From IMG/VR virus record IMGVR_UViG_3300046811_000186, positions 1 through 48,145 of that record: 48,145 nucleotides of DNA, one strand, 5' to 3'. Below the pieces are notes generated by a model. It was not told the origin of the DNA and ran no database searches. It was given only the letters and a program-made list of their open reading frames with translations. Positions 1 to 48,145 of the stretch are shown piece by piece (within the stretch, counting starts at the first letter, position 1; the number at the start of each line of letters is the position of its first letter). Made by a program: the position numbers and the translations under genes. The stretch is from a virus.

Positions 1-127
1 GGCGGTGCGATGGGCAGCGGAACGACGTTCCGACCCAACTTTAACGCCAAAGGCGAGATGTCTCTCAGTGGTGTCGCGACTCCTCCGGCCGTATTGGCAC
101 AGGAGCACGGGGCTCAGGTGGGGCTCT
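1..127. repeat. Terminal direct repeat, left copy (circular overlap)
   Basis: These 127 bases are identical to 48019-48145. A repeat of exactly 127 bases with a reading frame running straight through it is what a de Bruijn assembler leaves at the ends of a circular or circularly permuted molecule assembled with k=127. I therefore read it as an assembly overlap and not as biological terminal redundancy. The true unique genome is 48,018 bp. Confidence 0.9.
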
Positions 128-582
128 CACAGATTCCGGTGCTGCGTTCTATCATCGATACACTGGATAAGCAGGGCTCGCTGGGTCCGGTTATGGGACG
201 TGCAAAAGACTTTGCGACGAAGCAGGGGCTCGACGCGCTCCTGATGAGTCCGGAGTCTTCGACCGCGTTCAACGACTTCAGGAATCAGTTGTCCCTGGTC
301 AAGAGCAACCTCGCAATGGTGCATGGCGGCGCGCGAGGTGGTTCGAACCAAGCGATGGCGGAGCGATTCGACAAACTCCTGAATCCCACACAGTCACCCG
401 CAGCGATGAAGGGCGCGCTCGACGCGTTCGAACGCTGGCTCACGCAGTATGCTGGCGCCAAGAGCAGCGACGAGCTGGATGCTGCTGACATGGCGCTCGG
501 TATCGCTCCGGGTAACAGCCAAGGTCGCGGACCGGCGACAGGGTCCTCTGGCGCGGACCTCGGTCCGGATTGGGGAAAGTAA
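1..582 (+). CDS. Putative internal virion (ejection) protein, C-terminal part
   Basis: This is the C-terminal 193 residues of a gene whose start lies at 47539 at the other end of the window; joining the ends gives a 353-residue protein in one frame. The sequence is Ala/Gly/Gln-rich and predicted largely helical, with no catalytic motif that I recognise. It stops at 582, and the next gene starts at 583 without a gap. Position after the tail fibre genes and composition suggest a structural protein carried inside the particle, as P22 gp7/gp16/gp20 are. That role is inferred from context alone. Confidence 0.8.
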   Translation, partial: GGAMGSGTTFRPNFNAKGEMSLSGVATPPAVLAQEHGAQVGLSQIPVLRSIIDTLDKQGSLGPVMGRAKDFATKQGLDALLMSPESSTAFNDFRNQLSLVKSNLAMVHGGARGGSNQAMAERFDKLLNPTQSPAAMKGALDAFERWLTQYAGAKSSDELDAADMALGIAPGNSQGRGPATGSSGADLGPDWGK

Positions 583-2097
583 ATGCCTCAGACAGGCGAC
601 ACGAAAACAGTGAATGGCACAACCGCGATATGGGATGGCATGACGTGGCGACACGTCGATGGGCCGCTCCCCGCGGTGAAGAATCCGGCCGCGGACCTTC
701 AGCAGCCCAACGCACACGATATGGGGTTGGCCCAGGCGTTCCTGGACAAACCCTCGGTGACGGATAAGCCGGCACTGTTCACGGACAAGACGGACCCGAA
801 CAAGGAGCACGTCTCCTGGTCGGAGGACCCGGCTCGTTCGTTCTTCGAGGCGGCGAAGGGTGTTCGGCACGGGGTGGCTCAAGCGATAAACCCCGTCGCG
901 ATTACCAAGGGTCTTGTCGGTTACGGGGAGAACGGGTTGGACCCAACGAACGCGCTGTTCGGTCTCCCGAAGGCGCTCGTGAAAGCTCCGGGAGCCCTGG
1001 CGACTCTCGCGCAGAACCCCTCTCTCGTAACGGAGATTCCGGGGATTCTCAACAAGAACCCCGGCGCCGAGGGTGAACTGCTCGGCACGGCTGTAGCGGG
1101 TGAACGAGTGCCCGCTCTTGCAGAGGCGGGTCTGACCCACGGACCGGGGGTTGTCGGCGGAACGATTCGTAAGGCGGGAGAATTAGCGGAGAAAGCGGGC
1201 ACGAGCAAACTGGCGAAGAAGGCCCAACAGTATGCGCCGATTGAGGCGCTGACAGGGCACCTTCCGGCAGCAGCGGCCTCTCTGGTTATCCCTCCGGCAC
1301 TCGAATACGGTGGCCGGGCCGCACAGCGGGTTGGCAGCTCTATTGAGGGGCTCAACCTCTCGTTGAGAAGTCGGATAGCGAAAGCGGCCCAGGCAGCTCC
1401 TGAGGGACAAGCGATGCTCACTCCAGAGGATGCAGCGGCGCGTCCTCGGCTTGGACCCGCACGGATGAGCAAAGAGGTTCCCTACAATCCGGGTGAACTG
1501 AGCAATCAACCGCCCGCGACCGATGTCTCACTGCGAGGCTTGGAGCAAGCGATTACGCCCGATGCGGGGGTTCCGGATACAGGGATGTCTACAGGGAATT
1601 CCCCCGAAGCGGTGCAGCGCGGACTCGCGCAGCTCCGGAGCCGCACGAACAACCTGAAGCCCAACTACATGGACGAGCAGGTAGCCGGGATTGCGGAGCG
1701 GGCGAACACGATGGGGCGGCAGTCGGAGAATTCCCTCGCTCTGGGATACGAGAATGTCCCCGAAGGCGGGATTCGCTCGACCGCGGACATCGACGCGTTG
1801 AGGCGACGTCCGAACACTATCGAGCCGAACGCTTTCACCGGCAACCCGGCGACCCAGGGACTCGAAGCGAGCCTTGCGGAGCTGAGGCAGAAGGCTGGAC
1901 CTCAGAACCCCGCGTTCACGGAATTCGGGAGCACGAACGATTCTCCGCTCCCTGGTGAAGACGGCAGCTACGACCTCGGGGACATCTCCGAGAAACCAAC
2001 AATCACAAACGAACAGCTTGATAAGGTGGCTGGTGATAAGGAAGCGATTCGCAACCTCTTCAACAACTACTTCGGCAGCAAGGTGGCGGGCAGATAG
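583..2097 (+). CDS. Putative internal virion protein, 504 aa
   Basis: A 504-residue protein starts directly after the preceding stop and is followed directly by the next ATG, so it belongs to the late operon. The N-terminal 80 residues are polar. Residues about 90-170 and 215-265 are Ala/Gly/Pro/Val-rich with modest hydrophobic stretches, and the C-terminal half is Asn/Pro/Glu-rich with irregular repeats of 'LEASLAELRQKAG' and 'LRSRTNNLK' type. No enzyme motif is visible; in particular there is no lysozyme or lytic transglycosylase signature. Together with its two upstream neighbours it could form the set of ejection proteins that podoviruses place behind their tail genes. This is inference; the family was not recognised. 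Confidence 0.8.
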   Translation: MPQTGDTKTVNGTTAIWDGMTWRHVDGPLPAVKNPAADLQQPNAHDMGLAQAFLDKPSVTDKPALFTDKTDPNKEHVSWSEDPARSFFEAAKGVRHGVAQAINPVAITKGLVGYGENGLDPTNALFGLPKALVKAPGALATLAQNPSLVTEIPGILNKNPGAEGELLGTAVAGERVPALAEAGLTHGPGVVGGTIRKAGELAEKAGTSKLAKKAQQYAPIEALTGHLPAAAASLVIPPALEYGGRAAQRVGSSIEGLNLSLRSRIAKAAQAAPEGQAMLTPEDAAARPRLGPARMSKEVPYNPGELSNQPPATDVSLRGLEQAITPDAGVPDTGMSTGNSPEAVQRGLAQLRSRTNNLKPNYMDEQVAGIAERANTMGRQSENSLALGYENVPEGGIRSTADIDALRRRPNTIEPNAFTGNPATQGLEASLAELRQKAGPQNPAFTEFGSTNDSPLPGEDGSYDLGDISEKPTITNEQLDKVAGDKEAIRNLFNNYFGSKVAGR

Positions 2098-2445
2098 ATG
2101 GGAACCCTGTTAACTGTTATAGGCGTATCGGTCCCGGTCATCATCTTTGTGCTGACCGTGACCTTCAAGCTTGGTCAACACGCTGCGCGCCTAGAAGCAC
2201 TCGAAGAATGGAAGACGAATGTGCGCGGCGACCTCCACGAAGTCTCGGAACAAATGGCAGTGATGAACAACTCGCTCACATCCCTCGCCACACTCATTGA
2301 GGAACGGACTCAGAAACAGCTTCCGCTTCAAACCGCTGCTGCGCGTGCGGAAGCGTTGCAACTCGTAGAAACCGCGAAAGCAGCGGCTCTTGAGATACTG
2401 GCATCTGCCGCGAAGAAAGCGGCCACTGAGATAAAGGCACAATAA
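2098..2445 (+). CDS. Membrane-anchored coiled-coil protein, 115 aa
   Basis: Residues about 3-23 form one strong transmembrane helix (LLTVIGVSVPVIIFVLTVTF). A long heptad-like helix follows (residues 30-70, with LEALEEW, LHEVSEQMAVM and LTSLATLIEE), then an Ala-rich helical tail. It starts at the base after the previous stop and its stop overlaps the next start (TAATG). One N-terminal membrane helix plus a coiled coil is the layout of many phage holin-like, spanin-like and virion-tail membrane proteins, and the end of a late operon is a usual place for lysis genes. The exact role is not decided by the sequence. Confidence 0.8.
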   Translation: MGTLLTVIGVSVPVIIFVLTVTFKLGQHAARLEALEEWKTNVRGDLHEVSEQMAVMNNSLTSLATLIEERTQKQLPLQTAAARAEALQLVETAKAAALEILASAAKKAATEIKAQ

Positions 2446-2639
2446 TGGCAAAGAACTGGATTGCCGGCGCGATTAAGCATCCCGGCGCGATGACGAAAGC
2501 GGCTAAAGCGGCCGGCGAGTCAAACAGTGAATACGAACAGGAGCACAAGCATAGCTCCGGCAAGGCGGGCCAGCGGGCTCGTCTCGCCCTGAGCCTCAAG
2601 GGGCTCCAGCACGCAGCCGGAAAGGGCGGCAAATCCTAG
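2445..2639 (+). CDS. Small basic phage protein (KHPGA motif), 64 aa
   Basis: A lysine- and alanine-rich protein whose start overlaps the preceding stop as TAATG. Residues 11-30 carry the pattern KHPGAMTKAAKAAGES, which recurs in small proteins of many unrelated phages. The tail (SLKGLQHAAGKGG) resembles the tail of the 64-residue protein at 28657-28851 (SLKGLESAAKRK). The function is unknown; the high positive charge fits a DNA- or virion-associated protein. It is the last gene of the late operon, and about 180 bp of intergenic DNA follows. Confidence 0.75.
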   Translation: MAKNWIAGAIKHPGAMTKAAKAAGESNSEYEQEHKHSSGKAGQRARLALSLKGLQHAAGKGGKS

Positions 2640-2732
2640 CGAGGATGAGCAGCCTGACGACTTCTCAACCAGGGCAGGGGGTTACTACCCCCCTCCCTCC
2701 CTCCAATCAATCCTGGGGCATCCTCGCGGTTC

Positions 2733-2747
2733 TTACGTTTTACGTAA
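2733..2747. promoter_or_regulatory. Perfect inverted repeat TTACGT-TTT-ACGTAA
   Basis: A 6-bp perfect inverted repeat separated by three T residues lies in the intergenic region, about 75 bp before the phosphoesterase gene and just upstream of the promoter proposed at 2779-2806. A second hairpin, GGGGGT/ACCCCC with a TACT loop, is at 2677-2692 without a following T-run. The position fits an operator. No cognate regulator is known. Confidence 0.35.
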
Positions 2748-2778
2748 ATCCGCCTCCCACCCTCCTTGGCATGCTCCT

Positions 2779-2806
2779 TGCATGTAATCCCTTAGACCAC
2801 TATCAT
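2779..2806 (+). promoter_or_regulatory. Possible sigma70-type promoter before phosphoesterase gene
   Basis: TTGCAT (2779-2784) and TATCAT (2801-2806) are separated by 16 bases; each differs from the consensus at two positions or fewer. The predicted start would fall just before the TAGGAG ribosome binding site (about 2808-2813) of the gene at 2821. This would separate the accessory genes from the late operon. Confidence 0.4.
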
Positions 2807-2820
2807 TTAGGAGCCTAAAG

Positions 2821-3966
2821 ATGACGAAAGACCGCAAGTGTGCGGGTTGCGAGAACCTCGTGTATCGCGACAGCAAGACCGGCCTTTGTAAGGATTGCTA
2901 CGGCAAATCTACGGCTCACGTTCCGGTAACCCTCGCGGCTGTAACAGCTACCGAGACTCTCGCTGCAGACAGGGAGAAGCGCAGATTAGCGGACGAACTG
3001 AGCCGCACCAAGGCGCTCTACAGCGAATCCCTGAAGACCATCGAGCAGCAGGAAGCCGACCTGCGGGCGATGAATGTCATGGCTTCAGGACAGGCGTCGT
3101 TCGACATCGTCCCCAGCGTGGGACAACGGGGCAACGAGGGGACCGCGGTTATCGTGGCGTCCGACTGGCACGCGGAAGAGAAGGTGCTCCCTGGTCAGGT
3201 GAACGGCCTGAACGAGTATTCGCTGGACATTTGCACGAGGCGTGCAACTAAGTTTTTTCAGGCAAGTCTGAATCTGGTCCAGCTCCTGGAAGAGCGGCTG
3301 GCGATTCCGAACATCATCCTGGCGCTCCTGGGCGACTTCATCACGAACAACATCCACGGAGAGGACAACGCGGAGACGAATGCGCTCCAGCCGATGCATG
3401 CGATTACGTTCGCGATGAATCTGCTTATCAGCGGTATCGACTTCTTGCTCGCAAACACGACGGCGACCTTTGTGGTTCCTTGCCACTCTGGGAACCACGC
3501 GCGCACGACCCAGAAGACTCGCTTTGCCTCGGAGAACGGGCATTCGCTGGAATATCTGATGTATCTGACGCTGGCGGCGCACTACCGGCACGAGCCGCGT
3601 ATCACGTTCCTAATCGCAGAGGGGATGCATTCCTATGTCGATGTCTATAAGGGTGAGCCGGGCGCGACGACCATACGTTTCCATCATGGGCATGCAGTTA
3701 AGTATGGGGGAGGCGTTGGCGGTATCTACATACCGGTTAACAAGGCCATCGCTCAATGGTCTAAAGCTCGTCATGCCGACCTCGACGTTTTTGGGCATTT
3801 CCACCAAATGCGGGACGGTGGAGCTTTTCTGTGTAACGGGTCACTTATCGGCTACAACTCCTTCGCCCTTTCGATAAAGGCCGACTTCGAGATGCCGCGA
3901 CAACTGCTATTCCTGATTGACCGTAAGCGCGGCCGCACATGCACATGGCCGATTCTGGTGAGGTAA
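2821..3966 (+). CDS. Calcineurin-like metallophosphoesterase with N-terminal zinc ribbon
   Basis: The 381-residue protein starts with a small zinc ribbon (C7-x2-C10 and C23-x2-C26) and a charged helical linker (about 50-90). The metallophosphoesterase domain follows with all expected metal motifs: DWH at 115-117, GD at 171-172, GNH at 224-226, HHGH at 288-291 and GHFH at 325-328. Such enzymes hydrolyse phosphodiesters or phosphomonoesters with two metal ions. The zinc ribbon suggests nucleic acid as target or docking surface, which is an inference. A good ribosome site (TAGGAG) lies 7-8 bases before the ATG. It is the first gene after the late operon and seems to have its own promoter. Confidence 0.9.
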   Translation: MTKDRKCAGCENLVYRDSKTGLCKDCYGKSTAHVPVTLAAVTATETLAADREKRRLADELSRTKALYSESLKTIEQQEADLRAMNVMASGQASFDIVPSVGQRGNEGTAVIVASDWHAEEKVLPGQVNGLNEYSLDICTRRATKFFQASLNLVQLLEERLAIPNIILALLGDFITNNIHGEDNAETNALQPMHAITFAMNLLISGIDFLLANTTATFVVPCHSGNHARTTQKTRFASENGHSLEYLMYLTLAAHYRHEPRITFLIAEGMHSYVDVYKGEPGATTIRFHHGHAVKYGGGVGGIYIPVNKAIAQWSKARHADLDVFGHFHQMRDGGAFLCNGSLIGYNSFALSIKADFEMPRQLLFLIDRKRGRTCTWPILVR

Positions 3967-3968
3967 GA

Positions 3969-4256
3969 ATGACTTGGGTTGAACTGGTTTCCGTGTCTGC
4001 GTCTATCGGGTATGCATGTTCGTGGGTCATCCGCTTTGCGAAGAGGGTCATCATGGGAGTGAAGCACATTGTGCCTCAGGCGGTGCAGGACTTAGCCATC
4101 GAGCATGCGAAGGCTGCGGCACTGGCCTACGTGGATAACGCGACCAAACGTAACGCGGTCCTGGCCCAGCTCGAACGTGCTGGTGTCCCGGAGAACCTCG
4201 CTCGTCTCGCCGTCGAACTTGCCGTGTTCGCTATCAAAGCTGAAACGCAGAAATAG
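3969..4256 (+). CDS. Holin-like membrane protein (LLH-type layout), 95 aa
   Basis: I chose the ATG at 3969 because GAGGT lies about six bases before it; an upstream in-frame ATG at 3939 would overlap the previous gene and has no ribosome site. The N-terminus holds one membrane helix (about residues 3-24). The rest is an amphipathic helical domain (AVQDLAIEHAKAAALAYVD followed by KRNAVLAQLERAGVPENLARLAVELAVFAIKA when read in two parts). A single membrane helix followed by 'K..V...L...G.......IE.AV' is the layout of LLH-family phage holins. I regard it as a holin candidate; no endolysin is recognisable beside it. Confidence 0.7.
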   Translation: MTWVELVSVSASIGYACSWVIRFAKRVIMGVKHIVPQAVQDLAIEHAKAAALAYVDNATKRNAVLAQLERAGVPENLARLAVELAVFAIKAETQK

Positions 4257-4265
4257 GAGGCTCAC

Positions 4266-4418
4266 ATGTTCGGATGGAAAAAGAAAGGAGAGCAGCGCCC
4301 GAAAGGATGGCTCGACAGGAAGGTCTTCACCGGCGAGTTTGAAGACCTGTGGATAGACATTGGGATATTCGGGACGGGGCTTCTACTCGCCTACCTTCTC
4401 GCGTATACCCCGCTTTAA
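4266..4418 (+). CDS. Small membrane protein, 50 aa
   Basis: A short gene with a very strong ribosome site (AGGAGG at 4255-4260). The product begins with a lysine-rich cytoplasmic segment (MFGWKKKGEQRPKGWLDRK), followed by an acidic patch and one C-terminal membrane helix (about residues 32-48, IGIFGTGLLLAYLLAY). It lies between the holin-like gene and two micro-ORFs. It could be part of the lysis functions or act on the host envelope; the family was not recognised. Confidence 0.7.
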   Translation: MFGWKKKGEQRPKGWLDRKVFTGEFEDLWIDIGIFGTGLLLAYLLAYTPL

Positions 4419-4435
4419 CCAACTGGAGATTTAAG

Positions 4436-4516
4436 ATGAAGCTCACGAACAGCATTATCTGGGGCAGCGCCCCGGTCACGCTCGTCGTTCTGAAGACCAT
4501 CATGTGGGGCACCTAG
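4436..4516 (+). CDS. Micro-ORF, 26 aa, MKLTNSIIW motif
   Basis: GGAG lies seven bases before the ATG. The peptide starts MKLTNSIIWG and continues with a hydrophobic stretch (APVTLVVLKTIMW). Its first nine residues match the micro-ORF at 4580 (MKVTNTIVW) while most third codon positions differ. That is the pattern expected when the peptide and not the DNA is conserved, and it is the main reason for calling it a gene. The function is unknown; a hydrophobic regulatory or lysis peptide is possible. Confidence 0.5.
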   Translation: MKLTNSIIWGSAPVTLVVLKTIMWGT

Positions 4517-4518
4517 TC

Positions 4519-4560
4519 GTGGGAGAAATCCTCGACTGGTTGTTCGGTCTCGGTTTCTAA
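4519..4560 (+). CDS. Possible micro-ORF, 13 aa (GTG start)
   Basis: A GTG two bases after the preceding stop opens a 13-residue hydrophobic peptide (MGEILDWLFGLGF). The only ribosome-site-like sequence is a GGGG run about ten bases before it. It is included because it fills the gap between the two MK(L/V)TN micro-ORFs exactly; support is weak. Confidence 0.2.
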   Translation: MGEILDWLFGLGF

Positions 4561-4579
4561 TCATTCTATGGAGGGATGT

Positions 4580-4612
4580 ATGAAGGTTACCAATACCATC
4601 GTGTGGGACTAA
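4580..4612 (+). CDS. Micro-ORF, 10 aa, MKVTNTIVW motif
   Basis: GGAGGG (4570-4575) lies four bases before the ATG. The ten-residue peptide MKVTNTIVWD matches the N-terminus of the 26-residue micro-ORF at 4436, with mostly synonymous differences. A strong intrinsic terminator starts 14 bases after its stop. This arrangement, short leader peptide then terminator then genes with their own ribosome site, also resembles attenuation control of the cupin gene downstream. That reading is inference. Confidence 0.4.
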   Translation: MKVTNTIVWD

Positions 4613-4626
4613 GAGTCGCACAGTCA

Positions 4627-4660
4627 GGCTGGGGACATCGGGTCCTCAGCCTTTCTTTTT
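4627..4660 (+). terminator. Intrinsic terminator
   Basis: A 10-bp stem (4627-4636 with 4642-4651, one G-U pair) with a five-base loop is followed directly by TTTCTTTTT. It ends the phosphoesterase-to-micro-ORF unit, or attenuates transcription into the cupin gene, whose ribosome site begins a few bases later. Confidence 0.85.
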
Positions 4661-4673
4661 CAGGAGGGGTAGT

Positions 4674-5264
4674 ATGGATATTGACCGTGCGCTCGTTCGC
4701 AAGCGTATTGAGGAGTGCCGTCGTGGAGCCGGAGTGGTCAAGAGCTGGAAGGTGAAGGGGACGAATAATTTCATCCAGCTCATGTTCCCAGGGCTCCGAA
4801 TCAACTTCTATCTCCCGACACCGGATGACGTCGTAGAGTCTCCGCCGCATACGCACGACCTGGGGTTCACGTCCACGGTGCTCTACGGAGTGTTCACGAA
4901 CACCGTCCTGGACGTCGAGGAAGACCCTGATGGTAGCTACGACCGCTGCACGTTGTTAAAGCCGACGCCGTTCACGTTCAAGTTTAACAACACGGGACAG
5001 CGATGTGAGGTTATCCGGGAGACCTCGAAGAACTATCGCGCGGGTGACACCTACTCGATGGACCCGCGGCAATACCACTCGACGGTGTTCGCCCAGGAGA
5101 CCATCACGTATATGCGGCGCTGGCAGGAAGAATTGGTGCAAACGTTTCACCTCGTGCCGCATGGACGGAAGATGCCGCTCCTACCTAAGCGGCAAGTGAC
5201 GAAGGCGGAACTTCCCGGCATCTGGCGCATCATCGACGGCCAATGCGAGAAAGCCGGCATCTAG
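4674..5264 (+). CDS. Cupin-fold protein, 196 aa
   Basis: The strong site AGGAGGGG lies before the ATG. The core has the two cupin motifs: 'PPHTHD.GFTSTVLYG' at about residues 56-72 (HxH metal ligands), and 'AGDTYSMDPRQYHST' at about 123-138 with the late histidine. The region between is beta-rich with a conserved-looking 'FKFNNTGQ'. Cupins include dioxygenases, isomerases and simple binding proteins, so the substrate cannot be assigned. It lies just downstream of a terminator and before the SPFH gene, with a nine-base gap. Confidence 0.7.
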   Translation: MDIDRALVRKRIEECRRGAGVVKSWKVKGTNNFIQLMFPGLRINFYLPTPDDVVESPPHTHDLGFTSTVLYGVFTNTVLDVEEDPDGSYDRCTLLKPTPFTFKFNNTGQRCEVIRETSKNYRAGDTYSMDPRQYHSTVFAQETITYMRRWQEELVQTFHLVPHGRKMPLLPKRQVTKAELPGIWRIIDGQCEKAGI

Positions 5265-5273
5265 GGGGACAGC

Positions 5274-5822
5274 ATGGAAGGCGCACTAGCGTGGATAGGT
5301 AAGATAGCCGACTGGATAGGACAGTGGATTCCCCGCTGGGTAGTGCTGGACCCAACAGAAGGCGCGATTAAGTATGTGGGAGGGAAGCGGATTGTTCCCT
5401 GCGGAGCCGGCGTTCACTTCTACTGGCCGGCTCGCACTATCTGGCAAGCCTATCCAGTAGCGCGACAAACCGACAGGCTCGAATCACAAACGATGGAAAG
5501 CAAGGATGGGAAGACCTTCATTGTTGCCGGCACCCTGACTTACAAGGTGCTCGACATCGAGAAGCTACTCCCAGTGACACACTCACCGTCTACCGCGGTT
5601 ATCGACATTGCGATGACGGCCGTGCATGACGTCTGTTGCCAGTTCGATTGGGAGGCACTCCAGGAGGAACAGCGCAGGGGGACCTTGAAGACCAAGCTGC
5701 GGAACGCGGCGCAGCGAGACCTGACGGAGTTGGGCATCGAAGTGATGGTGCTGAAGCTGAATACCCTGGCCCGATGCCGGGTGCTGAAAATCTCACAGTC
5801 AACTAGCACGGAGGAGAACTAG
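5274..5822 (+). CDS. SPFH/band-7 (stomatin-like) domain protein, 182 aa
   Basis: A Trp-rich amphipathic N-terminus (ALAWIGKIADWIGQWIPRW) is followed by a band-7 core: 'GAIKYVGGKRIVPCGAGVHFYWP', here given as its two halves around residue 35 and 45, then the alternating strand region 'TMESKDGKTFIVAGTLTYKV' and a helical segment ending near residue 165. Stomatin/prohibitin-type proteins assemble into rings at membranes and scaffold lipid domains or proteases. At 182 residues it is shorter than bacterial members and lacks the long C-terminal coiled coil. Its stop is directly followed by the next ATG. SPFH proteins are uncommon in small phage genomes. Confidence 0.75.
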   Translation: MEGALAWIGKIADWIGQWIPRWVVLDPTEGAIKYVGGKRIVPCGAGVHFYWPARTIWQAYPVARQTDRLESQTMESKDGKTFIVAGTLTYKVLDIEKLLPVTHSPSTAVIDIAMTAVHDVCCQFDWEALQEEQRRGTLKTKLRNAAQRDLTELGIEVMVLKLNTLARCRVLKISQSTSTEEN

Positions 5823-6464
5823 ATGATACCGAAGAAGAGAGGGAACTTCGACCCAGCGAAGTCGGCTATCAACTGTGGGTGCGACCCGGGCATCAACTGG
5901 ACCTGCGAGCGGTGCCTTATCGAACAGCGCGGCTCGCGCATTCAGAAGACCCCGGATGGCGGAGAGATTCTTGTGGTGCTTGCACCGAAGGAGGAGCTTC
6001 AAGTGGTCATCGAACACAAAGACGCGCAGACGGACATCGCGTTCCAAGGGTTAGACGCCATCAAGCGTGAGGACGATGCGAAGTATCGTAAGGCCATCAG
6101 CGAACCGGAGTATCGCAAGCAGCGCGAGGCACTCAAGGCGAGTCGGCCGGGTGTGTTCCCGGAGTCAGCCGCGGGCCGGAAGACCTATCCGCTGTTCACC
6201 GGGCTGTTGATGTATTTCCCAGATGCGCTCGCGGCGGTCTCTCACGTCAGCTACAAGGGCAACGAGCAGCACAATCCCGGCGAGCCCCTGCATTGGGCGC
6301 GTGAGAAGTCCACGGACCAGACGGATACCACGATTCGCCACATGGTGGACCACGGAGTCGGGCATACGAAGGACAGCGACGGCGGCTATCACCTCGCGAA
6401 GGCGGCTTGGCGAATCCTCGCGGAGTTGCAGTTGACCATCGAGAAGGAGAGGGGGATTCGATGA
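5823..6464 (+). CDS. dATP/dGTP diphosphohydrolase-like protein, 213 aa
   Basis: The N-terminus has clustered cysteines (C18, C20, C28, C31), possibly a metal site. The C-terminal 100 residues hold the all-helical pattern of the phage dATP/dGTP diphosphohydrolase N-terminal family (PF18909): 'LFTGLLMYFPDALAAVSHVS', 'GNEQHNPGEPLHWAREKS', 'RHMVDHG' and 'HLAKAAWRILAELQL'. Members related to MazZ cleave dATP and dGTP to the monophosphates. The start is directly after the previous stop; the stop overlaps the next ATG (ATGA). With the deoxyribosyltransferase-like gene it forms a nucleotide-metabolism pair. Enzymatic specificity is inferred from the family. Confidence 0.8.
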   Translation: MIPKKRGNFDPAKSAINCGCDPGINWTCERCLIEQRGSRIQKTPDGGEILVVLAPKEELQVVIEHKDAQTDIAFQGLDAIKREDDAKYRKAISEPEYRKQREALKASRPGVFPESAAGRKTYPLFTGLLMYFPDALAAVSHVSYKGNEQHNPGEPLHWAREKSTDQTDTTIRHMVDHGVGHTKDSDGGYHLAKAAWRILAELQLTIEKERGIR

Positions 6465-6904
6465 GGGTGTATATCGCGGCACCGTGGGTTCGGCGACCAG
6501 AAGCGATTGCGTTCGGTGACCGTCTCAAGGCGCTCGGTATCATCGTCACGTCGCGCTGGTTCACACACGAGGACGTGAGCGTGGACGGGAAGGGTAACAC
6601 TGGCCCAGTCGAAGCGCTTCAACAGCAAGCACGGGAAGACGTCCAGGACGTCCTCCGGTCGCATGTGCTCGTGGTGTTGAATCTGCAGAAGTCGGAAGGG
6701 AAGGCTGTGGAGACCGGCGTTGCCATCGCGAACGCGATTCCAGTTATCTCGGTTGGCAAGCGCTCGAACATCTTCCAGTCGCTCGGCATCGAGGTCGAGG
6801 ACCAGGACGCGGCCATCCAGGCGCTCGGCGACTTTCAGAAGCAGCAGGACGCTATCGAGGCGGACCTGAGGGAGCGCTACAAGTTCCGCGAGCAGTTCAA
6901 CTAA
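6461..6904 (+). CDS. Nucleoside 2-deoxyribosyltransferase-like protein, 147 aa
   Basis: The ATG at 6461 overlaps the upstream TGA and has GGAGAGGGGG before it, so I prefer it to the upstream in-frame starts. The sequence shows the Rossmann-like pattern of the family: 'YIAAPWVRRPEA' at the N-terminus, 'DVQDVLRSHVLVVLN' in the middle, and 'GKAVETGVAIANAIPVISVG' near residue 90, where the E is the likely nucleophile. Family members exchange bases on deoxynucleosides or hydrolyse the glycosidic bond of nucleotides. It ends in a 4-bp convergent overlap with the minus-strand gene at 6901. Confidence 0.75.
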   Translation: MRVYIAAPWVRRPEAIAFGDRLKALGIIVTSRWFTHEDVSVDGKGNTGPVEALQQQAREDVQDVLRSHVLVVLNLQKSEGKAVETGVAIANAIPVISVGKRSNIFQSLGIEVEDQDAAIQALGDFQKQQDAIEADLRERYKFREQFN

Positions 6905-7221
6905 TACACCTCAATCCGCTGGACAGGGGAGGCTATCGACATAGCCTTCCCCTTCACATCCTGTCCCACCTCGGTCACCTCCACCATCCACACTCCCGGC
7001 GTCCTCAGCGTGAAGTATTTCGTCCAGGTGCGGATAGGCGGGTCCTCCACGGTCCAGCAGTCCGACGACCCCTCACCGTCCTCGTGAACCCATGTGAGGC
7101 ACACCGTGCCAGCGAGGAACCGCGGGTCCAGATGGACCTTCGTCCTGATGGTGAGCGGGGAAATGCCAACAGTTGAGGATATCTGTAGCAGGGAGATGAA
7201 GAGGGAGAGGAGAATGCCCAT
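6901..7221 (-). CDS. Secreted small protein, 106 aa
   Basis: The N-terminus is a hydrophobic segment (MGILLSLFISLLQISSTVG) that looks like a signal peptide or membrane anchor. The rest is beta-rich with two cysteines (about 40 and 54) and a 'TLRTPGVWMVEVTEV' segment typical of small Ig-like or CARDB-like domains. No ribosome site is visible; an A/T-rich TAAAAT lies about ten bases before the ATG. It is the last gene of the long minus-strand unit. It may act in the host envelope. Confidence 0.65.
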   Translation of the reverse strand: MGILLSLFISLLQISSTVGISPLTIRTKVHLDPRFLAGTVCLTWVHEDGEGSSDCWTVEDPPIRTWTKYFTLRTPGVWMVEVTEVGQDVKGKAMSIASPVQRIEVY

Positions 7222-7252
7222 AGTCTTATTTTACCACGAGGAGGGGGTTGTT

Positions 7253-7292
7253 GGGGAGACGTGACGTCTCTCCCCGGCTAGCCCTTGCTAGC
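7253..7292. promoter_or_regulatory. Two adjacent palindromes
   Basis: GAGACGT-G-ACGTCTC (7256-7270, flanked by GGG and CCCC) is followed by GCTAGC-CCTT-GCTAGC (7277-7292), each copy of GCTAGC being itself self-complementary. They lie in the 130-bp gap between the minus-strand gene ending at 7352 and the secreted-protein gene starting at 7221. They could be operators or a weak termination structure; no T-run follows on either strand. Confidence 0.35.
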
Positions 7293-7351
7293 ACGCTGTG
7301 GGACCCAGCTGGTTCTTTATATGCAGCCTAGACCGTCACAGAGCAGTAGTG

Positions 7352-7885
7352 TTAACCCTTCGGTGCTGGGAGAGGCGCGGAGGCTGGCCCAGAATGAATC
7401 TCTGATGGGAGCAACCATTCCGGTCCCATCTCAATCCGGTCAGGATGCGTTCCCCAGACCAACTTGGGTGGCTCCGGTGGGGCGCTCGCGGGCCACGTCA
7501 ACGTCGCGCCTCCGTATGTCCAGTGGTCGCCGTCATGGCCCTTTGGCTTATCGCAGGTCCGCCAACCATCAGGCGAAGGAGTGCAGCAGGCTTGCGGTGG
7601 GGCACTCGCGGGAGCGGCTGCGAGACGGTTCGCCCACTCCAGTATCTGTAAACGGGTTTTCTCCCCAAAGCACCCTTCGTAAGCCAGCATCTCTTTGGCT
7701 ATCGTTGTCGATGTATCTGTGCTCGCGGGAGCGGCACGGACCAAGGCGCAGTCAGGATGCTCACATTGGTCGAACGGATGCCATTTCTTATCCGGCGAAT
7801 GACCAGTCGTGCTGTGATTCAACCGTGCCATCCCCTTCGCTAACTCTCGCAGTCGGTCCTCAGCCGTCCGTCGTGCGTCAGTCAT
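7352..7885 (-). CDS. Hypothetical protein with Cys/His pairs and APASAP linkers, 177 aa
   Basis: Two small Cys/His modules ('HPFDQCEHPDCALV' near residue 36 and 'CCTPSPDGWRTCDKPKGHDGDH', in two pieces near 99-119) are joined by low-complexity 'AAPASAP' linkers that occur three times (about residues 51, 92 and 132). The modules may bind zinc. The ATG overlaps the stop of the upstream gene (ATGA). The function is unknown. The repeated Pro/Ala linkers suggest a modular adaptor. Confidence 0.7.
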   Translation of the reverse strand: MTDARRTAEDRLRELAKGMARLNHSTTGHSPDKKWHPFDQCEHPDCALVRAAPASTDTSTTIAKEMLAYEGCFGEKTRLQILEWANRLAAAPASAPPQACCTPSPDGWRTCDKPKGHDGDHWTYGGATLTWPASAPPEPPKLVWGTHPDRIEMGPEWLLPSEIHSGPASAPLPAPKG

Positions 7886-8106
7886 TCTTCACCGTTCCAG
7901 AATAGCGCCTGTTTGTAATAAGGCGCGGGGTGTCGTTGCCAACTGCATCCGCCCATCGCACAGCAGATGTAAATCATCTCCGTGCGTGTTGGAAGGTCAT
8001 AGATGCCATCTGGTCCGTGCAGGTAATCACCATGTGTCACAATACGCATGGAGTCAGGAGCGGCCTGTGCGAGTTTAAGGAGCTTACGCAAGGTGCCGAC
8101 GGTCAC
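7882..8106 (-). CDS. Hypothetical protein, 74 aa (GTG start)
   Basis: GTG start with GGAGGA six bases upstream on the minus strand, which decides the start. The first half looks like a helical 'TVGTLRKLLKLAQAAPDSMRIVTHGD' module, written here in two runs: TVGTLRKLLKLAQAAPD and SMRIVTHGD. This pattern is common in small phage proteins. The second half is Cys/Tyr-rich (YICCAMGGCSW). Function unknown. Its stop overlaps the next gene. Confidence 0.7.
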   Translation of the reverse strand: MTVGTLRKLLKLAQAAPDSMRIVTHGDYLHGPDGIYDLPTRTEMIYICCAMGGCSWQRHPAPYYKQALFWNGEE

Positions 8107-8168
8107 AGTGTTTCCTCCGTTGTTGGTATCAGCATTGGCTCCATGAGCCTTGAAGTTTCCGGCGTCAT
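8103..8168 (-). CDS. Possible leader ORF, 21 aa
   Basis: A 21-codon frame starting ATG at 8168 ends in a TGA that overlaps the GTG of the following gene (GTGA), the same arrangement as real gene junctions in this unit. There is no convincing ribosome site. It may be a short leader used for translational coupling, or chance. Confidence 0.25.
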   Translation of the reverse strand: MTPETSRLMEPMLIPTTEETL

Positions 8169-8290
8169 TTCCGCATCAATTTCCAAGATTCATAGATAAT
8201 ACACCTTTTAGAATCAGCCTGTTGCGGACGCCAACGAAAGATGATTTCCTCTTGCAGTTCCGTTTTGATTTCCGCTTGCCATCAAAATTA

Positions 8291-8302
8291 TGTGTATACA
8301 CA
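8291..8302. promoter_or_regulatory. 12-bp palindrome TGTGTATACACA in a 256-bp gap
   Basis: The gap 8107-8362 holds no supported gene apart from the possible leader ORF. At its A/T-rich centre is a perfect palindrome TGTGTATACACA, followed 14 bases later by a half-copy TGTGTA (8315-8320 region). TATACA and CATAAT-like hexamers overlap it on the minus strand, so it may be an operator over a promoter for the genes at 8106-6901. No regulator is assigned. Confidence 0.4.
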
Positions 8303-8362
8303 TACGGGTATTTTTGTGTATGCTGAAAGTGTGTCTCTCACTCCGAAACAGGCGCGGTTTCT

Positions 8363-8560
8363 TCAGCTGCTGGCGACCTCAATGACCAGCTCGGGATACA
8401 TGGATGGTTCCGCTGTCGGTGCAGGCGGGGCGGCAGCCTGGAGGAGCGCCTCGACGTCCTTATAGTGAACCCACTTCCCCTCGTCCGCCCGCTCCATTGT
8501 CGTCACCTCGACACCGCACGCCTGGACGGTCTCCAGGTCATAGCGCTTCAGGTTATTCAT
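8363..8560 (-). CDS. Small phage protein, 65 aa
   Basis: The ATG at 8560 has GGAGGG five bases before it, which selects it over the upstream in-frame codons. The sequence has the 'LKRYDLETVQACGVEVTTME' then 'GKWVHYKDVEALLQAA' pattern seen in many small phage proteins of unknown role, followed by a Pro/Ala linker and a hydrophobic tail. It overlaps the end of the upstream gene by eight bases. Confidence 0.7.
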   Translation of the reverse strand: MNNLKRYDLETVQACGVEVTTMERADEGKWVHYKDVEALLQAAAPPAPTAEPSMYPELVIEVASS

Positions 8561-8921
8561 CCTTCCCTCCGGGGCAGGTGATTTTCTCGTAGGGCTTCGT
8601 CGGCTTGTTCTCCGTCGCCTCTTCAATCCACGCAGCCGCACAGCCCAGGGAGATAAGCTTCGCCTTGTTCAGCTCCTTTCGCACTGGCTGGACCAGGGCG
8701 AGACTGAACCCATCGACCGCGAGCTTGTCCTCGCCAGTCGATTCTCGCAGTTCACCAATTTCCCCCTTCAACGCCGTCATCTGCCCGTCGATAAGGTCTC
8801 GCTGCGCCTTGAGGTTCGCATAGACCTGCAAGCCGGCGCGGAGCTTCTGTAGGGTCTTCGGCTTGATTTTCACCACCTGGGTGACCGTGGTCGTCGCTTT
8901 GGTCGTCTGAGTCAAAGCCAT
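8553..8921 (-). CDS. Coiled-coil hypothetical protein, 122 aa
   Basis: A Thr/Lys-rich start is followed by a long helix (about 20-60, 'LQKLRAGLQVYANLKAQRDL'), a beta segment (GFSLALVQPVRKELN), and a C-terminal helix ending in 'KPYEKITCPG'. It resembles DNA-replication-associated small phage proteins only in general layout. It lies in the polymerase unit, nine bases after the HTH gene. Function unknown. Confidence 0.7.
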   Translation of the reverse strand: MALTQTTKATTTVTQVVKIKPKTLQKLRAGLQVYANLKAQRDLIDGQMTALKGEIGELRESTGEDKLAVDGFSLALVQPVRKELNKAKLISLGCAAAWIEEATENKPTKPYEKITCPGGKDE

Positions 8922-8930
8922 GTCTACCTC

Positions 8931-9302
8931 CTATGCGGTTCGACGGGTAACGTGTCCGCACGTCGGACAATTTTCGATGTGCATGGGAATCGGGTCAGCG
9001 ACGTATTCCCAGATAACCTGTCGGCGATTCGTCGCCGGGTTGACCGCCTTCTCCCCGCTATCCCGAACGTGCCCGGCATCCCGTGCTACGCTCCGCGCCT
9101 GTTGATACAGATGGTCGCAGCAGTCGATTCCCCAGACCGCCTCGAACAAGGGACGCAGCTCGTAGTCGGCGAGGCGGGCATGCTGTTTATACAACGCAAT
9201 GACCTGTGTAACGGCGTCTCCCATCTTCTTGCGGTCGAGGCGAGCCATCGCTTCGTGGGACGTCTCGGGGTCGCTCGTTCGCGCGTGCAATTCCATGTTC
9301 AT
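8931..9302 (-). CDS. Winged-helix-like phage protein (RTSDPETSHEA motif), 123 aa
   Basis: The ATG at 9302 overlaps the polymerase stop (ATGA) and is preceded by GAGAGAGG, so longer frames inside the polymerase gene are rejected. The N-terminus 'HARTSDPETSHEAM' followed by helices ending in 'YELRPLFEAVWGIDCCDHLY' and 'ARDAGHVRDSGEKA' is a well-known phage pattern that folds as a winged helix. The end carries CPTCG, half of a possible zinc site. It is likely a DNA-binding protein made together with the polymerase; the target is unknown. Confidence 0.75.
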   Translation of the reverse strand: MNMELHARTSDPETSHEAMARLDRKKMGDAVTQVIALYKQHARLADYELRPLFEAVWGIDCCDHLYQQARSVARDAGHVRDSGEKAVNPATNRRQVIWEYVADPIPMHIENCPTCGHVTRRTA

Positions 9303-11488
9303 TTGTGATACCTCTCTCCTGTCCAGCCTTCGGCTTCTACGGGACATCCGTCCGCCCAGTCGGGCGTCTCGGACATCAGTTGTTCGAATTCGTGGACGCT
9401 GCCGGTGCCAATGAGCGCCTCGGCTATCAGCTCATCATGCACTGAGAGGACCACTTCATACACACCTCTCTCTTCTGCACGGAGCATGCCATCGGCCATC
9501 AGGTCCCGACTGATAGCTTGCACAATGTTTTCGACAATCAGCCCGCCGTAGATGGTCTGGCGTTTCCACTTTTTAGTATACCCGTCGATACCCATGAAGG
9601 ACAGTTGTTGCTTTTCCTTCCCCCACGGCATCATCGCGGTCTTCACACGAGGCTCGCTGTAGGCCAGCCGGCGCCCGCTGGGGAGCACGCAGTAAAGGAA
9701 GGGCGCTGTGTAGACCCAGGTCACCTTGCCCTGCTGCACGGGGCTCCTGGTGACCACAGCGGCTATCGCAGCGGCTTCCTGGTCTGCCCACAGGTTCTTC
9801 ACGCGCCAGTATTTCGTGCGATAGGCCAGAACCACCTTCGCCCCGGTCATCGTGCCGTCTAGGTCATCGTCCGACTCGAACGGGTGGTCAGCACGACCGT
9901 GTTTACCCAGGGCTTCTCCGCAATCATCGCAGAAGAAGTCTTCAGGAATTTCAACTCCAGCGGCAGCGCAGGACGCAGCGAACTTAGCGGCGCCCATTTG
10001 GTAGCCGAGACCCAGAATGGCGATTTTCCCCAGTCCGCGTTCCTTCGGATGGTCCTTCTTATTAACCGCATACCCGTAGATGGCCTCCGCCATGTCGCAG
10101 TAGATGTCCGCGTGGCTGCGGAAGAGGTTCAGCCCAGGCTCGTCCTCAGCCAGCCATAGGAGCACGCGCGCCTCGATGCTGGCGAAGTCGGCCACGTAAA
10201 GGGTGTGACCGGGCCGGGCCACGATGGCGCCACGCAAGCCGGCACTCAATGCTTCCATCATCCCGCCATAGCTCGCAGCGACTGCTTCCCGCGTCCACGT
10301 CTTCAGGGCGACCCACAGCGTGTTGATATCGTCCGCGGTTGGTTTGGCTCCTTTTGCCGTGGGCGCTAGCTTCGGAAAGTTGTGTGGCTGAATCCCTTTA
10401 CCCGACCACCGTCCGGTGCTTGCCCCGTGATACAGGAGTCCCCCGCGAACGCGCCCATCGGCGGGGTCCATCCAAGCGTCCATAGCTGAATACTTCGCCG
10501 TAGAGGACCGGCCCAGAGCCCGCATGAGTTCGATGGCCCGCCTCGCTCGCGCGCTAAGACGAGGATTTGTGAGCACACCATCAAGAGTGGCCGCTTGTGT
10601 ATCTGGTAGCGCACAGTCTTCTGTCGCAAGCCACACCTTCATATCATCGCGCTGGGTTGTCTTCAGCACGTAGCCATCGGTGACTACGGCCAGTTCGTCG
10701 TTTAGGACCTCGGTCTCGTGCTCGACCAGTCGGAGCGCGGTGCTCACGGCTTCGGTGTCCAACTGGAATCCACGGGTGTTCATCTTCAGGTCGAGGTGGA
10801 ACAGGTCCCGCTCGTGCGGGTGCAGGTCCTCCAAGGCTTCACTGAGCGCCTCCTCGGCGAGCACGTCCTGCCGGCAGTAGGCCCACAGGGCATCGAATAG
10901 CTCAACCGACTCGTGCCACAGGAGCGCCGGCTCAGGCACGCCAGCAGCCGCCCAGGCCGCTCGCTCAGCCTTCCTGGACTTCCGGGGCGACCGGGTCTTT
11001 TTCGAGACGTGAACCGCCTTGAGGACCTTCACACCCTCGGTCTCGGTCTTGCGCGTGTCCTTGCGAATCTTGACGTGCAGTGCTGCGATAGCTTCGTCTA
11101 ACCCCCGCGGTAAAGCGTAGGACGCCGCCTTCGCAGCGGAGCACAACCACTGGCTCTGTCGTATGACCGGGAAGTCGAAGCGGGGCCGGAGTATATTGTT
11201 CCATATGCAAAACTCGAAGAAGACGTTGTGAGCTTCCACTGGTTCGCCCTGGTCAAGCCAGCGCACCAGCTCGCCCAGGTCATCCAGGTTCGCCGGCTCC
11301 TCAATACCCAGGTGAGGGAACGCCGGATGCCAGAGCCCTGTGCGGCCTTTCTCCCAGTAGGGGAGTCGAAAGGCCATGCACAGAGGCTCTGTGGTTGGGT
11401 CGATGGAATACCGCCACGTCCCGCACGTCTTCAGGTTCGCGGCGCTCCGCGTCTCGAAGTCGATTGTGGCGCGGGGTTCACGGGTCAT
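9299..11488 (-). CDS. Family A DNA polymerase with 3'-5' exonuclease domain, 729 aa
   Basis: The replicative polymerase. The N-terminal exonuclease has D10-F-E12 (DFETRS), the second motif 'EAHNVFFEFCIWN' near residue 110, and the third 'YCRQDVLAE' near 215. The polymerase domain has motif A 'YVADFASIEARVLLW', motif B 'ERGLGKIAILGLGYQMG' and motif C 'SVHDE' about 45 residues from the end. Between exonuclease motifs lies a basic insertion (about 135-175, KKTRSPRKSRKAERAAW). There is no 5'-3' exonuclease domain, as usual for phage enzymes. The ATG overlaps the stop of the nuclease gene (ATGA), with GAAGG before it. All catalytic residues are present. Confidence 0.95.
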   Translation of the reverse strand: MTREPRATIDFETRSAANLKTCGTWRYSIDPTTEPLCMAFRLPYWEKGRTGLWHPAFPHLGIEEPANLDDLGELVRWLDQGEPVEAHNVFFEFCIWNNILRPRFDFPVIRQSQWLCSAAKAASYALPRGLDEAIAALHVKIRKDTRKTETEGVKVLKAVHVSKKTRSPRKSRKAERAAWAAAGVPEPALLWHESVELFDALWAYCRQDVLAEEALSEALEDLHPHERDLFHLDLKMNTRGFQLDTEAVSTALRLVEHETEVLNDELAVVTDGYVLKTTQRDDMKVWLATEDCALPDTQAATLDGVLTNPRLSARARRAIELMRALGRSSTAKYSAMDAWMDPADGRVRGGLLYHGASTGRWSGKGIQPHNFPKLAPTAKGAKPTADDINTLWVALKTWTREAVAASYGGMMEALSAGLRGAIVARPGHTLYVADFASIEARVLLWLAEDEPGLNLFRSHADIYCDMAEAIYGYAVNKKDHPKERGLGKIAILGLGYQMGAAKFAASCAAAGVEIPEDFFCDDCGEALGKHGRADHPFESDDDLDGTMTGAKVVLAYRTKYWRVKNLWADQEAAAIAAVVTRSPVQQGKVTWVYTAPFLYCVLPSGRRLAYSEPRVKTAMMPWGKEKQQLSFMGIDGYTKKWKRQTIYGGLIVENIVQAISRDLMADGMLRAEERGVYEVVLSVHDELIAEALIGTGSVHEFEQLMSETPDWADGCPVEAEGWTGERYHK

Positions 11489-12237
11489 TTTTTACCTTCT
11501 AAGAAGCGGTCAATGCGTTGCGCGGTGGATGTGCCCAGGCGCCGGGTCTTGCCTGTGCTCTCGTCATGCACCTCGATGTTTGCCCACTCCTCAATACCCG
11601 CGGCTGTCGCGAGGCGCATTGAATTGCTGAAGTAGTCGGCTACAGCCTTGCTCGACTTCACCCCAATCCCAGGGAGCTTGCAAAACGCGCGCCGCCATTC
11701 GTTGATGGGCACGAGGGTGGGCTGGTCATGCACGGCGATATGGGACGTATGATGGTCAAGCGCTTGGTCCGTCCACCAGCGGTAAAGGTTGGTGATAAAT
11801 CGCACCGTATCGTTCCGGCTGTTAGTGTAGCGTGCATGAAGACCCCCGCACAGCTCGAACGTAAGCACATGCTTCTCCATCTCACTAGCGAGCATGTTCC
11901 CCTTGAGAGGACGCCAACCGCGCGATTGTCCCTGCCATGTGACAATGTTCCCGCGGTCGTCGGTCCGCCAGTTCCCCTCGACCACGAGCCACGCATGCTC
12001 ATAGTGTGAGCGGAGCCCAGGAAGCTGGTGGCCGGCGAGGCGCCCGGAACGCACGGAGCCCACGAAGTCCGACAGGGTCTTCAGCTCAACCCCTATATCG
12101 ACGGAGGACCCCTTGGTCCCCCGTCCACTGAACGCGACGTCGGCGAATTCCAGTTCTACTAGTTCCGCTTCCAGACCGGCCGCGCGAAGAGGCTTGAGCA
12201 GGTCCTTCGAGCCGATACGCCGGTCAACGAGAATCAT
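11485..12237 (-). CDS. ERCC4-type nuclease with helix-hairpin-helix, 250 aa
   Basis: The ATG at 12237 overlaps the previous stop (ATGA), with GAGGAGG seven bases before it. The N-terminal domain shows the XPF/ERCC4 nuclease pattern: VDRR at 4-7, an acidic FADVAF (D33 region), and GVELKTLSDFVGSVRSGRL (about 49-67), a variant of the GxxERKxxxDxxxS signature with L in place of R. 'YEHAWLVVEG' follows. The C-terminal 'KLPGIGVKSSKAVADYF' is a helix-hairpin-helix for DNA binding. Such enzymes cut branched DNA. It lies between a recombinase-like ATPase and the polymerase, so replication fork or recombination processing is likely. Confidence 0.85.
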   Translation of the reverse strand: MILVDRRIGSKDLLKPLRAAGLEAELVELEFADVAFSGRGTKGSSVDIGVELKTLSDFVGSVRSGRLAGHQLPGLRSHYEHAWLVVEGNWRTDDRGNIVTWQGQSRGWRPLKGNMLASEMEKHVLTFELCGGLHARYTNSRNDTVRFITNLYRWWTDQALDHHTSHIAVHDQPTLVPINEWRRAFCKLPGIGVKSSKAVADYFSNSMRLATAAGIEEWANIEVHDESTGKTRRLGTSTAQRIDRFLEGKK

Positions 12238-13010
12238 GCCCAATCCTCCTCGGTCGTGTCGGGGAAAATCGCTGTCGCCAGTGTGACGAAGTCGATGTTC
12301 TCGAACGTCTCACCCTGGACATCCATACCGGCAGGACCGCGCGCCTTCGTGACGTTGATGCGGAAGTCCTTGCCGACGTTCTCGTGGTGGAACACCATGT
12401 TCGCGAGCGCGCCGATATCGTCCATCCCATCGGGGATGCGGTTCCCACTCTGCACGCCGGGTCGCTTCCCCGTCGCAGGATTGAGCTTGCCGGGAATCCA
12501 CTCGTTCTTCATCCCCTGGAGGATGCCGAAGTTGAGCCCCTCGACGCCTTTCGCCAAGGCAATCATCCGGCGAATGTAGTCCTTCGCGGAGTCCCAGTCC
12601 TTGGCACCAGCCGCGCCGTAGGCATCGTCCGTGCCCCACATTGCCTTGCACAGCAGCTTCCACAGGTCCGTCTCGCGGTCCCAGATAATCGTCCGGGCCT
12701 TCTGTGAGGCGTCTTCGAAGTCTTCGAGGAACTTCGCCCAGGCGTCCTTCGCCTTCTCGACCGTGAACGATTCACCGATGGTCGCCCCGATATCATACGA
12801 GGCGACGTAGATATCCTTGTCCGCGGCGAACTTCTGCACGACACCTTCGAGCCCCAGGTCCATCGTCTGCACGACGATAGGTTGCGGAGCGCCCAGCCAG
12901 AAGTGCGTCTTACCCGCGCCAATCTCGCCGACGCTGGCGCCGATGATACGCGGCGTGATGTCGGTCGTCGCCTTGGTGTAGCGGCTGAAGGTGTCTTTAC
13001 TTTTTGCCAT
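12234..13010 (-). CDS. RecA-like P-loop ATPase, Sak4-type recombinase candidate, 258 aa
   Basis: The ATG at 13010 has GAGGAG before it; the longer upstream frame has no such site. Walker A is GEIGAGKT at 28-35 and the Walker B-like strand is 'ARTIIWDRETDLW' around D111. The order of motifs, the short length and 'LNFGILQGMKNEW' in the later part match the AAA_24/Sak4 group of phage single-strand annealing proteins. Its neighbours, a PD-(D/E)XK nuclease, an ERCC4 nuclease and the polymerase, support a recombination-replication role. The exact class would need profile comparison. Confidence 0.8.
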   Translation of the reverse strand: MAKSKDTFSRYTKATTDITPRIIGASVGEIGAGKTHFWLGAPQPIVVQTMDLGLEGVVQKFAADKDIYVASYDIGATIGESFTVEKAKDAWAKFLEDFEDASQKARTIIWDRETDLWKLLCKAMWGTDDAYGAAGAKDWDSAKDYIRRMIALAKGVEGLNFGILQGMKNEWIPGKLNPATGKRPGVQSGNRIPDGMDDIGALANMVFHHENVGKDFRINVTKARGPAGMDVQGETFENIDFVTLATAIFPDTTEEDWA

Positions 13011-13368
13011 CGGTCTCCTCTGATTCGAAGATGAAGCTACGTTCACCATTGATGCGCGCCGCGAAGATACTCCGCACGGGCTGCAGTGCAGTGCCGTTGC
13101 GGATATAGACGTTCTCCTCTCCGACCATTTCATTCCGATTGATACCAATGCGCGCTGCAGCCATCCACAGCTCGCCCCACGACATGCCGGCTTTCAACGC
13201 TGCGATACGGAGCCCACGTTGCGACCGGCGCTCCAGGATGCCAGTGAGCACGCCCAGGCCAATACAGGAAGCGCCCAGGAGCACGAACGACATCACCGTA
13301 TGCATCTCGAAGAAGTGGCCCGCGAAGAAGACGCCCAGGATAGCCGCGAACGAGAGTATCGCAATCAC
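12997..13368 (-). CDS. Two-helix membrane protein, 123 aa (GTG start)
   Basis: GTG start overlapping the previous stop (GTGA) with GGGAGG six bases before it. Two hydrophobic helices (about residues 2-17 and 24-45) are followed by a basic stretch (LERRSQRGLR) and a soluble domain with 'GMSWGELWMAAARIGINRNE', an Arg/Glu-rich helix and a beta hairpin. It sits inside the recombination operon, overlapping the ATPase start, which is unusual for a membrane protein. It may tether replication to the membrane; that is inference. Confidence 0.65.
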   Translation of the reverse strand: MIAILSFAAILGVFFAGHFFEMHTVMSFVLLGASCIGLGVLTGILERRSQRGLRIAALKAGMSWGELWMAAARIGINRNEMVGEENVYIRNGTALQPVRSIFAARINGERSFIFESEETDGKK

Positions 13369-13946
13369 TTAATCCTCCCTGTGTGAAGCGCGTGGTTCAT
13401 GCACATCTGCTCGTTCTCGATTAGCTCAACGTCGTTCCAGTGTAAGTGGAACAATCGGAATTGCGGCTTCCACGGTTGGTGGAGAAACAACGCAGCGAGC
13501 ACGCCGTCGTGCAGGTCGAGCCAGCGCGCGTAGAGCATCATCTGGGTCAGATACTTATTCAGCTTCTGAGGCAGATAGTTAGTCTCCGTCGTGGGCATAT
13601 CCTTAGCGCTCATGGAGGTAAGCTTTATTTCCCAAAGCCGCGTCTTCCCATTGAACTGCAGAAGGTCTGGCGAAAAGGCCACGCTATGCGGAGGCGGGGA
13701 AAAGAATTCGCCCGGCCGCTCCACCACAATACCGGACTTCTCCAGGAGGTATTCCAGATGCTTCTCCCAGGCGGTGCCGAGTGCCATGAGCACGGGGTCT
13801 GGTGGTTCGTCGCCATAGTCATACCGCTTAGGCTCCAGGAACTTGTAGAGGTCACCGTAAATCTCACTCGCATGGAGCCCCGGCGACCGCACAAGGTCGG
13901 ACGCGAGGAAGTCGATGCCGTGGTCGAACACCGGCTTCACAATCAT
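13365..13946 (-). CDS. PD-(D/E)XK exonuclease-like protein, 193 aa
   Basis: I use the ATG at 13946, preceded by GGAG about nine bases upstream; a GTG at 13961 is the alternative. Catalytic pattern: FSPDLL (D94), LWEIKLTS (E106, K108) and a trailing Q in 'KYLTQMMLYARW' (about Q134), as in RecB/Cas4-type nucleases. At 193 residues it is a single-domain enzyme. Paired with the Sak4-like ATPase it could generate single strands for annealing, as lambda Exo does for Beta. Its stop overlaps the next start. Confidence 0.8.
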   Translation of the reverse strand: MIVKPVFDHGIDFLASDLVRSPGLHASEIYGDLYKFLEPKRYDYGDEPPDPVLMALGTAWEKHLEYLLEKSGIVVERPGEFFSPPPHSVAFSPDLLQFNGKTRLWEIKLTSMSAKDMPTTETNYLPQKLNKYLTQMMLYARWLDLHDGVLAALFLHQPWKPQFRLFHLHWNDVELIENEQMCMNHALHTGRIK

Positions 13947-13993
13947 TTCCGTGTTCTCCACAGATGAAACTTAAACCACACAGGAGGATAGAA

Positions 13994-14164
13994 ATGGAAC
14001 ATGAACCAACGCGAGGAAACAAGGTATCCCCGGCGCTCGTAGTGGCGCGTGTAGTTGAAGCGCGTTACTCGCACAGCATCCTCCTGAAACACTTAAGGGG
14101 CGCACAGACCGCCTATGTCCATGCGCCCCTGTTCGCTGAGAGCGGATTCGTGTTGTTAGTTTGA
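13994..14164 (+). CDS. Possible small protein, 56 aa
   Basis: An ATG with an ideal ribosome site (AGGAGG at 13982-13987, six-base spacing) opens 56 codons on the plus strand, opposite in direction to the surrounding minus-strand genes. The product has a hydrophobic C-terminal half (LLKHLRGAQTAYVHAP then FAESGFVLLV). Against it: a 33-base hairpin with a perfect 8-bp core (14097-14129) lies inside the frame and folds better on the minus strand, and no plus-strand promoter is obvious in the 30 bp upstream. Either a real gene or a chance frame over structured RNA. Confidence 0.45.
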   Translation: MEHEPTRGNKVSPALVVARVVEARYSHSILLKHLRGAQTAYVHAPLFAESGFVLLV

Positions 14165-14572
14165 CGGGACGCTATGCCCGTCTACTCCGGTGCGCTCTCG
14201 TTCGAGATGGTGAAGGCCACGCACTATCCGCCGTAGCGGGTTGCGTCGTTACTGCCGCTTCGCTAGCCTTCGATTGGTGGAACCGCTCCGACCGTCGTCG
14301 GCATCTAGGACTGTTCACCCTAGAACTTCGGGCTCGTTCTCGGCCAGTATGCGGCCCCGTTACTTAGTGCCGGTGGGCTCGACAGTTCCCACTTCTCCCA
14401 CACCAATGCGGGGCTCTATTTCGTCGTCTTATGAGCTACGGCATCCGGATGGGAAGTTCAGCTACCTATGCGGGACCGGGGTATCCGTAGCCCGCCCTTT
14501 CGAAGTAGCTCCATATCGCGCAGGAGGTTTCCCTTCCTGTTACCCCGCGTTTATCCTCCCCAAAATCAATCT
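14097..14572 (-). ncRNA. Candidate large structured RNA next to tRNA-Asn
   Basis: About 410 bases (14163-14572) hold no supported gene on either strand but are packed with short perfect stems. On the minus strand they include: 14522-14538 (stem around a GAAA tetraloop), 14460-14465/14505-14510 enclosing 14470-14474/14491-14495, a multibranch closed by 14368-14372/14439-14443 containing three stems (14373-14377/14388-14392, 14397-14401/14408-14412, 14413-14416/14433-14436), 14342-14356, 14305-14323, 14288-14301, 14190-14224 with inner 14196-14207, 14163-14182 and 14097-14129. Three stems contain G-U pairs that only work on the minus strand, which is the direction of transcription here. No family is assigned; GOLLD and ROOL are known large phage RNAs that lie near tRNAs. 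Confidence 0.5.
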
Positions 14573-14648
14573 TGGCTGACAGAGCAGGATTTGAACCTGC
14601 GACCATCCCGTTAACAGCGGGGCGCTCTACCGACTGAGCTACCTGTCA
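14573..14648 (-). tRNA. tRNA-Asn (anticodon GTT), CCA encoded
   Basis: A complete 76-base cloverleaf on the minus strand: acceptor TGACAGG with TCTGTCA, D-arm GCTC/GAGC, anticodon loop CTGTTAA (anticodon GTT at loop positions 3-5) on a CCCCG/CGGGA stem, T-arm GCAGG-TTCAAAT-CCTGC, discriminator G and an encoded CCA. The only imperfections are the last anticodon-stem pair and one G-U in the acceptor. It would read AAC and AAU. It lies in the middle of the structured non-coding stretch. Confidence 0.97.
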
Positions 14649-14652
14649 AAAG

Positions 14653-14679
14653 GCCGGGTTAGTTAAAGTGCAACCCGGC
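14653..14679 (-). terminator. Hairpin with CTTTT, possible terminator
   Basis: A perfect 8-bp stem GCCGGGTT/AACCCGGC with an 11-base loop is followed on the minus strand by CTTTT and then, within four bases, by the tRNA. It may partially end transcription from the 14742-15620 gene, or mark the 5' processing region of the tRNA. Confidence 0.5.
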
Positions 14680-14688
14680 GAATCACTA

Positions 14689-14735
14689 GCGGGACTTATG
14701 GCTCGGATTCGATGTCCGGTTAAGTCGCTGCCCGC
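14689..14735 (-). other. 47-nt folded element between gene and tRNA
   Basis: On the minus strand GCGG plus GACTTA pairs with the continuous TAAGTCCCGC, with a five-base bulge on one side, enclosing a small CGGA/TCCG hairpin with loop CATCGAA. It looks like a reduced tRNA-like or RNA-processing element, or the upstream end of the larger structured RNA. No gene is present here. Confidence 0.35.
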
Positions 14736-14741
14736 GTATCC

Positions 14742-15620
14742 TTACTCGTCGTCGCCGTCCGTCGCCTCGACCGTGATGACTTCCTTGTCTTCGTTGTAGC
14801 TCCAGCCGTCCTCGGTATTGAGGAACTTATCGGAGAGCACCAGCTTGCGGACCGCCTCGCGCTGCGGATGCTTGCTCATGCCGTTCTCCGGCTTCAGGAG
14901 CGCCATCGAGACCTTCGCCTTCGCCAGCTTGCCCTTGTTCGCCGCGACGACCTTCAGGATGAACGCGGTTGCGAGCGATTCGACCGTGACTTCCTCGTCG
15001 GCCTCCTCGACAACCGCCGTCTTCTTGCCCTTGGTCGCGACCGGCGCCGCGGTCTTCTTTGAGCCCTTGGTGCCGGGCAGCTCGTAGACCTGGTCGATGG
15101 TCGTCGTCGTCACCGGGAACGTCTTGCCTTTGTGCGTCCCCTTCTTCACCAGACGGGTCTTCGGCTTCCCGTCGCGGTCCAGAACCGGGCTCTGGACGAA
15201 CCGAACCCGTGTGCCGATGATGGGCTCGAAGTTGATGGAATCGGGGTCATCGCTGAACCGATTCTCATCGAAGTTCGCCTCGACCAAGGACGCGATGAAG
15301 CGCGATGCCGGCTGGTTCTGCCCCAGGGTCGCCTCGCCTCCGCCGACCGCGGTCAGGGTCAGGCCATCCTCGGACACCTCGAACTGCTCGAAGTCGCCCG
15401 CCTTCAGCAGGTCCTTCAGCTCGTCCTCGGCGCCGTCCAGCAGATACGTGTATTCCAGGTAGAGCCAGTGGAACTTCGGGTCCTTCGAACCCGGATAGTT
15501 GCCCGGTTCGAACGCTTCGCCGTTGAATTCGTCGGTGAACCGGTAGCCGGTAATCTTGCCGTCCACACCGTTCAGCCGCCCGCCCGTCGCCGCGCGGAAT
15601 GTCGAAGGTCTTGCGCCCAT
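14742..15620 (-). CDS. Hypothetical protein in SSB-like position, 292 aa
   Basis: GGAGAG precedes the ATG by eight bases. The N-terminal 185 residues are beta-rich with aromatic residues (ITGYRFTDEFNGEAFEPGN, FHWLYLEYTYLLDG). A flexible Lys/Ala/Thr linker follows (about 186-205, GSKKTAAPVATKGKK), then an acidic stretch and a helical C-terminal domain, ending in the acidic tail EATDGDDE. Oligonucleotide-binding fold plus linker plus acidic tail is the layout of single-stranded-DNA-binding proteins. I infer that role; I do not recognise the family. Its start region resembles that of the gene at 18165. Confidence 0.75.
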   Translation of the reverse strand: MGARPSTFRAATGGRLNGVDGKITGYRFTDEFNGEAFEPGNYPGSKDPKFHWLYLEYTYLLDGAEDELKDLLKAGDFEQFEVSEDGLTLTAVGGGEATLGQNQPASRFIASLVEANFDENRFSDDPDSINFEPIIGTRVRFVQSPVLDRDGKPKTRLVKKGTHKGKTFPVTTTTIDQVYELPGTKGSKKTAAPVATKGKKTAVVEEADEEVTVESLATAFILKVVAANKGKLAKAKVSMALLKPENGMSKHPQREAVRKLVLSDKFLNTEDGWSYNEDKEVITVEATDGDDE

Positions 15621-15652
15621 GTAGCCACTCTCCAGGTTAGTTGGTTAATGTC

Positions 15653-15664
15653 CGTTTGCAAACG
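15653..15664. promoter_or_regulatory. 12-bp palindrome CGTTTGCAAACG
   Basis: A perfect palindrome lies 33 bp upstream of the start of the SSB-like gene, in an 89-bp gap that also contains a TATATCC element on the minus strand. The place and symmetry fit an operator controlling the downstream minus-strand genes. No binding protein is assigned. Confidence 0.4.
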
Positions 15665-15709
15665 TCTACCCAAGGATATACTGCAACGACCGTGCCAAAG
15701 TGTGTAGCC

Positions 15710-15973
15710 CTAGCAGCGGTAGCGTCCCTGCGCCGCCCCACTATATGGCAGACCGGCCTGTTGCTTCTCGTTCTGATTCGAGGACATCTCTGTCCCCTGC
15801 GCGTAGGACATCGGGGGATGCAGCAGGTGCAGGAGCTGGATGAAAATCTGTTCGGTATCCGCCCGCCCATCGACGTCGAGGAGATTCAGAAGATTCTGCG
15901 CCATCGTGCGGCTCAGGGCGATGCCCACGAGGGGCTCCTGAGGTTCCGGTTCCAACCAATCTACTCTAACCAT
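15710..15973 (-). CDS. Hypothetical protein, 87 aa
   Basis: The ATG overlaps the last codons of the ligase-like gene (ATGGTTAG) and has GGGAGAG upstream. The N-terminus is acidic and Pro-rich (WLEPEPQEPL), followed by two helices (GIALSRTMAQNLLNLLDVDG and TEQIFIQLLHLLH), then a polar tail. No motif is recognised. The coupling suggests that it works with the ligase-like protein or the SSB-like protein. Confidence 0.6.
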   Translation of the reverse strand: MVRVDWLEPEPQEPLVGIALSRTMAQNLLNLLDVDGRADTEQIFIQLLHLLHPPMSYAQGTEMSSNQNEKQQAGLPYSGAAQGRYRC

Positions 15974-16859
15974 TGTTCTCTCCCTCTATTTCGAACTGCC
16001 GACGCAGCAGCTCGTTCTTATACCATTCGGGCATCCCCTTGGTTACCGCGCGCTGGACATGCGGCCATGCCCACTTCCACAGTAGCCGCTTTATCTCCTC
16101 CTTCTCTTCCATCCCCAGGTCCTTGGCAATCTCGGGAATCAGCAGCCCGATGTCCTTCGGGGAATCGGTGAGCTGGCCCGCCTCCCGGAGATGCTGGACA
16201 GCCTTCATCCACCGTGCCTCGGTCGTGTAGGTCTTCGCAAGCCGTTCGAGGATATCCCCGCTATTCGGGCTCGTCTCCTTCCACGCGTGCTTGTGGGCTT
16301 CCTTGAACCGCTCGCTGACGAACTTGCCCATCAGGGTCTTCTTGTCCTGGCCGTAAAGCTCGACCAGCGGCTTCACCACGACCCCCTCAATGAGCTGACC
16401 GCCCAGCACACTGGTCGTGGTATCCAGGATGGTCCTGAGGGTCTCTAGGGTCGTCGGCGGGCTCGCGGTGCCCGGCTTGGACACATAGAGCACCGGCACA
16501 CATTCGAGCCCTAAGCGGTCCGCCTCGTAACGCTTCGCCACGGGGTTGAGCCACTCGCTGTCGCCCGTGCTCACGTCGAACAGGATGACGTGGTCCTTCG
16601 GAGCCCGGTCATAACTGAGCGTGTTATGTTTCGGCTTCGCGAGATATTCGCACCGGTATGTCCAACCGGGGTGGAGCAGCCCTTCGTCACGGAGCCGCTT
16701 TGCGGTATCAACCGCCCGGTTGAACATCTTCTCCGGCGCATCCACCATCATCACAGCGCCCTTAGAGCGGACCATCAGTTCGTAGTCGTGCGGCCCGCCT
16801 GGGATGCGTAGTAGAGCCAACGATGCACACAGGTCATTCGATGGTCTCCCGCTCCTCAA
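15966..16859 (-). CDS. RNA/DNA ligase-like nucleotidyltransferase, N-terminus incomplete
   Basis: The frame is open to a TTG at 16859, but the true start is unclear (ATG at 16775 is the first good codon). Ligase motifs present: 'YRCEYLAKPKHNTLSYDR' and 'VILFDV' (motifs III/IIIa), 'LIEGVVVKP' (IV) and 'LMGKFVSERFKE' (V), then a helical C-terminal domain. The adenylation motif I (KxDG), expected shortly before 'YELMVRSKG', is not in this frame. A well-placed ATG overlapping the upstream TGA (at 16837) starts in the +1 frame and stops after 20 codons. I suspect truncation or a frameshift, so the enzyme may be inactive. Confidence 0.65.
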   Translation of the reverse strand: MRSGRPSNDLCASLALLRIPGGPHDYELMVRSKGAVMMVDAPEKMFNRAVDTAKRLRDEGLLHPGWTYRCEYLAKPKHNTLSYDRAPKDHVILFDVSTGDSEWLNPVAKRYEADRLGLECVPVLYVSKPGTASPPTTLETLRTILDTTTSVLGGQLIEGVVVKPLVELYGQDKKTLMGKFVSERFKEAHKHAWKETSPNSGDILERLAKTYTTEARWMKAVQHLREAGQLTDSPKDIGLLIPEIAKDLGMEEKEEIKRLLWKWAWPHVQRAVTKGMPEWYKNELLRRQFEIEGENNG

Positions 16860-17067
16860 TACGAAACAGACCGTGCAACCGCGTCAACAGGTGTGCCGGC
16901 TGCGAAAGATACTGGCCGGTGAACGTGATAACCGATACGAAGTATTTGTTGGCTGTGGCTTTCACCACCATGCCCTGGAACAGCTCACCTGTCGCCGTGT
17001 GAGTCCCTTCGACCAAATCGCCCGCTCCCAGGGGTAACTTCTGTTTGCACGCTTCACAACGCTTCAT
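16834..17067 (-). CDS. Hypothetical protein with CxxC, 77 aa
   Basis: The ATG at 17067 has GGGAGGG six bases before it. The product starts MKRCEACKQKLPLGAGDLVEG and continues as a beta-rich domain (LFQGMVVKATANKYFVSVI) that resembles a small SH3-like or OB-like fold. A single CxxC could be half of a metal site. Its TGA overlaps an ATG that leads into the short out-of-frame peptide before the ligase-like gene. Confidence 0.65.
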   Translation of the reverse strand: MKRCEACKQKLPLGAGDLVEGTHTATGELFQGMVVKATANKYFVSVITFTGQYLSQPAHLLTRLHGLFRIEERETIE

Positions 17068-17101
17068 ACATCCCTCCCAAGTCTCTGGGGCGTCTCCTCC
17101 T

Positions 17102-17118
17102 CCCCTCTTATAGAGGGG
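17102..17118. other. Hairpin in 132-bp gap
   Basis: CCCCTC-TTATA-GAGGGG forms a perfect 6-bp stem upstream of the 77-residue gene, within purine/pyrimidine-rich flanks. No T-run follows. It may be part of an untranslated leader. Confidence 0.3.
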
Positions 17119-17172
17119 GAGGGAGGGTCGTCCAACCAGTCTGACCGCCTTTGTTTTCAACAACTTAAATCA

Positions 17173-17201
17173 AGTCCCATACCCTAAAAGTTCGTGGGAC
17201 T
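17173..17201 (-). terminator. Weak terminator-like hairpin after ATPase gene
   Basis: A perfect 7-bp stem AGTCCCA/TGGGACT with a 15-base loop starts in the stop codon of the ATPase gene and is followed on the minus strand by TGATTT. The T-tract is short, so termination would be partial. Confidence 0.35.
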
Positions 17202-18165
17202 AAATCTCGTGAACAAGGTGATATTGCTTGTTTTCCTTAATGATTTCGCTGTTTTCCTTTAGTCTCTCCAAATGTCGGAAAAACGATGTTCGGCTCAGTC
17301 CCAACTGCTGTTCTGCGAGGGACTGCCACTCTGTGACGCCCATAGCGCCATTCTCATAGAGGAGATTGAGCACAGCGCTTTTCTTCACCGACACTTCAGT
17401 CTGCCGAGTCTCGTTGACAATGACGATGGTATCCTCGTCGGGCATATCGCGCGTCCTCAGGATGAGGTCTTCGAATTCCTCCGCGTCCTTTTGCTTCGAG
17501 CACGTAAGGGTGAGCGCGCCTTTCTTGTTCGAGAGGGAGAGCATAGCGTCTGCTGCGCCACGGAACGCAGTATTGCCTCGCTCACGGTCCCCATCGAGTC
17601 GAGTATGATGCACGACGAGAACGGTAGTATCAAACTCTTTACGAAGCCTGTCGATTCCGGCGACAAAGCGACCCATGTCGGCTTGCTGATTTTCATCGCC
17701 GTCGAAGCAGCGCGCAAGCGTATCAATGACGATAAGGTCTGGGACAACGTTTGCCTCCTCAATGCGCTCCATGACACGGGCCATTCCGTCCGAATCCGCG
17801 TAGACGGGAACGCTCTCGGTGAGCCATCCAGCAACGGCCTGGGATGGCTTGAGCTTGCGATAGCGGAGCCAGCCCTTGATGCGCTTGCCCATGCCCGCGG
17901 AACCCTCCGCACAGACATACAAGGGATAACCCTGAGTCACCTTGTGCCCCTGCCACAGACCACCAGCGGCCACAGACAAAGCAAGGTCCGACGCCAGAAA
18001 ACTCTTCTTAACCCCCGGAGGTCCATAGAGCCCCACGAGCCCACCAGCGGGGACAATCCCTTCAATGAGCCACTCCGGCGCTGGTAACTGCATCATCTCC
18101 TGCGTGCTATACAGGCGCATAGCGCCCGGCTGCGTCAGGGGGAAGGTCGAAGGCCGGGAGCCCAT
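17200..18165 (-). CDS. RepA-like (AAA_25) P-loop ATPase with C-terminal winged helix, 321 aa
   Basis: The ATPase core has Walker A GPPGVKKS at 48-55, in the relaxed form GxxxxKKS that occurs in phage members of the RepA/AAA_25 group, a Walker B strand 'VPDLIVIDTLARCF' near 135-148, and the sensor-like 'VLVVHHTRLDGD' near 190. 'YVCAEGSAGMGKRIKGW' is also typical of the group. The last 70 residues (AVLNLLYENGAMGVTEWQ, then LGLSRTSFFRHLERLK) form a winged helix for DNA binding. It is likely a replicative helicase or helicase loader, and no DnaB-like gene is seen elsewhere. The start overlaps the upstream stop (TAATG). Confidence 0.85.
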   Translation of the reverse strand: MGSRPSTFPLTQPGAMRLYSTQEMMQLPAPEWLIEGIVPAGGLVGLYGPPGVKKSFLASDLALSVAAGGLWQGHKVTQGYPLYVCAEGSAGMGKRIKGWLRYRKLKPSQAVAGWLTESVPVYADSDGMARVMERIEEANVVPDLIVIDTLARCFDGDENQQADMGRFVAGIDRLRKEFDTTVLVVHHTRLDGDRERGNTAFRGAADAMLSLSNKKGALTLTCSKQKDAEEFEDLILRTRDMPDEDTIVIVNETRQTEVSVKKSAVLNLLYENGAMGVTEWQSLAEQQLGLSRTSFFRHLERLKENSEIIKENKQYHLVHEI

Positions 18166-18260
18166 TAGCGGCTCTCCGGATGTCGAAACAGGGCGACGAG
18201 CCCGCCAATATACAGCACGAGAACTACGAGAATGGCGACGATGTCAGCAATAGGCAACAT
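18165..18260 (-). CDS. Single-helix membrane microprotein, 31 aa
   Basis: The ATG at 18260 has ACGAGG six bases before it, and the stop overlaps the ATPase start (TAATG). The peptide is almost all one membrane helix (MLPIADIVAILVVLVLYIGG) with a short basic tail (FRHPESR). The role is unknown; early phage membrane microproteins often act on host transporters or envelope, which is a general inference only. Confidence 0.65.
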   Translation of the reverse strand: MLPIADIVAILVVLVLYIGGLVALFRHPESR

Positions 18261-18312
18261 GGTGAACCTCGTGAAAAAGGTCCGCCCAGTTACCCAGGCG
18301 GACCACAGACAA

Positions 18313-18504
18313 TCAGAAGATGCGCGAGGCGCTGTTGAGACGATAGCCGTTGCGCTCGGTGATGATGTCGAAACCATCGTCACGCAGAGCAACGATGTCC
18401 CGACGAACAGACGGCACCGGAGCGCCAACGTGCGCGGCCAACACTCGCGCGTTCAACACCGCCTCTTTCAACAGGTTGTAAATCTTCGTCTGACGTTCGC
18501 TCAT
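18313..18504 (-). CDS. HTH transcriptional regulator-like protein, 63 aa
   Basis: TGAGGA lies before the ATG. The whole protein is one winged helix-turn-helix of the HTH_11/DeoR type: 'RQTKIYNLLKEAVLNARVLA', recognition helix 'APVPSVRRDIVALRDDGF', wing 'DIITERNGYRL'. It is the clearest transcription-factor candidate in the minus-strand early unit and may bind one of the palindromes in the divergent control region. Confidence 0.8.
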   Translation of the reverse strand: MSERQTKIYNLLKEAVLNARVLAAHVGAPVPSVRRDIVALRDDGFDIITERNGYRLNSASRIF

Positions 18505-18565
18505 GGTGTCCTCACTCGGTTACAGGTTAACGGGGTTCGCTCTATCTACTGCAAGACTCGTGCCA

Positions 18566-18769
18566 TCAGGCTCGACCGAACAGGCGCTGCATACGTCGGA
18601 GAATACTCTGCTCGGTCTCGCGTGGAATGTGGACATATCGCGATTCCCTCATCCCTTCAGACAGCCGGCGAACCGCGATGCGACGGCGCCGCTTCGCTGA
18701 CTCCCACCCTGTGAGGCGGTCGGCCAGTGGGCGAAGCTGGCCGGTGGTGTTCGTGCGGTGACTAGTCAT
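18566..18769 (-). CDS. Small basic protein, 67 aa
   Basis: The ATG at 18769 overlaps the stop of the upstream 36-residue gene (ATGA) and has AGAAGG before it. The sequence is very Arg-rich (WESAKRRRRIAVRRLSEGMR) and could bind nucleic acid. No family recognised. Confidence 0.6.
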   Translation of the reverse strand: MTSHRTNTTGQLRPLADRLTGWESAKRRRRIAVRRLSEGMRESRYVHIPRETEQSILRRMQRLFGRA

Positions 18770-18876
18770 AACCAACCTTCTCTATGCGCGTTATTAATAG
18801 CGTCCACAGCCATACGCAGGAGCGCCGCGCGGAGCCGTGGGGTTCGAAGGATGCGCCGGATATTGATGCGCTTCAC
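18766..18876 (-). CDS. Small basic protein, 36 aa (GTG start)
   Basis: A 36-codon gene fills the gap between two neighbours exactly: its GTG overlaps the upstream TGA (GTGA) and its own TGA overlaps the downstream ATG (ATGA). Such double coupling is unlikely by chance and fits the style of this operon. The product is Arg/Leu-rich (MKRINIRRILRTPRLRAALL). Function unknown. Confidence 0.55.
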   Translation of the reverse strand: MKRINIRRILRTPRLRAALLRMAVDAINNAHREGWL

Positions 18877-19256
18877 TTGTAATACGACGGCGCTTGGCAC
18901 CGCTCCAGCTCGGATAGAATGGTTAGCTCGTTCTCGGTCACATCCAGGATGAGTGGGTCCATCTGTTCCACGAAGCCAGCGTCCTCGTAGCGCTTCTTCC
19001 AGGCGTGCGCGTCTGTCATCCAGACATCGTCGTTGATGATTTGCACCCCGCCCCAGCGCTTCACAGACGGGATATAAGTGATGTGGAAGGGCTTGGCGAT
19101 GAGCGCTTGCCGTTGCTCGTGGGTCAGGGGCGTCGTCGGCGTCGTGATGTATTGCGCGGCACAGCGAACCCGTGCGCGCCAGTCGTCTCCTGGGAGCATA
19201 CCCATCTGTGTGTATACCGCCGCGTTGTTCTCACGTGCCAGTCTATGTGCCTTCAT
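18873..19256 (-). CDS. Hypothetical protein, 127 aa; first gene of leftward early unit
   Basis: GGAGG lies five bases before the ATG at 19256. The mixed alpha/beta protein contains 'WRARVRCAAQYITTPTTPLT', 'IPSVKRWGGVQIINDDVWMT' and a C-terminal acidic helix (ILDVTENELTILSELERC). No family is recognised. It is the first gene transcribed leftwards from the divergent control region, so it is probably expressed immediately after infection. Confidence 0.7.
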   Translation of the reverse strand: MKAHRLARENNAAVYTQMGMLPGDDWRARVRCAAQYITTPTTPLTHEQRQALIAKPFHITYIPSVKRWGGVQIINDDVWMTDAHAWKKRYEDAGFVEQMDPLILDVTENELTILSELERCQAPSYYK

Positions 19257-19381
19257 GCTGCCTCCGGGGGTTAACTGTGTTCGCCTCGTGCCCGCTCTTA
19301 CTGCAGCGCGCATGCCAAGTGTGCAAGGAGCAATTCAGGCCCAATCCCGCGGGCGAGCGCGCGAGGGTGCCCACGTATTAA

Positions 19382-19395
19382 GACAGTTAACTGTC
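19382..19395. promoter_or_regulatory. 14-bp palindromic operator candidate GACAGTTAACTGTC
   Basis: A perfect 14-bp palindrome in the divergent control region. On the minus strand it is directly followed by TTAATAC, a plausible -10 element, so a bound protein would block leftward transcription of the gene at 19256. A half copy, GTTAACTGT, is at 19270-19278, and related motifs occur at 23780-23793 and 24523-24556. Confidence 0.55.
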
Positions 19396-19421
19396 CCCTC
19401 ACGAGGGCCGGGTGTCCTCAG

Positions 19422-19466
19422 AATTCCTACAGACACCGGGATTAAACCAAAATTCCTACAGACACC
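19422..19466. repeat. Two direct copies of AATTCCTACAGACACC
   Basis: The identical 16-mer occurs at 19422-19437 and 19451-19466, a spacing of 29 bases. Each copy can pair with a nearby sequence (GGTGTC at 19411-19416 for the first, CTGGGT near 19481 for the second), giving two comparable hairpins. They may be protein-binding repeats in the control region. Confidence 0.5.
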
Positions 19467-19524
19467 CAGTTTAAAATGGAGCTGGGTGGTGTAGGGCTCG
19501 ACTGTGCAGTGCCCGATTGTCTAT

Positions 19525-19573
19525 TTCACAAAAGGTCTAGTTCACACTTAGTCGAGTTCACACAAGGTCCATA
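19525..19573. repeat. Three TTCACA-type direct repeats (iteron-like)
   Basis: TTCACA begins at 19525, 19541 and 19556, each followed after three variable bases by RGTCNAG or RGTCCAT, giving three 15-16-bp units. They lie just upstream of the proposed rightward promoter. One-and-a-half helical turns per unit suggests cooperative binding by an early regulator or an initiator protein. Confidence 0.55.
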
Positions 19574-19606
19574 TATGCTGGAATGGATGTTGCTAGGCGT
19601 TTTGGC

Positions 19607-19635
19607 TTGGCACATTCGATGCATAACGGCATAAA
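19607..19635 (+). promoter_or_regulatory. Candidate rightward early promoter
   Basis: TTGGCA (19607-19612) and CATAAA (19630-19635) are separated by 17 bases. They also form part of an inverted repeat TGGCAC...GTGCCA (19608-19643 region). The rest of the 519-bp gap 19257-19775 shows no supported gene; it is A/T-richer than its surroundings and directs both leftward and rightward units. Confidence 0.45.
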
Positions 19636-19775
19636 CCGTGCCATGTCCCAAAATAGTCCACACTGTGCTAGGACGAGACACGATGACGGTTCTGTGTGCA
19701 AGTGGCTTGGAGTAGAACACGGTTCGAAGGCGCCGAAAAGGTAAGTGCAAGTAAACAAAGGCGTCTAAGGTTGGT

Positions 19776-19991
19776 ATGCAGTTAGCACTAACCCGGAGTA
19801 TGAGATATCGCGTTATTACAATTAGTCTATTAGATGGGTCCCTATTCGATTTAGCAGAATTCCCGAATGAAACTAGCGCGGTAGATTGGGCGTCTAATCA
19901 ACGGCGGATTAGATGGGACTTGCACAGTGTATGTATAGGTCTAAACGCCGATGGACATACGCTTCACGTAAAGGAGATTGTCAGTGAATAG
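19776..19991 (+). CDS. Small early protein, 71 aa
   Basis: The ATG at 19776 is preceded by TAAGG; an internal ATG at 19800 is possible but its GGAG lies too close. The product has a beta-rich start (YRVITISLLDGSLFDLAEF) and a helix, then a strand ending 'LHVKEIVSE'. It is the first gene of the rightward early block. No family recognised. Confidence 0.65.
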   Translation: MQLALTRSMRYRVITISLLDGSLFDLAEFPNETSAVDWASNQRRIRWDLHSVCIGLNADGHTLHVKEIVSE

Positions 19992-20058
19992 TGGTCTATT
20001 GCTAATCATAGAGATTGCCTTAACCGTTGTCGCGGTTATTGGCTGGAGGTTGCGCTAA
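19984..20058 (+). CDS. Single-helix membrane microprotein, 24 aa (GTG start)
   Basis: GTG start with AAGGAG eight bases upstream, overlapping the end of the previous gene; its TAA overlaps the next ATG (TAATG). The peptide is one membrane helix (LLLIIEIALTVVAVIGW) with the basic end RLR. Coupling on both sides supports a real gene. Function unknown. Confidence 0.55.
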   Translation: MNSGLLLIIEIALTVVAVIGWRLR

Positions 20059-20192
20059 TGCAGCAAGTTACCTTTGAGACAGTAGAACGGGCCGCGGCGT
20101 TTGTGGCTGAGCTAGTCCGACAGGGTGTAACGTTCAAGGCACGCGAAACGGAGCAAGGGACAATCGTTATCACCTTAGGCGGAGGTTACTAA
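20058..20192 (+). CDS. Small early protein, 44 aa
   Basis: TAATG overlaps at both ends and GGAGG upstream support this short gene. The sequence reads as one helix (FETVERAAAFVAELVRQG) and a strand pair (VTFKARETEQGTIVITLGGG). This helix-strand-strand pattern is common in small phage proteins of unknown role. Confidence 0.6.
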   Translation: MQQVTFETVERAAAFVAELVRQGVTFKARETEQGTIVITLGGGY

Positions 20193-20380
20193 TGCCCTGG
20201 ATTATGGATATGCCCTACATCGGACCTAATCCACTCCAGGAAGCGGCCGAATTGGAGCGCAAGGAAGCGGCCGAACGTATTGCCGACTATAACGCGCGCA
20301 CAAAGAAGCTTATCGTCAAGGGTGACGCATACCGCGACAGGTTAGTAAGCGCTCGACTGTCACTCAGGAGTAATGGCTAA
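20192..20380 (+). CDS. Small helical early protein, 62 aa
   Basis: Start coupled by TAATG with GGAGG upstream. After a Pro/Met-rich start the protein is a continuous charged helix (about 15-60, PLQEAAELERKEAAERIADY). No motif recognised; possibly an oligomeric coiled coil. Confidence 0.65.
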   Translation: MPWIMDMPYIGPNPLQEAAELERKEAAERIADYNARTKKLIVKGDAYRDRLVSARLSLRSNG

Positions 20381-20643
20381 TGGCAACAGTAACGCTAACG
20401 TTGATAGACGAACTTCCGAAAGGCGCAACAGAACACGATTTGCGGATTGTGCTTATGGATGCGCTCGCGGAATATGTCTCGCATCGCGCCAACGGTTCTG
20501 GAGAAGTCTACGTAAACACGCGCTATCCAGACGATAGCGTTTACTCTGGCGCCTCCAGACTCGCGAAAATCGAGTCCGTTAACCTCCGTTGTAAGGTAGC
20601 GAACGCCTTGCACGGATTCTATGAAGTCCAGGTGGACCGCTAA
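20380..20643 (+). CDS. Early protein, 87 aa
   Basis: TAATG-coupled at both ends. An N-terminal strand (ATVTLTLIDELP), a helix (DLRIVLMDALAEYVSHRA), then strands with 'YVNTRYPDDSVYSGASRLAK'. Alpha/beta fold of about one domain; family not recognised. Confidence 0.65.
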   Translation: MATVTLTLIDELPKGATEHDLRIVLMDALAEYVSHRANGSGEVYVNTRYPDDSVYSGASRLAKIESVNLRCKVANALHGFYEVQVDR

Positions 20644-20963
20644 TGTTCTATCTCATCGTATGGCATGAGTCCGACGGTAATGATTGCACTGTCTACGATA
20701 CCGTCGTAGAAGCGCCGACAGAGGATGAGGCGCTATCTCTCCTTGGCGATGCGCTAGAGGCGCGAATGACTGCTAACGGCACGGATTTTCAGGAGGACGG
20801 TAACCATATTGGTTACTACTTCAATTGTTCTGAGGATTGTCCGGAGGATTGCGAAGGACACGGCGGAACTTCACTGCGGACAGTAGAAAGCTATACGACG
20901 GAAGTAGATGCACGCGCTATGTGCTCCCGCTGGCATTCAGAATGGAGTATGCCCAATGCGTAG
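20643..20963 (+). CDS. Early protein with acidic Cys-rich segment, 106 aa
   Basis: TAATG-coupled start. The N-terminal part is a compact alpha/beta domain (FYLIVWHESDGNDCTVYDTV, then a helix). Residues 70-90 hold three cysteines in an acidic stretch (NCSEDCPEDCEGHGG), which could bind a metal. The C-terminus 'TEVDARAMCSRWHSEWS' is helical. The strong negative charge would suit a DNA-mimic role; that is speculation. Confidence 0.65.
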   Translation: MFYLIVWHESDGNDCTVYDTVVEAPTEDEALSLLGDALEARMTANGTDFQEDGNHIGYYFNCSEDCPEDCEGHGGTSLRTVESYTTEVDARAMCSRWHSEWSMPNA

Positions 20964-21174
20964 AAAGGACTCGCCAACTATCCTGGAGGATTGCCTTTCG
21001 CGGGGTTTCGATTTGACAGAGCGCCTCGGACGCGATGATAGCGGACGGTTCTGCAAAGGCGTCCGCGTTCGATGCTCACAATGTGAGGCGCTTGTGATTA
21101 ACCGTATCGCATGCCACGAAAACCGTTGCCCGAATATTCCGCGGGAGGAGGTTGATTGCGATGAGTCCTTTTGA
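20956..21174 (+). CDS. Zinc-finger-like early protein, 72 aa
   Basis: The ATG at 20956 overlaps the end of the previous gene and has GGAG about nine bases upstream. The central part has C-x2-C ... H-x4-C (RCSQCEALVINRIACHENRC), a plausible zinc-binding module after a charged helix. No family name can be given. Confidence 0.65.
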   Translation: MRRKDSPTILEDCLSRGFDLTERLGRDDSGRFCKGVRVRCSQCEALVINRIACHENRCPNIPREEVDCDESF

Positions 21175-21382
21175 AACGTTCTCTACCTGGAGCGCTTTGT
21201 TGGACGCTATCGATAGCGGTAAGCGTATCTATTACCAAGCGCCTCTAGACTACCAAGCGCATGCGGTTAAGGTCCGCATTCTGGACAATGGCAAGGTTCG
21301 CGTTACTCCTCCCGCATATTCGGATGCAGACTCCTTCACTGCGGATGTTTTTCACCTGGAGCGGTTCAAGGTGACTATATGA
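21161..21382 (+). CDS. Early protein, 73 aa
   Basis: GGAGGAGG at 21144-21151 sets the ATG at 21161, which overlaps the previous gene by 14 bases. The N-terminal helix (FETFSTWSALLDAIDSGKRI) is followed by beta strands (AVKVRILDNGKVRVTPP). It looks like a small SH3-like or beta-barrel domain; family not recognised. Confidence 0.65.
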   Translation: MSPFETFSTWSALLDAIDSGKRIYYQAPLDYQAHAVKVRILDNGKVRVTPPAYSDADSFTADVFHLERFKVTI

Positions 21383-21708
21383 CAGGTTTCCGCGTTACCT
21401 ACGACATTGTAACGGAGTATTCCGCGGCAGAAGGAGAATGTGCGGAAAGTGGATTCATTATCTCAGGCGGTTATCACGTAGACATTGATACAGCGCTTGC
21501 GGACGATGCCGGAGACTACAGCATGCGTCTCCGTGAAGCGCTCGACTACTGCTATCCGCAGGAGAATTGCGGTTCGTGGTTTACAGAGGTAGACGAACGC
21601 CTGGACTATCGGACAGGCGATAGCGAAACAAGGTCATTGCATCCGCCTCGCAACATTACCGCCTCAAGTTACAAGCGCCTTTGTAGGCTGTTCAAGGTGA
21701 AGGAGTAA
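21379..21708 (+). CDS. Early protein, 109 aa
   Basis: ATGA overlap with the gene before. Beta-rich N-terminus (FRVTYDIVTEYSAAEGECAE, then GFIISGGYHVDID) with a helix containing 'MRLREALDYC', and a C-terminal basic helix. Typical size and form of early phage accessory proteins; function unknown. Confidence 0.65.
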   Translation: MTGFRVTYDIVTEYSAAEGECAESGFIISGGYHVDIDTALADDAGDYSMRLREALDYCYPQENCGSWFTEVDERLDYRTGDSETRSLHPPRNITASSYKRLCRLFKVKE

Positions 21709-21710
21709 CC

Positions 21711-22157
21711 ATGTCATCAAAACGACAAACGACACAATACAACCATTGGCAGCGGGCAAAGTCCGCGCTATCGGACCTGTATATGTCCGCCAAGATATAC
21801 CGCCTCACGCATGCTCAGATACTCGAAAGGCGCTCTAAGCTATTCGAGTCCAACAGTTATAGGCGCCTCACAACCTACTATGTCGGATACATGCGTGGGT
21901 TAGACGATGCGTATATGGCGGATATCTGGCGCAATCATGTTGTGTGGATGCTAGGTCCAAAGTCCGGACCTACGCGACAGGTCCATACCGAATGGACAGA
22001 AGAAATGTCTACGCTCTGTCGGACACCTGGAGCGCTATTCGGCGGACACTACTGGACCGATGATAGCGGTAAACCGACAGATAAGGTGTTTACCGAATAC
22101 GCATGCACGAATGCAGCAAAGGAGGAGACCAATGCAGACGATAACAAAGCACTCTAG
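21711..22157 (+). CDS. Early protein, 148 aa
   Basis: AAGGAG lies before the ATG. Rich in Tyr, Trp, Arg and predicted mostly helical ('RAKSALSDLYMSAKIYRLTH', 'YRRLTTYYVGYMRGLDDAYM'), ending in an acidic tail. It overlaps the next gene by 26 bases. No family recognised. Confidence 0.7.
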   Translation: MSSKRQTTQYNHWQRAKSALSDLYMSAKIYRLTHAQILERRSKLFESNSYRRLTTYYVGYMRGLDDAYMADIWRNHVVWMLGPKSGPTRQVHTEWTEEMSTLCRTPGALFGGHYWTDDSGKPTDKVFTEYACTNAAKEETNADDNKAL

Positions 22158-22620
22158 CTATACGTTCGAAGTCCCGGACTACGGCTCGCACCTGGATATC
22201 GATACGCTTCAGGACATTGTAAAGCGCTCAGGTTCTCATTTCTTTGACCGCGAGACGATGAAATGGTTTCGCTCCAAAGTGGACGCCTATACGTATAGCG
22301 CTCCAGATGGATGGTATTTCGTGACAAGCGAGAAACATGAGAGCGCCTTTGCGGGAATTAATGAGGCGAGAGCGTATACCGTCCGTCGTATGAGTGTCGG
22401 GACATTGGATAACGGCTCGCAGGATATCCAATTGTATGAGTTAGAAGGATTCCAGCACTACGCGACATTGAACCGTGCTAGGACAGCGGCTCGCCTCGCA
22501 GCAAAGGAAGCTAGAGCGCTCTGCTCGCAGTGTCGCTTGCGTTTGTCCGCGGACTCCTCGCGGACAGTATGCGCCGAATGCACGGAGCGCCAGGAGAGGA
22601 GAGCAGATGTCAAAGCGTAG
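22132..22620 (+). CDS. Early protein with C-terminal zinc ribbon, 162 aa
   Basis: AAAGGAGGAG just before the ATG at 22132 selects this start over longer frames. The N-terminal domain contains 'LQDIVKRSGSHFFDRETMKW' and 'FRSKV', a pattern found in conserved phage proteins of unknown role, with a following beta segment. The C-terminus is a zinc ribbon (CSQCRLRLSADSSRTVCAEC, C-x2-C twice) and a basic tail. Nucleic-acid or host-protein binding is likely but not shown. Confidence 0.7.
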   Translation: MQTITKHSSYTFEVPDYGSHLDIDTLQDIVKRSGSHFFDRETMKWFRSKVDAYTYSAPDGWYFVTSEKHESAFAGINEARAYTVRRMSVGTLDNGSQDIQLYELEGFQHYATLNRARTAARLAAKEARALCSQCRLRLSADSSRTVCAECTERQERRADVKA

Positions 22621-22909
22621 GCGCTCGCCTCTCATCATTGACGCCTTGAACGCCTTAGCATCGCGGTTTGTTGGCGATGGGAATCACCTTAACTTTTACT
22701 TTGTGACAGACAGAGGACATACGCTTACGGTTACCGATGATTACCAATTAGCGCTTATGCGATGGGAAGCGAGCGCTAGGGAGACTCCATTGCACGAATG
22801 CACGCTTGAGGACAGGTTAACCGGCATCATCGCCTCCATTGAACCATTGGATGATACGCCCGATGCGCCGTTAGTGCGTTTAAATCCGGACTATCGGGAG
22901 GACAGATGA
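22607..22909 (+). CDS. Early protein, 100 aa
   Basis: GAGGAG before the ATG at 22607 and a 14-base overlap with the previous gene. The N-terminus is basic (MSKRRRSP), followed by an amphipathic helix, then 'LNFYFVTDRGHTLTVTDDYQ' and a helical segment. Alpha/beta small protein; not recognised. Confidence 0.65.
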   Translation: MSKRRRSPLIIDALNALASRFVGDGNHLNFYFVTDRGHTLTVTDDYQLALMRWEASARETPLHECTLEDRLTGIIASIEPLDDTPDAPLVRLNPDYREDR

Positions 22910-23109
22910 AAAACATCATCATCCATTTTCGCGATATCCGCTTACGCAACAATGCCGGTATGGACTTTCCAGCATGCTACGCCAATCCTCGAAACGGACT
23001 CCTGGATACTGACAAAGGCCGATTACTTGTCTCTAGCCTTGAATGCTTCGTGACGTGCAAACGGTGCAAGCGTAAGCATTGGCCCGGTATCCTCCAGGAG
23101 AGACCATGA
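22906..23109 (+). CDS. Early protein with CxxC, 67 aa
   Basis: ATGA-coupled to the previous gene. Strand-rich start (KNIIIHFRDIRLRNN), a Cys near residue 24, and 'LECFVTCKRCKRKHWPG' near the end with a CKRC pair, together a possible metal site. No family recognised. Confidence 0.6.
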   Translation: MKNIIIHFRDIRLRNNAGMDFPACYANPRNGLLDTDKGRLLVSSLECFVTCKRCKRKHWPGILQERP

Positions 23110-23534
23110 GAGACCTTGACGCCTTTACGCGAGCGTATCTCATTGCCGCATTGTGGACTTCCGACCCTTGCCCAGAGTCCGGAGAATTTGAAGAGAGAGA
23201 CGATTGGAGCATTGCACGTATTGATGCGCCGTCCATCGAACGCGCTATCGAAGTCTGCGCGGACTTTCAGAGCGCTAACCGTGCGGACCTGGACGAAGTA
23301 TCCGACACCTATCATGTAGACGATGCAAGGCATGGTGTGGACTTTTGGCTAACCCGCAATAGGCACGGGGCTGGATTCTGGGACAGAGGCTATGGCGCAT
23401 TAGGCGAGCGCCTCACAAGCGCCTCACATCCATATGGTGAAGCGTATGTGCAAGGTCCGGAAACCGCGGATAACGGTAGCGCAACAGAGGACATGATTGC
23501 GGCATGGGATGGAGTCATTAGCATTTATGACTAA
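23106..23534 (+). CDS. Conserved phage protein (FWLTRNRHGAGFWDRG), 142 aa
   Basis: ATGA-coupled, with AGGAGAG before the ATG at 23106. The N-terminus 'FTRAYLIAALWTSDP' and the core 'GVDFWLTRNRHGAGFWDRGY' with 'LTSASHPYGEAYVQG' form a signature that I know from many actinobacterial and proteobacterial phages. The family is widespread in early regions, but its biochemical role is unknown to me. This is the best conserved member of the block. Confidence 0.8.
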   Translation: MRDLDAFTRAYLIAALWTSDPCPESGEFEERDDWSIARIDAPSIERAIEVCADFQSANRADLDEVSDTYHVDDARHGVDFWLTRNRHGAGFWDRGYGALGERLTSASHPYGEAYVQGPETADNGSATEDMIAAWDGVISIYD

Positions 23535-23769
23535 ACAAGATAGGCAAATGGTGAAGATTGTCCGCGCTATCAATGCGGGCAAATGGACGGACGATTTGCC
23601 CAATTGGGCGAATGCAAATCTTACAGTAACTACGTTCGATGATGAGCATGAGGAGGCGAGCGCCTTGCGAGCCGTTCAAACCGCGGAAGCGTATACGGTT
23701 CTAAGACTTAGCGCAGATGGCGCTTGGGACATGTTCTCCTTTCTCCGCGCATGCGGGTTAGTCGCGTAA
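23527..23769 (+). CDS. Early protein, 80 aa
   Basis: The ATG at 23527 overlaps the previous gene by eight bases; the ribosome site is weak (GGAG about 14 bases before). The N-terminus is helical and basic (TKQDRQMVKIVRAINAGKWT), the rest mixed. Last gene of the tight cluster. No family recognised. Confidence 0.6.
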   Translation: MTKQDRQMVKIVRAINAGKWTDDLPNWANANLTVTTFDDEHEEASALRAVQTAEAYTVLRLSADGAWDMFSFLRACGLVA

Positions 23770-23779
23770 ACGCTACCAC

Positions 23780-23825
23780 GTTAACTAGTTAACACGGAAT
23801 TCATACCCATAACCATACGGTTATG
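23780..23825. promoter_or_regulatory. Palindrome GTTAACTAGTTAAC plus hairpin before last early gene
   Basis: A perfect 14-bp palindrome at 23780-23793 shares the GTTAACT core with the palindrome at 19382-19395. A 7-bp hairpin CATAACC-ATAC-GGTTATG follows at 23808-23825. Both lie in the 72-bp gap before the gene at 23842, so this gene is probably regulated separately from the block before it. Confidence 0.45.
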
Positions 23826-23841
23826 AAAGGATACAGAACCG

Positions 23842-24093
23842 ATGAGCCCCAAAGCAGTAAAGACGGCAGAAACGGCGCAAACGCTCGCAAGTTTCCAACA
23901 TGGTAGCGGTAACGGCGCTATCGCCTCCGATGATGAAACGTTAATCCTGGAGGCGCTTATCATTGCGAGCGGTCACCTGGAGGAAAGCGCCAAAGCGATA
24001 CGCTTGTATGAGCCGCGGTCACCGTTAGCCTTGCGTCTGACAGGCTTCGCGGATAAAATGACTGACTTGCACGCTCGCTACACGAATGCCTAA
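23842..24093 (+). CDS. Small early protein, 83 aa
   Basis: AAAGG about 12 bases before the ATG. Ala/Ser/Thr-rich start, then two helices (TLILEALIIASGHLEESAKA and LALRLTGFADKMTDLHARY). No motif recognised. It is separated from the tight cluster by a palindrome-containing gap and followed by a hairpin terminator. Confidence 0.65.
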   Translation: MSPKAVKTAETAQTLASFQHGSGNGAIASDDETLILEALIIASGHLEESAKAIRLYEPRSPLALRLTGFADKMTDLHARYTNA

Positions 24094-24106
24094 GCGATAC
24101 CGCTAG

Positions 24107-24132
24107 CGAGTCCGCAATCTACCGCGGACTCG
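24107..24132 (+). terminator. Strong hairpin at end of early block
   Basis: A perfect 9-bp stem CGAGTCCGC/GCGGACTCG with an eight-base loop, 14 bases after the last stop, followed by TTCCCTCCTTCGTTCCC. The T-tract is broken by C, so it is an imperfect intrinsic terminator, but the position supports the role. Confidence 0.55.
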
Positions 24133-24232
24133 TTCCCTCCTTCGTTCCCTCTGTCAAGTCCCGTCCGATAAGGAATCTTATGTTAACTTGCGCCTACTCC
24201 AGGTGAGCGCATAGGCGCCTTCCGCCGTCAAG

Positions 24233-24436
24233 GTGCAAGTGCTTTGCGTCCCAAAGCGTGCAACGCAGTGATAGCTAGTGATAGGCAGTGATAGACTGTG
24301 CAACGCTATGCCATCACTGTGCAATCTAGTGATAGATAGTGATAGGCTGTGAAGTTACGCGCAGTAGGTATGCAATGGTGTGCAACCCAGTGATAGACCG
24401 TGCAGTAGGGGGACACCCCGTGCAGTTGTGTGCATC
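24233..24436. repeat. Iteron-like array of AGTGATAG and GTGCAA motifs (origin candidate)
   Basis: AGTGATAG occurs six times, at 24267, 24277, 24287, 24328, 24338 and 24389. The first three and the next two are spaced exactly 10 bases apart, one helical turn. GTGCAA occurs at 24233, 24258, 24298, 24319 and 24380, with variants (ATGCAA, GTGCAG twice, GTGCAT) in between; two of the copies are GTGCAACGC, 40 bases apart. No gene is present in 24094-24551. Phased, clustered repeats in a convergent intergenic region are typical of replication origins or partition sites. Flanking hairpins are at 24168-24181 and 24241-24257. Confidence 0.6.
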
Positions 24437-24474
24437 AGTGGGTCGCGGTGCCCCAGCGAAATTTTTTCCCAATG

Positions 24475-24508
24475 AAAAAGGCCCGACCCTCGGTGAGAGA
24501 GTCGAGCC
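24475..24508 (-). terminator. Intrinsic terminator of leftward block
   Basis: On the minus strand GGCTCGAC pairs with GTCGGGCC (one G-U pair, which would be a mismatch on the plus strand), followed directly by TTTTTC. It ends the minus-strand unit that starts at 27973. Confidence 0.8.
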
Positions 24509-24522
24509 AAAAGTCGAATCGG

Positions 24523-24556
24523 TATTAACTGTATTAACTGAGTTAACCCAGTTAAT
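24523..24556. repeat. Tandem TATTAACTG repeats with inverted copy
   Basis: TATTAACTG is present twice in tandem (24523-24540), followed by AGTTAACC and an inverted CAGTTAAT (24549-24556), giving a perfect 8-bp inverted repeat with an eight-base spacer. The motif matches the palindromes at 19382 and 23780. It overlaps the end of the metallopeptidase-like gene. Confidence 0.5.
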
Positions 24557-25064
24557 CCCGGAGCACCATCGCCGCGTGGTAGATAGCCGGGAATTCCGTC
24601 ATCAGGAATCCCGCACAGGTCCACCGAGCCGGCGAGAGATAGCGCGCATGTTCGAGGAGCGCGTCTCCACGGGTTAACAGCGCCACGCCTTCCGCGAAGC
24701 AATCACCTTCGGGACCACTCACCCAATTAGGCTGCATCGTGTGACCGCCTTCATGCGCGAGCACTGCCGCACGCGCCGACCAGTGCAAACCCTCCTCAAT
24801 GAAAATCATGTGCTTGCTGGGGACCGTCAACCCATAGACGGACTGACCCATGAAGTTCAGGTCCTTCTCATACTTGACTTCCCAACTCAGGGAGACGAGG
24901 CGAGCCTCCAGGTTCAGGGCATCCCAGTATCCCTGGTCATCCGAGGAGAACCGCGTTTGCCCCGGATGCACCATGAACATCTCTGCGCCCAGAAGGACCA
25001 GCCGAACCGGGGCCAGCATATACAGCATCCCAACCAGGATGCCCAGTGTCACGTATCGAACCAT
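24552..25064 (-). CDS. Membrane-anchored HEGGH metallopeptidase-like protein, 170 aa
   Basis: Residues about 4-25 are an N-terminal membrane helix or uncleaved signal (VTLGILVGMLYMLAPVRLVL). The domain behind it has a zincin motif in 'AVLAHEGGHTMQPNW' (HExxH) with a downstream acidic 'GDCFAEGVALL' that could supply the third ligand. The layout suggests a periplasmic or extracellular zinc peptidase. With no endolysin recognised elsewhere, it might take part in wall or envelope degradation; that is an inference. Last gene of the leftward block, ended by a strong terminator. Confidence 0.75.
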   Translation of the reverse strand: MVRYVTLGILVGMLYMLAPVRLVLLGAEMFMVHPGQTRFSSDDQGYWDALNLEARLVSLSWEVKYEKDLNFMGQSVYGLTVPSKHMIFIEEGLHWSARAAVLAHEGGHTMQPNWVSGPEGDCFAEGVALLTRGDALLEHARYLSPARWTCAGFLMTEFPAIYHAAMVLRD

Positions 25065-25120
25065 CGCCTATGTCTCCTGTGAAACGGGTAACGTGTTTCG
25101 CGCGCCTCTTCGAGTCGCGC

Positions 25121-26470
25121 TTAGCCTCCGCAGGTCCATCCTGCGCTTCTAAAGTAATCTCGGCTTCTCTGCTGGTCCTCGCTGGTCTGTTGCCCCCTAA
25201 TGAAGTAGTATTCGCCGACCCATTCAAACGCGCAGTGGACGTAGGGTCCACGCGGAGACCCTGGAGCCAAGTAACCGGCGCCGCTGAAGCTGTCGGCGTC
25301 CCCTGGCTGGTCGCCCGGCTTCCTGTAGAGGAACCCCAGCATCCTGGCGCCAATCTGCCAAATCATGTTCCCGTTGTAGTCGGGTCGTCCTAGGCTATCG
25401 AATCCGTTGATGTGGACTCGCCAGTCGCTATCGTTGGGTCCGTTGAATTCGGCAAGCAGGAGGTCTGCCCAGACCATACGCCCGCCCGGCTGATAGTCCG
25501 CCCCGCCCTCACCTACCGGGATTCGTCCCGGCTGATGTTCGATGCCGCAATACACGAACAGGGCTCGGCATTTCTCTCCCCACTCCTGGACGTGCTCCGG
25601 GGTGTAACCGTAGAACACGCCATCGAATCCCGGCAGCACGACCACGTAAGGAGCAAGGTCTCCATACTTGCTTTCCCTGAGCTGGTGCCTGAGGGAGTCG
25701 AGCTGAGCCATCGCAACCGGGAACCCCGCCTCGCCATCGTCACCTCCAAGGAAAAGAATCTGCTTGTTGAATCCGTTGCGCGCCGCCTCGGCGACAAGGT
25801 CCGCGATGCGACCGTCGTTCGGGTCCGACCAATCCAGGGGGCCGAACCTGTCCGCACTATAGGGCTGTCCCGGCTCGTCGTAGAGCGGGGGTCCACTGGG
25901 CAAGAAGATAAGCGCATGGCTATCTCCGCCCGGCCACGCGGTCGAGGCGTGCTTGGCCGCATACACAGCCGCCCGGTCCGCGTCGTTCAACCAGGGCAGC
26001 GCGGGCTCGAACCAGGGGAGCAGCCCATACTGCTCCGTCTGCACATAGAGCCCTTGGAACGTGATGTGGAGCTGCAGAATCTCGTCCCGTGTGGGAGGCG
26101 CTGGTAACGGTGGAATGTTGGGCTTCAGCTCGAAGATAACATTCTGCATGTCAATCTTCGGAGGCTCGATGCTCCAGCCGTTCTTCACGAAGCCGTCCGC
26201 GGTAATCCACACGTCGCTGTAGGGAATCTCGGACGTGAACAGCGCGTAGCCGTCGCCGTTCGACAGCTTATGCACGTAGCCGGTCGAACTGTTCACCGCG
26301 ATATCCGCGCCCACGATAGGCGCGTTGCACGGCTGTGAGGCGTTCGAGCATGAGACGATGCCAAACGTATAGACCGGCACCGTGGTCGGCGGAGGCTGCG
26401 TGGGTGGGCGTCCGCCTGAGATAGCCCCACAGCCAGTGAATAACAGCGCGGCGAGAAGAATTCTCTTCAT
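25121..26470 (-). CDS. Exported lipoprotein with carboxypeptidase-regulatory-like domain, 449 aa
   Basis: The ATG at 26470 overlaps the upstream stop (TAATG) and opens a lipoprotein signal (MKRILLAALLFTGCGAISGG, lipobox FTGC). A Pro-rich linker is followed by a beta domain (about 35-110, with 'NAPIVGADIAVNSSTGYV') like carboxypeptidase regulatory domains. The remaining 320 residues are rich in Trp, Gly and Asp ('DRFGPLDWSDPNDGRIADLV', 'EHAQEWGEKCRA'-like stretches, 'AFEWVGEYYFIRG') and look like a glycosidase-type barrel, though I cannot name catalytic residues. Possibly a cell-surface exclusion factor or glycan-degrading enzyme. Confidence 0.75.
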   Translation of the reverse strand: MKRILLAALLFTGCGAISGGRPPTQPPPTTVPVYTFGIVSCSNASQPCNAPIVGADIAVNSSTGYVHKLSNGDGYALFTSEIPYSDVWITADGFVKNGWSIEPPKIDMQNVIFELKPNIPPLPAPPTRDEILQLHITFQGLYVQTEQYGLLPWFEPALPWLNDADRAAVYAAKHASTAWPGGDSHALIFLPSGPPLYDEPGQPYSADRFGPLDWSDPNDGRIADLVAEAARNGFNKQILFLGGDDGEAGFPVAMAQLDSLRHQLRESKYGDLAPYVVVLPGFDGVFYGYTPEHVQEWGEKCRALFVYCGIEHQPGRIPVGEGGADYQPGGRMVWADLLLAEFNGPNDSDWRVHINGFDSLGRPDYNGNMIWQIGARMLGFLYRKPGDQPGDADSFSGAGYLAPGSPRGPYVHCAFEWVGEYYFIRGQQTSEDQQRSRDYFRSAGWTCGG

Positions 26471-26649
26471 TACGCGGGTCTCCTTGACGCTGGCACCATG
26501 AGGGTCGGCGTCGTCCACGGGTCCGTGAGCATCTGGAACGCGAGACGCAGGTCTACGCGCTCCTCAGGTGTGACGGGCACGGGAAGATTTTCTTGTGTCT
26601 CGGCTAACCTGCACAGGGTTCGCAGGACTTGCGCTCGCGTGCGTGACAT
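26470..26649 (-). CDS. Small helical protein, 59 aa
   Basis: The ATG at 26649 is preceded by AAGGAT, and the stop forms TAATG with the lipoprotein start. The N-terminal 86 bases overlap the preceding gene in a different frame. The sequence is one or two helices (SRTRAQVLRTLCRLAETQEN, then VTPEERVDLRLAFQML). Function unknown. Confidence 0.55.
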   Translation of the reverse strand: MSRTRAQVLRTLCRLAETQENLPVPVTPEERVDLRLAFQMLTDPWTTPTLMVPASRRPA

Positions 26650-26878
26650 CGGGGATATCCTTTTCTGGTGTTCCATCGGGTTTAAGGGTGTAGCGTTCAT
26701 AGTAGCTCGGGTAAAGGTGGATGAAGTCGAACCAGTCGTAGCCATCCGTCTTATCCCATACGATGCATTCAGTCGGGTCGATGTGATAAAGCGCTATCAG
26801 GTCTTCCGCGGTGACCTCGACGCGCTCTTTCGCTTTAGCACTTACCGGAGGCAGCGAACCCGGATGCAAGGCATACAT
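26564..26878 (-). CDS. Hypothetical protein, 104 aa
   Basis: TGAGGTG lies eight bases before the ATG at 26878. The core 'VEVTAEDLIALYHIDPTECI' followed by 'YDWFDFIHLYPSYYERYTL' looks like a conserved phage domain; the last 35 residues are low complexity and lie in the overlap with the next gene. It overlaps the upstream gene by 44 bases. Family not recognised. Confidence 0.6.
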   Translation of the reverse strand: MYALHPGSLPPVSAKAKERVEVTAEDLIALYHIDPTECIVWDKTDGYDWFDFIHLYPSYYERYTLKPDGTPEKDIPDVTHASASPANPVQVSRDTRKSSRARHT

Positions 26879-27083
26879 CTTTATCACACCTCATTTCGTA
26901 GACAATGGGTTGCCGGGCACGCGCCTGGATATACTGTTCGCGCAGTTCCAGGAGCGCAGTGACGTAGGCTATAAGTCCGACACAGAGCGCATCGACTTCA
27001 GAGTAGCCACCGTCTTCGATAGCTCGCAGCACGTTGCGAACACCGGGCTCTATGAGCGCCAGTTCTTCGAGCTTCCCTCGCAT
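26835..27083 (-). CDS. Hypothetical helical protein, 82 aa
   Basis: The ATG at 27083 forms TAATG with the upstream stop; GGAGG lies further upstream, and in-frame ATG 27089 is an alternative. Mostly helical ('KLEELALIEPGVRNVLRAIE', 'YSEVDALCVGLIAYVTALLE') with a C-terminal Cys pair (RCDKDVC). Unknown function. Confidence 0.6.
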   Translation of the reverse strand: MRGKLEELALIEPGVRNVLRAIEDGGYSEVDALCVGLIAYVTALLELREQYIQARARQPIVYEMRCDKDVCLASGFAASGKC

Positions 27084-27289
27084 TACCATACATCCTCCCA
27101 CTTGATGCCGCAGGACCGGAGGAATTCCTCGTCAGTCCAGTTCAGCGGCTTATCGATTTGGGCTACTCGGCGCTCCCGGTAGCCGCAGGTGCATTTCTTC
27201 GCCTCATTCGGGGTCGTGCTCTTGATAAGCCCGTTCCACTCGAACACGTCGCAGTAGTCGTTGTGTTTGTCCTCGTTCTCAGCGGCCAT
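27083..27289 (-). CDS. Zinc-ribbon-like small protein, 68 aa
   Basis: Starts with an acidic segment (MAAENEDKHNDYCDVFEWNG), followed by 'KKCTCGYRERRVAQ', with a third Cys near the N-terminus and a fourth near residue 60. These could coordinate zinc. The start overlaps the end of the FmdB-like gene by 11 bases. No family recognised. Confidence 0.6.
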   Translation of the reverse strand: MAAENEDKHNDYCDVFEWNGLIKSTTPNEAKKCTCGYRERRVAQIDKPLNWTDEEFLRSCGIKWEDVW

Positions 27290-27455
27290 TGGAGTATCCG
27301 TTCTTCGCGCTGTAGCCGGTGATGGTGAAGTTGGGCGCTGCGGGCTGTTTCTCCAGGGTCCCGCCGCAAAGGCAGCGGACTGTCTCCCATCCCAGCGGCA
27401 CCGAGTATTCTACGACCTTCCCGCATTCGTTGCATTTAAAGTCATATCTGGGCAT
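27279..27455 (-). CDS. FmdB-type zinc ribbon protein, 58 aa
   Basis: GAGGG precedes the ATG at 27455, which overlaps the upstream stop (TGATG). 'MPRYDFKCNECGKVVEYSVP' followed by 'ETVRCLCGGTLEKQP' is the classic FmdB zinc-ribbon pattern (C-x2-C and C-x-C). Members of this family are small putative regulators. In phages they are frequent but uncharacterised. Confidence 0.75.
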   Translation of the reverse strand: MPRYDFKCNECGKVVEYSVPLGWETVRCLCGGTLEKQPAAPNFTITGYSAKNGYSNGR

Positions 27456-27628
27456 CAGTCCCTCTTTGACTTCGAGAGTTTTGGCACGGACTCTCGAATC
27501 CGCCATGCTAACTCGACCAAGCAAGACCCCGAACAGACGGTCTCGTGGAGACCAAGGTCGGGCTGAATAACTTGGAAGATGCTGTCTGCTGGTTCAATCT
27601 CCCGGTGACAGTTGCTACAGTTGGGCAT
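27455..27628 (-). CDS. Zinc-ribbon microprotein, 57 aa
   Basis: Starts MPNCSNCHREIEPADSIF, with a second Cys pair in 'ETVCSGSCLVEL'; the two pairs 25 residues apart make a zinc ribbon. The stop overlaps the next start (TGATG), and AAGAGG lies about ten bases before the ATG. A basic C-terminal tail (PKLSKSKRD) suggests nucleic-acid contact. Confidence 0.65.
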   Translation of the reverse strand: MPNCSNCHREIEPADSIFQVIQPDLGLHETVCSGSCLVELAWRIRESVPKLSKSKRD

Positions 27629-27722
27629 CGGTGTTGAACCTCTTGCATCGCGGGCACTGCGCGCGGTCAGTGACCCAGTTCCAGTTGAAGCAGACCCGGC
27701 ACTTCCACCATTTGAATGCCAT
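27615..27722 (-). CDS. Zinc-ribbon microprotein, 35 aa
   Basis: AGGAGG lies eight bases before the ATG, which forms TAATG with the upstream stop. The 35 residues are a minimal zinc ribbon: KWWKCRVCFNWNWVTDRAQ with the second pair CPRC. It overlaps the following gene by 14 bases. Function unknown. Confidence 0.6.
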   Translation of the reverse strand: MAFKWWKCRVCFNWNWVTDRAQCPRCKRFNTDAQL

Positions 27723-27973
27723 TACGGAGCCTCCTGATACAGGATGTAACGCGGCTTGTCCCGTTCAGGGACCTCAACCACAGGACCCGGCACAAAAGCT
27801 TCCGGGAAGAACCGCTCGTTGCCCTCGACATACCCGACGATGCGCCGGATACCAGACTTCTCCCGAACCACAATACGCTTGCGGATGACCTCGACAGTGG
27901 ACACGTTGAACCCTCCCATAAGGATATATGCAAGGAACGTGCCGGGCTGGACATAATGCAAGAAGTGTGCCAT
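27722..27973 (-). CDS. Hypothetical protein, 83 aa; first gene of leftward block
   Basis: Two starts are possible, ATG 27973 and ATG 27919; neither has a clear ribosome site. The first lies inside the late promoter of the opposite strand. The product has a hydrophobic N-terminal stretch (FLHYVQPGTFLAYILMGGF) and a beta-rich C-terminal half (EVIRKRIVVREKSGIRRIVG). It is the first gene of the minus-strand block. Unknown function. Confidence 0.55.
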   Translation of the reverse strand: MAHFLHYVQPGTFLAYILMGGFNVSTVEVIRKRIVVREKSGIRRIVGYVEGNERFFPEAFVPGPVVEVPERDKPRYILYQEAP

Positions 27974-27976
27974 AAT
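27948..27976 (+). promoter_or_regulatory. Strong sigma70-type promoter for packaging/structural genes
   Basis: TGGACA (27948-27953) and CATAAT (27971-27976) are each five of six bases to consensus, with the ideal 17-base spacer. Transcription would start near 27983, about 12 bases before the GTG of the small terminase gene. Confidence 0.75.
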
Positions 27977-27994
27977 AAGAAATGGAGGCTACCT

Positions 27995-28654
27995 GTGGCT
28001 GTTTCGCGAAAGAAAAAGAAGGCGAACGGGCGCCCGCGCATTCTGGGACCCAAAGTTGTAGTGAAACAAGACGTGGCTCCGTCCCTCCCTCCGGAGCCCG
28101 ACGCTGAGACGCCACAGGTAGCCGCTATCCTCAGTCCTAAAGATTGGACAGACCGAAGCAATCGTCCGCCCAAGGACCACCCCGCGTATTCCTGGTGGCT
28201 CCCGGAGGACAGTAAAGTCCGCCCGGTTGCGATGCAAATCATCGCGATGCGGTTGTCGGGCATGAGCGATGCGGACATTGCCAAGCACATCGGCATTAGC
28301 GAGAAATCCATCAGCCCCTACGTTTACCGGGCGACCCGGAACGGGTGGCTCGACATCGACTACAACCCCAAGGAACGTATCCAATTCCAGGTGATGCACA
28401 AGGTGGTGCAGCAGCTCGAAGAGGGTCTCGCGGACGGTCAGCGCATGAACACGGGCATGAAAGTTCGCACCGCGGTTGCGCTCAAGGTAGCCGAAGGAAC
28501 CCTCTTCAAACAATTCGACCAGCAACAGGCGCAAGTGGCGCCGTCAACGGTGGTCGCTGTGCAGGTGATTATGCCCGATGGACCGCGCCAAGAAATACGC
28601 GAGGACACCACGGGCGGCACACCTGCCTACATAGACGCAGAAACTGGGAGTTAG
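27995..28654 (+). CDS. Terminase small subunit-like DNA-binding protein, 219 aa (GTG start)
   Basis: GTG at 27995 with TGGAGG six bases before it; longer frames upstream run through the promoter and are rejected. The N-terminus is Lys/Arg-rich (VSRKKKKANGRPR). A helix-turn-helix follows at about 95-130 ('MRLSGMSDADIAKHIGISEK' then 'YVYRATRNGW'), and then a helical oligomerisation region (QVMHKVVQQLEEGLADGQ). HTH plus coiled region immediately before the large terminase is the normal place and layout of the small subunit, which recognises the packaging site. Confidence 0.8.
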   Translation: MAVSRKKKKANGRPRILGPKVVVKQDVAPSLPPEPDAETPQVAAILSPKDWTDRSNRPPKDHPAYSWWLPEDSKVRPVAMQIIAMRLSGMSDADIAKHIGISEKSISPYVYRATRNGWLDIDYNPKERIQFQVMHKVVQQLEEGLADGQRMNTGMKVRTAVALKVAEGTLFKQFDQQQAQVAPSTVVAVQVIMPDGPRQEIREDTTGGTPAYIDAETGS

Positions 28655-28656
28655 TC

Positions 28657-28851
28657 ATGCCTTACAATGAAGTGATGCCGAAGTTCAAAGCGGGCGCGCT
28701 CCATAGCGGCTCGAAGAGTGGTCCGAAGGTCAGCAACCCGAAGCAAGCGGTCGCTATCATGTATAGCGAGAAGAAAGCTGCGAAGGCCGGCAAGAAAGAA
28801 TACCAGCCCGCTTCACTCAAAGGCTTGGAGTCCGCAGCAAAGCGGAAGTAA
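28657..28851 (+). CDS. Small Lys-rich protein, DUF6496-like, 64 aa
   Basis: GGGAG precedes the ATG; the stop overlaps the large terminase start (TAATG). The sequence 'PKFKAGALHSGSKSGPKV' followed by 'NPKQAVAIMYSEKKAAKAG' matches the DUF6496-type pattern of small phage and bacterial proteins. Function unknown. Its tail resembles that of the 64-residue protein at 2445-2639. Confidence 0.75.
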   Translation: MPYNEVMPKFKAGALHSGSKSGPKVSNPKQAVAIMYSEKKAAKAGKKEYQPASLKGLESAAKRK

Positions 28852-30452
28852 TGGCCGCATACGTCAAGAAGACGCGGCTCCCGCCCGGATGCGGTGATAA
28901 CCTTAACGAACCCTATCTCTACAACCCCTACATCCACGGAGACCAAGGCTTTTTCGCCGCACTGCGTAAGCGTGTGTGCTTGAAATGTAAAACGCTGGGC
29001 GAGCATGACTCGTTCGGCGTTTTTCTGTGTCCGAAGTGTGGCGTGAGCCACACCAGCAACCTGACCGCGCCCCGCGCGTTCGACCGATTGCTGCTCCTTG
29101 CGGGTCGAGGTGGCGGCAAGACCCTCGGTGGGGCGCACGCGGTGCGTCAGGAGCTGATGATTCCCAACTCCCATTGGTGGGCGATGGGACCAACCTTCAA
29201 GATACTCCATGACTCTACCTTTCCTACCCTCGTCAAGCTCATTAATCCCGATTGGGTCGCCGATTGGAGCGAGGAGCACATGGAGCTTCGACTCAAGAAT
29301 GGGTCGATGGTCTCCTTTCGGTCGCTGGAGGACCCTGAGCGCGCACGCGGACCACATGGTCTTGCGGGCGGATGGCTCGATGAAGCCGCACAGTCTCCCG
29401 AACGCGCCTACGACGTCTTCGAGCCAACGCTGATTAAAGCGGGCGGCATCATCATCGCCAGCACCACGGTGCTCGGCTATGACTGGACCTACGACAAGAT
29501 AGAAAAGCGCGCCCTCGTCTATAAGGAGCCGGGTTACTGGTCTACTCGCTGGTGGACAGAGGAGAATCCCCTGTTCCGCTCGAATCCGGTAATGCTCCGA
29601 CAGATTGAGCAAGCGCGGAAGCGAATGGAGCCAGCGTTCTTCGCGCAGGAATACAAGGCGGAGCGCAGGAATGCGACTGGCCTTATCTACGATTACTCCC
29701 TTATCGAGGAACAGAGCATCCTGACCGCGGACGCGATGAAAGCGTTCATCCCGGAGTGGCCGGCGATTGACCCTTCGCGGCCAGTCATCGTCGGGCTGGA
29801 CTCCGGTGCGGACCATCCGTTCGGCGCCGTGATGATAGTGGCGACCTCCAAGGGATTGGTGGTTGTCGGCGAATACTTGGAGCGACAGAAGGCCATCTCC
29901 CAGCACATCATGCCTATTGGTATGAAGTTCGGTCTTCCTCGCTTCACCAATGTGAAGTGGGCGGCGAACAAGAACGAAATCAACCTACGTTTGGAGTTTG
30001 GGCTCAAGAGTATCGGAGTTATCCAAGCGGAGAACAAACACGAGGTGGGCATCCAGCGCGTGCAGAGCTGGCTCTACACGAAGCAGCTCTTTTTCGCCTA
30101 CACCGTTCCGACCGTCATCGAACAGATGCGCGCTTATCGGTATGCGAACAACCTGAAGCCTGATGGCTCGAAGAAACCGAAGGAAGCGGTCTTCAAGGTC
30201 AAGGACGAACTTCCGGACGCGGTGCGTTACGCCCTGATGGCGTGGCCGGCGCTCCCGGAAGCAGAGGAGCCTACACGGACGCCGCGGGAACAGGCGCGTT
30301 GGGAAGCCATGTCGGATGAAACGCGCGCAGACGTTGAGCGTATCAAGGAATACGAGGAGCGGTCGAAATCTCGAGATTTAGAGGACGACCATCCACTGTT
30401 TCCAATGGGTGAATTCTTCAATCCTGAGGGGGATGAGTATGTGGATTCGTAG
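28851..30452 (+). CDS. terL: Terminase large subunit with zinc ribbon insertion, 533 aa
   Basis: Packaging motor and nuclease. Walker A is AGRGGGKT at 84-91, Walker B 'AGGWLDEAAQ' near 172-181, and the nuclease domain has 'VIVGLDSGADHPFGAVMI' (first Asp of the RNase H-like site) and 'KDELPDAVRYALM' near 445. Before the ATPase lies a zinc ribbon (C43-x2-C46, C60-x2-C63), which most large terminases lack. The C-terminal 60 residues are charged and may contact the portal. Length is normal for the family. Coupled to the upstream gene by TAATG. Confidence 0.95.
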   Translation: MAAYVKKTRLPPGCGDNLNEPYLYNPYIHGDQGFFAALRKRVCLKCKTLGEHDSFGVFLCPKCGVSHTSNLTAPRAFDRLLLLAGRGGGKTLGGAHAVRQELMIPNSHWWAMGPTFKILHDSTFPTLVKLINPDWVADWSEEHMELRLKNGSMVSFRSLEDPERARGPHGLAGGWLDEAAQSPERAYDVFEPTLIKAGGIIIASTTVLGYDWTYDKIEKRALVYKEPGYWSTRWWTEENPLFRSNPVMLRQIEQARKRMEPAFFAQEYKAERRNATGLIYDYSLIEEQSILTADAMKAFIPEWPAIDPSRPVIVGLDSGADHPFGAVMIVATSKGLVVVGEYLERQKAISQHIMPIGMKFGLPRFTNVKWAANKNEINLRLEFGLKSIGVIQAENKHEVGIQRVQSWLYTKQLFFAYTVPTVIEQMRAYRYANNLKPDGSKKPKEAVFKVKDELPDAVRYALMAWPALPEAEEPTRTPREQARWEAMSDETRADVERIKEYEERSKSRDLEDDHPLFPMGEFFNPEGDEYVDS

Positions 30453-30789
30453 AGCGGAATACGCAGAGCTAATCGACAAGTCAGTGCGCGCGGCTGGCGA
30501 ACGGGACGCAATGCAGCGTCAGCTCGACGCACAGAAGACCAACCAGGATTGGATGGTCCTTCGGCTTACCCAACTCGAACACGAACGCGCGCAGCTCCTC
30601 TATCGGTTCATGGACGTCAAGATTACGATCCCGCAGGTCGAACTGGATGTGCCGGTGACGCCGGAGGCGAGCGCAATCGGCAGCGACCTCCCGTCGTTCA
30701 ACGACGTCGGCGACGAGGAAGCAAAGAAACTTGGACTCGACTGGGACGCTGAAGGCCGCGTCACCCAGCACGGAAAGGTCATCGGCTAA
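30439..30789 (+). CDS. Coiled-coil protein between terminase and portal, 116 aa
   Basis: GAGGGGG followed by seven bases sets the ATG at 30439; the ATG at 30433 is too close to the site. Residues 5-60 are a long charged helix ('AGERDAMQRQLDAQKTNQDW' to 'TQLEHERAQLLYRF'), followed by a Pro-rich segment and an acidic end. It overlaps the terminase by 14 bases and is TAATG-coupled to the portal. It may assist packaging or portal assembly. Confidence 0.7.
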   Translation: MWIRRAEYAELIDKSVRAAGERDAMQRQLDAQKTNQDWMVLRLTQLEHERAQLLYRFMDVKITIPQVELDVPVTPEASAIGSDLPSFNDVGDEEAKKLGLDWDAEGRVTQHGKVIG

Positions 30790-33227
30790 TGGCAGACTCA
30801 CTTTCGGCTCCGTTCGACATGGCGCAGGAGGCGCGCGACCGAAAGGCCGTCACTCCGCCAATGGATTCGGAAGACCCGACGCTCGAACCGCAGTCCGACT
30901 ACTCCGACGAGGAGCTGCTCGAACTGTGGGAACAGATTAAACGCGAGACCATCGACCAGCAGTGGGTGTTCCATCGTCAGTGGCAGCGGAACATCTGGTA
31001 TGTGCTGGGGCGCCAGTGGATTGACTATCAGGCGCGCTACGGTGGCTGGCGTGAGAAGCGCATGGCCGCGTGGATTCCGCGTCCGGTCACGAACAAGTGC
31101 AAGGAAGTGGTGCAAGCCGTTCGTGCGATGTTCCAGAGCATTGTGCTCAGCGTGAACATCCGGCCGAACGGCGTCGAGCCAGAGAACATTGCGACCGCGG
31201 CAGCAGCCGACGACCTCGCGGTGCTCCTGCACGAGACCCATCATATGGGCCAGCGCATGAGCGAGTTTGATTTCTGGTTGCTCACCTGTGGCAATGCGTT
31301 CCTGCATTCGTTCCTCGATTACGACATCAAGAACGGCACCGTCAGCATCACGAGCGAGACGTGCCAACAGTGCCAGCAGACCTATGACTCAACCGAGTTA
31401 ACCGGCGCACAGCCGACCTGCCCGAATTGTGGTGGGACGGACTTTGCTCCTGCTGTTGACCCGTTGACAGGTCTGCCGGTTCCCCCGCGCACAGAGCTGA
31501 AGGGATTACCAACGACCATCACCCTGTCGCCGCTCGAAGTGAGCTTCCCAAATAGCCACACATGGTTCGACGATGTGCCGTATGTGGTAAGGGGCCGGTG
31601 GCGGACCAAGCGTTACTACGAGAGCCAACCGCACCTCAAGGACGTCGTGTCCCAGGTGAAGTGGCAGAAGGCTCCCACGGACCATTCGCTCGCGTTGTTC
31701 ACCGGGCTCTCCCAGATGAATGACCTGGGGATGTTCAGTGGCTACGGGCTCGATGGTTCGGGCCGCGGGAACGCGGATACGGACGGAGTCGCCGAATATG
31801 AAGTGTGGATGAAGCCCACAGAGAAGTATCCGGACGGGCTCGTGTTCAGGGTCATCATGGACCAGGACCCACTTATCGTTCACTCGGAGGACACCGAAGG
31901 TCTGCCCGGCCCGCTTCCGTATACGGATGCGAAGGGTAAGCCCTACTTCCCGTTCACGCATGCGACGTTTGAGCATGTCGGCGGGCGTATCCTGGGCTCC
32001 AGCATCCTGGATGTGATTATCCAGAAGCAGGACCAACTCAATCAGCTCGATTCGCACACTCTACTCTGCCTAAGTAGAACGGCCAACCCTGTTATCCTCG
32101 AACCCAAGGGTGCGGAGATTCAGCGGATGACCGGGATGCCCGGCGCCGTGTGGAAGTGGAACCCGCTCACGGTCGGCGGCAATGCCAAGCCAGAACGCTG
32201 GCCCGGTGTGCCTATCGACGCGAGTATCATGCAGCTCCGCGAACAGTATCTCAGGGATATTGAGGAGTTAGCCGGCACCTTCGACATCCTCAAGGGCATG
32301 AAGCCCGCGGGAGTCGAGGCATTCAGCGCTTTACAGTTGCTCGTGGAACGGTCGCAAGCACGGTTCGCGTCGGTCTTCCAGAGCCGCGGTCAGGCATATA
32401 AGGACTGGGTTAAGTTCGCCCTGGAGTTAGAACGCGCCTATGGTCCAGAGGAACGGACCAGGGCCATCTTTACTCCCGCTCGTAAGTGGACCTTCCAGAC
32501 CTTCAAGAAGGCGGACTTACAGGGTGACGTCTCCGTGGTGGTGGAGGACGGCAGCACAACGCCGAAGACCAGCCTCGGAATGCGCGCCAGCGTGGAACAC
32601 GCGAATGGCCTGGGACTCCTGAACATGCAGGACCCCGACCAGAGGTATACCGCTCTCCAGTTGTTCGGGCTATCGAAGATGAGCCCGTCCCTGGACATCC
32701 ACATGAACGCGGCTCTGCAGAAGCAGGACGCCTTCGAGAAGTGGGTCGTCAATACCGCGGTGGTCAAGGCGGCTATCGCGATTGCCCAGGAGCAGGAAGC
32801 CATCTATCAGGCCCAGCTTGCCCACTGGAACACGTCGTCGGCTCAGCAGCTCGCTGGCAGCACGGACCCGTCAAACCCGTTGCCCGCGCCCCTGCCGATG
32901 CCTCCTCCGCCTCCGTCCATGCTCGATGGGACGCCGCTCAAATGGCAACCCTGGTATGAGGCGCAAATCCACTTGCAGGAATTCCTGAAGTGGGCGAACG
33001 GGGATAAAATCCGGGACCTGCTCGTGCAGAACCCGGCCGTCGAGGGTCTCCTTCGGCAGCACATGCAAGAAATAGTCCAAGCAATGCCCGCTCCTCCCGC
33101 TCCGCCAGCCCCGGCTGGTGGAGGGGCTCCCGCGCCCCAGGGTTCGGGGATGGCGATGAAGAATTCTAACCAGAATTCCGCGCCAATGGAGCACGTTGCG
33201 GGGAAACAATCCCCACCCAAGAAATAG
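30789..33227 (+). CDS. Portal protein, P22-like, 812 aa
   Basis: A long portal of the P22/podovirus class. The N-terminus is acidic, followed by 'WQRNIWYVLGRQWIDYQARY' and 'AWIPRPVTNKCKEVVQAVRA', the typical wing/stem start. Residues about 190-225 carry a zinc-ribbon insertion (C-x2-C in CQQCQQTY, C-x2-C in PTCPNCGG). 'PFTHATFEHVGGRILGSSIL' and 'KPAGVEAFSALQLLVERSQA' are typical portal core segments. The last 100 residues are Pro/Ala-rich. As the dodecameric gate of the head it works with the terminase. Confidence 0.9.
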   Translation: MADSLSAPFDMAQEARDRKAVTPPMDSEDPTLEPQSDYSDEELLELWEQIKRETIDQQWVFHRQWQRNIWYVLGRQWIDYQARYGGWREKRMAAWIPRPVTNKCKEVVQAVRAMFQSIVLSVNIRPNGVEPENIATAAAADDLAVLLHETHHMGQRMSEFDFWLLTCGNAFLHSFLDYDIKNGTVSITSETCQQCQQTYDSTELTGAQPTCPNCGGTDFAPAVDPLTGLPVPPRTELKGLPTTITLSPLEVSFPNSHTWFDDVPYVVRGRWRTKRYYESQPHLKDVVSQVKWQKAPTDHSLALFTGLSQMNDLGMFSGYGLDGSGRGNADTDGVAEYEVWMKPTEKYPDGLVFRVIMDQDPLIVHSEDTEGLPGPLPYTDAKGKPYFPFTHATFEHVGGRILGSSILDVIIQKQDQLNQLDSHTLLCLSRTANPVILEPKGAEIQRMTGMPGAVWKWNPLTVGGNAKPERWPGVPIDASIMQLREQYLRDIEELAGTFDILKGMKPAGVEAFSALQLLVERSQARFASVFQSRGQAYKDWVKFALELERAYGPEERTRAIFTPARKWTFQTFKKADLQGDVSVVVEDGSTTPKTSLGMRASVEHANGLGLLNMQDPDQRYTALQLFGLSKMSPSLDIHMNAALQKQDAFEKWVVNTAVVKAAIAIAQEQEAIYQAQLAHWNTSSAQQLAGSTDPSNPLPAPLPMPPPPPSMLDGTPLKWQPWYEAQIHLQEFLKWANGDKIRDLLVQNPAVEGLLRQHMQEIVQAMPAPPAPPAPAGGGAPAPQGSGMAMKNSNQNSAPMEHVAGKQSPPKK

Positions 33228-33230
33228 GGC

Positions 33231-33260
33231 TTGCAATTATCGTGCCAATCGGTGTATACT
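33231..33260 (+). promoter_or_regulatory. Promoter before scaffold/capsid genes
   Basis: TTGCAA (33231-33236) and TATACT (33255-33260) are separated by 18 bases in the 120-bp gap behind the portal. The leader downstream contains a 6-bp hairpin CGGACA/TGTCCG (about 33289-33312), and GGAG precedes the scaffold ATG. A dedicated promoter would provide the high expression required for capsid proteins. Confidence 0.65.
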
Positions 33261-33347
33261 GAGAATAGGAGTGGCGGACAGGCACGAACGCTTGTCCGAA
33301 GCTCGTCATCCCTGTGCTCACGCAGGTTAAACTGGAGTAGATGAACG

Positions 33348-34223
33348 ATGCTGAAGAATTTCGTTGAACGTGTCCTGAATGGTCTGATGCTCGAAACCCC
33401 CGGTGACGGTGGAGCGGGCGGAGGCGGAACAGGAGACGGGACGTCTGGAGCCGACAACGGCGGCACCCCACAACCGGACGGCAAAGAGAAGCCAGTAGCA
33501 GGTCGCCCCGACTCAGGCGGGAATCGTCGTCCTGAAGATGACCCACGCTACAAGGGCATGCTCGCAGATTTACAGAAGGAACGCGCAGCGCGACAGAAGC
33601 ACGAGAAAGACCATGCGGCGGCAATGGCCGAGCTGGAGGTTGAACGCAAGCGCGTTCGGGCTCTGAGCGGGCTGGAGACGCCGTCCCCGGAGCAGGAAGA
33701 TGATGCGCGAATTCGTTCACGCATGGAAGCCCTGTATCCGTGGATGAAGGACCTGACAGCCGAAGATATCCAGGCTATCCGGGAATCACGCGGTCAGATG
33801 GATGAGATTCGCGGCGCGACATTAAATACGTGGAAGGCTCACGGCACCAAGATGCTGTCGTCGGTCACCGCGGGCATTCAGAAAGCCCTCGGCGGCAAAC
33901 TCAGCGAACGGCAGACGGCTCGCATTCAGAACGCATACGTGGAAGAGGCAAAGAACAACGCTGAATTCCTCGCACGCCATGAAGCGGGCGACTCCACTCT
34001 CATTGACGAATTCGTCAAGGAGTGGATGGACGACTTTGTTGAACCGGGGCGCCGGTCGGCTCAGGCCGAAACGGTGCAGCGCAGACAGCGCGTTCCCTCA
34101 GGCAAGGACCGCAGCATCGTTGGCGCCAACGAAAAACCCATCGACGTGAAGGACGCGAAAGCCGTGGAAGATGTCCTGGTAGCAGGATTCAAGAGCCGCG
34201 GCGGGCAGTTCGGACGTCGATAA
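33348..34223 (+). CDS. Scaffolding protein, 291 aa
   Basis: The sequence has a Gly-rich disordered N-terminal part (about 18-60), a long charged coiled coil ('LADLQKERAARQKHEKDHAA' onward to residue 110), helices in the middle, and a basic C-terminal segment (RRQRVPSGKDRS). Helical, charged and immediately upstream of the capsid gene is the standard context for a scaffold, whose basic C-terminus binds the coat protein. Confidence 0.85.
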   Translation: MLKNFVERVLNGLMLETPGDGGAGGGGTGDGTSGADNGGTPQPDGKEKPVAGRPDSGGNRRPEDDPRYKGMLADLQKERAARQKHEKDHAAAMAELEVERKRVRALSGLETPSPEQEDDARIRSRMEALYPWMKDLTAEDIQAIRESRGQMDEIRGATLNTWKAHGTKMLSSVTAGIQKALGGKLSERQTARIQNAYVEEAKNNAEFLARHEAGDSTLIDEFVKEWMDDFVEPGRRSAQAETVQRRQRVPSGKDRSIVGANEKPIDVKDAKAVEDVLVAGFKSRGGQFGRR

Positions 34224-34249
34224 CACACAACGATTAGGTAGGCATAGCA

Positions 34250-35548
34250 ATGGGCGCAGATACAATCGCACTTTCGGGTTTGGAGAAGGAAGTCTACGAG
34301 GATTCCATTTCGGAGGGTGTGAACAACTCGTTCGACCTCCAGGAGTGGTTCGAACTCGAAGATGCGGATTACGCGGGCGGCGCCGGGACCGTCTGGAACC
34401 ATCACCACGGGCGTAACGTGTCGCCGTTCTTCGCGAACGAAGGCGGAGCATACGCGGTGGCCGGGAACCAGAATTCCAGCAAGGGCCGTATCTTCGTGAA
34501 GAAGATTATGGGCCGTATCGAGCTGACGGAAGAGGCGATGGACGACCTCACCTCCAGCGAGAACAGCTTCCGCAACGGGATGACGGACGAGAAGACGCGC
34601 CTGATTGACGACATCTCGCGTCGTGAGAATCAGTCGCTCGGTATGGACGGACGCGGCGTGCTCGCTCTCGCGAACGGCACGGCCACGGGCGCGGTCCTGC
34701 CGGTTGACTCGCCGGGTGGAATCGCGGGCGCCGACTTCGGCAACCGCTTCTTCGACGTCGGCATGTTCGTCGTGGCTATCGACCCGGCCTCGGGCACGCT
34801 GCGGACCAGCGTTCGCAAGGTCTCGTCGCTGAACAGCGCGGGCACGCAGATTACCTTCGACGGCACGACCTTCACGGGTTGGGCGGACAACGACTATCTC
34901 GTGGCTGCGGCCAACGGGTCGGTCACGGACGTCCTGGACACGTCGTTCGAAGCGGCGTTCTGGGGTCTCCCGGCGCTCGTGGACGACGGAACGTTCCGCG
35001 ACAACTACTTCGGCGTGCTGCGTTCGGTGGTTCCCTCGCTCCAGTCCTACGTCGTGGCCTCGCTCGGCGCGATGTCGATGGATGTGGCGCAGCGGACGGC
35101 CGACGTGGTCTACAACAAGTTGGGCGGCATCATCAGCGCCATCTGCATGCACACGAGCACGCGGCGTGAGTGGCTGAAGATTACCGATGCGGACCGTCGC
35201 TACAGCGGCGCGGACCTGCGGAATCCCGACCCCAGCACGAAGGCGTTCACCCAGGGTGACATCACCGTGGACGACGTCAAAATCAAGGCGCTCCGGACCG
35301 TGGGTCTGGCTCAGGCCTACTTCCTGGACACGAAGAAAGCCGGGTTCAAGCGCTACGTCGCGGAGCCGGGCAAGTTCATGGACAAGGACGGCAGCATGTG
35401 GCAGCGCAGCGGCACCGGCACGACCGCGCGTCACAAGTATGAGGCGACCTACTTCCGGCGCGTGCAGAACTTCTGCAAGAATCCGGGAGTTAACGCGCGT
35501 TGGGACGGCATCACCGGCCAGACGCTCGTCGTCGTTCGCGACCTGTAA
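34250..35548 (+). CDS. Major capsid protein, 432 aa
   Basis: A 432-residue protein with very biased, G/C-ending codons, as expected for the most abundant protein. The order helix (EVYEDSISEGVNNSFDLQEW), beta-rich domain, 'GRIELTEEAMDDLTSSENSF', insertion domain (about 180-240, NSAGTQITFDGTTFTGWADN) and C-terminal 'TRREWLKITDADRRY' fits an HK97-fold coat protein with an I-domain of the P22 kind. Position directly after the scaffold and before a strong terminator agrees. Confidence 0.9.
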   Translation: MGADTIALSGLEKEVYEDSISEGVNNSFDLQEWFELEDADYAGGAGTVWNHHHGRNVSPFFANEGGAYAVAGNQNSSKGRIFVKKIMGRIELTEEAMDDLTSSENSFRNGMTDEKTRLIDDISRRENQSLGMDGRGVLALANGTATGAVLPVDSPGGIAGADFGNRFFDVGMFVVAIDPASGTLRTSVRKVSSLNSAGTQITFDGTTFTGWADNDYLVAAANGSVTDVLDTSFEAAFWGLPALVDDGTFRDNYFGVLRSVVPSLQSYVVASLGAMSMDVAQRTADVVYNKLGGIISAICMHTSTRREWLKITDADRRYSGADLRNPDPSTKAFTQGDITVDDVKIKALRTVGLAQAYFLDTKKAGFKRYVAEPGKFMDKDGSMWQRSGTGTTARHKYEATYFRRVQNFCKNPGVNARWDGITGQTLVVVRDL

Positions 35549-35556
35549 ACCCAAGT

Positions 35557-35592
35557 CCCGGTGTTCATTAATAATGAACATCGGGCATTTTT
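35557..35592 (+). terminator. Intrinsic terminator after capsid gene
   Basis: A 13-bp stem (35557-35569 with 35573-35585, one G-U pair) with a three-base loop, followed by CATTTTT. It should limit transcription beyond the capsid gene so that downstream structural genes are made in lower amounts. Confidence 0.9.
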
Positions 35593-35606
35593 GCGAGGGA
35601 GACGCA

Positions 35607-35810
35607 ATGGGGAAGAAGTTCAAGAGAATCGACGGACAGGGCGAGCCCTTCGATACGTTTGGTGTCAACGTAACCGTGGATATCGAACGACTCGTGGAAT
35701 TCAACGCAGCCGAAGTTATCGCCAAGGCACTGGAGCATGCGGGCAACGAGATGCTCGATGCCTGGACCGAAGCCAGCAAACTCATCGAACCTGTGGAGGC
35801 GGGTGAATAA
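35607..35810 (+). CDS. Small virion-region protein, 67 aa
   Basis: GAGGGAG precedes the ATG; the stop is TAATG-coupled. A short strand-rich start (KFKRIDGQGEPFDTFGVNVT) and a helix (EFNAAEVIAKALEHAGNEML). Lies between capsid and head-tail genes; probably a minor structural or assembly protein. No family recognised. Confidence 0.65.
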   Translation: MGKKFKRIDGQGEPFDTFGVNVTVDIERLVEFNAAEVIAKALEHAGNEMLDAWTEASKLIEPVEAGE

Positions 35811-36256
35811 TGGGAATCTTTTTCGAGCAGGTCACACTTATCAATCGGGCGCCAGTTAACCTGACGGTCATGTTCGACGGCCAGTGCAAGACCCTGACGC
35901 CGGGTGAGAACATCGTGCCGCGCGTCGTGGTGGAATTCGCGAAGAACCAGAACCCCATCATGGGTTCGGCGAATCCGAACGACCCTAGCATCGACGGGGG
36001 TCAGTATCTTGTCGGCATCAAGGACGGCCCTCCGGGTGAGCAGACAGAACCGCTGACCCCGGAAGAGTGGGAAGCGCACCTCGGTCGCCCCTGCCGCATC
36101 AACGAAGAGGAAGCATTCCAGGAGCGCTACGGCGGCGACCCCAAGGCGCGTCTCGTGGTTCACGGCAAGGGCCGCAAGACCACCGCGAACAGTCGGAACG
36201 AAGCTGGCGCGGGCTACGGTCCTGCGAACGTGAGCTTCGACCGAAAGGGTGACTAA
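35810..36256 (+). CDS. Putative head/structural protein, 148 aa
   Basis: TAATG-coupled to both neighbours. The N-terminal 90 residues are beta-rich (ITLINRAPVNLTVMFDGQ-like start, TPGENIVPRVVVEFAKNQNP); the rest is charged and Gly-rich with a disordered tail (KGRKTTANSRNEAGAGYG). Small proteins with this beta domain commonly follow capsid genes in phages. Role inferred from position. Confidence 0.65.
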   Translation: MGIFFEQVTLINRAPVNLTVMFDGQCKTLTPGENIVPRVVVEFAKNQNPIMGSANPNDPSIDGGQYLVGIKDGPPGEQTEPLTPEEWEAHLGRPCRINEEEAFQERYGGDPKARLVVHGKGRKTTANSRNEAGAGYGPANVSFDRKGD

Positions 36257-36852
36257 TGGAGACCAACTCGCTCGTCGGGAAGGTCTACTTTGAAAGCGAA
36301 GTCTCTCTTCCGACTCCCCCAGAATACTTTCTCCAGCGCATCTACGACTTCGACTCGATGCTCGTGATGTTCCCTAGCAGTGCTCGTCCCGGTGCATATG
36401 TCATCGCTCGGCGCCGGGAACATACGGTTGGCCTGAGCGGCGCGGCACTGGCTGCTCTGACCAATCCGGATACTCGGCTCTGTGTCGCGATGGGTTGGAT
36501 TCCAGTCTGCGTCATGGTGCAGTCCGGAATCTCCTGGGACCCCTCACAGATTATCGCGAAGCTCAAGGCGCGCGACCTCTGGGAACATGGCGGCGCCGAC
36601 AAGGTCGCCGATATGCTCGAAGCGGACGAGGCGAAGGCTGAGGAGACTCGGAAGAAAGCGATTCGCGACGAAATGTGGGACCGCTCGGGCGATGGCTGGC
36701 GCACGTATCAGGCGCGGACCGGAGCTTCGAGCATTCTCGCAAACGACAACTATCCAACTCCCGTGACGGAGGCGACGGTTCAACAGCCCCCACCCCTAGA
36801 AGCACAGCAGGACGGGCAGGTATCCCCTGCGACTGTCGGCGGCGAGGTTTAG
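36256..36852 (+). CDS. Hypothetical structural-region protein, 198 aa
   Basis: TAATG-coupled. Mixed alpha/beta N-terminal domain (LQRIYDFDSMLVMFPSSARP, then YVIARRREHTVG), a helix of Ala/Glu/Lys (VADMLEADEAKAEETRKKAI) and a Pro/Gln-rich tail. It is conserved in layout with proteins located between capsid and tail genes, but I cannot name the family. Confidence 0.65.
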   Translation: METNSLVGKVYFESEVSLPTPPEYFLQRIYDFDSMLVMFPSSARPGAYVIARRREHTVGLSGAALAALTNPDTRLCVAMGWIPVCVMVQSGISWDPSQIIAKLKARDLWEHGGADKVADMLEADEAKAEETRKKAIRDEMWDRSGDGWRTYQARTGASSILANDNYPTPVTEATVQQPPPLEAQQDGQVSPATVGGEV

Positions 36853-36855
36853 AAA

Positions 36856-37332
36856 ATGGCTCTCACAGTTCAGTCGGGCGTTCAGGTTTGGCAGAAGGTC
36901 AAGAACGCGCTCGTTGGCGCGAATCCGGCGCATCAGAATGCGTTCCGTGTTCTCCGCGAGTATCTCGCGACCCAGGGCGGCAACCCCGACCTGCAGTTCA
37001 TTCCCTACACCGCGGCTCAAGCCGTGACGGATGGCGGGACATCGCTGGTTGGCGGAGCTTGCACGCTCTACGCATTCTACGGCAAGGGCGCTCGGACGAC
37101 CGGCACGACGGCCGCGTTCGCTGCATTGCACGATGCCAGCACGAACGGCGCGACCACGACCACGGTTGTGACCGCGAAGTTGAATCTGACCGGACAGTCG
37201 TTCGCCATTCTGGAGCCCACAGGCTTCATTATCGCGACGGACGTCGTGGTTTCGAGCGCGACCGCTGTCGGCGGCGCGACGGAATCGGCAGCGGCAGATG
37301 CGATGAACGGCTTCGTCATCGTCGGCGCGTAA
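36856..37332 (+). CDS. Putative virion protein, 158 aa
   Basis: A Thr/Ala/Gly-rich, beta-type protein ('TTAFAALHDASTNGATTTTV', 'LEPTGFIIATDVVVSSATAV') with an N-terminal helix. Low-complexity beta-rich sequence of this kind is usual for decoration or fibre-associated proteins. Separated from the next gene by 93 bp that contain a CCCC/GGGG hairpin. Confidence 0.65.
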   Translation: MALTVQSGVQVWQKVKNALVGANPAHQNAFRVLREYLATQGGNPDLQFIPYTAAQAVTDGGTSLVGGACTLYAFYGKGARTTGTTAAFAALHDASTNGATTTTVVTAKLNLTGQSFAILEPTGFIIATDVVVSSATAVGGATESAAADAMNGFVIVGA

Positions 37333-37425
37333 GGTTCTCTTCCCCGGTAAGGGGGCTTCGTTTCTCTACGGCCACATGGGGCGGGCAGCTTATCCTGCTC
37401 GCGCCCAGCCAACAGAGGTTTCACA

Positions 37426-37986
37426 ATGTCAGGTATTCGTTCCGTCACTCGTCGTCCCACGGTCGCTGGCTTCGCCACGGCTGGGTCGGCTCCCTTCTAC
37501 GTCGATAGCGACGACAATCGCGTCAAAATCATTCCCGCTGGCAGCGGCACCACCGAAGTCGTTCTTCAGGAAGCTGGCGGAGCCTCCGTTTACGAACGTC
37601 TCACCGCGGCTCGTGTGCTGACGGCTGCAGATTCCGGCAAGACTTTCGCGCTGGCTCTGGCTGGCGGATTCACCGTGACCCTGCCCGCACTTTCCACTGT
37701 CAGTGGGTTCCGGGTTTCGTTCATCGTGGAAATCGCCCCGACCACGGCTTACATCATCAGCGCAGCTACCGCGGACCTCGATACGATGGCGGGTCTTGTG
37801 TTTGGTGCGGACGGCGCGTCCTCTGGTGCAAACTCCGTCACCACGTTCTCGGCTGACCAGTATAACTTCGTCGCCAACGTGGCTCTCATTGGAGACAAGC
37901 TGGACATGGAGCAGGTCGGGATCGCAGGTTGGTCCGGTCATGCGCTCATCGCCATCGGCGCAACTGGCGGCACCTTCACCGGATAA
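37426..37986 (+). CDS. Putative virion (fibre/decoration) protein, 186 aa
   Basis: Beta-rich with repeated Thr/Ala/Gly turns; 'LTAADSGKTFALALAGGFTV' and 'LPALSTVSGFRVSFIVE' are a pattern that I associate with phage tail-fibre trimer segments. AGAGG lies before the ATG. Followed by a structured leader for the next gene. Confidence 0.7.
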   Translation: MSGIRSVTRRPTVAGFATAGSAPFYVDSDDNRVKIIPAGSGTTEVVLQEAGGASVYERLTAARVLTAADSGKTFALALAGGFTVTLPALSTVSGFRVSFIVEIAPTTAYIISAATADLDTMAGLVFGADGASSGANSVTTFSADQYNFVANVALIGDKLDMEQVGIAGWSGHALIAIGATGGTFTG

Positions 37987-37987
37987 T

Positions 37988-38028
37988 GTGAGTAGGGGCT
38001 TCGGCCCCTTCTCCGAAAGGATACTCAC
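37988..38028 (+). promoter_or_regulatory. Structured leader that can hide a ribosome site
   Basis: An outer 7-bp stem GTGAGTA/TACTCAC (37988-37994 with 38022-38028) encloses a GGGGC-TTCG-GCCCC tetraloop hairpin (37995-38008) and the ribosome site GAAAGGA (38014-38020); the ATG at 38029 directly follows the stem. The short inner hairpin with TTCT could also act as a weak terminator. Translation of the downstream gene may therefore depend on opening of this structure. Confidence 0.5.
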
Positions 38029-38499
38029 ATGAAAGTTGACCTGATTTACAACGAAGGGCTCAATAAGTTCGAGCCCGAATACCCGTTCTCAGGTGGACGC
38101 AATCCCCTCGTTTCGGAGAGTGGCACACAGACCCTCACGAATAAGACGCTGACGGCGCCGACGATTACCGGCGCTGCAGGGATTGCCGACACCATCACCA
38201 CGGATAACGCGGACGCGGCTGTGCCTATTACGGGCGGCACCGTCGTGTTCACCAAGGGCAGTTCCTCGACGCATACCCTGGCGGCTTCTGCGGTGCTGGG
38301 CACGACGCTCACGTTGGCAGCGGGCTCGGCTCAGGCCCATGTCATCACGGCAACGGGCCTGATTGACGACGGTATCACAGGTGGGTCGAAGACGACCATC
38401 ACCCTGGCCTCGTTCATCGGCGCGAACATCGTGTTGAAGGCCGTGCAAGTCGGCAAGTGGATGGTGATATCGAAGAACGCGGTCACCAGCGTGGCGTAA
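38029..38499 (+). CDS. Tail-fibre-like protein, 156 aa
   Basis: Contains 'SGTQTLTNKTLTAPTITGAA', a motif found in many phage tail fibres and virion surface proteins, followed by repetitive Thr/Ala/Gly beta structure ('STHTLAASAVLGTTLTLAAG'). Probably a trimeric fibre or surface decoration. Ends in front of a strong terminator. Confidence 0.75.
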   Translation: MKVDLIYNEGLNKFEPEYPFSGGRNPLVSESGTQTLTNKTLTAPTITGAAGIADTITTDNADAAVPITGGTVVFTKGSSSTHTLAASAVLGTTLTLAAGSAQAHVITATGLIDDGITGGSKTTITLASFIGANIVLKAVQVGKWMVISKNAVTSVA

Positions 38500-38512
38500 C
38501 GCGGTTTTAGTG

Positions 38513-38545
38513 GGCCGTCTCATGGGAACGTGGGACGGCCTTTTT
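38513..38545 (+). terminator. Intrinsic terminator
   Basis: A 10-bp stem (38513-38522 with 38531-38540, one U-G pair) with an eight-base loop and a direct TTTTT tract. It ends the capsid-proximal unit of surface proteins, 14 bases after the stop codon. Confidence 0.9.
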
Positions 38546-38557
38546 GAGGTTTAGGCT

Positions 38558-39010
38558 ATGGCAGACATTCGCAATCGCCCGGTCCCTAGCAACGGACCGC
38601 TCCCGTTCAATACAGGAACCGCGGCGCTCGACGCCCTCATGGCAGACGGGATTATCTTTCCGTCGCTCTCGCGGCTTGCGGCGGCATACACATCACAGGA
38701 ATTCACGAACCCCGGCGCGCGAGGGATTCGCATCTTCACCTCGAACGACGCAGCGGGCGGTTCGACCGCGACCGTCAAGGTGCAGGTCAGGATGCCCGGC
38801 ACGACGAACTGGACTGACCTTGCTGGAGCAGCGACCGCGGCTCTTGGCTCGGTTACCGGTTCGCTCATTACCATCTATCCGGGGCTGACCGGCATCGCAG
38901 ATTCGGCCGGTATCACCATCAACCAGCATCTCGGAACGTCGTGGAGAATTGTGCTGACCATCGGCACCGCGACGGGCACCTCGGCTGTGTCGGCCGACTA
39001 TCTCATGTAA
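38558..39010 (+). CDS. Putative virion protein, 150 aa
   Basis: GAGG precedes the ATG by eight bases. Beta-rich with 'TATVKVQVRMPGTTNWTDLA' and 'TNPGARGIRIFTSNDAAGGS', resembling discoidin/jelly-roll-like domains in phage structural proteins. Likely part of the particle surface or tail. Family not assigned. Confidence 0.7.
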   Translation: MADIRNRPVPSNGPLPFNTGTAALDALMADGIIFPSLSRLAAAYTSQEFTNPGARGIRIFTSNDAAGGSTATVKVQVRMPGTTNWTDLAGAATAALGSVTGSLITIYPGLTGIADSAGITINQHLGTSWRIVLTIGTATGTSAVSADYLM

Positions 39011-39019
39011 AGGACTGCA

Positions 39020-40084
39020 ATGGCGACTCCACTGACAACCATCCGTAACCAAGTTCGGGCGAGACTGCTGGAGACGCTGGCACTGACGACACCGGGCTCA
39101 CCCCTGGTGTCGCCCCAGGGCACTCCGGGCACGACGTCGTATAGCTACGCCATCGTGGCGAAGAATGTTTCTGGGGCCTCTCCGGCGAGTCAGTCGCGAA
39201 TAACTGTTTCTGGGAATGCGACTCTGACCGGGTCGAATTTCAATCGACTCACTTGGCTGGCGGTTCCGGGAGAAACCAATGGCTACGATATTTACCGCAC
39301 ACTTACGTCGGGCACTCCGGGGAGTGTTGGGCTCATTGGTTCCGTGGCGACGGGCGTTATCACCTTTGATGACACCGGTCTGGCAGGGAACGGTGCAGCA
39401 GCGCCTACAGCGAACACCTCTGGAATCACGTCGCCGTTTTGGACGGAGCAAGAGCTGTTCGACATTCTTGTCCTGGGTTGCAAGGACCTATGGCGTGCTA
39501 TTGTGGATTTGCACCAGGGACACTTCACAACGATTGATGAAACGAACGTAAGTGCGACCTCCGGGTCCTCAACACTGACGGGCGTGCCGGTCGATTGCTT
39601 TCGCGTCCTCATGGTTGAACCACGCGTCCTGACGTCGAGCGAGCCATTTCGGTTCCTTTACTTCAAACCGAAGCAGTATCACAGCGTGGCGTTTCAATCC
39701 GCTCGCGCGCAGTCTGGCACTATCACCAACAACCAGACCAACGTTATCTACTACGACATCCTCAACGCAGGGTCACCGGTAGCGGCGCCTAGCATCGTGA
39801 TTGCCCCCACGCTTAGCTCAACGGTGCTCCTGCGTCTCGTCTATGTGCATGTGTTGCCGACCCTGACGGAGAACAGTGATAACCCGATTCCCGGCGAAAG
39901 CGATAATGCATTGGTGAATTGGGGAGTCGCTTGGGCTCGTCAGAAGGAACGCGAGGACCGACAACCCGACCCTGCAGCCCTTAGCTCCTATGCGACGGAT
40001 AAGAATTCTCTGCTTGTCGGTTTGACACCGCGTCAGGAACAAGAGGAAGAGATTGTGGAAGGACTCTTCGATGGCTTCTATTAA
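39020..40084 (+). CDS. Head-tail connector-like protein with FN3-like insertion, 354 aa
   Basis: The N-terminus (TTIRNQVRARLLETLAL) and the C-terminal two thirds ('EQELFDILVLGCKDLWRAIV', 'DCFRVLMVEPR', 'DNALVNWGVAWARQKERED') match the helical layout of short-tail connector/adaptor proteins. Residues about 30-125 form a fibronectin-III-like insertion ('YSYAIVAKNVSGASPASQSR', 'WLAVPGETNGYDIYRTL'), common on phage virions. It lies just before the tail hub genes. Confidence 0.75.
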   Translation: MATPLTTIRNQVRARLLETLALTTPGSPLVSPQGTPGTTSYSYAIVAKNVSGASPASQSRITVSGNATLTGSNFNRLTWLAVPGETNGYDIYRTLTSGTPGSVGLIGSVATGVITFDDTGLAGNGAAAPTANTSGITSPFWTEQELFDILVLGCKDLWRAIVDLHQGHFTTIDETNVSATSGSSTLTGVPVDCFRVLMVEPRVLTSSEPFRFLYFKPKQYHSVAFQSARAQSGTITNNQTNVIYYDILNAGSPVAAPSIVIAPTLSSTVLLRLVYVHVLPTLTENSDNPIPGESDNALVNWGVAWARQKEREDRQPDPAALSSYATDKNSLLVGLTPRQEQEEEIVEGLFDGFY

Positions 40085-40547
40085 AAACTCCTTGCAAGGG
40101 CTCGACATGGCGAAAGCGATGCGGCTTAAGCAGATTCAGGACGAGTGGCAGCAATTTCCCGGCCGGGCTCCGAACGGGACTGGACTCACCGGGCTCAACC
40201 CGAACGATGCGAAGGGTTATTCCGACATGCTCAATGAGCAGACGGAGGGGATGAACCTGGAAAACGAAGCGCAAGGTAAGGCTCCGGTTATCGTGAAAGC
40301 GGGCGGCGAGATAGGGTCACAGATTCCGAACAACTACGTGGACATGAGTCGCAAGAATGACTCTGGTCCATTCGGTGTCTTCGGCGCCGGCACTGGTGGT
40401 GTAGAAAGTCGTCCGACCGACGCTCTCCTCGGACTGCAGCAAGCGGCTACTCCGGTGACTCCCGCGAACACCGTCGTTCCCGGTTATCAACCGAACGCCC
40501 CGGACCTCGCACTTATCACGAAAGCGAAGAAACGCGGATTGAGGTAA
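40071..40547 (+). CDS. Putative tail-assembly protein, 158 aa
   Basis: GGAAGG before the ATG at 40071, which overlaps the previous gene by 14 bases. A helical N-terminus (LQGLDMAKAMRLKQIQDEWQ) is followed by a flexible Asn/Gly/Pro-rich body. Position between connector and hub suggests a minor tail or head-closure protein. Confidence 0.65.
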   Translation: MASIKNSLQGLDMAKAMRLKQIQDEWQQFPGRAPNGTGLTGLNPNDAKGYSDMLNEQTEGMNLENEAQGKAPVIVKAGGEIGSQIPNNYVDMSRKNDSGPFGVFGAGTGGVESRPTDALLGLQQAATPVTPANTVVPGYQPNAPDLALITKAKKRGLR

Positions 40548-40553
40548 AGACCG

Positions 40554-40829
40554 ATGGGTAATCTTTCCGTCACTCACATGGGAGAAGCGGGAGTTAATGT
40601 TGACAAGAATGCCCTGGAACTTGCCGACAATGAACTTGTGCGCGCCCAGAATGCTATCTCGGATGTGGTCGTCGGTCGCACCACGCTGAGAAAACGCGCG
40701 GGACTCATTGCCTTCAATACCTCGGCTATCACGGCGGGCTCCGTGCTGGGGGGCTCTGACCTTCCCGTGCGTAACTCCAGCTCAAGCGGCATTCGTAATA
40801 TGTATGTCGGGAGAGGGCCAACAGTCTGA
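40554..40829 (+). CDS. N-terminal segment of podoviral tail hub protein, 91 aa
   Basis: 'GEAGVNVDKNALELADNELV' followed by 'RAQNAISDVVVGRTTLRKRA' and 'GLIAFN' is the characteristic N-terminus of a large podovirus tail protein (P22 gp10-like hubs, usually about 600 residues). Here the frame ends after 91 residues, with 'LGGSDLPVRN...MYVGRGPTV', in TGATG with the next gene. The rest of the expected hub seems to lie at 43642-45255. It is either a separate polypeptide or a split product. Confidence 0.7.
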   Translation: MGNLSVTHMGEAGVNVDKNALELADNELVRAQNAISDVVVGRTTLRKRAGLIAFNTSAITAGSVLGGSDLPVRNSSSSGIRNMYVGRGPTV

Positions 40830-43642
40830 TGTCGTCATTCACCACTCCAGAAGCGCAATTCCTGGTGCAGTCTAGTTGCCGTATCACGGACCACGCGGTC
40901 TATCTGCAGATTCTCTCGGACTACGGGATTACCGGTAACGGAGGACTCCTATTTGGTGTTTCCCCGACCACGCTGCGAAACCGTTACAATCTGAACTATG
41001 TAGATAACCCTACCTCGTCAGACTATCAGAACCTCACTCCGACTGGTTGTGTATTCACCACGAGTGCCGCTGCGGCCTCCCAGGTGCTGGGACATACAGT
41101 CTCTGGTCTTGCAGATGGTGTGCAAACGCTCAGTGGGGTTAGCTATACCGACCCGAACGGGCAGCTTTTCACGTCCGTGACGTGGGAATGGTATGCAGAG
41201 GTTGTCTTTTTCAACGTGGCGACGGATAAGGTTGCTGCGTGGGACCAGCAGGTTGTTACCTGGGCTGGAGATAACGCCGCAACCCGCGTCATCCCAACCA
41301 CGTTTGCGTTGAACGACGGCGCCAGTGTTGCGGTCATTGCGTTCCCCCTCGCGAGTCTCAGTTCACCATCAGCGGCAATCTCGTCTGTAGCAGGAACCAT
41401 TCTTTCGCGCAATCCAGCAGATACCACACAGGGAGTGACCTCACTCGGGGCGACTGGTTTCACCATCAAGACAGGGGGCAGCGTCAACATTAACGCGGTG
41501 GGCACCAACTACTACGCCATCGTGCTCAAGAGTAGTGGCAATAGCCCACAGATGAAACAAGGGTCCTATGTAGGACTCGGAGCCAAAAGCGGAAACATCA
41601 TCTGTGCGATTGGCACGAAGAACATTACCACCGGGTTCACGATGACCGCGAACGACGTGGGTCGGACCTTGGTGATTGCCAGTTCTCAGTCGGTTACCAT
41701 CGCTTCGTTTATCGACGCTACGCACATTACCATCAGTGCGAATGCCCTGTTCGACGGACTTCAAACAGGTTCGATTGGGGCTGGTGGACAAACCATCACG
41801 GTGGGTGGTTCTGTCGCGCCCAAGATGATTTGGGTGTTCAACCGGACTTCGACGGGCGCTCTCTACACGTCAGACATGCCGAATGGCACAAGCGTAGGCT
41901 TCGCGAACGAGGCGAAGGCGACCAACGTGATGATTACCAACGTCGCTGTGGACCCAACCTTGGGCGCACAGTTCACGCTAGGTTCTGATAACAACGTCAA
42001 CATCGATGCCCAGACGGGCTGGTGGGTCTCATTTCAATTCGACCCCACAGATGCTGCGCTCGGAGGCATTCATGTCTTCACGGGCACGGGCACCGGCGGC
42101 AGCGTATCGGTCACGGGGTTTGGGTTTCAACCGGCCTTCGCTTATGCAAGGGAGGCGCTGGCAGCGAGCACGAAGGCCGCGCATCGAGGACCCACGCAAG
42201 CGGGTGCTCACTCGCAGACCTTCGATGGCGCGGATATCGTTTCGACCGGCATCACGTCACTTGATTCAAACGGTATCACCGTGAACTCGAACGTGGCTGT
42301 GGCGTCGAATCCCTTCTACGGATTCGCACTCAAATCCACGTTATCCACGACACAGTTTCCGACTCCGACATACAAAGACCCGACCTGCACGGACGCAGGG
42401 GATGGCACGACAACGTGTGTGGATAACCCCACCGTTTCGAACACGCCGCCGACTGGGGCGCCTCCGGAGGCTCCGGTTCCGACGTATACGCCCACGTGGT
42501 GGTGCAACGTGCGGACGGGTGAATCTATCTTTCAGATGGATTCGCCGGGTTCTGACTGGACCGCATGCAGCGGGCCGGCAACCAACGATGGTTGGTATCA
42601 CTCGCAAGACGGATTCGGTCGAGTGCCGTTTACGGTGTGTGGTGGACAACCGGCTGACCCGCGGGCGTGGTTGGATATCGTGGGTTGGGCAACAGGTAAT
42701 ACCGGCATGCTCGGAGGTTCGCCGGGAGCCGCATGCATTCAGGATAACCACTTGGTCTATCCGGGTGGCGACTATACGGTGAGCACCAGCTCGCCAACGA
42801 TTCGTATCTTCGACGGGCATGTGGACCGACTGTTGACCACGGTGCCGAAGTCGGCCTCGAACGTTGTGGCGAAAGCCGTGATGTCGGTGCTGGCCGCGAA
42901 TGGCACTGTCTATCTCAGCACCTGGGATTCCGGAACCAGCTCAGCGGATTGGGTTGGACGGGTCTTCCAGCTCGACACCGTCTCTGGCGACCTCACGCTG
43001 CTCGGCACGACGTTCGCTGCAGGAGAGATGCCCTACGCGCTCGCGTGGCATATGGGGCGACTCTGGTGTGGCACGAACAACGGCATCGGCACAGTCGGCA
43101 AGATTTACTTCTTCCGACCCGGCATCGATACCGCGTGGACACTCGACCATGCAACCTCCAGTGATTCGGCTGGCGGCGTAGACTCGATGGTCTCCTACAA
43201 AGGTAAGCTGTATGTGGGGACGGATAATGCTGCGGCATCTCGTGGCAAAGTGTTGGTGCGGGATACTGCTGGCGCTTATACGACGTCGCAAACCGGGGCG
43301 GGCGGCACGAACGCGGTCGTGAACAATGGGTATCTCCAGCTCACGGTGTTTGGCAGTAACCTGTATGCGTCCTATTGGAATAACGATACAACCGCGTATT
43401 CCAAGATAGAGAAGTTTGACGGCACGACGTGGTCTAACTCCTTCGTGGGAGCGACGACAACCATCAAGCCCTACATCATCCTCGCGGTGGATGACGGGGC
43501 ACTCTACGCATTCGGTGGCGGTAAACTTCTTGCGGCAGCAATCGTGAGCACGCTCGACGGCATTACGTGGACGAACCTATCCGCGGAGCTTCCGGAAACG
43601 GACACAACGTTGCTTCCACTGTTTGGCGTAGTGGTGACCTAA
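40829..43642 (+). CDS. Large tail protein with beta-propeller, receptor-binding candidate, 937 aa
   Basis: Residues 1-500 are Thr/Gly/Ser-rich beta structure with two similar sections around 140-260 and 370-490 ('GFTIKTGGSVNINAVGTNYY' against 'GITVNSNVAVASNPFYGFAL'), as in trimeric tail spikes or LamG-like repeats. A Cys/Pro-rich linker (about 515-560) follows. The last 330 residues have repeated 'GTVYLSTWDSG', 'GRLWCGTNNGIG', 'GKLYVGTDNAA', 'SNLYASYWNND' and 'GALYAFGGGK' blades, a beta-propeller. It could recognise the host surface. It starts in TGATG with the short hub segment and is TAATG-coupled to the second one. Confidence 0.75.
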   Translation: MSSFTTPEAQFLVQSSCRITDHAVYLQILSDYGITGNGGLLFGVSPTTLRNRYNLNYVDNPTSSDYQNLTPTGCVFTTSAAAASQVLGHTVSGLADGVQTLSGVSYTDPNGQLFTSVTWEWYAEVVFFNVATDKVAAWDQQVVTWAGDNAATRVIPTTFALNDGASVAVIAFPLASLSSPSAAISSVAGTILSRNPADTTQGVTSLGATGFTIKTGGSVNINAVGTNYYAIVLKSSGNSPQMKQGSYVGLGAKSGNIICAIGTKNITTGFTMTANDVGRTLVIASSQSVTIASFIDATHITISANALFDGLQTGSIGAGGQTITVGGSVAPKMIWVFNRTSTGALYTSDMPNGTSVGFANEAKATNVMITNVAVDPTLGAQFTLGSDNNVNIDAQTGWWVSFQFDPTDAALGGIHVFTGTGTGGSVSVTGFGFQPAFAYAREALAASTKAAHRGPTQAGAHSQTFDGADIVSTGITSLDSNGITVNSNVAVASNPFYGFALKSTLSTTQFPTPTYKDPTCTDAGDGTTTCVDNPTVSNTPPTGAPPEAPVPTYTPTWWCNVRTGESIFQMDSPGSDWTACSGPATNDGWYHSQDGFGRVPFTVCGGQPADPRAWLDIVGWATGNTGMLGGSPGAACIQDNHLVYPGGDYTVSTSSPTIRIFDGHVDRLLTTVPKSASNVVAKAVMSVLAANGTVYLSTWDSGTSSADWVGRVFQLDTVSGDLTLLGTTFAAGEMPYALAWHMGRLWCGTNNGIGTVGKIYFFRPGIDTAWTLDHATSSDSAGGVDSMVSYKGKLYVGTDNAAASRGKVLVRDTAGAYTTSQTGAGGTNAVVNNGYLQLTVFGSNLYASYWNNDTTAYSKIEKFDGTTWSNSFVGATTTIKPYIILAVDDGALYAFGGGKLLAAAIVSTLDGITWTNLSAELPETDTTLLPLFGVVVT

Positions 43643-45255
43643 TGGCTGTATCAGTAATTCAAACAGGGACCTCCTTGCAATTGCTCGATGAAAGTGGGGG
43701 GCTCACGCCCCTCACGCTTCCTACGGGCATCGTGCTCGACACGACGGTTCCGCCACGATGGGCGGCGTATAACAATAACGTGGTGTTGGTGAACACCCCC
43801 GACCGGCCCTTGACTATCGATGCGTCGGGTGTTGTGCGGGTGTTGACGCCGCACAGGCCACGGATTGTGCCCGTCCTGGCGGGAGTCGCTGGAGGCACAC
43901 TCACCGGAACCTATCGGGCGAAGGACACGTTCGTGGTCCTCGATTCGTTTGGCAATATCATCAGCGAAAGCGATTACAGCCCTATCGCAACCAAAGTCGC
44001 CATCGCGGCTAAGTTCCTTGGCGTCTCCAATGTGGAGGTGAGTCCGGATGATGTGACGCTGCGGCGTATCTACCGGACGACGGATAACGGCGCGGTATTC
44101 TTTCAGTGGGTGGACTTGGACGGCAACGTCCTCACCACCATCCAGGACGACCTTGCGGACGCAGGGCTCTCGGTGTTCGCAGCTCCTGTGCTGGGAACCC
44201 CTCCGCGGCTTATCACCATCGCAGAGTTTCGCGGTCGATTGTTCGGGTCGGGCGACACGGATATCGATTTTCTTCGTTATACAGAAACCGGGCTCCAATA
44301 CTCGTGGCCCGCGGACAACGCGATTCGCATCGCTGGGTTTGGCTCGGACTCCTTCGGCATCGTCGCCCTAGCCGCTCGTCGAGAGGCTCTCTGTGTCGGC
44401 CGGCGAAACCTACTCTCACAAATTACCGGCACTGGCGCGGAGAGTAACGGTAACACCGACCTCGACCCGGTGACCATCTCACAGGAAGTCGGCGTTGAAT
44501 CGCAGGAGACCATGAAGGTGTTCCGCGATGTGGTGTATTTTCTCTGGAAGGACGGCGTCTACACATGGGGAAGTGACGGGATAACGTGCGTCTCGGACGG
44601 GGACGCGAGCGGGAAGGGAGCAGTGAGGAGCTGGTTCGCTACCGACAATTACTTCAACAGAGACAGGTTCTCCGTCGCCTTCGCCCACATCGACCCCTAC
44701 GCGGCCATCTACCGGTTGTTCCTGTGCTCGGCGGGAAGCAACACGATTGACCGTTGGGTCGAGTATTCGATTGACGACAAGACATGGTTTGGCCCTCACA
44801 AGACGGGCCTATTCACTCCGGTGTCCGCGTTTACCCGGTCTACCTCGTCAGACAAGAAGGTTCCGGTTATCGGAGCCGCTTCCTCGGTGTTCGAGGAGCA
44901 ACTCACTCGCACAGATGGCTACGCCGTGCCAGTTGAATTAGACGTGTTGGGGAAACAACACGATGGGGACGAGCCTGACCAACAGAAGGTCTATGGTGAG
45001 GTGTCGCTCTTGGGCACCGCCCTGCCGTCTGGAACCTTACAGGTCACGACAGTTATCGGAAAACGCGACACGAGCGGCACCATCGTTGGGCGCACGGTCG
45101 CTCAGTTCTACAATATGACAAAAGGACGACAGCGTCTCGGGCGCCTCGGTAACGGGGAGCACGTTCAGTTTCGCTTTGTGAATAGCAATGTCGATGAGGA
45201 CGTGCAGCTTTATGGTTACGAGGTAGACCCGGTCTTCCTCCTTGGACGGAGATAA
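43642..45255 (+). CDS. Podoviral tail hub protein, main part, 537 aa
   Basis: TAATG-coupled start at 43642. The beginning, 'GLTPLTLPTGIVLDTTVPPR' then 'WAAYNNNVVLVNTPDRPLTI', is what usually follows the 'aqN...kRpGl' N-terminus in P22 gp10-like hubs, and the body contains the typical 'LRYTETGLQYSWPADNAIRI' and 'GIVALAARREALCVGRRNLL' sections, then 'SQETMKVFRDVVYFLWKDGV'. It lacks that N-terminus, which is encoded at 40554. Predicted role: the hub that links connector, fibres and needle. Confidence 0.8.
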   Translation: MAVSVIQTGTSLQLLDESGGLTPLTLPTGIVLDTTVPPRWAAYNNNVVLVNTPDRPLTIDASGVVRVLTPHRPRIVPVLAGVAGGTLTGTYRAKDTFVVLDSFGNIISESDYSPIATKVAIAAKFLGVSNVEVSPDDVTLRRIYRTTDNGAVFFQWVDLDGNVLTTIQDDLADAGLSVFAAPVLGTPPRLITIAEFRGRLFGSGDTDIDFLRYTETGLQYSWPADNAIRIAGFGSDSFGIVALAARREALCVGRRNLLSQITGTGAESNGNTDLDPVTISQEVGVESQETMKVFRDVVYFLWKDGVYTWGSDGITCVSDGDASGKGAVRSWFATDNYFNRDRFSVAFAHIDPYAAIYRLFLCSAGSNTIDRWVEYSIDDKTWFGPHKTGLFTPVSAFTRSTSSDKKVPVIGAASSVFEEQLTRTDGYAVPVELDVLGKQHDGDEPDQQKVYGEVSLLGTALPSGTLQVTTVIGKRDTSGTIVGRTVAQFYNMTKGRQRLGRLGNGEHVQFRFVNSNVDEDVQLYGYEVDPVFLLGRR

Positions 45256-45256
45256 C

Positions 45257-45592
45257 ATGGCAGGCACACTCGTTACTATCGCGGGACCGGCGTATATCGC
45301 ATCAAGTGCGACAAACATCTATACGCCGCCCGCTTCGACCATCTACACCGTTATCAAGCACATTCACTTCGCCAACGTCACGACGGCCGCAGTGACCTTC
45401 TCGCTTTACGTCGGCGCAACAGGTGGTTCGGCTGGCGGCACGGAGCTGTTCAAGAACTTCACGATTCCGGCGAACGGCGTCTATGATTACTACTGCAACA
45501 AGAAGATGCTCTCGACGGACTTCTTAACCGGCATCGCGAGTGCCGCAACATCCCTCACAATTTTGGTTGAGGGCGAACAGGTCGTGGTCTGA
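45257..45592 (+). CDS. Putative virion protein, 111 aa
   Basis: GGAG five bases before the ATG at 45257. A compact beta sandwich: 'YTVIKHIHFANVTTAAVTFS', 'LFKNFTIPANGVYDYYCNKK', 'SLTILVEGEQVVV'. This pattern is widespread among small phage tail proteins that decorate fibres. Stop coupled to the next ATG (TGATG). Confidence 0.7.
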   Translation: MAGTLVTIAGPAYIASSATNIYTPPASTIYTVIKHIHFANVTTAAVTFSLYVGATGGSAGGTELFKNFTIPANGVYDYYCNKKMLSTDFLTGIASAATSLTILVEGEQVVV

Positions 45593-46653
45593 TGGGGCGC
45601 CCACAGCAGTCTCGAATTAAATGGCCCCTCACGCCCTCACAGGTGGAGTCCGTCGATGACATGCTGGAGACGCTCTATAAGAGGATTAAAGCGTTAGAGG
45701 ACAACGTGGCCTCGACGCTTCTTTCCTCCGGGGGAGGGGGAACGACGACAAGTTCGAGTCTCTTAGGTCCGCCTGGGCGTGATGGTGATGACGGTGCGGA
45801 TGGTATTCCTGGTCCTGTGGGACCTCCCGGATTCATCGGACCCGCGGGCTTCATCGGTCCCCCAGGGCAAGACGGGGAGGACGGTATCAACAGTGTTTCC
45901 ACGCTGCTGGGGGCCTCGGCGATTGCCCCTGTCGGCATTAGTGATACGCAAACCGGCACACAGAACGCTTGGGACCTCGGTATCAATGGTCCGATACATG
46001 TGCAGTGGGGCGGCGCCTCCGATATCACTGTGAATGGTATTGCTCGCGGCTATCCGGGTTCTGTTCTCTATATCCGCAATGCATCGAATAGCACGATGTA
46101 TTTCGCGCACGTGAGTGGGAGCGCATCCGCGAGCAATCAGTTACGCAATTACATCGCAAGTGGTTTGACCCCCGTGGCGTCTGGCGGCACTATCGCCTAC
46201 ATGTGGGACTCGACTGCGGGATTGTGGCTGATACTACAACATGCTCAGGGTCAGACCCTGCTGTGGACACCCACAATCGGCGGGTCGGGTGGGCAGAGTG
46301 GGCAAGTCTATTCTCTGCAAGAAGGCTATTACCAAGTTATTGGGAACACCGTCAGCATCCAGTTCTCGGTAGTGCTAAGCACGCTGGGGACCATTACCGG
46401 CAACGTGCAGATAGCAGGACTTCCCTATACGTCGTTTAACGGCACGACGTTTCGGACTCAGGCAATTCTCGCATGGCAGGGATTCACCACTTCGGTCTAT
46501 ACTGCACAGGGTCGGTTGAAACAAAACTCGACCATATTAGATGTGCTCGCGAATACCGCTGCGGGCACGAGTATTACCACCGCTTCACTCGTGCAAGCCG
46601 ACCTCTCGAACTCGTCCGGATTTACCGGGGGTCTCGTCTACCCCACCTCGTAG
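45592..46653 (+). CDS. Collagen-like tail fibre protein, 353 aa
   Basis: After a helical N-terminus with a coiled coil (VESVDDMLETLYKRIKALED) there is a collagen-like stretch of about 14 Gly-X-Y triplets (residues about 60-100, GPPGRDGDDGADGIPGPV and GPPGFIGPAGFIGPPGQDGE), followed by a 250-residue beta-rich head. Trimeric collagen-like stalks with globular tips are typical phage fibres, and receptor binding by the tip is likely. Confidence 0.85.
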   Translation: MGRPQQSRIKWPLTPSQVESVDDMLETLYKRIKALEDNVASTLLSSGGGGTTTSSSLLGPPGRDGDDGADGIPGPVGPPGFIGPAGFIGPPGQDGEDGINSVSTLLGASAIAPVGISDTQTGTQNAWDLGINGPIHVQWGGASDITVNGIARGYPGSVLYIRNASNSTMYFAHVSGSASASNQLRNYIASGLTPVASGGTIAYMWDSTAGLWLILQHAQGQTLLWTPTIGGSGGQSGQVYSLQEGYYQVIGNTVSIQFSVVLSTLGTITGNVQIAGLPYTSFNGTTFRTQAILAWQGFTTSVYTAQGRLKQNSTILDVLANTAAGTSITTASLVQADLSNSSGFTGGLVYPTS

Positions 46654-46671
46654 GGATAAAAGGATTCAACT

Positions 46672-47529
46672 ATGGCTTTCGGTGGACCACAGCAGATTAT
46701 CAACGGCCAAAGCTACGCACAGTATTCCCCGGAATGGTATAACGCCATGCACGCGGAGGCGCAACGCAAAGCCGCCGCATCGGGTCAGGCTGCAGGGGCA
46801 GCAGTCGCGGGGGCTGCGAGCGGGCTCCCTGCGAGTCTTGGAGGCTCAGCGACCAGCGTCGGCGGGTCGAGCACCGGGGTCAATCCCCCGCGCGCTTCAC
46901 TCGACGGACTCCAGGCAGCAGCGGCTAGTGGCACAGGCGCGACTGGGGGAAGCTCCAGTAGCTATCCTGCCGCGACAGGCGGCGCTGGGGGCACGGGAAC
47001 GGGCGGAAGCACCGGGTCCTACGACCAGATTGCCCCGGTCGATACCAGTGCAGCGACCTCAGCGGAATTCGCGCATGCCAAGGACCAAGTGGGGCAGGAA
47101 GCCTCTGGCGCCCTCGCTGGCCTTCGCTCGGCTCTCGGCGGACGCGGGCTCCTGGGTGGTGGGCTCGAAGAGCGCGGCACAGCCTCGGCGGCGAACGCTG
47201 CAGCCGGTCAGCTCGGCGATGTGAGTCGGCAACAGGCTGTCACGGCAGCGGACCTTGCCCAGAAGAACGCGGAAGCGAACTTCACGGGCGCTATCACGGA
47301 GCGCGGTCAGAACTTCCAGAAGGAAGAAGCCGGCAATTCTCTCGCGAGCAACGAACGGCTCGGTCAGCTCAGCGCCGACGTGCAACAGAGACAGCAAGAC
47401 ATTTCGAATGTGAACGCCAAGCGGGCTCTCGATATCGAGGCGGCTCAGGTGGGCGCACAACAGCGTTCGACGGCACTCGCGGGGTTGGAAGCAGCCCTGA
47501 AGGTGATTCCGCCCGACGCGATGTATTAA
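46672..47529 (+). CDS. Putative ejection protein, 285 aa
   Basis: The N-terminal 125 residues are Gly/Ala/Ser low complexity ('GSATSVGGSSTGVNPPRASL', 'GGAGGTGTGGSTGSYDQ'). The rest is one long amphipathic helix region ('GQEASGALAGLRSALGGRGL', 'LGQLSADVQQRQQDISNVNA'). Such composition and the position next to two other Ala-rich late proteins suit internal virion proteins delivered with DNA. No motif is conclusive. Confidence 0.75.
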   Translation: MAFGGPQQIINGQSYAQYSPEWYNAMHAEAQRKAAASGQAAGAAVAGAASGLPASLGGSATSVGGSSTGVNPPRASLDGLQAAAASGTGATGGSSSSYPAATGGAGGTGTGGSTGSYDQIAPVDTSAATSAEFAHAKDQVGQEASGALAGLRSALGGRGLLGGGLEERGTASAANAAAGQLGDVSRQQAVTAADLAQKNAEANFTGAITERGQNFQKEEAGNSLASNERLGQLSADVQQRQQDISNVNAKRALDIEAAQVGAQQRSTALAGLEAALKVIPPDAMY

Positions 47530-47538
47530 GAGGAACCC

Positions 47539-48145
47539 ATGCCTTCACCATCTGACGCACTCGCGGCACTCTCGTTGAATGCTGGCGACCCGAACGGGCT
47601 CCTCGCAGCCCGACAGAAGAAAGAGGACGCGCTCCTCCAAATGAAACGGAGCCTTGAACTACAGGCGGGCGACCCCCGTCACACGTTCAGCGGCGCCACG
47701 AATGCCGACGTCGCCGACGAAGAACAGAATCTCGCGGAGAGCCCGAACTTCGGCGAAGCGGCCAAAGCACACGACCTCGCGGTCACGAACGAGAACGCCG
47801 CGATGGAAGACTACAATCGACCGGACGTGACCAAGAAGCGCAACGACCTTGCGGCACAGAAGCTCGCGGAGCTGACGATGCCGAACGTTGAGGCGGCGAA
47901 ACAGGCTGGAACGAATCAGATTGCGCTGGAGAACACCAAAGCAGCCAACGAACGCCAGCTCACGCAGGAATCCCAGAAGTCCATGCGGGACTTCCTCCAG
48001 GGACAGCAGGGACAAAAGGGCGGTGCGATGGGCAGCGGAACGACGTTCCGACCCAACTTTAACGCCAAAGGCGAGATGTCTCTCAGTGGTGTCGCGACTC
48101 CTCCGGCCGTATTGGCACAGGAGCACGGGGCTCAGGTGGGGCTCT
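47539..48145 (+). CDS. Putative ejection protein, N-terminal part (continues at position 1)
   Basis: GAGG lies before the ATG. The first 160 residues are Ala/Glu/Asn-rich and helical ('RQKKEDALLQMKRSLELQAG', 'EQNLAESPNFGEAAKAHDLA', 'TKKRNDLAAQKLAELTMPN'). The frame runs open to the end of the window and continues in frame from position 1 to 582, a total of 353 residues. No family recognised; the role as an internal virion protein is by context. Confidence 0.8.
   Translation, partial: MPSPSDALAALSLNAGDPNGLLAARQKKEDALLQMKRSLELQAGDPRHTFSGATNADVADEEQNLAESPNFGEAAKAHDLAVTNENAAMEDYNRPDVTKKRNDLAAQKLAELTMPNVEAAKQAGTNQIALENTKAANERQLTQESQKSMRDFLQGQQGQKGGAMGSGTTFRPNFNAKGEMSLSGVATPPAVLAQEHGAQVGL
48019..48145. 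repeat. Terminal direct repeat, right copy
   Basis: Identical to bases 1-127. It lies inside the 353-residue ejection-protein gene, which supports its reading as the overlap of a closed circle. Confidence 0.9.

Follow-up and report, generated by a model that had tools for sequence, protein, structure and literature searches.

Gene order and the non-coding gap

We analysed IMG/VR record IMGVR_UViG_3300046811_000186, a contig from an uncultured phage, over its whole length of 48,145 bases (the window). Its minus strand carries an operon in which an SSB-like gene is followed by a gap, a small ORF, a PD-(D/E)XK-like gene, a Sak4-like gene, the gene for an ERCC4-domain nuclease and polA. The upstream protein (14742–15620, minus) is called SSB-like tentatively: it has no Pfam, PHROGs or NCBIfam match, and a model of moderate confidence predicts a beta-rich N-terminal domain with weak fold matches, a phage SSB standing at rank 9. 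The PD-(D/E)XK-like protein (13365–13946, minus), our synteny anchor, which was aligned in seven phages, also has no family match and keeps the name given in the first-pass annotation. The small ORF (13943–14074, minus) has a GTG start, and its Shine-Dalgarno is the 3′ end of the RNA element described below (CAGGAGGATGCTGTG, read in the sequence).

In the direction of transcription, the gap consists of ∼93 nt with a terminator-like hairpin, a tRNA and then 498 nt. The tRNA-Asn named on first reading was borne out at 14573–14648 (minus), with a GTT anticodon and an encoded CCA (ARAGORN; Rfam RF00005, 67 bits). The terminator-like hairpin, CCGGGUU...AACCCGG-CCUUUU (14649–14678, minus), was read in the sequence immediately ahead of the tRNA, and 14649–14741 folds at z −3.0 relative to shuffles. 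The view that the DNA flanking the tRNA is devoid of any supportable gene also stood, for ∼590 nt (14075–14572 and 14649–14741). We judge these stretches gene-free because the antisense ORFs have no family match, because their similarity to the closest relative (L005) does not extend beyond the RNA element and some short segments, and because the alignment of the two gaps contains single-base indels, which speak against the well-conserved part coding for a conserved protein. A coding explanation was rejected on the grounds that these ORFs lack family matches and are not conserved across the indels. The gene-free stretch is not unique in size, since the mechanical ORF list has other gaps of >400 bp near 24.1–24.55 kb and 27.3–27.7 kb.

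An RNA ligase gene (Pfam/PHROGs RNA ligase) lies close upstream of the SSB-like gene at 15966–16859 (minus). In L005 a T4 RnlA-like RNA ligase gene (859–2130) occupies the corresponding place, and a similar-looking ORF was read by eye in another relative (L002, 1259–1810). RNA ligase genes beside the tRNA region are a possible tRNA repair set.

A conserved two-hairpin RNA at the 3′ end of the gap

The first-pass annotation had regarded the whole of 14097–14572 as unusually structured. Taken overall, this did not hold. The 483 nt of 14090–14572 have folding z-scores of −2.35 (minus strand) and −1.70 (plus strand), the 498-nt RNA gave z −1.76 with separate shuffles, and 200-nt windows across 14101–14600 were ordinary on the minus strand. 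The signal lies instead in 14079–14205 (z −3.0) and in the terminator-like hairpin before the tRNA, whereas the 5′ 367 nt (14206–14572) fold no better than shuffled sequence (z −0.85). Given this difference between the 3′ and 5′ parts, many of the perfect stems listed are at the level expected by chance for GC-rich sequence of such length; the GAAA stem, CCGAC-CGTC-GTCGG and the multibranch loop are all present as sequence, but no counterpart of them was seen in L005. Elsewhere, some 200-nt windows fold more strongly than anything in the stretch first singled out (18201–18400 plus, z −4.1; 11201–11400 minus, z −4.6).

The 3′ domain (14079–14206, minus) is a genuine structured RNA. It is 86–90% identical to 3722–3847 of L005, compared with 46–84% for the flanking genes and background identity for the rest of the gap, which makes it the best-conserved DNA between the SSB-like and PD-(D/E)XK genes of the two phages. 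In both, its stability exceeds that of dinucleotide-shuffled sequence, the z-score in L005 being −4.75. A covariance model built from these two domains (R1) returned a third, distant copy in L051 (2941–3069), which covered the whole model and scored 23.1 bits (E 2e-4 in 243 kb, a rough E-value).

Standard pairs fill 97.2% of pair cells in the three-member alignment. Two-sided compensatory changes occur at 12 of the 36 pairs, compared with a mean of 4.0 in shuffles and with none of 500 shuffles reaching 12; these statistics rest on three sequences and are somewhat inflated by an alignment that was fitted to the covariance model and its structure. When the partners were slid by 1–3 columns, pairing fell to 24–50%. 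The covariation can also be read directly in the sequences, where the inner stem of the first hairpin changes from GACGGG/CCCGUC to GAGCGG/CCG(u)CUC, and likewise in the terminal stem. The structured minus-strand RNA that had been proposed thus has covariation among homologues behind it, but for the 3′ ∼128 nt and not for the whole stretch.

The first hairpin (14138–14199, minus) has an outer stem GAGAGCG/CGCUCUC, an internal loop with CAYCGGA, the inner stem and an apical loop CAUnGCGn. Both stems are altered on both sides in L051, while CAYCGGA is conserved; the loop GGCAUnGCGnCC is the same in each of the three members, and elsewhere in the loci retrieved it is rare. The second hairpin (14096–14130, minus) is a stem of 14–15 bp, with G-U pairs on the minus strand, that stands immediately before the ribosome-binding site. 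Eight of 14 pairs have changed on both sides and 100% of cells are paired, so that the 13-bp, G-U-containing stem originally noted at 14097–14129 is kept in L005 and L051 through compensatory change. Since the G-U pairs of the element fall on the sense (operon) strand, and since its antisense version scores far lower in the R1 search, with mismatches, we conclude, in agreement with the first reading, that it is the minus-strand RNA which folds. The 3′ hairpin does not resemble a Rho-independent terminator: it is followed by CUUAAGUGUUUC, with no U-run, and a terminator scan of the minus strand reported none there.

A fixed position in three divergent phages

Relatives were collected by protein-guided IMG/VR scans with the SSB-like, Sak4, ERCC4-nuclease and PD-(D/E)XK proteins, which gave about twenty distinct phages, most of them sharing the gene order. 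The closest is L005 (PD-(D/E)XK protein 77–79% identical, gap of ∼590 nt); the PD-(D/E)XK protein of L051 is just 31% identical. In the window and in both of these phages the element occupies the same site in the SSB-like to PD-(D/E)XK interval, between two same-strand genes, and reaches the Shine-Dalgarno of the next ORF. The L051 copy begins at 2941, three bases past the end of the SSB-like stop codon (2938), and ends at 3069, four before the ATG at 3073; it is practically the whole intercistronic region, and there is no tRNA there. The upstream gene family is constant in the three phages. The downstream gene varies, being a 43-aa ORF, a zinc-ribbon-like ORF or a 136-aa ORF.

The element is absent from the majority of relatives in which this gene order is kept. 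A second covariance model (R2), run over 19 whole relative records, found no fourth convincing member, a weak match in G009 having E 0.03. Exact-word IMG/VR scans, made with CACCGGAGTAGACGGGC, with GGCTACGGATACCCCGG and with a gapped loop pattern, found a homologue on the L005 contig only, and five other loci (L006 and L008–L011) were rejected as chance matches in unrelated sequence. Searches of INPHARED phages gave tRNA or chance matches only, and at the protein level nothing related to the SSB-like, Sak4-like or PD-(D/E)XK proteins turned up. Genome contigs searched with the SSB-like and PD-(D/E)XK alignments gave nothing, and no cultured relative was found in the searches made.

Comparison with known RNA families

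The first-pass annotation had suggested a GOLLD- or ROOL-like RNA, an identity that we do not support. With Rfam 15, cmscan of 13900–14800 at the gathering threshold and at E ≤ 5 gave only the tRNA as a convincing match, and the same searches of L005 and L051, and of other relatives at E ≤ 1 or 2, gave only tRNAs or chance matches. Neither the GOLLD nor the ROOL covariance model found a match in 13900–14800, L005 or the other relatives. Many GOLLD members exceed 800 nt, with a conserved 3′ and a variable 5′ region, and lie near tRNAs (PMC12286853). The RNA here is similarly a phage RNA beside a tRNA with a conserved 3′ and a variable 5′ part, but the non-coding RNA is at most 500 nt in total, and its conserved part of ∼128 nt stands alone in L051. 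ROOL RNAs are phage-encoded and often found near tRNA islands, ROOL env-120 being ∼659 nt (PMC12286853). The phage origin and tRNA setting are shared; however, the present RNA is smaller, and hairpins are predicted here whereas ROOL has a multi-pseudoknot structure.

Better functional analogues are found among other structured elements, although all differ in sequence and none matched here in Rfam. The manA and wcaG motifs are structured phage RNA elements, and manA, found in potential 5′ UTRs, is presumed to be cis-regulatory (PMC2864571); they lie upstream of metabolic genes and differ from the present element in structure as well. STAXI, a tandem pseudoknot near single-stranded-DNA-binding protein genes (PMC2864571), shares the SSB-gene neighbourhood but not the fold, which here is two successive hairpins. 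The L17 downstream element, a structured RNA that follows a coding gene directly (PMC2864571), resembles our element in its site just 3′ of a gene, but differs in its bacterial ribosomal-protein context. The absence of an Rfam match sets the element apart from the catalogued families, and it is new. We conclude that it represents an uncatalogued, covariation-supported phage RNA family with three members found, most likely a small gene-control element.

The variable 5′ region

Between the tRNA and the element lies a variable non-coding region (14207–14572, minus) that is 24–51% identical to L005 across most of its length. The sole block that stands out is 20 nt (19 identical in L005) within a small hairpin, GCGGG-CUACGGAUACCCCGGU-CCCGC (14470–14495, minus). 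Its stem GCGGG/CCCGC becomes ACUGG/CCAGU in L005, equivalent to two compensatory changes; with two sequences, this covariation is suggestive and not proof.

A candidate long-range stem, CGGGCU (14494–14489) with AGCCCG (14334–14329; the whole spanning 14329–14494, minus), flanks ACGGAUA and GAACG. This stem excludes the small hairpin and is 5.4 kcal/mol worse than it in the window. ACGGAUA followed by GAACGAG, with flanking complementary stems, is found in the window, L034 and L035. The ACGGAUA...GAACG arrangement was observed in 2 of 15 gaps, against one sequence in all 20,000 shuffled sets of 15 gaps; the motifs were picked post hoc, and the excess was still significant after a rough correction for selectable 7-mers. 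We keep this weaker motif as a lead, and no more than that: L034 and L035 have the stem in different registers, it does not form in L005, and in the window the local hairpin is better. GAACGAG as a family-wide motif was downgraded (6 of 17 gaps, compared with a maximum of 5 in shuffles), since the L051 and 3′-domain copies fail to align with the 5′ copies. With one conserved hairpin and one weaker common motif, the reading of these ∼370 nt as part of a large RNA is unproven.

Proposed role and alternative explanations

We put at about even the prospect that the element is an intercistronic RNA that acts in cis on a polycistronic phage transcript. Because it makes up almost the entire intercistronic region in L051 and ends at the Shine-Dalgarno in all three phages, a cis-acting element is favoured over a free RNA; because its loops are fixed within changing stems, recognition by a factor is favoured over a plain roadblock. 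The RNA between the SSB-like stop codon and the next Shine-Dalgarno folds into two hairpins; the fixed loops of the first may bind a factor, either a small molecule or a protein of the phage or its host, and the second would insulate the two messages. Expression could then be set separately for the SSB-like gene upstream and the recombination genes downstream, via translation initiation or mRNA processing/decay. In the lineage of the window, the tRNA-Asn and ∼370 nt of fast-changing sequence would have been inserted upstream of the element. As the upstream family is constant and the downstream ORF changes, the element could as well control the upstream gene, from the 3′ end of that gene, as the downstream one; a regulator of the downstream gene would not be expected to have a varying target, and the variation could indicate action on the upstream gene. 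Against a cis-acting element are the small number of members (three) and its absence from most relatives of the same gene order.

The hairpin pair could alternatively be a stable processing or decay barrier with no specific ligand, parting the SSB-like message from the next and shielding its 3′ end from exonucleases, or being cut by an endonuclease. The very stable terminal hairpin of 14–15 bp without a U-run would suit this, as would the constancy of the upstream neighbour and the strong but unrelated hairpins that many relatives have in this gap (e.g. L001, z −6.2). A pure barrier would have no need of loops that stay fixed as the stems change, as GGCAUnGCGnCC and CAYCGGA do, and we consider this explanation unlikely. 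We think it more doubtful still that 14075–14572 as a whole encodes a single large phage RNA that acts in trans, its 3′ domain conserved and its 5′ domain variable, and works like GOLLD or ROOL without belonging to either. L005 has a comparable RNA of ∼395 nt (z −4.9), a small hairpin is conserved in the 5′ part, a tRNA or tRNA-like sequence is nearby in the window and L005, the corresponding gap of L045 contains a tRNA-Phe, and GOLLD has the same division into conserved and variable regions, near tRNAs (PMC12286853). However, the 5′ part in the window folds like shuffled sequence and is poorly conserved in L005, the 3′ domain occurs alone in L051, and no promoter of its own was found in a scan of the locus; a large RNA is less likely than the small covariation-supported family.

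For the 5′ part alone (14207–14572), a tentative reading, which we rate a little short of even, is that it is decayed or inserted sequence with no present function, for example what is left of a tRNA array or of a mobile insert. This is compatible with a cis-acting 3′ element and agrees with the lack of any MFE excess, the near-background identity and the different content in every relative. It does not account for the 20-nt block with its covarying stem in L005, nor for ACGGAUA...GAACG and its flanking stem in L034 and L035, where even one sequence is expected in ∼1 in 20,000 shuffled sets, before correcting for the post hoc choice of motif. It is also improbable, in our estimation, that we are dealing with a new class of phage RNA in which the conserved ∼128-nt 3′ domain is combined with a 5′ domain that diversifies rapidly and with a tRNA or a structure resembling one, the same interval being a hot spot of unrelated structured RNAs and tRNAs with a common role.

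The cis-acting element would, if its loops bind a factor, be a compact switch that balances a phage DNA-binding protein against recombination enzymes. The family itself adds an uncatalogued, covariation-supported RNA to those of tailed phages, at a fixed point between SSB-like and recombination/replication genes, and it illustrates that in a large gap that appears structured, the signal may sit in part only.

Other features of the same gap in relatives

The distant relative L045 has a tRNA-Phe in this gap (2844–2919) with ∼200 nt of non-coding sequence ahead of it. In L022 a tRNA-Leu-like sequence (2066–2172) was uncalled by ARAGORN and has a T-loop UGCAAAU in place of the usual TTC-type loop; L005 has a similar T-arm-like end with CCA (3365–3456). 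T-arm-like and D-arm-like pieces in L002 prompted us to consider a circularly permuted tRNA there, for which we found no support. L045 (∼2722–2760) and L046 (∼205–245) have in common the motif UGUAGGA-GCCGN..NCGGC-CCACA, whose covarying stem suggests that it is possibly another RNA family. A long conserved hairpin, GCCCGTCCTCAGTC...GACTGCAGGACGGGC, is found in L001 (1216–1340), whose gap has z −6.2, and in L003 (6895–6970). The ∼340 nt of non-coding sequence in L032 (3175–3520) contain several strong hairpins, with an overall z of just −1.0. In L028 (2400–3700) the gap is filled by extra ORFs, one of which has CxxC and looks HNH/endonuclease VII-like by eye.

Follow-up and report, generated by a model that had tools for sequence, protein, structure and literature searches.

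What is the function of short, helically phased repeats at a site where two phage transcription units converge? In the window, i.e. the whole stretch of 48,145 nucleotides analysed here, six exact copies of AGTGATAG, all on the + strand, start at positions 24267, 24277, 24287, 24328, 24338 and 24389 and are interleaved with five GTGCAA hexamers at 24233, 24258, 24298, 24319 and 24380. The 10-bp spacing of these repeats, described in the first-pass annotation, is borne out by counts, shuffles and a test for period 10. All six AGTGATAG copies fall inside 130 bp, where 0.70 would be expected in the whole window and none of 100 shuffled sequences gives six; base matching at period 10 in the array exceeds that of every shuffle, and 24201-24500 is the richest repeat stretch of the window. 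Across the whole window, GTGCAA is merely ca. 1.8-fold in excess, hence the unusual part is the phasing and not the word. As GTG starts are found at 24258/68/78/88/98, at 24319/29/39/49, and at 24380/90 and 24400/20/30, with an additional ATGCAA at 24370, a more accurate description of the array is ~17 decamers in which the phase shifts twice by 1 bp.

This run of GTG- or ATG-led decamers, all on the + strand, spans ~180 bp (24258-24436) and falls into three blocks, with a mean period of ~10.1 bp. Block 1 (24258-24308) consists of GTGCAA, three AGTGATAG and GTGCAA in 10-bp steps, and block 2 (24318-24358) of GTGCAA, two AGTGATAG and GTGAAG, again in 10-bp steps but shifted by +1. Block 3 (24370-24436) contains ATGCAA, GTGCAA, AGTGATAG and GTGCAG, followed by GTGCAG and GTGCAT beyond a G/C block described below. 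The RNA fold of the array is unremarkable (z -0.85). The helical phasing supports what had been the natural reading of the letters, namely that the array may be a site outside transcription units where protein would bind to one face of the DNA.

The array sits between two convergent terminators, so that the convergent units and flanking hairpins noted earlier are confirmed. A hairpin at 24105-24134 (+ strand, 11-bp stem, weak T-run, z -5.0), with equivalents in the relatives L019 and L023, closes the block of small + strand genes, and the intrinsic terminator at 24480-24508 (- strand, read from 24508 to 24480, z -5.0) ends the - strand unit comprising 24552-26518 and on. Within 23700-24900 no promoter-like site was found. 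The window is a circular record with a 127-bp exact overlap of its ends, and its map runs from the early block through the site to TerS, TerL, portal and capsid, an order in keeping with a packaging site. The probable small terminase TerS (27944-28654, + strand) comprises an HTH followed by long helices; its predicted structure, with a mean pLDDT of 64, yields just a generic HTH match. The large terminase TerL (28851-30452, + strand; Terminase_3, phrog_2) has distant matches to T5-like phages and is not of the HK97 type. The terminase genes are non-adjacent to the site (3.3-4.4 kb off). Two further features were observed in the surroundings. The window contains 11 copies of GTTAACT (2.2 expected), a number reached by no shuffle, among others at 19385, 23780, 24182 and 24541; several of the copies border the early gene block. 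A hairpin, CATAACCATACGGTTATG, at 23810-23830 precedes the gene 23842-24093, and the near-identical ATAACCATTCGGTTATG lies ahead of the homologous position in L019.

Relatives were found via TerL and form an uncultured phage clade with TerL identities of 37-84%. In L019 and L023, the closest relatives, the homologous junction was located by synteny, using the orthologues of 23497-23769 and 23842-24093. Exact AGTGATAG-type repeats, whose conservation in close relatives had been expected, are missing from both, though the place is kept: other short repeats adjoin a shared core of ~50 bp, made up of a GGGGGACCCCC block, ~40 bp, and then a (G/C)GAAAATTTTTT A-tract. In the window, the G/C block GGGGGACACCCC is located at 24408-24419 and the A-tract GAAATTTTTT at 24458-24467, both on the + strand. 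After L019 and L023, the core was first recognised in L024, L026, L028, L029 and L030, and a loose rule added L062, L064-L068 and L076. Of the 19 loci examined, 15 (the window plus 14 relatives) thus contain it, always 2.0-4.6 kb upstream of TerL; from the A-tract to the TerL start the distance is 4.4 kb in the window and 2.0-4.6 kb in the relatives. No core was recognisable in L073 and L074, nor in L021 and L070, of which the latter two may be too short.

Apart from an insertion in L076, the alignment of the 15 cores, which includes both the G/C block and the A-tract, is nearly gapless, and the ~40-bp stretch between the two elements holds a common CGAAGG-GTGCCTGCGCG-like part. When a stricter motif was fitted to the first eight cores, three of seven later loci matched at the same spot, with 0.035 expected from shuffles. 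A looser core pattern run over whole loci yields chance matches, and therefore the evidence is the conserved place together with the alignment, not the pattern alone. Searches with the region gave just chance matches of about 22-32 bp in isolated phages. The genome-contig search yielded a single partial match (31%).

The short repeats left of the core differ between relatives in both sequence and period. In many loci word repetition exceeds the local control, with a control share of <=0.03 for the window, L023, L024, L028, L064, L065 and L076. Period 10 is clear in the window and three relatives (L028, L030, L067) and weaker in L026; L076 shows a period of 16 and L023 one of 17, and none was observed in the remaining loci. 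The array motif is also out of step with the terminase phylogeny, as L019 (83% TerL identity) is without it and L067 (62%) has GTGCA(A/G) decamers. A search for a GTGCAR binder among proteins common to the window and L067 but missing from L019 found none. Of the binders suggested in the first-pass annotation, the small protein 18313-18504 does have a real HTH_11 match, but nothing links it to the array. An HNH protein was also considered, since AAAGYGCTTT-like arrays pair with an HNH gene in L019, L023, L024, L026 and L029; it was rejected because L062, L064 and L076 have HNH genes with other arrays. L030 carries further repeat arrays at 1750-1960 and 6180-6360, with TGCACCTA/TAGGTGCA and GTGAGCG(G/C)AGGACACTCAACC units.

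Across the relatives, the core travels together with the genes for packaging and the head. TerS homologues were found in all 16 relatives searched, while the window helicase was matched in 8 and the window polymerase in 7 of 13; some relatives are fragments, for which reason gene absences there weigh less. The 47 kb L030 genome matches the window almost solely in head, packaging and tail genes, and keeps the core, a 10-bp array, TerS and TerL with no match to the window DNA polymerase or helicase. Similarly, the complete circular L024 genome keeps the core with a nearly unrelated polymerase. An HNH gene is present in nine related loci and lies right of the core in all eight of these with a core; with the relatives' profile, no HNH gene was detectable in the window. 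The proteins of this HNH-type family, encoded to the right of the core in many of the relatives, are very small (71 aa, e.g. L019:6356-6568 and L023:5648-5860).

When 2.9 million viral contigs were scanned for the pattern, at least five AGTGATAG decamers turned up in one unrelated phage (L010/L015). Its tandem AGTGATAG(A)T decamers, at L010:1-50 and L015:3750-3815, with one contig starting within the array, are located ~300 bp upstream of its TerS/TerL. As support for packaging this is no more than a hint, since looser GTGATA arrays are also found in other settings. Of these, 20 stretches were found next to terminase, primase, replication initiator or integrase genes, and with such mixed neighbours the motif alone is uninformative on function. 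A scan for the exact motif with AGTGATAGNNAGTGATAG returned 15 stretches, most of them single pairs or recurrences of one unrelated locus. GTGATA decamers at exact 10-bp spacing, mostly intergenic, were seen in many unrelated phages (L123, L124, L138 and others).

The phased array, the conserved core, their place between the terminators and the co-occurrence with terminase genes point to a role in DNA packaging. From sequence comparison and analogy we consider the locus to be, on balance, a site for DNA packaging, probably of a cos-like kind, flanked on its left by a phased array that changes quickly; what we infer is the binding and cutting, the polarity and the kind of DNA end. Within the core at 24408-24467, the concatemer would be recognised and cut by the terminase. 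The A-tract is the proposed recognition element of the small terminase, and the large terminase would cut in the GC-rich 20-25 bp left of it; by analogy with HK97, the cleavage region is predicted at 24430-24457 (+ strand), with cutting 15-22 bp left of the A-tract. An additional signal could come from the GGGGGACACCCC block, whose position is like that of cosQ in lambda. The array would offer ~17 sites on one helix face to an oligomeric protein, either the terminase or an accessory protein, which may bend the DNA or keep it in place, or determine packaging specificity; the array appears to be quickly replaced between relatives. Contig ends were rejected as evidence for cutting: none of those inspected lies at the predicted cut, and L028, L062 and L026 begin 140-460 bp left of the A-tract at differing points.

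The locus had originally been proposed as a replication origin or partition site. In an iteron-type origin, a phage initiator, e.g. the RepA-like ATPase 17200-18165 or the HTH protein 18313-18504, would load on the repeats and open the DNA nearby. Iteron origins such as P4 ori and those of plasmids contain short direct repeats in helical phase, which the array shares, together with its location outside transcription units, and in L125 and L138 GTGATA decamers have primase or replication-initiator genes close by. Here, position and conservation follow the packaging genes and not the replication genes. The core follows TerS/TerL and is kept in genomes without the window polymerase and helicase families, while G001 and G002, with helicases 70% and 72% identical to that of the window, have different repeats. 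Moreover, the A/T tract is just 9-10 bp long, the core is GC-rich, and an AT-rich opening region is absent. A skew switch had been anticipated near 24.3 kb; cumulative GC skew has a local maximum at 24,449, at the junction of convergent genes, but its global minimum is at 18,710 (maximum 7,628), away from the array. An origin at the array is hence unlikely. A repeat cluster at 19.4-19.6 kb, near the skew minimum at 18.7 kb, is the better origin candidate. In this divergent early region, TTCACA..GGTC(T/G/C)A units recur every 16 bp at 19480-19590, a candidate replication origin or early operator, and ATTCCTACAGACACC occurs twice, ~28 bp apart, at 19424-19470. Related GTC(C/G)A(T/G) units are spaced by ~15 bp in L019:1915-1985 and L023:860-950, and TTTCCTACAGACACC is found twice in L019:1843-1895.

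The repeats could also form an operator array, at which a phage repressor or nucleoid-type protein would silence or insulate the junction with no role in packaging. Turnover of the motif is typical for operators, AGTGATAG resembles repressor half-sites, and GTGATA arrays are present in several contexts in other phages. But the genes on either side converge and end at the junction, which lacks a promoter-like site over the range given above, and the conserved core would be left unexplained. This explanation is less likely still than an origin. Most improbable by far is a centromere-like partition site of a plasmid-like phage. The 10-bp phased repeats are similar to ParR/TubR or omega-type sites in form only; these normally adjoin their own par operon, and neither a partition ATPase nor a ParR/TubR partner stood out among the subset of proteins scanned. 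A sub-case sharing most of the evidence is a packaging site of the pac or short-terminal-repeat type. The circular assembly with its terminal overlap is compatible with all types and TerL is of the Terminase_3 type, but cos is favoured by the neighbouring HNH genes and by an arrangement of elements like that of HK97. We give this variant a small share, slightly above that of an origin.

If the packaging-site reading is right, the genome ends and the packaging signal of an uncultured phage clade with genomes of ~47-51 kb would be marked from sequence alone, and an origin call would be corrected that would otherwise enter annotations. With a stable terminase core beside a rapidly changing array, packaging specificity would become testable in vitro.

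The proposed site shares several features with known cos sites. At the right ends of HK97 and HK022, ATCA recurs every 10 bp (period-10 p below 0.001), followed by a G-run and the cut, and the left end carries a GATTTTTTT A-tract at ~+22. In HK97 this A-tract is a proven small-terminase site: the protein requires and binds positions 15-29 to the right of the cut, where it reads a G and the A-tract (PMC11331095). The window has the same order of 10-bp repeats, G-run (present as the GGGGGACACCCC block left of the predicted cut), predicted cut region and A-tract. A nearby HNH gene, as seen close to cos in HK97, D3, PSA and phiC31, is a feature of many relatives, with none found in the window. Unlike in HK97, the G-block and A-tract are separated by ~40 bp instead of ~64, the core is ~20 bp shorter, the window terminase genes are kilobases away, and TerL belongs to another family. 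In PSA, too, a C/G block is followed by the cut and then an A-tract, and phiC31 has a G-block just left of its end. The end of the phiSLT record was discarded as a cos comparison, as it turned out to be an attachment end with a toxin gene next to it.

In lambda, cos consists of cosQ, cosN and cosB, with several small-terminase sites within one ~200-bp region (PMC4669245). The window locus would likewise bring multiple protein sites together in a region of this size. A short GC-rich signal, the cut region and the A-tract GAAAATTTTCC follow one another there in the same order as in the window core. The R sites of lambda are on the right-hand side of the cut, in the direction of the terminase gene, whereas the window array lies left of the predicted cut, and the IHF-type arrangement is a lambda feature with none shown for the window site. 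Neither D3 nor lambda has a 10-bp array or a period-10 signal. Very tentatively, this clade and HK97/HK022 may indicate that cos-type packaging sites in general include an overlooked component, an array of helically phased short repeats left of the cut. There, a fast-evolving specificity cassette, read by an oligomeric packaging protein on one face of the DNA, would stand beside a slowly evolving cut core.
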